DNA from: a virus | Length of the DNA stretch: 23,213 nt | Direction: 5' to 3' (one strand) | IMG/VR virus record: IMGVR_UViG_3300047392_000324 | Location: 1-23,213 of that record | Shown: in pieces, positions 1 through 23,213 of the stretch | How positions within the stretch are numbered: position 1 is the stretch's first letter | Layout: each line of letters begins with the position of its first letter | Made by a program: the position numbers and the translations under genes | Notes under the pieces: model-generated | Databases searched by the model: none | The model's input: the letters and a program-made list of their open reading frames with translations, nothing else | What the model was told of the DNA's origin: nothing

Positions 1-1460
1 ACTTTTTTAGCTACTTTAGTTGCTGACATAATGTCATCATATTTCATAGCGTCAGCTGGATTTGTAGAAAAATCGCTACCAGTATACCAAGTGTTACCAC
101 TTAAAACATGCCAGTGTTTACCTTCAGTAACTACTGACTCGTCCATATTTTCTTTGATTAGACCTGCTTTAATTAATGCAGTAGCAATATCAGCGAATTT
201 AGCAGATTTATCTAAACCTAATGCAGAAGTAATTTCTTTACCATATTTATAGTTTAAGTCGTTTGGTGTCATTTTACCGCCATCATCTCCTTTTGCATTT
301 GCATAGTTTACAAGATACTTTTTGTACATATCATTTAAATTATCAAATTGTTTTCTTTGCCAATCTACAATTGGTAAATCTCTAAGTACATGTCTAGATT
401 CGTCCATTGATTCTTTAGCATCATCATATATTGATTTTAACCAAGCTTCAAATTGTCCTGGTTCTCCAGCTTTAGATAAATCATGGTGTGTCTTTGTAAA
501 TTCTTTTACAAATGATTTAAAATCTTTTGCTTCTTGAGCCATGATATGAATATCACTTATAGCACCTTCATTAATTTCAACTGATTCCATTTTAGCATCA
601 GAAATAACTTTTGCAATAACTTCTAATAGGTCTTCAGTTTTCTTTCTAACAGGGATTAAATCCATGTCAACTAGTTTATTAAGAACTTTGTGAGCAATGA
701 TTCTACCACCTTTGATAGAAACTACTCCTTCGGTAAGAACAACTCCTAATTTAGAATCAGCTTGACTTAAATTACGATCTAATGTAGAAACTGCAGATAG
801 GGCTTTACCTAATGCGGAAGTCCATTTATCATCAGTTGATTTTCTCATCAAACCAGAGATTTTACTTCTAAGTGCCTCTAATTCAGGACCAAGTTCATCA
901 AATACATTAACTTCTCCTTCAGTAACTTGTAATGACTCAGCAGCCATACCATATTTATCAGTAAAGTCATCGATATCAAAACCATAATGGTCAACTAGAT
1001 CCATAATTTCTTCTGGAAAATCCATTTCGTCATTTCTCATTGATTTTCTAAGACCAGTTACTTTATCATAATTAGTATAAACAAAATCAGCTAAGTCATA
1101 ACAAGAAGGCTTATCACCAATCATTTTAGTTAATTTGTCTAGAGGTAAAGCTTTTGCTTCAATAACGATTGATTCATCAATTTTCTTAGCTGCTAATTTA
1201 GCATCCTTCTTAGAAACGTTATCTAAGTAAGAACCATCTCCCCACCAAGCAACTACTGCTTCAGTATCTGCGGTTGAATGGAAACCAGCTCCATCTTTAT
1301 AAATTGCAATTTCTTTACATTTACCTGATGCAATCTTTTCCTTGGTAAATGACATAGCATCCTTCTCAGATTTAAACTTCTTAGCTGCTCTTACTCCATC
1401 AGAGTAATGTACTTCAAAACCTTCTGAAACAAATGATTCAAATAATTGAACTTTTTTCAT
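1..1460 (-). CDS. Partial capsid-targeted protein with repeated prohead-protease-like sites
   Basis: An open frame begins with ATG at 1460 and runs off the left edge without a stop, giving at least 486 residues. The first 13 residues, MKKVQLFESFVSE, match the MKxxKLFExF(I/V)xE module shared by five proteins at 10190-12198. That module resembles the T4 capsid-targeting sequence of internal head proteins (MKTYQEFIAE), which the gp21 protease cuts after Glu. Further sites of the form hydrophobic-x-Glu before Gly or Ala occur near residues 101 (VIE), 181 (VTE), 244 (LTE), 298 (INE) and 446 (VTE). This suggests processing into several pieces in the prohead. The rest is Lys/Asp/Glu-rich and I recognise no enzyme fold. 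A virion-internal or scaffold-associated protein is likely by inference. A GATAAATA box lies about 30 nt upstream. Confidence 0.85.
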   Translation of the reverse strand, partial: MKKVQLFESFVSEGFEVHYSDGVRAAKKFKSEKDAMSFTKEKIASGKCKEIAIYKDGAGFHSTADTEAVVAWWGDGSYLDNVSKKDAKLAAKKIDESIVIEAKALPLDKLTKMIGDKPSCYDLADFVYTNYDKVTGLRKSMRNDEMDFPEEIMDLVDHYGFDIDDFTDKYGMAAESLQVTEGEVNVFDELGPELEALRSKISGLMRKSTDDKWTSALGKALSAVSTLDRNLSQADSKLGVVLTEGVVSIKGGRIIAHKVLNKLVDMDLIPVRKKTEDLLEVIAKVISDAKMESVEINEGAISDIHIMAQEAKDFKSFVKEFTKTHHDLSKAGEPGQFEAWLKSIYDDAKESMDESRHVLRDLPIVDWQRKQFDNLNDMYKKYLVNYANAKGDDGGKMTPNDLNYKYGKEITSALGLDKSAKFADIATALIKAGLIKENMDESVVTEGKHWHVLSGNTWYTGSDFSTNPADAMKYDDIMSATKVAKK

Positions 1461-1492
1461 TATATTAATATGTGTTTAATTTATTCTATTTA

Positions 1493-1792
1493 TCAAAAAT
1501 TCTGATCAAAATCTTCAAGATCACCACGGATTAACTGTTCTAATTGTTGTTTAATCTCGTGTACTCTCCATTCATAATCAAAAACCTCATCAGCATTACA
1601 TTTGCCGCCTTTATGTGCTTTCTTAATTGCAGACAACTCTTTTTTAGCACGTTGTAATTCTTTTTCTAATGCTTCCTGAATCATGTGATTCTGACTAACT
1701 TGTGGAAGTTGAACTGTTTTAGTCGGTTTAAATTTAGTAACTTGAATTCCAAAATCACTAAAAAGGTACTGTGCCATTTCAAATTGTGTCAT
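1493..1792 (-). CDS. Small coiled-coil protein of unknown function
   Basis: The 99-residue frame starts MTQFEMAQYLFSDFGIQV. From about residue 40 to 90 it is rich in Glu, Lys, Gln and Leu with heptad-like spacing, so a coiled coil is likely. No catalytic motif or membrane segment is visible. It lies 32 nt upstream of the capsid-targeted partial gene and in the same direction, so the two may be co-transcribed. An AATAAATA stretch upstream resembles the T4 late promoter box. I do not recognise the family. Confidence 0.7.
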   Translation of the reverse strand: MTQFEMAQYLFSDFGIQVTKFKPTKTVQLPQVSQNHMIQEALEKELQRAKKELSAIKKAHKGGKCNADEVFDYEWRVHEIKQQLEQLIRGDLEDFDQNF

Positions 1793-1839
1793 GATATTAA
1801 ATTTTATTTGACTCGCGTCAGCTAGATGTTATATTTATT

Positions 1840-3921
1840 CTAATACACAATTGCTTTTAAACAGTTTATAATATCTTGAGTAGTTATCTTTTCACCTTTC
1901 ACTAGATTACAACCCTGGTTGAATAGGTTACTTGCAGCATGCTCTTCATGTATTACAACAACTGGTTTACTTAATACCCATCCTAACCACGCAACTTCAT
2001 TCGGTACGCTAATTAGGTTATCACACCACTGCAGTGCATTATATACTCCTTTCAATCCACCTCGAATTGGTTCAACTCCAGTCAATCCTAACTCTGCTCC
2101 TCCAACTAGATAAACTTTCCAACCTTCTCTAACCAGATAGTCAACAACCTCCTGCCAACCTAGATCCCAAGCACCTCGATACTTCCATTCCTTCCCTCCA
2201 TCAGGTGCAATGATAACATATTTGTCTGGATGGGGTCTAGCCATTGGACGTAAACTTAAGAAAGGACGTTTCTCTTTCACCACAACACCCAATTGGTTTC
2301 CTACCATCTGACCTAGGTACTCTCCCTCCAAGCCTCTATGCTCTTCCAGTATAATAGTCATATCAACGTCTGGGTACCAATGGGTCTCATCGGGAATAGG
2401 ATGGAGGTTATATTTTCTCTTGTAGAATTGCCAGTTAATCTGATTAGCAAATGGGGTTTTTATCCAACACCTATTAGGTTTATGCGCCTCAATCCACTGA
2501 CAAACCCCTTCCAGTCCACTGAGAACCGTTTCAAACATTGTAGCATTCCAAATAATTGCAGCGTCCTTGCCCTCCGTTTCAGGCTTCCAGGTATCGGAAG
2601 ATCCATCCGTGAATTGAGCATAGACTCTAACGTCATCTGACCAGCCCATTGTGTGTTTCATTTGTTCCATTGGAGCAAGTGAATATGAATGTTGTTCTAC
2701 ATCGCTGACAACCACCGTAACCTGAATCTCGGATGTACCGAGATTAGTAATACGAGGACCGGTCAGCCATTCAACAGTCCATTGATTGGGGGACTGCTCT
2801 ACTGCGATTCTATTGGTATCTAAACATAATACTTCGGTATATAGGTTATCTACTTGCTGCTGGAATCTTACGCCATCCTGACCTTTTAGAATACCAGGTC
2901 TCTTACATCCACATGTTAATCGTTCAAGGAGAATTTCAAAATCCTGATCTAGGTTTCCAGTCAACTCTGTGAATGTTCCATCATACGTGCCTCGGTAAGC
3001 TCGAAGAGGAAATCCGAGAATTCGTGTGCCATTTGCAAGGGCAAGTTTAAATGCTATAGGGTCAATGTCTTGGATGGACGTGTGCAGCATCACTTCAGCA
3101 ACTCGAAGCCACTTCCATGTGTCTACTTGCTCTCCCCAGATGGTGACGTTCTCCGGGAGACGGGCAACCAGCGGTCTCCAATAGTCCTCAAATTCCGGAT
3201 CCAAGGGTCCAACCAGGTGAAATTGGTAATTGGTATGTCCCTTGCGTAGGAATTCTTGGGCCAAGGTGACTAGGTATTGTTGCCCTCCGGAAGGGCAGAT
3301 GGGCCCTAGATTGACGATATGTTTAATTTCTTCGCCTGACATTTTAAAATCTCCTAAAATCTCCTGACGACTCATAGAATCTGAAATCTCTAATGCATCA
3401 ATAGGAAATTGAATTAATTCCTTCGGCGCTTTCATCTGAGAAAATTGATTGTCGAATTGATCGAAGCCAATTAGAGAGTAGGCATCTGGTTCCCACTGTT
3501 TTGCGCAAGTTGGTTCAAACGTCGAATCATGTGAAGATTCCACTATCCTCCAAGGTCTTTGATTACTATAAATCCAATCTTGAATATCAGATGGGAATTC
3601 ATCAAAATTCTCAGGCGACTCTTCGAAATGAATAATATCTGGTCCAATTTGTTGAAGTACTAAACGTATATTCCAACGATTTTCTACGTAAGTATCTGGG
3701 AGTTCATTCCTGTCACCAAGACTGGTAAACTGATTGATACCACATTCTGTAATTAGTTGATTCCTAAGTGATTGGAATTCATCAGACCATTTAGTCCATT
3801 CAATTACATGAATATCATATTTGTCTATTTTCTTTAACTCTTGAATTCGTCTTAATAGGAATTCAGGTGCATCACCTAATCCTAGGTGCTCAATGATAAA
3901 AGCTAATTTAATCTTTCCCAT
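1840..3921 (-). CDS. Two-domain glycosyltransferase (GT4-like N-terminus, heptosyltransferase-like C-terminus)
   Basis: The 693-residue protein appears to transfer sugars to a protein, glycan or modified base; the acceptor is unknown. The N-terminal half looks like a GT4 (GT-B fold) enzyme: a start with hydrophobic strands and a GxGD loop, then a central stretch with LGPICPSGGQQYL, FHLVGPLDP and a later region resembling the donor-binding half. The C-terminal 170 residues resemble GT9/heptosyltransferase proteins of the autotransporter type (the family TIGR04414 as I recall it): IIAPDGGKEWKYRG, YLVREGWKVYLVGG, a CDNLISVPNEVAWLGW stretch and KPVVVIHEE. The gene overlaps the preceding gene by 14 nt. 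Its base composition is visibly richer in G and C than its neighbours, which suggests recent acquisition. Confidence is high for glycosyltransferase and low for substrate. Confidence 0.85.
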   Translation of the reverse strand: MGKIKLAFIIEHLGLGDAPEFLLRRIQELKKIDKYDIHVIEWTKWSDEFQSLRNQLITECGINQFTSLGDRNELPDTYVENRWNIRLVLQQIGPDIIHFEESPENFDEFPSDIQDWIYSNQRPWRIVESSHDSTFEPTCAKQWEPDAYSLIGFDQFDNQFSQMKAPKELIQFPIDALEISDSMSRQEILGDFKMSGEEIKHIVNLGPICPSGGQQYLVTLAQEFLRKGHTNYQFHLVGPLDPEFEDYWRPLVARLPENVTIWGEQVDTWKWLRVAEVMLHTSIQDIDPIAFKLALANGTRILGFPLRAYRGTYDGTFTELTGNLDQDFEILLERLTCGCKRPGILKGQDGVRFQQQVDNLYTEVLCLDTNRIAVEQSPNQWTVEWLTGPRITNLGTSEIQVTVVVSDVEQHSYSLAPMEQMKHTMGWSDDVRVYAQFTDGSSDTWKPETEGKDAAIIWNATMFETVLSGLEGVCQWIEAHKPNRCWIKTPFANQINWQFYKRKYNLHPIPDETHWYPDVDMTIILEEHRGLEGEYLGQMVGNQLGVVVKEKRPFLSLRPMARPHPDKYVIIAPDGGKEWKYRGAWDLGWQEVVDYLVREGWKVYLVGGAELGLTGVEPIRGGLKGVYNALQWCDNLISVPNEVAWLGWVLSKPVVVIHEEHAASNLFNQGCNLVKGEKITTQDIINCLKAIVY

Positions 3922-4342
3922 TTGTTTCTAATATTTTCTTAATTTCGTCTTTAGTTTCTTGAATCAACCGGTAAACTGATGTCGCCTTGATTGTATTAAA
4001 ACGAAATTTGTGTATATGATTATTATATTGTCCTTTTACGGAAAGTTCACAAAATACTGTGTAACTTGGTCTCTTTTTTAAGAGCATAGAAAAATGCTTA
4101 ACATTCCATGCTTGGTCTTTTGCTTCTCCAATAAATGCGTAATCAACGTTAACATATGCGGTTAAACTTAAATGGTCATCATTTAGTTCTAAAAAATCAT
4201 ATCTTCTCTTAACACCATTTGTAACTAAATACATTTCATAAGCAACAAAAGCACTGTTGTCTAGACAGTGCTTAAGTGTGTTTGATTCTAATTTTGTAGA
4301 AATGTATGGTGATGGAAGATTGAGTGGTATCTCAATTAACAT
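3908..4342 (-). CDS. Hypothetical protein, 144 residues
   Basis: The frame begins MLIEIPLNLPSPYISTKL and contains alternating hydrophobic and polar strands, so a mostly beta fold is possible. No motif that I recognise is present. It overlaps the start of the glycosyltransferase by 14 nt and follows the stop of the upstream gene by 2 nt, so it belongs to a tightly packed operon. The function is unknown. Confidence 0.75.
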   Translation of the reverse strand: MLIEIPLNLPSPYISTKLESNTLKHCLDNSAFVAYEMYLVTNGVKRRYDFLELNDDHLSLTAYVNVDYAFIGEAKDQAWNVKHFSMLLKKRPSYTVFCELSVKGQYNNHIHKFRFNTIKATSVYRLIQETKDEIKKILETNGKD

Positions 4343-4344
4343 AA

Positions 4345-5079
4345 TTATCTAATTTTATATCCCCAACTATCATACTTAGGTTTTTCCTCTTGATTAGGAG
4401 TTTCCTTAGTACTTTCAATAATATCTAATAAATCTGGATTCTCATCTGATTTTTTTATACTTATAGCAACTTCTTGAAATTCTTCAACTGAAGGCTCTTC
4501 ATCAATAAAATCTTCTAGCGAAGCCTTTTCCCACATATCAATTTCTTCTTTTAAGTCGTCATAAGATTCAACAACATTTCTCATTGATTCAACTCTTTCC
4601 TCTAAAGAGTCTTCAACTTGACTGATTTCATCTGATGTAGTTTCAACTTTAGATGGTTTAATATAATCTACTAATGATTTAATAAATCCTAATGCAACAA
4701 GAGGTAGAATAGCACCTGAAACAAACGCTAAGATTCTTTTCTGGTAAATTGGATCCTCTTCTATTAGATTAAATAATTGGGACCAAGTTGAATAATCCGT
4801 AATATTTTTAAATGCGTAGTACATATTACCCTGCATTTGCATTAAAGTAATAGTAATGAATAGAGCCCATACTAGAGTCTTATTCATTTTATCCATTATA
4901 ATAAGAGATGCTAGAGAAGCAGCGGCTCCTAGTTCAAATGCAACTGCCAATGTAACAGCAAGCCAATATGGATTTGACAATTCAAAAAAGTCAATTACGT
5001 GGATGGTTGATATAATACTCACCATCAAGTATAATGATACAAATGTACCAATTATAAATTTATGTGTTAGGTTCTTCAT
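4345..5079 (-). CDS. Four-helix membrane protein with acidic tail
   Basis: Starting at the ATG at 5079 (MKNLTHKFIIGTF), the protein has 244 residues. An upstream ATG at 5118 would add 13 basic residues and overlap the preceding gene more deeply, so I prefer the inner start. Four hydrophobic segments are visible in the first 140 residues, beginning FIIGTFVSLYLMVSII, YWLAVTLAVAFELGA, LVWALFITITLMQ and ILAFVSGAILPLVALGF. The remaining 100 residues are strongly acidic and probably cytoplasmic, with coiled-coil character. An inner-membrane location is inferred. I do not recognise the family and see no holin-specific signature. Confidence 0.75.
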   Translation of the reverse strand: MKNLTHKFIIGTFVSLYLMVSIISTIHVIDFFELSNPYWLAVTLAVAFELGAAASLASLIIMDKMNKTLVWALFITITLMQMQGNMYYAFKNITDYSTWSQLFNLIEEDPIYQKRILAFVSGAILPLVALGFIKSLVDYIKPSKVETTSDEISQVEDSLEERVESMRNVVESYDDLKEEIDMWEKASLEDFIDEEPSVEEFQEVAISIKKSDENPDLLDIIESTKETPNQEEKPKYDSWGYKIR

Positions 5080-5263
5080 CTTCTTTGTTTTCCTTGTTTT
5101 TGTAAGGTACCCATTCATTTATTATTTCAGCACGGCCTTCGCAACCACAGTCTTCATATCCTGCAAGTTTTGCAATTGTGTCTGCTATTTTAGCAACACC
5201 AATCTTTTTATTAAAGTTTAAGATAGTATCTCCTAATCCTCTTTCGTGCTTTTCAATTGGCAT
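5060..5263 (-). CDS. Small protein with a CxC motif
   Basis: The 67-residue frame reads MPIEKHERGLGDTILNF at its start and has a central stretch GYEDCGCEGRAEIIN followed by a Trp-Val-Pro-Tyr sequence. The DCGC..R....N...PY pattern is one I associate with small conserved phage proteins of Bacteroidetes phages, but I cannot name a family. The tail is acidic. It is 1 nt downstream of the coiled-coil membrane protein gene and overlaps the start of the next gene, consistent with one operon. Confidence 0.7.
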   Translation of the reverse strand: MPIEKHERGLGDTILNFNKKIGVAKIADTIAKLAGYEDCGCEGRAEIINEWVPYKNKENKEDEEPNT

Positions 5264-5264
5264 A

Positions 5265-5537
5265 TTATTTAGTCAATATTTCAATTTGTTTATCAATCTC
5301 AGACTGACGTTGTACATCCATCATTTTACGATCAGTTGCCTGAATCATTCTCTTTTCAGATTTTAGACCTTCGATTTCTAAGTCTTTCTTAGTTGCTAAA
5401 GAATCTAAAACTGTGATTTGTTTCTTAACTTTGGTTACCTCAGAATTCACACTACATGATTTCATATAGGTTAATATTACCAAAACGATAATAATTTTAA
5501 TACCATGTTTCTCTAAAAATAAATTAAATTTGTTCAT
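5265..5537 (-). CDS. Single-pass membrane protein with coiled coil
   Basis: The 90-residue protein has a short N-terminus, a hydrophobic segment IKIIIVLVILTYM (about residues 13-25), a Cys at about 28, and then a charged helical stretch rich in Lys, Glu and Gln to the end. The architecture of one membrane anchor plus a coiled coil occurs in phage spanin-like and other accessory proteins, but the sequence does not decide between them. No signal peptidase II lipobox is clear. The gene is packed 1 nt upstream of the CxC protein gene. Confidence 0.7.
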   Translation of the reverse strand: MNKFNLFLEKHGIKIIIVLVILTYMKSCSVNSEVTKVKKQITVLDSLATKKDLEIEGLKSEKRMIQATDRKMMDVQRQSEIDKQIEILTK

Positions 5538-5567
5538 AATTTTCTGTTTTATTAGGTTTTATATATT

Positions 5568-6308
5568 TTAGTTTAATTGTTTGAATTCAGCGAGTCTCTT
5601 TTGAAAGATTCCAAAGTAATGTTTTAAGTCCTTTTCAGTCAATGTAAATCTCTGTGGACATGTATCTATTTCATTAGCAATCCAAATTTCTGCGCCGATT
5701 GGTCGAATTCCAGTTCGTTCCCAGAAGGCAACAAAATAAGCCGATGCTTGGACATAATAATCTTGAATCCAATCATCCTTCTTAGGTTTTCTGCTATTCT
5801 TATAATCTATAATGATAACTCGATCGTCAATCAATCTTGAAACATTATCAACTGTACCAGCGTATCCTCCACCTTTTTCTGACCATAAAAACTTTTCAGC
5901 TGCTAGGACTTCTTTAATTTTGTCAAAGAATTGGTCGTGATTGTTCCAGAATTTCATAAAGAATTTAAATCCTTCTTCAATAAATTCAGTATCAAATTGT
6001 TTGATTTCTCGGTCTTTGTGTAGTAGTTTCTTTAATTCACCGAGTCGTTCTTCCTTAGTACCAGGAATCTGTTTGTATAATTCAATAAGTCTATGCATTA
6101 CTGTCCCACGATTCATAGACAGTGTTGAGATTCTATTTGCTTCCTCTTCTCCAATTCGGGCTTTCCAAGCATCTAAACCAGACTTATCGCTAGTTCCTCC
6201 AAGAACTGTTGTAACTGAGGGAAAGACTCCTAGGATCTCTTTCCCTCGACTTACTTGATAGTATCTGTTACCATTTTTCTCTACTCTTTTAATTCTTTCA
6301 GTAGCCAT
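5568..6308 (-). CDS. PD-(D/E)XK nuclease family protein (Cas4/RecB-like)
   Basis: The 246-residue protein carries the ordered motifs of the RecB/Cas4 branch of PD-(D/E)XK nucleases: a GTVMHRLIE segment with His72, an Asp at 154 in GGYAGTVDNV, the IIDYKNS motif with Asp168 and Lys170, and a QASAYF motif with Gln187. These would bind a metal ion and cut DNA. No four-Cys iron-sulfur cluster is visible, unlike many Cas4 proteins. The gene shares one base with the next upstream frame. A role in phage recombination or DNA end processing is inferred from the fold only. Confidence 0.85.
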   Translation of the reverse strand: MATERIKRVEKNGNRYYQVSRGKEILGVFPSVTTVLGGTSDKSGLDAWKARIGEEEANRISTLSMNRGTVMHRLIELYKQIPGTKEERLGELKKLLHKDREIKQFDTEFIEEGFKFFMKFWNNHDQFFDKIKEVLAAEKFLWSEKGGGYAGTVDNVSRLIDDRVIIIDYKNSRKPKKDDWIQDYYVQASAYFVAFWERTGIRPIGAEIWIANEIDTCPQRFTLTEKDLKHYFGIFQKRLAEFKQLN

Positions 6309-6751
6309 TAAAATGGTAGTTTATGCCATGGTATAAATTTAATTGCTGCCCATATTGATGTTGCATATGCTCCAGTTGCTAAGATTGCAGTAATTACAGC
6401 ACCTGGATCGACATAGTCGGTTTCAGGATAGAGAATAACTAAATACGAATCAGTTCCTTCAACTCGTCTAATATCTGGGAACATAACATCTGATAAACCA
6501 TATTTCACCAAGATTTGACTAATAGGATTTAATGATTGGATAACAATCGATTGCTGTAGTAATTCAGGTTGATTAAGTTCATCACCTTCTAGATTAATTA
6601 CAGCATAAACACGGCCAATCCAGTCAACTCGTAGACCTTGTTCATATAATTCAGGCTCAATAGCTTTTACTGCTCTGTAGCACTTAATAAGTAACCATGC
6701 TTCTTTTACAAAAAAGAACCAGTACTTTATAACATTAATTGGATTCAACAT
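6308..6751 (-). CDS. Hypothetical protein with a C-terminal membrane segment
   Basis: The 147-residue protein starts MLNPINVIKYWFFF with a hydrophobic first 25 residues, has a soluble middle, and ends with a second hydrophobic stretch, VITAILATGAYATSIWAA, before a short basic tail. Membrane association is likely. It overlaps the stop of the thioredoxin gene by 17 nt, so it sits in the same operon. I do not recognise the family. Confidence 0.7.
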   Translation of the reverse strand: MLNPINVIKYWFFFVKEAWLLIKCYRAVKAIEPELYEQGLRVDWIGRVYAVINLEGDELNQPELLQQSIVIQSLNPISQILVKYGLSDVMFPDIRRVEGTDSYLVILYPETDYVDPGAVITAILATGAYATSIWAAIKFIPWHKLPF

Positions 6752-7028
6752 ATTCTTCTAGTTTGTTTGTTAGATTTTGAACCGTTTGGACACCATTGAT
6801 TCGACCTACAACCTCACCATTTTTAACAATAACAATTGTTGGAATATTTCTAATTCCATATTTAGAGGCTTCTTCAAAATCAGTGTCAACATCCAAACGA
6901 TGAACTTTGACTCTATTTATATTAGCTTCTTCAAATTTGTTTAAAGCTGGTTCTAGGGCCTTACAAGGACCGCACCAATCTGCACCAAATTTGATAAAAT
7001 GTATTCCTTCAGTTAATTGTTCTGTCAT
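6735..7028 (-). CDS. Thioredoxin
   Basis: The active site WCGPC is intact (Cys19 and Cys22 counted from the chosen start) and is followed by the conserved Lys and the downstream cis-proline context IRNIPTIVIVKNGE. The length of 97 residues fits a minimal thioredoxin. I place the start at 7028 (MTEQLTEGIHFIKF) because that ATG overlaps the TGA of the upstream gene in an ATGA arrangement; the frame is open further upstream but that part would be basic and non-homologous. In phages, thioredoxin can serve as a reductant for ribonucleotide reductase or as a polymerase factor; neither partner is in this window. Confidence 0.93.
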   Translation of the reverse strand: MTEQLTEGIHFIKFGADWCGPCKALEPALNKFEEANINRVKVHRLDVDTDFEEASKYGIRNIPTIVIVKNGEVVGRINGVQTVQNLTNKLEEYVESN

Positions 7029-7354
7029 GCTATTTCTACTTTTATTTTTTTCTTTGTCTCGAACCAACCATTCTCCTGTTGCTCTTCTACTATTTTACCA
7101 GATTCAAATGTACCATTGTATGAATGATCTGCTGAATCGTAGTAAACTTTCATTGGTCCTTGAACTACTAAATGAACTGGATGTTCATAATATGCATCGC
7201 TATTTTTAATCTTTCCAGCATTTTCTGCTAAATATTCTAAAAAAGCTTTCTCTGTTTTTCCTTTAAATTCTGGAAAGTCGGCAGTATCTAATTCTACCGG
7301 TAATGTAGTTGCTTTAATAACTCGTTCTTGAGTTCTTCTAACTATAATTTTCAT
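7025..7354 (-). CDS. Hypothetical protein, 109 residues
   Basis: The frame starts MKIIVRRTQERVIKATTLPV and has a mixed charged composition with one central hydrophobic strand, HLVVQGPMKVYY. No motif is recognised. It overlaps both its neighbours by ATGA (7351-7354 upstream and 7025-7028 downstream), which suggests translational coupling with the zinc-ribbon membrane protein and thioredoxin. Confidence 0.75.
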   Translation of the reverse strand: MKIIVRRTQERVIKATTLPVELDTADFPEFKGKTEKAFLEYLAENAGKIKNSDAYYEHPVHLVVQGPMKVYYDSADHSYNGTFESGKIVEEQQENGWFETKKKIKVEIA

Positions 7355-7611
7355 AATTTATTAATAATTGACGCTAAAGTGATAAAGCATGTTGCCATAA
7401 TAATAGCAATTATGGACCACGCTACTACCTTTTCAGAAAGTTCAACTTGATCCTTTCTTTTACCCTGTTGATATTTCATTGATTCAAATCGTTCAATATC
7501 AGATCGAGCTTTGTCTTTACAATCTTGAGAGCTACAAGTGTAAATCTCTCCGAAATCAGGTTCAACAGACAACCTAGTTGTAGCCTGCTCGTTGCAGTTA
7601 AAACATTCCAT
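7351..7611 (-). CDS. Zinc-ribbon-like protein with C-terminal membrane anchor
   Basis: The 86-residue protein opens with MECFNCNEQATTRL, a CxxC pair, and has a second Cys pair in YTCSSQDCKDKA, spaced like a treble-clef or zinc-ribbon site. The last 25 residues are hydrophobic (VVAWSIIAIIMATCFITLA) and end in Lys-Leu, indicating a tail anchor. Function is unknown. It overlaps the next gene by 4 nt. Confidence 0.75.
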   Translation of the reverse strand: MECFNCNEQATTRLSVEPDFGEIYTCSSQDCKDKARSDIERFESMKYQQGKRKDQVELSEKVVAWSIIAIIMATCFITLASIINKL

Positions 7612-7615
7612 GTGT

Positions 7616-7658
7616 TAAAAATTTAGAGAATCTTATACAATTTATATATAAGATTCTC
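7616..7658 (-). terminator. Rho-independent terminator
   Basis: A perfect 12-bp inverted repeat (7626-7637 and 7647-7658, arms beginning GAGAATCTTATA) has a 9-nt loop. On the minus strand it is followed by a T run at 7617-7621. It lies 11 nt after the stop of the 63-residue gene and before the zinc-ribbon gene. The A/T-rich stem is almost symmetrical and could act in both directions. Confidence 0.7.
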
Positions 7659-7669
7659 AAATTGTTTAA

Positions 7670-7861
7670 TTATTTAACACCGTTCGCTGAAAGCTTCTGT
7701 TTAGTTACATGTGATTTTAATTTTTCGGACCATTCTGCGAACTTTTCAGTTGCGTTGTTTGGGTTCGCTTGAACACATTTAAAAGTTTGTCCATCCTTAC
7801 GAAGTAAGATTAAATCGCCAGATAATTCGATCTGATAGCCTAAGTCAAAATTGTTTACCAT
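7670..7861 (-). CDS. Small hypothetical protein behind a shared promoter motif
   Basis: The 63-residue protein (MVNNFDLGYQIELSGDLI at the start) is soluble and has no recognised motif. It forms its own unit: the 16-bp promoter-like motif at 7891-7906 lies 29 nt upstream and a strong terminator follows directly. A strongly expressed small early protein is a reasonable inference from that arrangement. Confidence 0.7.
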   Translation of the reverse strand: MVNNFDLGYQIELSGDLILLRKDGQTFKCVQANPNNATEKFAEWSEKLKSHVTKQKLSANGVK

Positions 7862-7890
7862 GATATTTGTTTTTGTTTGTTTATTAATGA

Positions 7891-7906
7891 TATGTAAATA
7901 TAAACA
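7891..7906 (-). promoter_or_regulatory. Promoter-like motif copy 1
   Basis: The minus strand reads TGTTTATATTTACATA. The identical 16-mer occurs at 10107-10122 and 20033-20048, each time 29-39 nt upstream of a start codon and near the end of an upstream unit. The TATATTTAC core resembles the Bacteroidetes -7 box (TAnnTTTG). No clear -33 TTG element is fixed among the three copies. Confidence 0.65.
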
Positions 7907-7929
7907 AAAGTTTTCAAATAAAAAAACTT

Positions 7930-8550
7930 TTACTCACTTTTTTTCAAATTATTTTTTAACCAATTGATAGGGTATTCTCTAGATTTTTGGTAAGATGGTA
8001 TCTCAACCTCTTCTCGTTCAGGATGCCATTGAATTCCTAGAATTGGAGTACCTGATTTTGATACAAATGACTCAATTACTAAATCTTCTGAATAAAATAC
8101 TGCTTTTAACTCTTTAGCTAAAACAGTACAATTTTGGTGGTGTCTTGAATTTACAACAAATCTAGTTCCAGTTTGAATATTTTTAACCCAATGGAATTGT
8201 GATAACCTTTCATGATGGTCTTCGTCATCTAAGAAATTATCTGCTAAATGGTCTTCTACAATCAAATCATTGATGTTTTCGACCAATCCGCCAAGATAGT
8301 GATTAATTAATTGCATTCCTCGACAAATACCAAGTATTGGGTGACCTTTGTACAATGCATCTTTAATCCATCTCATTTCACGTTCATCACGTTCACGATT
8401 AATTCCAATGTCAGCGCCTCCAGACAAAATTAAAGGTCCATTAACAGAATCTTCTGCCAATAGGACCTTTACCTCGATATTATTATCGTTTAACCATTTT
8501 AAATAGTTATCTAACTCTCTTACACTTTTTGGTGGTGCTAAATTTACCAT
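7930..8550 (-). CDS. Class I glutamine amidotransferase (peptidase C26, PuuD-like)
   Basis: The 206-residue protein has the nucleophile elbow LGICRGMQLIN with catalytic Cys76, and the catalytic His176 and Glu178 in GIQWHPERE. The LSGGADIG segment near residue 43 matches the oxyanion-forming loop of gamma-glutamyl hydrolases. It would hydrolyse a gamma-glutamyl amide or supply ammonia to a partner; no synthetase partner is visible. The N-terminus is shorter than in cellular PuuD, which usually has a longer first strand region. The gene follows the small gene upstream by 2 nt. Confidence 0.88.
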   Translation of the reverse strand: MVNLAPPKSVRELDNYLKWLNDNNIEVKVLLAEDSVNGPLILSGGADIGINRERDEREMRWIKDALYKGHPILGICRGMQLINHYLGGLVENINDLIVEDHLADNFLDDEDHHERLSQFHWVKNIQTGTRFVVNSRHHQNCTVLAKELKAVFYSEDLVIESFVSKSGTPILGIQWHPEREEVEIPSYQKSREYPINWLKNNLKKSE

Positions 8551-8552
8551 AC

Positions 8553-8792
8553 TTAATTCTTTTCCCAGAATAATTTATCATCAACAAAAATTTGATAAAT
8601 GTCATCTGACATACTAATTAATTTTTGGCAATATTGTTTAGGATATTTAATCTTATCATAGACGACCTCATGCGCAGCTTTTACAACTCGAACAACTGAC
8701 CCTCCGGGTGTTAGTGATAGTTTATTTGTTCTCATCTCGTCGGTTGGGACGTAGATATTTTTACTAGACAGTTCTTCCATTTTCATATACAT
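8553..8792 (-). CDS. Small hypothetical protein overlapping the ligase end
   Basis: Up to 79 residues; ATG codons at 8792, 8786 and 8780 are all possible starts. Each overlaps the ligase stop at 8764. The body contains SLTPGGSVVRVVKA and ends KLFWEKN. No family is recognised. Its position between ligase and amidotransferase genes, with 2-nt spacing to the latter, places it in the same transcript. Confidence 0.7.
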   Translation of the reverse strand: MYMKMEELSSKNIYVPTDEMRTNKLSLTPGGSVVRVVKAAHEVVYDKIKYPKQYCQKLISMSDDIYQIFVDDKLFWEKN

Positions 8793-10068
8793 GTTTAATA
8801 ACAGGGAATCTCAAAGAGAAACCACCATCTTGATTAATTGATTCTTCAAAATACTGAACGGTAATTGTTTTACCTAAAATATCTCCAGGACTTTTGAAGT
8901 ATTGTCTTTTTTGTTCTTGGTTAAATCCGCTACCAACTGCAACTCTACAACCTTTATGTTCTATCACTACGTTTCGTAACATAACCTCTTCAACTTCAAC
9001 TCCATCAACAATAACTCGATTAGGTCCCATCTGAACATCAACAACAACATATTCATTATCAAAGAATTGTTTAACTTTCATAATGTCATTGCTTCTTTTA
9101 CCTTGATATGGTGCATCTTTTCTCAACATTAAACCTTCCCATTTACTTGCCGTTGCATGAGCTAAATGTTCTTGGAATTCGTCTTCAGTATCAACTTTAA
9201 CCTGTTCTAATGGTGTAACAAAATCAAGTTCTCCAGCATAGTTTTCAAACCAAGCTTTCATTGTTTTTTGTCTTTCACTAAATGTTCGAACTGAAGTTTG
9301 AGAACCAAATTCTCCAACGGTTAACATATCAAAGACAACAAATTTTGGTCGACGAATAGTATGATTTTTACGTTTGATTTCCTTCATGATACCTTGGAAA
9401 TCTTCATTACCATTTTCATCCATCATACAAATCTCTCCATCAAGTACCAAGTTTTGTGGAATTCGGCTTAATTCAGTAGAAATAGCTCCAAGAGTTTCAA
9501 ATTCATTTCCAGCTCTTGAGTAGAAATTAACATCACCATTTGCATTCATTACGCAAATACAACGGCAACCATCTAATTTACGACTAACAAACCAACGATC
9601 TGACCAGTTAACTTTTTTCTTTGTATCATTATTATAAGTTGCGGCTAAAGCAACCTCGAATGTAGGAATACATCCAGGAATTACTTTATTAATCATTGAT
9701 GTTGTAGAACGTGTTTTTAGATTACGGTCTAGAATCATCCAAACTATTTCCTCGAATTCAGCATTTTCGCTAACAAACGAATTGACAGCTTGAATAGCGG
9801 AGTGACCAGTGATATTACGATCGTTAAGGTCATCCAAAAGGCTAAAAATATTATTATAGCGGTTTGAAGTAGCAACCAAGTCATTTTTTGCTTGGCAATT
9901 TTTAGAAGTAACATAGTATTTCTTGAAAGGAGAGTAGGTATACTCAAATGCTTTTACTATCTCAGGATAACTAGCGAATTGCTTGATAACATTGATTTTG
10001 TCTGTGTTAGAATTCGTTTCATTTGATTTGTTAATAAAATCATTTAGTAAGCTAAGCGTCTTTTCCAT
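8764..10068 (-). CDS. ATP-dependent DNA ligase (T4 gp30-like)
   Basis: The protein seals nicks in DNA by adenylyl transfer. The adenylation motif KLDGCR gives the nucleophile Lys164. Motif III is FYSRAGNEF, with LDGEI (Glu212) following, FVVFDML near 245, motif IV EGLMLR (Glu311) and motif V KVKQF (about 331). The NLKTRSTTSMINKVIPG stretch ahead of the nucleophile resembles the alpha-helical N-terminal part of T4-type phage ligases. The length of 434 residues is a little below T4 gp30 (487). It starts 39 nt downstream of promoter motif copy 2. Confidence 0.95.
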   Translation of the reverse strand: MEKTLSLLNDFINKSNETNSNTDKINVIKQFASYPEIVKAFEYTYSPFKKYYVTSKNCQAKNDLVATSNRYNNIFSLLDDLNDRNITGHSAIQAVNSFVSENAEFEEIVWMILDRNLKTRSTTSMINKVIPGCIPTFEVALAATYNNDTKKKVNWSDRWFVSRKLDGCRCICVMNANGDVNFYSRAGNEFETLGAISTELSRIPQNLVLDGEICMMDENGNEDFQGIMKEIKRKNHTIRRPKFVVFDMLTVGEFGSQTSVRTFSERQKTMKAWFENYAGELDFVTPLEQVKVDTEDEFQEHLAHATASKWEGLMLRKDAPYQGKRSNDIMKVKQFFDNEYVVVDVQMGPNRVIVDGVEVEEVMLRNVVIEHKGCRVAVGSGFNQEQKRQYFKSPGDILGKTITVQYFEESINQDGGFSLRFPVIKHVYENGRTV

Positions 10069-10106
10069 ATTTATTTTATTTAAAAGTTTCTAATTGTTTA
10101 ATGTTA

Positions 10107-10122
10107 TATGTAAATATAAACA
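10107..10122 (-). promoter_or_regulatory. Promoter-like motif copy 2
   Basis: Identical to the 16-mer at 7891-7906, here 39 nt upstream of the ligase start and directly after the terminator of the upstream gene cluster. The position between a terminator and a start codon supports a promoter. Confidence 0.65.
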
Positions 10123-10135
10123 TAATTTACGACAT

Positions 10136-10170
10136 AAAAAAATCCGAATGAAAGTTTTTCACTCGGATTC
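10136..10170 (-). terminator. Rho-independent terminator
   Basis: On the minus strand the stem AATCCGA...TCGGATT, extended by GTGAAA/TTTCAT pairing, is followed by a run of seven T. It lies 20 nt after the stop of the 2H phosphoesterase gene and ends the capsid-targeted gene cluster. Confidence 0.85.
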
Positions 10171-10189
10171 TTAAAAAGTTATTAACATT

Positions 10190-10735
10190 TTACTTGTTAA
10201 TCGGCATTGTAATCTTATCTCCTTCTGGAGTACTGTAGATAATTCTGGTCGGTTGTAGGTCAAATGCTGAATCTTCTAGCATTTTAGTGTATTTCTCTCC
10301 TAGACCCTTCTTAATATAAGCAATTGTCATGTGAGGGTGATAATCTGGAAAGGAATTAGTATGTGGCAATTCTGCTAGAGCTTCATTACATTCATGTAGA
10401 TTTTCACCTTTAATATCAAACTTTAAAACATCGTATTGGTTCTCAAAAAGAGAAGCATTATGTGCTTCACAAGCTTTAAATTTAAAGTTACTAACAATTT
10501 CTTGAATCTGCTCTGGTGTAACCTCCTTATGTAAACCATAAAGTAGAGTGCAGTGTGGTTCATCTTCTAAACCATAACTTCTGTCCTCTTCTTCAGTATA
10601 TAAATCCTCTTCTGCTATTTTAGCATGAATGTCTTTTATTTGTGGAAAGTCAAAATACAACATAGCACAGCCATATTCATAACTGTCTCCCTTTTTCTCA
10701 AGAATAAATTCTTCAAATAATTTTACTGCTTTCAT
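10190..10735 (-). CDS. Capsid-targeted 2H phosphoesterase (LigT/2'-5' RNA ligase-like)
   Basis: Residues 1-13 (MKAVKLFEEFILE) are the capsid-targeting module with a predicted cut after Glu13. The body has two H-x-T motifs, HCTLLYG at 61-67 and HMTIAYI at 135-141, which are the paired catalytic signatures of the 2H phosphoesterase superfamily. Members cut 2',5' or cyclic phosphodiester bonds; the phage anti-CBASS protein Acb1 and RNA-end-processing enzymes belong to it. The total length of 181 is normal. Inference: the enzyme is packaged in the head and delivered with the DNA, where it could remove a cyclic-nucleotide signal or act on RNA ends. It is the last gene before a terminator and follows its neighbour by 1 nt. 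Confidence 0.87.
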   Translation of the reverse strand: MKAVKLFEEFILEKKGDSYEYGCAMLYFDFPQIKDIHAKIAEEDLYTEEEDRSYGLEDEPHCTLLYGLHKEVTPEQIQEIVSNFKFKACEAHNASLFENQYDVLKFDIKGENLHECNEALAELPHTNSFPDYHPHMTIAYIKKGLGEKYTKMLEDSAFDLQPTRIIYSTPEGDKITMPINK

Positions 10736-10736
10736 A

Positions 10737-10982
10737 TTATTCTACTTTTCCATCATTACCGTCCATTGCGTCATGTACAGAGTTTAAATTTTCTAAGGAA
10801 ACTGTCAATTGAGAATACATCCAAGATTCTAATTGTTCTCCTTTTTGCATTCTATCCTTAATCATATTAGCATAGTCTGCAATTCTTTCAAGCTGACCTA
10901 AAGTCATCTCATTTAATTCAGCTAGAGTATCTCTACCTTCTGCTTCATTTATGAATTCTTCAAATAGTTTTGTGTTTTTCAT
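10737..10982 (-). CDS. Small capsid-targeted helical protein
   Basis: The 81-residue protein opens with MKNTKLFEEFINE followed by Ala, a near-perfect match to the T4 cleavage pattern (Ile-x-Glu before Ala). The mature part of 68 residues is acidic and predicted helical (LAELNEMTLGQLERIADYA). No fold is recognised. Its start overlaps the stop of the ParB-like gene by ATGA. Confidence 0.82.
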   Translation of the reverse strand: MKNTKLFEEFINEAEGRDTLAELNEMTLGQLERIADYANMIKDRMQKGEQLESWMYSQLTVSLENLNSVHDAMDGNDGKVE

Positions 10983-11386
10983 ATCTTTACAAGATTAACT
11001 TTTATTTTAGTTTCACCAAGAGCCCAAGCGGTTGTTAAACGATGATGTCCATCATATATTGCCAATCCATCAGGAAATTCAACAACATTGATCATTTTTA
11101 ATTTACCATCTCGATTAATCATTTCCTTAACTTTATTACTTTGAATATTTCGTTGAGTAATTTGAATATCTTTTACATTTACGGATTTAATCTTAGCTTT
11201 ATCTTTATTCTGTTCATATGTGTTTATAACATCGCTCCAAGAATGTTTAGTAATATTAAAAATATCGTCGATTCTTTTAGCATCATCAAATATAGAACCT
11301 TTTGGCAAAGCATCTATTTTTGCAAATGCTGATTCAACATCCTTTGCTTCGCTTACAAAATCTTCAAATAGTTTAATATGCTTCAT
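10979..11386 (-). CDS. Capsid-targeted ParB/sulfiredoxin-like domain protein
   Basis: The module MKHIKLFEDFVSE plus Ala at the N-terminus predicts removal of 13 residues in the prohead. The C-terminal 60 residues carry the ParB-like signature: a short strand, LKMINVVEFPDGLAIYDGHHR with the GHHR motif, then LTTAWALGETKIKVNLV. In ParB and related proteins this site binds a nucleotide and in some phage or plasmid proteins it has nuclease activity. Whether this copy is catalytic cannot be told. Total length is 135 residues. The neighbours on both sides share the same N-terminal module. Confidence 0.82.
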   Translation of the reverse strand: MKHIKLFEDFVSEAKDVESAFAKIDALPKGSIFDDAKRIDDIFNITKHSWSDVINTYEQNKDKAKIKSVNVKDIQITQRNIQSNKVKEMINRDGKLKMINVVEFPDGLAIYDGHHRLTTAWALGETKIKVNLVKI

Positions 11387-11392
11387 GTTAGA

Positions 11393-11944
11393 CTATTTTA
11401 AATTTTTATCATGGCCACCATCTCTAACCTCTTTTGCAAGGTCTTTGTCAGCTTTACCCCAAGTTCCATCACCTTTTGTTAAAAATGAATTTACTCGAGC
11501 ATATCCCCATTGTTGTTCAGTTGCTCCTGGTCTGTGACCAGTTTTCCAAGCAGCCATACCTCTTCTCATTACTGCTCTAATAATACCAATTGGAACTCCA
11601 GTCTCATCCGCCTTATTCTTTAAGCCAGTTTCAATAGCTTCACTATCTATTGGGCTGCGATCAGTTGACTGTTCAGCCTCATCAATAGATTCATTCTTCT
11701 TATCTCCATAAAGTTCATGATAGGATTTAGTATGCTTTGAAGTTTTTACATTACCTTTCTCTTTAGCCTCTTTATCTCCAGGTAATTCTTTATAAGCTGA
11801 ATTGTCATTATCTGGCATATCAGCTTGTTTCTTCATTTGTTCTTTCTTTTTATCTTCAGTCTCATCATCAAGACCTGTCATATAAGGATCAGGACCTGGC
11901 TTTTTTTCTGTAATAAAAGTTTCAAATAATTTAACGTGTTTCAT
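11393..11944 (-). CDS. Capsid-targeted protein with a conserved phage domain
   Basis: The first 13 residues are MKHVKLFETFITE. A low-complexity, charged linker follows to about residue 90, ending in ESIDE before Ala, which is a second prohead-protease-like site. The C-terminal half has the pattern RRGMAAWKTGHRPGATEQQW and then ARVNSFLTKG, which I associate with a small domain found in many phage proteins (possibly DUF5824; not verified). If both sites are cut, this 94-residue domain would be released inside the head. Function is unknown. Confidence 0.78.
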   Translation of the reverse strand: MKHVKLFETFITEKKPGPDPYMTGLDDETEDKKKEQMKKQADMPDNDNSAYKELPGDKEAKEKGNVKTSKHTKSYHELYGDKKNESIDEAEQSTDRSPIDSEAIETGLKNKADETGVPIGIIRAVMRRGMAAWKTGHRPGATEQQWGYARVNSFLTKGDGTWGKADKDLAKEVRDGGHDKNLK

Positions 11945-11949
11945 GTTAA

Positions 11950-12198
11950 TTAGTCTAATTTTTCTTTAAAGCTTAAGATTCTAAGATCCACTTGTAACAT
12001 TTGATTCTTTAGATTTTGCTTTTGGATTTTTAATTGCGCAATTGCAATTTTAATTGGATTTGGTTCATCATCTTGGCCCATATCAACAATAGATCTTTGT
12101 AGATCTGCAATACTATTACGAACATCAGTTATTTTTTGAGAAATATCCTGTCTTTCGTTTTCTAATAAATGTTGTTCAAAAAGTTTAATGTGTTTCAT
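11950..12198 (-). CDS. Capsid-targeted coiled-coil protein
   Basis: The 82-residue protein begins MKHIKLFEQHLLE, a variant of the shared module with Gln-His in place of x-Phe, and Leu-Leu-Glu as the predicted cut. The remainder is a long amphipathic helix rich in Gln, Lys, Ile and Leu. The start overlaps the upstream stop by ATGA (12195-12198). It is the first of five consecutive genes with the module. Confidence 0.8.
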   Translation of the reverse strand: MKHIKLFEQHLLENERQDISQKITDVRNSIADLQRSIVDMGQDDEPNPIKIAIAQLKIQKQNLKNQMLQVDLRILSFKEKLD

Positions 12199-12380
12199 TT
12201 ATGGTCTTCGTCTTTTTGTTTTTTTCTAGATGCTACCTCTTCTCGTAATTCCTTGATTCTTTCTTTTAGTATTTTAATTCTAAAATCATCCAATTGTTGA
12301 ATGATAAAAAACTTAGATCGGTTTTGCTCTAATTTAGTTAGAGATGCTTCAAAATCCTTGATTAATTTAAAGAGTGCCAC
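12195..12380 (-). CDS. Small basic coiled-coil protein
   Basis: The 61-residue frame (MALFKLIKDFEASLTKL) is helical, with heptads and a basic Lys-rich end. It lacks the MKxxKLFExF module, although FKLIKDFEASL is loosely similar. It is translationally coupled to the first capsid-targeted gene by a 4-nt overlap. Function is unknown. Confidence 0.65.
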   Translation of the reverse strand: MALFKLIKDFEASLTKLEQNRSKFFIIQQLDDFRIKILKERIKELREEVASRKKQKDEDHK

Positions 12381-12408
12381 TTTAGTTTATTATTTTATAG
12401 TCTATATA

Positions 12409-14127
12409 TTATTGAATCATTTTAATCCGTTCTTTAACAGACGGTGGAATTTTACTAATCAAACTTTTAAAACATGCATCTAAAACATAGGTCACAGCCC
12501 AATCATCTTTACTTCTGACAGATCGTCCAACTCCTTGTAGAAATTGAACTGAAGTTTTCCAATCATACCATTCTGGCATGTAGTTCATTTTTGCTTTAAT
12601 ATGAGGAGATGCCAATGATGGATATGGCACTTTAAAGAAAATTTGGAATCTGCTAATATCGTCTTTTAAATCAAGTCCTTCTAATAAGGATGGACCAACT
12701 AGGACGGCATCCTCTTTTTTCTTAAATAGTTCTAATGTATCTGCTTTCTCTTTTGAATTCTCGTAATTCATTAATCTAAATGTATGTTTACTTTTAGACA
12801 TAATGTAATTCATAAACTCATAGGATCCACAGTGAATAACTCCTCTTTGTCCTTTATGTTTGCTAATAATTTTATCTAAGATTTCTACAACTTTTGGTAA
12901 ACTTGCATCCTTTTCTCTCATTGACATTTTATGTTTATTAACAAAAACTATCGGAGATTTATCATAATTAAAATCATTTGAGAGTCTAATAAATCGGGCA
13001 TTTTCAATTCCCATAATTTTCATATAACTTGCAGGGTCTCCAATTGTGGCACTCATGAAAACCTTAAAGTTAGCTCTTTTATGTAGATGTTTTTTAATTA
13101 GCCATTGCTCTTCTAAGCAGGTAAATTGAGCCTCTTCTGCTTTCTGGTCTGGTACTAATTTATCAATACCAACTTGTTCAATAATTTCAATAAAGTCCTC
13201 GAACTTACAATGAATATCCTTAATTCGGTCAATTGTTGAAAAGGCAGTTTGCCAGTCCTTTGGTACATCTCGATCTCCAAATCTTTTCTTTGACGCTGCT
13301 TTAATATCGTCTCCGCTCTCTAAATACATTGATAGAAACTTTTTTAGCTCCTTCATTGTCATTAAAAGTTCTGGTTTATCAGTTGTTTTAAGAAGAGTGT
13401 TAAAGATTGATTCCAATTTGTTTTTCGTCACTCTGGGTTGATTGAACGCCCATTTCTGTAAGAAACCATTTAAAACTAAAACCTTTGTTATTAGTGTCCG
13501 GTCAATACGCGGACTAAAATGGTTCTGGACAATTTCATCAACTTTATGAGCCTCATCAAAGAATACAAAATCTCTTTGAGCAAAAGGTGAACCACCTTCT
13601 TCAGCTTTTTTATCTTCAACATAATTACGTTGAATTAACCAAAAACTATAATTAAGTAAAGCAATTCTAGAGTTGATTGCCTTTTCACGTGCATTTAAAT
13701 ATCCGCAGTTTGAGTAGCATGGTAGATCCTTTGCTTTTTCATAACTCATTCCTTTCAGTCGACAATCTCCAAGACTGAATGGTAAACCATTAACAGAGCA
13801 ATCATAATTGTCAACTCCTTTAATCGATCCCCAAGGTAACTTTAATCTATATAAATCTGACTCGTATTGGTCTTGTAAACTCAGGTCACTCGTGATTAAG
13901 TAACCTTTCTTACCTAATTCAATTAGGACCAGACTAGATGCCATTGCAATAATGGACTTACCAGTTCCGGTTGGTGCATCAATTACGATTGTACTTTCTG
14001 GATCTTCAAAATAAGTTCTACAAATTGCTTCTACTGTTTCTCTTTGGCCGGAGCGGAATTCAAAACCAGGACCTAAAAGTCCTGTTTCTACTATTTTATC
14101 GAGTTGTTGTTTGATTTGTTGCTCCAC
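12409..14127 (-). CDS. DinG/XPD-like SF2 helicase with Fe-S cluster motif
   Basis: The 572-residue protein has a Q-motif-like FRSGQRE near residue 28, Walker A TGTGKS (53-58), a DEAH box at 191-194, and motif VI QGVGRSVRS near residue 540. Between motif I and the DEAH box, Cys110, Cys122, Cys137 and Cys141 have the spacing of the 4Fe-4S cluster domain of XPD, DinG and related 5'-3' DNA helicases. It therefore probably unwinds DNA with ATP, acting in replication, repair or recombination. The length is shorter than E. coli DinG (716). The start overlaps the end of the epimerase gene by 32 nt. Confidence 0.92.
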   Translation of the reverse strand: MEQQIKQQLDKIVETGLLGPGFEFRSGQRETVEAICRTYFEDPESTIVIDAPTGTGKSIIAMASSLVLIELGKKGYLITSDLSLQDQYESDLYRLKLPWGSIKGVDNYDCSVNGLPFSLGDCRLKGMSYEKAKDLPCYSNCGYLNAREKAINSRIALLNYSFWLIQRNYVEDKKAEEGGSPFAQRDFVFFDEAHKVDEIVQNHFSPRIDRTLITKVLVLNGFLQKWAFNQPRVTKNKLESIFNTLLKTTDKPELLMTMKELKKFLSMYLESGDDIKAASKKRFGDRDVPKDWQTAFSTIDRIKDIHCKFEDFIEIIEQVGIDKLVPDQKAEEAQFTCLEEQWLIKKHLHKRANFKVFMSATIGDPASYMKIMGIENARFIRLSNDFNYDKSPIVFVNKHKMSMREKDASLPKVVEILDKIISKHKGQRGVIHCGSYEFMNYIMSKSKHTFRLMNYENSKEKADTLELFKKKEDAVLVGPSLLEGLDLKDDISRFQIFFKVPYPSLASPHIKAKMNYMPEWYDWKTSVQFLQGVGRSVRSKDDWAVTYVLDACFKSLISKIPPSVKERIKMIQ

Positions 14128-14989
14128 GTACTTCTTTTATTTGTTGAATCCAATCTTCTAATTTATATTCCGGTTTCCATTCTAGTTTCATTTCAGTATC
14201 GGATTCGAATTCATGACTGGTAAACCTTTCTCCTCTTCTTTGTGGAATCATTTGAATCTCATGTTGGAACATATCTGCAACTTCTAAGATTGTTACATTT
14301 TTACCAGATCTAAGATGCCATTCTCCATTTAGACTCTTTTCAACTGATTTGATAATACCATTAGTCACATCATTAATATGTGTAAAATCACGGCTTTGAG
14401 TTCCTGGTTCTACCACAGTTAATGGAAGTCCTTGAACGTATTGTTTTTCAAAGATACCAATTACAGTTGCATAGTCGCCTTCAGTGATTTGACCAGGACC
14501 GTAAACATTAAAGAAATAACATATTTCATAATCTAATCCGAACCAGTCTCCATAGTTTTTAATTAATTCAACCATTTTAGACTTACACCAAGAATATGGT
14601 GACAGATTCTCATCTTTACCATTATTACCAAATTTTGACGAAGATGCAGAATAAATTAGTTTTGCATTCCATCTTCGACAAAGGTCTAAAATAATTGGAG
14701 TTGCTGATAGGATTGAACGTTGAACATAATCAATATCATCAAATGATTTAACGATTCTTGAATATTCTCCAAAATGGAAAACAGTATCAAACATTTTATT
14801 GCGGAAGATATGGTCAATTTCCCATGTATGACCACGATAATATTCTACGCCTGGTACATGATTTTCATATTTTCCAGTAAAGTAATTATCTAAAGAAGAG
14901 ATATTAATATCGGGATATTGGCTCTTGAGAGTTTTAATAAGATTACTACCAATAAAACCAGCACCACCTGTAACTAAAACATTTTTCAT
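14096..14989 (-). CDS. NAD-dependent sugar epimerase/dehydratase (extended SDR)
   Basis: The protein converts a nucleotide sugar, using bound NAD. The Rossmann motif TGGAGFIGSN is at residues 7-16, a Ser-rich catalytic segment SASSSKFG at 114-121, and the Tyr132-x-x-x-Lys136 pair in PYSWCK. FFNVYGPGQ and the SRDFTHINDV segment are typical of the UDP-glucose epimerase and dTDP-glucose dehydratase group. I chose the ATG at 14989 because upstream in-frame residues fall inside tRNA-Arg. With the glycosyltransferase at 1840-3921 it may build a sugar for surface or DNA decoration; that link is inference. The exact substrate is unknown. Confidence 0.93.
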   Translation of the reverse strand: MKNVLVTGGAGFIGSNLIKTLKSQYPDINISSLDNYFTGKYENHVPGVEYYRGHTWEIDHIFRNKMFDTVFHFGEYSRIVKSFDDIDYVQRSILSATPIILDLCRRWNAKLIYSASSSKFGNNGKDENLSPYSWCKSKMVELIKNYGDWFGLDYEICYFFNVYGPGQITEGDYATVIGIFEKQYVQGLPLTVVEPGTQSRDFTHINDVTNGIIKSVEKSLNGEWHLRSGKNVTILEVADMFQHEIQMIPQRRGERFTSHEFESDTEMKLEWKPEYKLEDWIQQIKEVRGATNQTTTR

Positions 14990-15001
14990 ATTGGCGAAGT
15001 T

Positions 15002-15077
15002 TGGTGATCCGAGAAGGACTCGAACCTTCAACCTACACATTAGAAGTGTGTTGCTCTATCCATTGAGCTATCGAACC
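15002..15077 (-). tRNA. tRNA-Arg(UCU)
   Basis: A complete cloverleaf: acceptor GGTTCGA pairs with TCGGATC, D-stem GCTC/GAGC, anticodon stem ACACA/TGTGT with loop CTTCTAA (anticodon TCT), T-arm GAAGG-TTCGAGT-CCTTC. Discriminator A and an encoded CCA end follow. It lies 12 nt upstream of the epimerase start codon. Confidence 0.95.
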
Positions 15078-15081
15078 AAAT

Positions 15082-15158
15082 TGGAGCCTGAAGAGGGATT
15101 CGAACCCACGACCTGCTGATTACAAATCAGCTGCTCTGGCCAACTGAGCTATTCAGGC
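15082..15158 (-). tRNA. tRNA-Thr(UGU)
   Basis: Acceptor GCCTGAA/TTCAGGC, D-stem GCTC/GAGC, anticodon stem GCTGA/TCAGC with loop TTTGTAA (anticodon TGT), T-arm GTGGG-TTCGAAT-CCCTC. Discriminator T and an encoded CCA. It begins 7 nt after the standalone scaffold element at 15166-15224. Confidence 0.95.
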
Positions 15159-15165
15159 AATTAAC

Positions 15166-15224
15166 GGGATGTACTATCTGGGTTTGAGTAAAAGTCAAAA
15201 GATAATATTTGCTGCAGACATCCC
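15166..15224 (-). ncRNA. Standalone scaffold element E1
   Basis: On the minus strand the ends GGGATGT and ACATCCC pair over 7 bp. Inside the helix comes TCTG...CAGA pairing and the motif CAGCAAAT, which aligns without gaps to the leaders of the two permuted tRNAs and to E2. The apical part holds a 5-bp stem TTTGA/TCAAA with a 7-nt loop CTTTTAC (15183-15199), shaped like an anticodon arm. The element lies between the permuted tRNA and tRNA-Thr. Function is unknown. Confidence 0.6.
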
Positions 15225-15234
15225 AATAAGGTAC

Positions 15235-15372
15235 AGGTTTCTGTTTTTGCGGACCAGCGTGTTTACCAATTTCACCACTCTCCAATGTTTCATAGTTAAT
15301 TTTGTTGGAGAGGTAGGACTCGAACCTACAATATACCGGTTTTCTGTGCTTAAAATTTGCTGTAAGAAACCT
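15235..15372 (-). ncRNA. Scaffold flanking the second permuted tRNA
   Basis: The leader strand AGGTTTCT (15365-15372) and the trailer strand AGAAACCT (15235-15242) are perfectly complementary, closing an 8-bp helix around the permuted tRNA halves. The leader continues into TACAGCAAA, the motif shared with the tRNA-Asn scaffold, E1 and E2. The trailer has an A-rich stretch (CAAAAAC) next to the helix, as in the tRNA-Asn copy. Confidence 0.7.
15246..15340 (-). tRNA. Circularly permuted tRNA, probably Cys(GCA)
   Basis: The 3' half (15305-15340) comes first: anticodon-stem strand ACCGG, variable TATATT, T-arm GTAGG-TTCGAGT-CCTAC, acceptor CTCTCCA, discriminator A. A 20-nt linker follows, then the 5' half (15246-15284): acceptor TGGAGAG, D-arm GTG...CAC, and anticodon stem CTGGT. 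CTGGT pairs with ACCGG and TGGAGAG with CTCTCCA, so both arms close only if the halves are reordered. If the loop comes from the 5' half it reads CCGCAAA, anticodon GCA, with C at position 33 instead of the usual T. Other junctions would give other anticodons, so the identity is tentative. The D-arm looks leucine-like, but the variable region is short. Confidence 0.78.
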
Positions 15373-15383
15373 TTAACGTGTTG

Positions 15384-15560
15384 TTAAGCTTTGTTAGCCT
15401 CAGAAACTGATGTTCTTACTGCTTGTGCAATAGCTTTAATTTCTTGCATTTGTTTTCTAACTCTTGTACCAGCTGACTTGTTACCTTTTTCAGTAAATTT
15501 AGTTGCTTCTTCACGAGCGATGTTCAATGCTTCTTGGATTTGTTCTAGTTGTTCTAACAT
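15384..15560 (-). CDS. Histone H1-like protein (Hc1-type)
   Basis: The 58-residue protein starts MLEQLEQIQEALNIAREE and contains FTEKGNKSAGTRVRKQMQEI. The EKGNKxAGxRxRK pattern matches the small histone H1-like proteins common in Bacteroidetes, which bind DNA and help to compact it. The length is typical. It lies between the tmRNA terminator and the permuted tRNA. A TATAAATA box 22 nt upstream suggests late expression, which would fit a role in packaged or late-stage DNA. This gene is one of the better pointers to the host group. Confidence 0.85.
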   Translation of the reverse strand: MLEQLEQIQEALNIAREEATKFTEKGNKSAGTRVRKQMQEIKAIAQAVRTSVSEANKA

Positions 15561-15582
15561 TTTGTTAATTTTTAATTGTTAC

Positions 15583-15590
15583 TATTTATA
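15583..15590 (-). promoter_or_regulatory. T4-late-like promoter box
   Basis: The minus strand reads TATAAATA, the T4 late promoter consensus, 22 nt upstream of the histone-like start. The spacing would give a very short leader. Confidence 0.45.
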
Positions 15591-15614
15591 TCGGTGTTAC
15601 CCTAATTGTTTCAT

Positions 15615-15638
15615 AAAAAGCTACACTTTCGTAGTAGC
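15615..15638 (-). terminator. Terminator of the tmRNA
   Basis: On the minus strand GCTAC(T)AC closes on GTGTAGC over a GAAA loop and is followed by TTTTT at 15615-15619. It ends the coding piece of the permuted tmRNA. Confidence 0.75.
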
Positions 15639-15681
15639 CACGTGAATTTTGTTAACACTAGTTAAGAAAATTCAACCGCGA

Positions 15682-15711
15682 TTACGCGGCTAGTGCAAAG
15701 TTGTCGTTTGC
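15682..15711 (-). other. tmRNA tag reading frame
   Basis: The frame GCA AAC GAC AAC TTT ... ends in GCG TAA and encodes ANDNFALAA. With the alanine brought by the tmRNA this gives the tag AANDNFALAA, which ends in the ALAA degron recognised by ClpXP-type proteases. The stop codon lies in the loop of a GC-rich hairpin, as in cellular tmRNAs. Confidence 0.93.
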
Positions 15712-15853
15712 TTTTACTAATCATCTCTCCCTACCACATTCTATACTGTCAAAAGCCTGGTCATCCCCATGATTTTATTTTAATTTGGTGGAGATGGCGG
15801 GAATCGAACCCGCGTCCAATACAGTGTCAATAAGTGTCATCAACAACTAGTTG

Positions 15854-15927
15854 TAGGCAATGATGGACTCGAACCATCGACCTCCTCGGTATCAGCGAGG
15901 CGCTCTAACCAACTGAGCTAAATGCCT
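15854..15927 (-). tRNA. tRNA-Ile(GAU)
   Basis: Acceptor AGGCATT/ATTGCCT (one T-T mismatch at pair 6-67), D-stem GCTC/GAGC, anticodon stem CCTCG/CGAGG with loop CTGATAC (anticodon GAT), T-arm GATGG-TTCGAGT-CCATC. Discriminator A is followed by CAA, so CCA must be completed after transcription. It abuts the acceptor piece of the tmRNA. Confidence 0.9.
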
Positions 15928-15950
15928 ATATAATATGTTATTATATATCC

Positions 15951-16403
15951 TTAGTAATGTAAATCGATGAACAATAAATCTGTGTCATCGTCGTAGAAAA
16001 CTGGACAGAATGCCGGATGATACTGCTCTAGTAAATCGGTATCATTTAAATCAACTAATAGTTTAGCTGGATCCTCTATTTTTGGGTAGTTGGGTTCTTT
16101 ACCTAAAACTCGACGATCAATTTCAGCATTAAGATTAATATTGATTTGTTCTGCTTCATAGTATGCGTATCCTTTCTTTAAGAAAACGCCCCAACCAGTA
16201 CTTCTAGTTCCTGATGGATATACATTTCCTTCAGAATCTGTCATACCAGAAATATCAACACCGTCAAAATACTTATCTTCAACCCTTTGAATCATGACTT
16301 TTGCAGTCATTGGTATGTTTCGTTCTTTAATAAAGTCTAACAGGTCTTGAACCGTCATACCCTCTTCAGAGTCTATAAAATCAGATTTTTTAAGGATTTC
16401 CAT
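15951..16403 (-). CDS. Hypothetical protein, 150 residues
   Basis: The acidic protein starts MEILKKSDFIDSEEGMTVQD and ends with FYDDDTDLLFIDLHY. No motif I recognise; the pattern GMTVQDLLDFIKERNIPM suggests a helical N-terminal domain. It stands between tRNA-Leu(UAG) and tRNA-Ile, so it is embedded in the RNA cluster. Confidence 0.72.
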   Translation of the reverse strand: MEILKKSDFIDSEEGMTVQDLLDFIKERNIPMTAKVMIQRVEDKYFDGVDISGMTDSEGNVYPSGTRSTGWGVFLKKGYAYYEAEQININLNAEIDRRVLGKEPNYPKIEDPAKLLVDLNDTDLLEQYHPAFCPVFYDDDTDLLFIDLHY

Positions 16404-16421
16404 CTTATAATATTATTATTG

Positions 16422-16501
16422 TACCCAAGGTCAGACTCGAACTGACACGCCTTTCGACACGGTTTCTAAGACCGCTGTGTATACCATTCCACCACTCGGG
16501 C
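16422..16501 (-). tRNA. tRNA-Leu(UAG)
   Basis: Class II tRNA: acceptor GCCCGAG/CTTGGGT, D-arm GTG...CAC, anticodon stem GCGGT/ACCGT with loop CTTAGAA (anticodon TAG), long variable arm with GTCGAAAGGC, T-arm GTCAG-TTCGAGT-CTGAC. Discriminator A followed by CAA, so CCA is not encoded. It begins 8 nt after scaffold element E2. Confidence 0.93.
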
Positions 16502-16509
16502 AAGTTAAC

Positions 16510-16565
16510 GGGATGCTGTTTTGCTTTTTCCAATAAAAGTTTTGTATATTTGCTGGAAGCATCCC
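16510..16565 (-). ncRNA. Standalone scaffold element E2
   Basis: The ends GGGATGCT and AGCATCCC pair over 8 bp on the minus strand. The 5' strand continues TCCAGCAAATATA, with TCCA pairing to TGGA deeper in the element, and a CAAAAC stretch precedes the 3' strand. The first 21 nt align without gaps to E1 and to the two permuted-tRNA leaders. Both E1 and E2 are followed by GTTAA and then a tRNA, within 8 nt. Confidence 0.6.
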
Positions 16566-16586
16566 AAAGTTTTAACTTAACTCCAA

Positions 16587-16778
16587 TTAGTTAACTGGAG
16601 TATGGTAAGGGATTGAAGTGTCTGCTTTTGCAGAATCAACCACTGTTGAATCAGTTGCTACTTTTGTAGAATCTACTGCTGTAGAATCGGTTGTTGTTGT
16701 CGATGTAGATGCTCCGTTTCCGCAAGATGCTACGAAGATTGCGATTGTAGCCAAGGCTAAAATTGTTGCTTTTTTCAT
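16587..16778 (-). CDS. Small lipoprotein
   Basis: The 63-residue protein has a signal peptide MKKATILALATIAIFVASC with lipobox VASC before Gly; Cys19 would be lipidated. The mature part of about 45 residues is a low-complexity Thr/Ser/Asp/Val sequence (STTTTDSTAVDSTKVATD). Such short Thr/Ser-rich lipoproteins are typical of Bacteroidetes. The protein should sit in a host membrane; a role in exclusion or in masking the cell surface is possible but unsupported. Confidence 0.85.
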   Translation of the reverse strand: MKKATILALATIAIFVASCGNGASTSTTTTDSTAVDSTKVATDSTVVDSAKADTSIPYHTPVN

Positions 16779-16839
16779 AATTGTGTTGTTTGTTTTTTAA
16801 TTAAGTGATAATTTATATCGTGTTTTTTGATTTTGTTTC

Positions 16840-17196
16840 CTAAATCTTCTTAAATTCCATAAATTCTGTTGCTTTAATAGCATCTTTATAAAACTTCATT
16901 GCTGATTTATATGTCATTTTACGTCCACTTGGAGTTCTTAACTCTGTAAAACCACTAAACTCATATTGGTCATTTGGACCCCATAAAAGGTAATAAGTTT
17001 CATTAATTTTACCAGTTTGACTGTATTTTGTTCTAAATACAGTTTTATCAGTTCTCCAATCAGTTTGCGCAGTATTTAGACTTGTTGCTAATGCTACGTG
17101 TTTTGGTAGATCCGGGCCGTAATTAGGCTCAGTTCTTTGAAATTCTATTAGAACTTTCATTTGACCAATCGTATTGTGTTCAATTTTTCTGCTCAT
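16840..17196 (-). CDS. Hypothetical protein, 118 residues
   Basis: The frame starts MSRKIEHNTIGQMKVLIEF and has a repeated basic and aromatic composition with YYLLWGPNDQYEFSGF in the middle. No family is recognised. It lies 11 nt downstream of the 72-residue gene, in the exonuclease operon. Confidence 0.72.
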   Translation of the reverse strand: MSRKIEHNTIGQMKVLIEFQRTEPNYGPDLPKHVALATSLNTAQTDWRTDKTVFRTKYSQTGKINETYYLLWGPNDQYEFSGFTELRTPSGRKMTYKSAMKFYKDAIKATEFMEFKKI

Positions 17197-17207
17197 ATAA
17201 TTTTATT

Positions 17208-17426
17208 TTACCATGAATCAATGTCTGTTAAATCTAGTTCAGTTTTTGTTAGGTGACTATAAACAACAACTCCACTACCAATTCCATTTGGTGTTATTTT
17301 CCAAGTGAATAAACCGTATTCACCATAAATTGCTTTAATATGAGATAACCAATCATCATACATTTGTTGTTGTTTCTCATTAAGTTCCTCATGAACTACA
17401 GTTTTTCTCGTATTCTTTTCTGCCAT
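17208..17426 (-). CDS. Small hypothetical protein coupled to the exonuclease
   Basis: I place the start at 17426 (MAEKNTRKTVVHEELNEK) because that ATG shares its A with the exonuclease stop (TAATG). A start three codons upstream is also possible. The 72-residue protein is mixed alpha/beta with FTWKITPNGIGSGVVVYS near the end. Family unknown. Confidence 0.72.
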   Translation of the reverse strand: MAEKNTRKTVVHEELNEKQQQMYDDWLSHIKAIYGEYGLFTWKITPNGIGSGVVVYSHLTKTELDLTDIDSW

Positions 17427-18109
17427 TATTCCCAAATTTGATAAAACTTTCTAAATAATGCAACAACATCCATTGCATCTTCAATTGCATTATGTGTAAC
17501 AATACCTTCAATTCCAGCGCGTTCTTTACAAAGACCTAAACCTGGTGCAGCATCATCATTTTTCCAATCAATGTATAAAACTGAAGGATCTAATGTTCTA
17601 CCACGAGCTTTAAGACATTGCTTCCATCTTGGTAAACGCTCTAAGAACTTATTATCAAAGTTTGCAAAGTTCTTACCTGCAGCATTGAAATAATAAGGTT
17701 TCATTTTTGAAGTTAGGGCTGGGTAAGATTTACCATTTACAATTTCCATGTGTCCAGTTAAATCAAACTTACCATCTAAGGCTCCATTCTCCCATAAGAA
17801 TTGAAAGATTCTCTTAGCAACTTCATCTTCGTACATGTACTCTCGACCTGTTCGAACTTCAATTTCTTTTCGTTCCTCATCAGTACGAGCCATCTTATAT
17901 TCTAAGATGTCGGCAATCAATTGTCGATTCATGTTAATTGCAAAGATTTCGCCTTCAATTCTCTCTCTAACAATTGCAATTTCAAGTTGTGGTAATTCCT
18001 CTAAAGGTTTTACATCTACGGTATCTTCAACAACCAAACCAATTGATAAAGTTTGTGTGTTTTCATTGTCAATTCCAGTAGTTTCGATATCTATACTTAC
18101 ATAACGCAT
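17426..18109 (-). CDS. DEDD-family 3'-5' exonuclease
   Basis: Exo I motif is SIDIETTG with Asp7 and Glu9, Exo II is NFANFDNKF with Asp152, and Exo III is HNAIEDAMD with His206 and Asp211, as in the DEDDh group (DnaQ, RNase T, ExoX). It should remove nucleotides from DNA or RNA 3' ends with two metal ions. The stretch between Exo I and Exo II is longer than in minimal family members. A 3'-end trimming role in DNA replication or in tRNA 3' processing are both possible; the sequence does not decide. The start is preceded by the homing endonuclease gene at 12-nt spacing. Confidence 0.9.
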   Translation of the reverse strand: MRYVSIDIETTGIDNENTQTLSIGLVVEDTVDVKPLEELPQLEIAIVRERIEGEIFAINMNRQLIADILEYKMARTDEERKEIEVRTGREYMYEDEVAKRIFQFLWENGALDGKFDLTGHMEIVNGKSYPALTSKMKPYYFNAAGKNFANFDNKFLERLPRWKQCLKARGRTLDPSVLYIDWKNDDAAPGLGLCKERAGIEGIVTHNAIEDAMDVVALFRKFYQIWE

Positions 18110-18121
18110 TTTTTATTTATT

Positions 18122-18763
18122 TTAATTGTTAATTTTATATCTCCATATAAATCCTCCTGCAGATTTTCTATTAGAATTTATATCTGTTGAAGATGAAATG
18201 TTTCTTTGATTAATTTTTAATTCTATTGAAGCGGCTTTGCAACTTTCCCATTCTTTAATAAAATTAAATTCTTTGTCATATTGCAAAATCGGTTTGTTTT
18301 TCTTTTCAAAAAAAGAAGCAGGATGTTTCTTACCTTTTCTAGAAAGTGATATTTTTTCTAAAGTTTCTTTAGAAGCTTTTTTACCTAATCTATTTGTGTT
18401 TCCTTTCTGTACATCAGACATTTTTTGTCTAGATTCTTTTGAAAAATTATATCCATTTTCAATAATATCTCTATCATTTTTAAGGTCGCATGTTTTTCTA
18501 AACTCAAGTATTAAAAACTCTTCTCTTTTTTTAACATCTTCAGTGTCTTTATAGTTTTCAAGTTTTTCAATAATTTCCATTATTGGTTTTAAATCTTTAT
18601 CTAAAAGACTTTTAATCCATGCTCCTTTTCTATCTTTATGTCCTTCACATTTTCCGGAATGTATATGTTGTCTGTATCTTCCATCTGGATTAACGCTTCG
18701 ACCGACATATTTAACATCATTAGTTATTGGACATTTAAGAGTATAAAAATAAACTGTTTTCAT
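18122..18763 (-). CDS. GIY-YIG homing endonuclease with NUMOD domains
   Basis: The N-terminal 100 residues have a GIY-YIG nuclease variant, VYFYTL and VKYVGRS, with Arg in RYRQH and a later Glu. Then come NUMOD3-type repeats (SRQKMSDVQKGN and TLEKISLSRKGKKH) and a C-terminal NUMOD1-like region, ILQYDKEFNFIKEWES to GGFIWRY. These DNA-binding modules are typical of Seg-type free-standing homing endonucleases of T4-like phages. The gene is inserted between the HAD genes and the exonuclease, and its A/T-rich codons fit a selfish element. No intron is evident around it. Confidence 0.9.
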   Translation of the reverse strand: MKTVYFYTLKCPITNDVKYVGRSVNPDGRYRQHIHSGKCEGHKDRKGAWIKSLLDKDLKPIMEIIEKLENYKDTEDVKKREEFLILEFRKTCDLKNDRDIIENGYNFSKESRQKMSDVQKGNTNRLGKKASKETLEKISLSRKGKKHPASFFEKKNKPILQYDKEFNFIKEWESCKAASIELKINQRNISSSTDINSNRKSAGGFIWRYKINN

Positions 18764-18778
18764 TAGTAAAATATTTTT

Positions 18779-18786
18779 TATTTATA
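18779..18786 (-). promoter_or_regulatory. T4-late-like promoter box
   Basis: TATAAATA on the minus strand, 15 nt upstream of the homing endonuclease start. T4 seg genes often carry late promoters; the assignment here rests on the octamer only. Confidence 0.4.
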
Positions 18787-18834
18787 TATCAATACTTTGT
18801 TAAAAATATCAATACTAATGTATTTCATAATTTA

Positions 18835-19425
18835 TTATTTTAAAAATTTTAATACTTTTTCTTTAATTCCTGATTGTTTAATACCTTCCATTGATCTTGG
18901 AGTCAAGACAAAGTTTTCTAGTCCCCATGTTCGTTCAATGTTATCATAGTTTTTAGCCATGTTTAAGTCATCAATCGCAACCCAATGAGTAACTTCAGGA
19001 TGACGTTGTAACCATTCTAAGATTTCAACATGTCTCTCTTGTTCTAACATCCAAGTTCGGTTCCAATTAATGTCCTCATCTTTAAGATGTGCAGCGCCTC
19101 CATCATTATATAAGTCTCGACAGAATGCAGTTGCATCAATTGGACGCTTAATGATTCCTTGTGACTCATAGTAATCACCCAGTTCCTCTACAGTTGCCCA
19201 TCTTTTCCAGTCTGATGATACTACTATCTCAGCTCCGGTTTCCTCGATGATTGAATTAAGTATAGCTACTGCCTTCTTATTAAAGTTATCGAAACGATAC
19301 TGAACATCTAATGACATAACAGATTGACTCATCTTACGACCAGCTTTTTGCTGTTTCTTAATTCGACCTCCCCATTCAGTAGAAAGGCAAATTACTCCAT
19401 CATTATCTAAAAATATAACTTTCAT
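18835..19425 (-). CDS. HAD-family phosphatase-like protein A (RNA-repair-associated type)
   Basis: Motif I is FLDNDGV with Asp7 and Asp9; motif II is VVSSDWK with Ser70 or Ser71; the acidic motif IV is VAIDDLN with Asp152 and Asp153. The SSDW pattern and the TGAEIV strand match the HAD domains described in Swiss-Army-Knife RNA repair proteins, as I recall that family. Most members remove phosphate from an end or a small molecule. It is paralogous to the next gene upstream and follows it by 1 nt. The substrate is unknown. Confidence 0.85.
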   Translation of the reverse strand: MKVIFLDNDGVICLSTEWGGRIKKQQKAGRKMSQSVMSLDVQYRFDNFNKKAVAILNSIIEETGAEIVVSSDWKRWATVEELGDYYESQGIIKRPIDATAFCRDLYNDGGAAHLKDEDINWNRTWMLEQERHVEILEWLQRHPEVTHWVAIDDLNMAKNYDNIERTWGLENFVLTPRSMEGIKQSGIKEKVLKFLK

Positions 19426-19426
19426 T

Positions 19427-19999
19427 TTAATAATTTAATTCAATTACTGTTTTGTTTAATTTATTAACTGCTTCATAGAAGTAAGTTTCGTTAAATCCAT
19501 CTTTATTTCTTGGAGATGGTAGTACATGCACAAAATGATTTTTTTGACCATATAACATATCTGAATCATCATCGATAATAATGTAATTTTCTACTCCTGA
19601 ATCGTTAATATATTTTTGTTGTTCTTCTTCTGACCAGTTAACATGTCGAAATTTTAAATCATTTTCTAAATAGTATTTGATTTCTAATCCTCTTGGAATA
19701 TGAATACCTTGAGTTCTCATTAAAGGTGTAATACCAATAATTTCGCCATGCATTTCTTCAAGTTCCCATACTTTTTTCATGAAATCAATACCACTTATTC
19801 TCCAACTAGAACTAATAACAATCTTTGCTCCAGTTTCATCAATCAACTTATTTAACAATTCTTTGCTTTGTACACAAAATCTTTGATAGTGATCTTTACG
19901 ACCATCTTCCCAAGTCCATTCTTGATATTTACATTCACCGTTCTTATATGCATTTTCGCAATTAAGAACTCCATCTATGTCCAAGAATATTATTTTCAT
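19427..19999 (-). CDS. HAD-family phosphatase-like protein B (RNA-repair-associated type)
   Basis: Motif I is FLDIDGV with Asp7 and Asp9; motif II is VISSSWR (63-65); the acidic motif is IIIDDDSDM (143-145). The domain is the same as in the downstream neighbour, but the sequences differ widely, so the duplication is old or the genes were acquired separately. It stands directly behind promoter motif copy 3 and would be the first gene of a unit of HAD, HAD, homing endonuclease and exonuclease. Confidence 0.87.
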   Translation of the reverse strand: MKIIFLDIDGVLNCENAYKNGECKYQEWTWEDGRKDHYQRFCVQSKELLNKLIDETGAKIVISSSWRISGIDFMKKVWELEEMHGEIIGITPLMRTQGIHIPRGLEIKYYLENDLKFRHVNWSEEEQQKYINDSGVENYIIIDDDSDMLYGQKNHFVHVLPSPRNKDGFNETYFYEAVNKLNKTVIELNY

Positions 20000-20032
20000 A
20001 TACTTTATACTCTATTTTGTTATTTTGTTTCT

Positions 20033-20048
20033 TATGTAAATATAAACA
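20033..20048 (-). promoter_or_regulatory. Promoter-like motif copy 3
   Basis: Identical 16-mer to the copies at 7891 and 10107, 33 nt upstream of the HAD B start and directly behind the terminator of the preceding gene. Three identical copies in the same setting make a phage promoter likely. Confidence 0.65.
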
Positions 20049-20061
20049 ATTTATTTCACAT

Positions 20062-20098
20062 AAAAAAATCCTGATCAATTTATTTTCGATCAGGATTT
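20062..20098 (-). terminator. Rho-independent terminator
   Basis: Minus-strand stem AATCCTGATC/GATCAGGATT (10 bp) followed by seven T. It lies 21 nt after the stop of the 345-residue gene. Confidence 0.9.
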
Positions 20099-20119
20099 AA
20101 ATATTTCTAAAAAGAACTT

Positions 20120-21157
20120 TTAGTGTTCTTCTTTTCCGTGTTCTTCTTCTGATCCAGCTGGTTTAAGTAGAGCTTCTACAATAGCAATAATTGCCAGATA
20201 TTTAGCAGTTGCTGTAATAAAATGAACTACAGTACCGATTCCTGGAATTAAGTGTAAAATTTGGTGTTCAGCTGCATGTTTTACATTATACTCAACAACA
20301 ACTCCAATGATTGTAGCTAGTGCTGCAAATTCAAATGGTCCTGGTGCTCCAGCCAATTCTGTTGCATAATATGAAAACTTATTTAAAGCTCCACCTGCTA
20401 CTTTTTCTGCAGCTTGTTTAACTTTATCTAAAAGACTAAATGGAGGAATATGGTGCATTTTGTGTGCAATTGCAGAAACAAATGGAATACCAGATCCACT
20501 CTCTTCTACCATATCAGTAAAATCAATGTCACCATTAATTACAGCTTCATTAATCATCATTGTAATTGCCAATTCAAAAGATTCATTAGTATCTTCTTTT
20601 GCGGCTTCGGCTCCAGCTTTTGCTGCTTGAGAAACAAATCCTGAAAGAGCCCAATTTTTCATAGCAGCGGCACAAGACTTAAGTTGTTTAACCTCTTCAA
20701 TTAAAGCATTTTTTGTCTTTTCTCCAGCATTATCTAATTTTTCTTTAATAACTTTAGAAGCTTTTGCGGCTTCAGCATTATAATAACCAGATGCTACTTT
20801 CCATGCAGATTCTAAAGCTTCTTTAATTTTAGAAGCAATAAGTTTAACAATATTAATGATATTACCGCCTAATTTAACGATTTTTTCTTGGGTATCTGTT
20901 AATGCTTTTTTACCTTTAGTTTTAGCAACTTCAATAGCATTGTCAAATTTAGCCTTCATTTTATTAACTAAACTTTCCTCATTGATTGCTTCAGTAAATG
21001 CATTATCAAAAATACCGGATTCAATAATAACTTTAGTTTCATCTAAGTATGATTTCATGTCCTCGAATTGAGCAACTATATTAAATATAAGTTCTCTTCT
21101 TGATTCAACTAAACTCTTGTTAGTATGAAATTGATTATAGGATAATAATTGATTCAC
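20120..21157 (-). CDS. Candidate virion-internal protein with membrane segments
   Basis: The 345-residue protein starts MNQLLSYNQFHTNKSLVE, which is only loosely like the capsid-targeting module but has a similar hydrophobic-aromatic pattern and a Leu-Val-Glu before Ser. The N-terminal 190 residues are helical and Lys/Ala-rich. The C-terminal part has hydrophobic segments, FAALATIIGVVVEYNV and LIPGIGTVVHFITATAKYLA, which could insert in a membrane. Combined with the single-gene unit and a strong terminator this fits an abundant structural or injected protein, but this is inference. No enzyme motif is seen. Confidence 0.8.
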   Translation of the reverse strand: MNQLLSYNQFHTNKSLVESRRELIFNIVAQFEDMKSYLDETKVIIESGIFDNAFTEAINEESLVNKMKAKFDNAIEVAKTKGKKALTDTQEKIVKLGGNIINIVKLIASKIKEALESAWKVASGYYNAEAAKASKVIKEKLDNAGEKTKNALIEEVKQLKSCAAAMKNWALSGFVSQAAKAGAEAAKEDTNESFELAITMMINEAVINGDIDFTDMVEESGSGIPFVSAIAHKMHHIPPFSLLDKVKQAAEKVAGGALNKFSYYATELAGAPGPFEFAALATIIGVVVEYNVKHAAEHQILHLIPGIGTVVHFITATAKYLAIIAIVEALLKPAGSEEEHGKEEH

Positions 21158-21196
21158 AAGTATTTACTTTATTTCTTTTTCTATATATTCTCTAAT

Positions 21197-21230
21197 AAAA
21201 AAGGGTAGGATCAGACGCGTTCTGCCTACC
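21197..21230 (-). terminator. Terminator of the second RNA cluster
   Basis: Minus-strand stem GGTAGG/CCTACC with an inner CAGA/TCTG pairing and an ACGCG loop, followed by a CTTTTTT run. It lies after the last tRNA-like gene and before the 345-residue CDS. Confidence 0.88.
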
Positions 21231-21275
21231 GAGACCTTGTCGTTAACTTTCGTCAGAGCGTACCAAGACACATTG
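21231..21275 (-). other. Short interval between tRNA-like gene and terminator
   Basis: The 45 nt include CTTGG and CAAGG segments (minus strand) that could form a weak hairpin over GTTAACG. No gene is seen. Confidence 0.35.
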
Positions 21276-21354
21276 TTGCGATTAGAGGAATCGAACCTCC
21301 CAGGGGTATATCTACCAAATCAACTCATGAGATTGACCTTACACCGATATCGCA
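21276..21354 (-). tRNA. Atypical tRNA-like gene, anticodon CAU
   Basis: Acceptor TGCGATA pairs with AATCGCA apart from the last pair; T-arm GGAGG-TTCGATT-CCTCT is normal. A stem TCAAT/GTTGA closes the loop CTCATGA, anticodon CAT. The D region is only about 12 nt (normal is about 17), and 19 nt with a GGTA/TACC hairpin stand in the variable position. An alternative fold pairs ATATC with GATAT around the whole middle. It could be a diverged elongator Met or Ile2 tRNA, or a tRNA-like RNA. Discriminator A followed by CAA. Confidence 0.6.
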
Positions 21355-21361
21355 ATATAAC

Positions 21362-21481
21362 AGGATGGTTTTTTGTACGTGCTCTACCAACTGAGCTATT
21401 GATTCTGAAGAATCAAGTCGGGCTCGAACCGACGACCACGAGGTTAACAGCCTAGATTTTATTTTTTGCAGTAACCATCCT
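21362..21481 (-). ncRNA. Scaffold flanking the permuted tRNA-Asn
   Basis: The leader AGGATGGTT (21473-21481) and the trailer AACCATCCT (21362-21370) form a perfect 9-bp helix. The leader continues ACTGCAAAA, the motif shared with E1, E2 and the second permuted tRNA; the trailer has ACAAAA next to the helix. The tRNA halves fill the loop between the two. Confidence 0.75.
21378..21453 (-). tRNA. Circularly permuted tRNA-Asn(GUU)
   Basis: On the minus strand the 3' half (21453 to 21409) comes first: AGG, loop CTGTTAA (anticodon GTT), CCTCG, variable TGGTC, T-arm GTCGG-TTCGAGC-CCGAC, acceptor TTGATTC, discriminator T. Only TCA separates it from the 5' half (21405 to 21378): acceptor GAATCAA, TA, D-arm GCTC-AGTTGGTA-GAGC, A, and CG. 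Joining CG to AGG restores an anticodon stem CGAGG that pairs perfectly with CCTCG, and gives a 73-nt tRNA with every arm intact. The junction between positions 28 and 29 is unambiguous because the flanking bases differ. CCA is not encoded. No unpermuted tRNA-Asn is seen in the window. Confidence 0.93.
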
Positions 21482-21482
21482 T

Positions 21483-21557
21483 TGGCGGTCCCACCGGGAA
21501 TCGAACCCGGCACTTTGCCGTGACAGGGCAATATTATAGCCGATTAACTATGAGACC
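21483..21557 (-). tRNA. tRNA-Asp(GUC)
   Basis: Acceptor GGTCTCA/TGGGACC, D-stem GTTA/TAAT, anticodon stem TTGCC/GGCAA with loop CTGTCAC (anticodon GTC), T-arm CCGGG-TTCGATT-CCCGG. Discriminator G, the usual Asp identity base, and an encoded CCA. It ends 1 nt before the leader helix of the permuted tRNA-Asn. Confidence 0.94.
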
Positions 21558-21701
21558 AAAGTAAAGATAATGATGGAGTACCCGTCTCGCTCCAATCTTA
21601 ATTGCTTCCTGAGTTTTAATGAGGCCTCAGCAAAGGGTGGTGAACTCTTGACCCAACCACGATTGTCGACATCGCTTTGGTTGGAGAGACCATTATCTTA
21701 G
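21558..21701 (-). ncRNA. Structured non-coding interval A
   Basis: The 144 nt between tRNA-Glu and tRNA-Asp fold on paper into one closed structure on the minus strand: an outer stem AAGATAATG/CATTATCTT, an inner stem GTCTC-TCCAA/TTGGA-GC-GAGAC, and inner hairpins AACCA/TGGTT, GGGT/ACCC and CTGAG/CTCAG inside TTGC/GCAA. No T-loop motif or open frame is present. Its density of pairing suggests a stable RNA, comparable in position to the T4 stable RNAs C and D, but I know no homologue. Confidence 0.5.
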
Positions 21702-21773
21702 TAGCCCGTAGGGGAATCGAACCCCTCTTACCAGGATGAAAACCTGGCGTCCTAACCGATAGACGAACGGGCC
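21702..21773 (-). tRNA. tRNA-Glu(UUC)
   Basis: Acceptor GGCCCGT/ACGGGCT, D-arm GTCT...GGAC, anticodon stem CCAGG/CCTGG with loop TTTTCAT (anticodon TTC), T-arm with GGGG-TTCGATT-CCCC. Discriminator A followed by CTA, so CCA is not encoded. Confidence 0.93.
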
Positions 21774-22145
21774 AAATATGGAAGGTCACCACCTGCACCT
21801 TCCGTGGTAGCTTTTAGAATCTTTACAATTCTAAGGTTTCGAATTCTTTACAGTGTGTCTTGTTCTGAAAGACGTCAACTACTGTTTCATAGTCACCGCA
21901 CGCCGCTACTTGTTACCTTAACGCGAAATGGTTTTAAGCATAAGTTATTGATAAATTGACCAAATTTCTTTCCAGAGCAGGATAAATGAAGCTATCACAT
22001 TGTCTTCTAATACCGATTGAGATTGCAGCCTCTAAGGTTCCTGATGCGCCATTGTCTTTCCTCTACTTTCGTTAAACTATGGGTTATTGGGTTTTGGCAG
22101 TGTCCCATTTAACATACTCATAAAGTACTTTTTCATTATCAATAG
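21774..22145 (-). ncRNA. Long non-coding interval B with several hairpins
   Basis: This 372-nt stretch between tRNA-Ala and tRNA-Glu has no plausible coding frame. On the minus strand it holds hairpins near its 3' end: ACTA/TAGT over a TGAAACAG loop, GTCTT-TCAGAAC-AAGAC (5 bp, 7-nt loop), TTAGAAT/ATTCTAA (7 bp) and GGAAGGT/ACCTTCC (7 bp). GTAGC and GCTAC bracket several of them. GAGGAAAGAC near the middle recalls the RNase P conserved box I, but the matching P4 strand is missing. I treat it as a candidate large structured RNA of unknown type. Confidence 0.45.
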
Positions 22146-22219
22146 TGGAGCCTAAGGGAGTCGAACCCTTGACCTCTTGCGTGCAAGGCAAGCGCTCTAG
22201 CCAACTGAGCTAAGGCCCC
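22146..22219 (-). tRNA. tRNA-Ala(UGC)
   Basis: Acceptor GGGGCCT/AGGCTCC contains G3-U70, the alanine identity pair. D-stem GCTC/GAGC, anticodon stem CTTGC/GCAAG with loop CTTGCAC (anticodon TGC), T-arm AAGGG-TTCGACT-CCCTT. Discriminator A followed by CTA. Confidence 0.95.
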
Positions 22220-22440
22220 AATTTCAACTGATGAGATTAATTCAGTCTAGATATATCGGTTTGTTTCCTATTCAAACAACCTGCTGGTCTTACCCGTTTA
22301 AAAAAGTCAAGTTACAGTGGACGCTCTACTACCTGCGTTATTTCCTCCGAGACTGGCGTTTAAGGACGTCCAGTCTAATACCCTATCCATTGTTAAATAA
22401 GTCTTGGATTAAAGACTAATGAGTTATCTCTAACTCTTTG
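22220..22440 (-). ncRNA. Non-coding interval C, chain of hairpins
   Basis: The 221 nt between tRNA-Met and tRNA-Ala lack a plausible gene. On the minus strand four hairpins follow one another: GAGTTA-GAGA-TAACTC, AGTCTT-TAATCC-AAGACT, GACTGG(A)CGT/ACG-CCAGTC, and GGTTGTTT/AAAC(A)AACC. This density is higher than expected for spacer DNA. A structured RNA is inferred; no family is recognised. Confidence 0.45.
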
Positions 22441-22512
22441 TTGCGGGGGCAGGATTCGAACCTGCGACCTCGAGCTTATGAGGCTCGCGAGCTACCACTG
22501 CTCTACCCCGCT
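22441..22512 (-). tRNA. tRNA-Met(CAU), initiator-like
   Basis: Acceptor AGCGGGG faces CCCCGCA, so pair 1-72 is an A-A mismatch; an unpaired 1-72 position marks bacterial initiator tRNAs. D-arm GAGC-AGTGGTA-GCTC, anticodon stem CGAGC/GCTCG with loop CTCATAA (anticodon CAT), T-arm GCAGG-TTCGAAT-CCTGC. Against an initiator role, the three G-C pairs next to the anticodon loop are not complete. Discriminator A followed by CAA. Confidence 0.9.
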
Positions 22513-22517
22513 ATGTG

Positions 22518-22588
22518 TTGTCCCTGGAGGACTCGAACCTCCACCGCATGGACCAAAACCATGTGTCCTGCCATTAGACGAAAGGACA
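22518..22588 (-). tRNA. tRNA-Gln(UUG)
   Basis: Acceptor TGTCCTT/AGGGACA with the weak U1-A72 pair typical of glutamine tRNAs. D-arm GTCT...GGAC, anticodon stem CATGG/CCATG with loop TTTTGGT (anticodon TTG), T-arm GGAGG-TTCGAGT-CCTCC. Discriminator A followed by CAC. It starts 5 nt before tRNA-Met. Confidence 0.93.
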
Positions 22589-22631
22589 ATAATATCACTA
22601 ATATGTCAAAGAACCTTTTTGCCAGAGTGAC

Positions 22632-22901
22632 TTACTTAACTTCAGTCACTCTGTACGGTTTGAATATGGTTAACTTAGATCCATCTGAATTGTAATACCA
22701 GATTGAATCTTCAGTCTGACCGGCAATAGTATCAGTGTAGGCTATTGCCGGTCTTAGTTCTTGTGTAACGTTAATCTCATTCCAATCAACTTGTCTTTCA
22801 ACCATAACTGGAACTTGACCTTCGATTTTGTACTTATAATTTTTACCTTTACAAGAAAGGAATAGAATTGATAGTACTGAAACGTAAAATACCTTTTTCA
22901 T
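22632..22901 (-). CDS. Small lipoprotein-like protein
   Basis: The start at 22901 gives MKKVFYVSVLSILFLSCKGK, a short signal peptide with a Cys at residue 17 in a LFLSC lipobox. The mature part of about 70 residues is soluble. The upstream extension of the frame covers tRNA-Leu(UAA) and is not real. A 12-bp perfect inverted repeat lies within the gene (22718-22753), and another (AGAGTGACT/AGTCACTCT) spans the stop codon. It is inserted between tRNA-Leu and tRNA-Gln. No family is recognised. Confidence 0.8.
   Translation of the reverse strand: MKKVFYVSVLSILFLSCKGKNYKYKIEGQVPVMVERQVDWNEINVTQELRPAIAYTDTIAGQTEDSIWYYNSDGSKLTIFKPYRVTEVK
22718..22753. repeat. Perfect 12-bp inverted repeat inside a CDS
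   Basis: Arms GACCGGCAATAG (22718-22729) and CTATTGCCGGTC (22742-22753) with a 12-nt loop. The repeat is G+C-rich compared with its surroundings and lies in the coding sequence of the small lipoprotein. Confidence 0.85.
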
Positions 22902-22912
22902 ATCTTCTTTTT

Positions 22913-23000
22913 TGGTACTCGGAGCGGGAATCGAACCCGCACGGACACAAGGTCCACAAGATTTTAAGTCTGGCGTGTCTACCAATTCCACCACCCGAGC
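22913..23000 (-). tRNA. tRNA-Leu(UAA)
   Basis: Class II: acceptor GCTCGGG/TCCGAGT, D-arm GTG...CAC, anticodon stem CCAGA/TCTTG with loop CTTAAAA (anticodon TAA), long variable arm TGGACCTTGTGTCCGT, T-arm GCGGG-TTCGATT-CCCGC. Discriminator A and an encoded CCA. Confidence 0.95.
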
Positions 23001-23090
23001 GTTTTTAATTACTTACAATATCTTTAAGAACGTTACTATCATTATATCCGATTAAACTGGATTGTTTCATAACATTTTTAAAATATTTTG

Positions 23091-23175
23091 CGGAAGCTAC
23101 AGGATTCGAACCTGTGGGACCGTGAAGTCCACCACTTTAGCAAAGTGGCACGATAGACCGCTCTGACAAACTTCC
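23091..23175 (-). tRNA. tRNA-Ser(GCU)
   Basis: Class II: acceptor GGAAGTT/AGCTTCC, anticodon stem CCACT/AGTGG with loop TTGCTAA (anticodon GCT), long variable arm with GGACTTCACGGTCC, T-arm ACAGG-TTCGAAT-CCTGT. Discriminator G, typical of serine, followed by CAA. Confidence 0.94.
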
Positions 23176-23176
23176 T

Positions 23177-23213
23177 TGGGGTAATTAATGGGATTCGAAC
23201 CCATACTAGCAGA
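23177..23213 (-). tRNA. Partial tRNA, probably His
   Basis: Only the 3' part is in the window: T-arm ATGGG-TTCGAAT-CCCAT, acceptor strand TAATTAC, discriminator C and an encoded CCA. C73 is the hallmark of tRNA-His, and the T-arm matches bacterial tRNA-His closely. The anticodon lies beyond the right edge, so the identity is inferred. Confidence 0.7.

What the first reader, a model, noticed from the sequence alone, without database searches (positions are those of the whole stretch)
15615..15853. Permuted (two-piece) tmRNA in the same phage
The acceptor piece, with CCA and G3-U70, precedes the coding piece with tag ANDNFALAA, a stop hairpin and a terminator. Permuted tmRNA is established in some proteobacteria and cyanobacteria. 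Finding it beside permuted tRNAs, in a phage that probably infects Bacteroidetes, suggests that this phage lineage favours or tolerates permuted RNA genes.
Basis: partly seen in the sequence, partly recalled or inferred. Interest (0 to 1): 0.9.

Follow-up and report, generated by a model that had tools for sequence, protein, structure and literature searches.

The report
Compact two-piece tmRNA in Bacteroidota phages
A phage that probably infects Bacteroidota carries a gene for a ribosome-rescue RNA (tmRNA) whose two halves are written in swapped order; such genes are known in other bacteria and phages, but this one belongs to a small, unusually short family in which a long helix between the two pieces stands where a knot normally sits.

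Summary
The permuted tmRNA is real. ARAGORN and Rfam RF04321 (76 bits) both call it on the minus strand at 15853-15615, tag ANDNFALAA, G3-U70, encoded CCA. No one-piece tmRNA reaches cutoff in the window or in any record searched that has this gene. I found relatives in L002, L006/L007 and five further phage types (L127, L128, L129/L131, L130, L132), plus a divergent one (L008). Across seven distinct sequences the proposed helices pair in 99% of cells, with 12 pairs changed on both sides; slid controls give 33-61%. So P2 passes the refutation test. Two-piece tmRNA in phages is already published, so the kind is known. New here: the host group looks like Bacteroidota, and the architecture is compact. 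PK1, found in the alpha- and beta-type phage comparators, is absent; a conserved 10-bp helix between the pieces ends 4 nt before the resume codon. The nearest giant relatives carry a one-piece tmRNA. Apparently genuine permuted tRNA genes (Asn, Leu-like) lie beside it and recur in about 15 phage contigs. But the two traits coincide only in the window and L002, so a shared cause is not shown. All functional steps are inferred.

The parts
15786..15853 (-). acceptor (3') piece of tmRNA: P2 3' strands, T-arm, acceptor 3' strand, encoded CCA
   Evidence: RF04321 76.1 bits; alignment with seven relatives; exact 5' end unknown
15842..15851 (-). P2c 3' strand ACUAGUUGUU (pairs with 15716-15725)
   Evidence: 10-bp helix, 97% cells paired, 3 pairs with double change
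15828..15834 (-). P2b 3' strand CUUAUUG (pairs with 15730-15736)
   Evidence: 7-bp helix, 100% cells paired
15817..15824 (-). P2a 3' strand CUGUAUUG (pairs with 15741-15748)
   Evidence: 8-bp helix, 98% cells paired, 6 of 8 pairs with double change
15797..15813 (-). T-arm GCGGG-UUCGAUU-CCCGC
   Evidence: invariant stem
15786..15796 (-). acceptor 3' strand CAUCUCC, A73, CCA; U70 partner of G3
   Evidence: paired with 15762-15768; pair 5:68 A-U/G-C compensatory among relatives; G3-U70 invariant
15769..15785 (-). 17-nt spacer between the two pieces, expected to be removed in processing
   Evidence: direct reading; length and sequence vary in relatives
15615..15768 (-). coding (5') piece: acceptor 5' strand, D-like region, P2, tag, hairpins
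   Evidence: exact 3' end unknown
15682..15711 (-). tag reading frame ANDNFALAA plus UAA
   Evidence: ARAGORN; same or similar tags in relatives: ANDEFALAA, ADGEFALAA (read directly)
15674..15691 (-). P5 hairpin with the stop codon in its loop
   Evidence: pair 126-137 with four pair types; also picked by the terminator scan
15643..15674 (-). hairpin H6 UGAAUUUU..AAAAUUCA
   Evidence: 93% complementary arms; fold retained in relatives with other sequence
15615..15638 (-). hairpin H7 with ACGAAA loop, followed by T5 in the window
   Evidence: ACGAAA in all aligned relatives; T run absent in L127-L132
15853..15927 (-). ordinary tRNA-Ile(GAT) directly upstream
15225..15385 (-). neighbouring permuted Leu-like tRNA gene with paired flanks (context)
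21370..21485 (-). permuted tRNA-Asn(GTT) gene with paired flanks (context, approximate ends)

Best explanation
This is a circularly permuted ssrA gene whose transcript is most likely cut into a two-piece tmRNA. Host RNase P would cut before GGGG (15768), and tRNA 3' processing would free the acceptor end at or near the encoded CCA (inferred). The two pieces would be held together by the acceptor stem and a long P2 of three helices (pairing shown by covariation). With host AlaRS (G3-U70), EF-Tu and host SmpB, it would enter stalled ribosomes, switch them to GCA and add ANDNFALAA, a ClpXP-type tag (inferred). In infected cells, which probably contain many cleaved mRNAs, it would keep ribosomes and amino acids available to the phage (inferred). 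It belongs to a compact subtype in which P2c, a helix between the pieces, stands in the place of pseudoknot PK1.
For: ARAGORN and RF04321. RF04321 hits over cutoff in nine further contigs of this type (L002, L006, L007, L127-L132) and in divergent L008. Covariation: 99.0% of cells paired, 12 pairs and 27 cells changed on both sides; 0 of 500 shuffles reached the values for cells paired, double-change cells and covariation score, and slid controls gave 33-61%. Tag ending and stop hairpin kept. No H-type pseudoknot in the 36-37 nt before the tag, while the same script finds PK1 in alpha- and beta-type phage comparators. No SmpB gene in nine related records, with SmpB found in 10 control genomes including Bacteroides ihuae, so host SmpB would be needed. 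E. coli tmRNA with PK1 replaced by single-stranded RNA still tags in vivo (PMC4236655).
Against: No expression, processing or tagging data. The tetramer before the resume codon is AAAA, AAAC, CGAC, CUAC or GUAC rather than the AUAG/AUAA preferred elsewhere. The helices were partly read from the same sequences used to count them. Only seven distinct sequences in about three groups were counted. The record is a 23-kb fragment and the host is inferred.
Confidence: 0.87

Rival explanations
1. An ordinary permuted tmRNA captured recently from an alpha- or betaproteobacterium; the phage is a vehicle and the architecture is nothing special.
For: Tag ANDNFALAA looks proteobacterial (own knowledge); RF04321 was built from alpha, beta and cyanobacterial genes; other phages carry alpha- and beta-type genes.
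Against: RF01849 gives only 10.5 bits (cutoff 50) against 52.9-62.7 for alpha-type phage genes L030 and L032. No PK1. No genome of 84,980 species holds this exact acceptor arrangement (a strict pattern). Several diverged members exist in phages.
Confidence: 0.15
2. A decoy or regulator: a tmRNA-like RNA that occupies SmpB or AlaRS and blocks host rescue, not a working tagging RNA.
For: A tag-less phage tmRNA-like RNA (DS6A) inhibits endogenous tmRNA (PMC11915505). Lack of PK1 and an unusual upstream tetramer.
Against: The tag frame, its FALAA end, the stop codon and P5 are conserved through synonymous change in several phages, which a decoy would not need.
Confidence: 0.1
3. A decayed or chance arrangement: a one-piece tmRNA or tRNA remnant that only looks permuted.
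For: The nearest giant relatives have one-piece tmRNA.
Against: E 3e-13; compensatory changes across both pieces; no one-piece gene over cutoff in member records.
Confidence: 0.01

Closest known systems
Permuted (two-piece) tmRNA, Rfam RF04321; alpha RF01849, beta RF01850, cyano RF01851
   Same: Gene order, acceptor stem with G3-U70, T-arm, inter-piece P2, tag with Ala resume codon and ALAA end
   Different: PK1 absent and coding piece shorter; long inter-piece helix P2c next to the tag; does not reach the RF01849 or RF01850 cutoffs; host group looks like Bacteroidota
Phage two-piece tmRNA such as Methylophilales phage Melnitz (PMC9004378)
   Same: Phage-borne permuted ssrA in aquatic phages
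   Different: Melnitz gene is alphaproteobacterial in type and linked to a glutamine riboswitch; neither seen here
One-piece tmRNA RF00023 of giant relatives (LR756500, Lak phages)
   Same: tmRNA function expected; related phages by helicase
   Different: Gene not permuted; tags GNNAEMRMAA (LR756500) and a Lak tag ending in RMAA, different from ANDNFALAA
Circularly permuted tRNA genes (Cyanidioschyzon merolae, PMC3978253)
   Same: 3' half precedes 5' half
   Different: Need cutting and ligation into one molecule; two-piece tmRNA does not

Membership tests
Permuted two-piece tmRNA (RF04321) | match over curated cutoff | tested here: met
   76.1 bits against 47
Permuted two-piece tmRNA (RF04321) | acceptor piece upstream of coding piece, acceptor stem pairing between them | tested here: met
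   7 bp, one pair compensatory
Permuted two-piece tmRNA (RF04321) | P2 between the pieces | tested here: met
   25 pairs in three helices, 97-100% cells paired, 10 with double change
Permuted two-piece tmRNA (RF04321) | tag frame with Ala resume codon and stop | tested here: met
   ANDNFALAA
Permuted two-piece tmRNA (RF04321) | mature RNA is two separate pieces | not testable with these tools
   needs RACE or RNA-seq
Known alpha/beta subtypes | PK1 between P2 and tag | tested here: not met
   none in window, L127, L128, L129 or L008; found in L030, L035, L033
Alpha subtype RF01849 | score over 50 bits | tested here: not met
   10.5 bits
One-piece tmRNA RF00023 | whole-model match over 47 bits | tested here: not met
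   39.5 bits, acceptor part only

The most novel reading that the evidence does not exclude
A phage-borne lineage of two-piece tmRNA, separate from the alpha, beta and cyanobacterial ones, arose or diverged in Bacteroidota phages and replaced PK1 by an inter-piece helix, giving a minimal two-piece tmRNA.
Probability: 0.45. Interest if true: 0.75.

Novelty: new variant of a known kind. Interest (0 to 1): 0.6.

Why it matters
It extends two-piece tmRNA to phages of a bacterial group whose only control genome here gave no permuted match. It also offers a natural tmRNA without PK1, so that the role of PK1 in setting the resume codon can be tested on an evolved example. ARAGORN missed or misread it in all six L127-L132 loci, so it is probably under-annotated. 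It also puts a permuted tmRNA beside apparently genuine permuted tRNA genes, for which I found no report in phages.

Tried and rejected
Looked for the same acceptor arrangement in 84,980 species genomes: none. Looked for cellular relatives of the epimerase to fix the host: none. RF04321 was not found in the Flavobacterium phage immuto, Microcystis phage Mel-JY01, an uncultured giant phage (LR756508) or nine further giant or Bacteroidota phages (the large set was scored with strict filters). Weak hit in G054 (21 bits) reads as coding sequence: rejected. Terminator reading of the last hairpin rejected as its main role. The junction and anticodon of the Leu-like permuted tRNA could not be fixed. 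I did not infer a tree of the tmRNAs: too short and too diverged.

Full report
Observation. On the minus strand, directly after tRNA-Ile, the window holds an acceptor piece and then a coding piece of tmRNA. ARAGORN marks it as permuted with tag ANDNFALAA and RF04321 gives 76.1 bits. The standard tmRNA model matches only the acceptor end and stays below cutoff. Chance is excluded by the E-value and, independently, by covariation below.

Relatives. The helicase beside it led to L002 (99% helicase identity) and L006/L007 (88%), all with the same permuted gene and tag. L006 has acceptor GGGGGUG/CACCUCC instead of GGGGAUG/CAUCUCC, a compensatory change, and encodes CAA instead of CCA, so CCA must be added there. 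A pattern tuned to the unusual GGCUUU segment found five more types, L127, L128, L129/L131, L130 and L132, all over the RF04321 cutoff. ARAGORN missed or misread the gene in all six of these loci. L008, from a phage with proteins like those of Flavobacterium phage immuto and Microcystis phage Mel-JY01, is a divergent member with a tag ending in MAMAA (tag read directly).

Structure. Co-folding and comparison gave P2 in three helices: P2a next to the tRNA-like domain, P2b, and P2c, which ends 4 nt before the resume codon. I built a composite of the two pieces, leaving out the spacer, the D-like region and the unpaired P2a-P2b linker so that the strands stay in register. Over 43 pairs and seven distinct sequences, 99.0% of cells pair. 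Twelve pairs and 27 cells change on both sides (shuffled means 6.8 and 8.6), and slid versions pair in 33-61%. G3-U70 never varies. The stop codon lies in a covarying hairpin loop. Caveat: the helices were partly read off these sequences and several are close relatives.

What is missing. Two-piece tmRNAs of the known lineages typically carry PK1 and PK2 in the coding piece (PMC3985003). A simple H-type pseudoknot search finds PK1 in the alpha-type L030 and L035 and the beta-type L033 phage genes (72-75 nt between GAC and resume codon), and none in the window, L127, L128, L129 or L008 (36-37 nt). P2c occupies that place. In E. coli PK1 can be replaced by single-stranded RNA without losing tagging in vivo (PMC4236655), so absence of PK1 does not argue against function.

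Host and origin. The nearest helicase is from a 462-kb uncultured phage; those with named hosts come mostly from Chryseobacterium, Prevotella and Tenacibaculum phages. None of 25 ORFs has a Shine-Dalgarno-like site, which fits Bacteroidota (own knowledge). The giant relatives LR756500 and Lak carry one-piece tmRNA, and most of the 80 related contigs show no permuted gene (many are fragments). So the permuted form is sporadic. Whether it was captured or arose in phages is open.

Mechanism. Shown by sequence: gene order, conserved pairing, conserved tag frame. Inferred: RNase P and 3' processing into two pieces, alanylation, use of host SmpB (no SmpB gene in nine related records), tagging and recycling of ribosomes during infection.

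Permuted tRNAs. The claim that permuted tRNAs lie nearby holds up. The permuted Asn gene, when its halves are joined, is read by ARAGORN as tRNA-Asn(GTT), and the unjoined DNA is not (a CCA end was supplied in the joined test sequence). Eight distinct versions of its acceptor stem pair 6.4 of 7 on average, against 3.3 when halves are swapped between phages. Leader and trailer pair with each other. But permuted tRNAs and the permuted tmRNA occur together only in the window and L002 among loci examined, so a common cause is not shown.

Verdict. A real new variant of a known kind. Phage two-piece tmRNA is published (PMC9004378; 79 phage tmRNA sequences in the 2025 database), and I could not check whether any of those is of this subtype.

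Noticed in passing
window 21370-21485 (-) and 15225-15385 (-); L002, L042, L121, L133-L144: Permuted tRNA genes (Asn GTT; Leu-like) with compensatory acceptor stems and paired flanks (GGATGG..CCATCC; GGTTTCT..AGAAACC) sharing a C[AT]GCAA motif, in about 15 phage contigs. I found no report of permuted tRNA genes in phages; may be more novel than the tmRNA.
   Followed up: partly
window 15165-15227 and 16510-16565; L006 at the site of the permuted Leu-like gene: Hairpins GGGATG..CAGCAA..CATCCC just upstream of ordinary tRNA genes share the flanking motif of the permuted tRNAs but hold no tRNA; they may be empty forms of the same element.
   Followed up: partly
G008 106291-106890, G009 5771-6361, G060 132558-133076, G083 12236-12727: T4-type RNA ligase 1 (PF09511) in related phages, a candidate for joining permuted tRNA halves; weak fragment in G001.
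   Followed up: partly
window 18835-19999 (-): Two adjacent HAD_SAK_2 proteins, a domain named from RNA-repair proteins.
   Followed up: no
window 10190-10735 (-): 2H phosphoesterase-like protein just over the cutoff for Acb1 anti-CBASS.
   Followed up: no
window 21205-21290 (-) and 21800-22420 (-); L006 about 5375-5450: Non-coding stretches in the tRNA array, one of them conserved in L006 and other contigs (CGCTCTGACGAAAGTTAACGACNAGGTCTCGGTAGGCAGAACG..), without an Rfam match; possible unknown structured RNA.
   Followed up: no
L008 3999-4658 (+): ClpP-type protease gene about 2.4 kb from the divergent permuted tmRNA; tmRNA tags are ClpXP signals.
   Followed up: no
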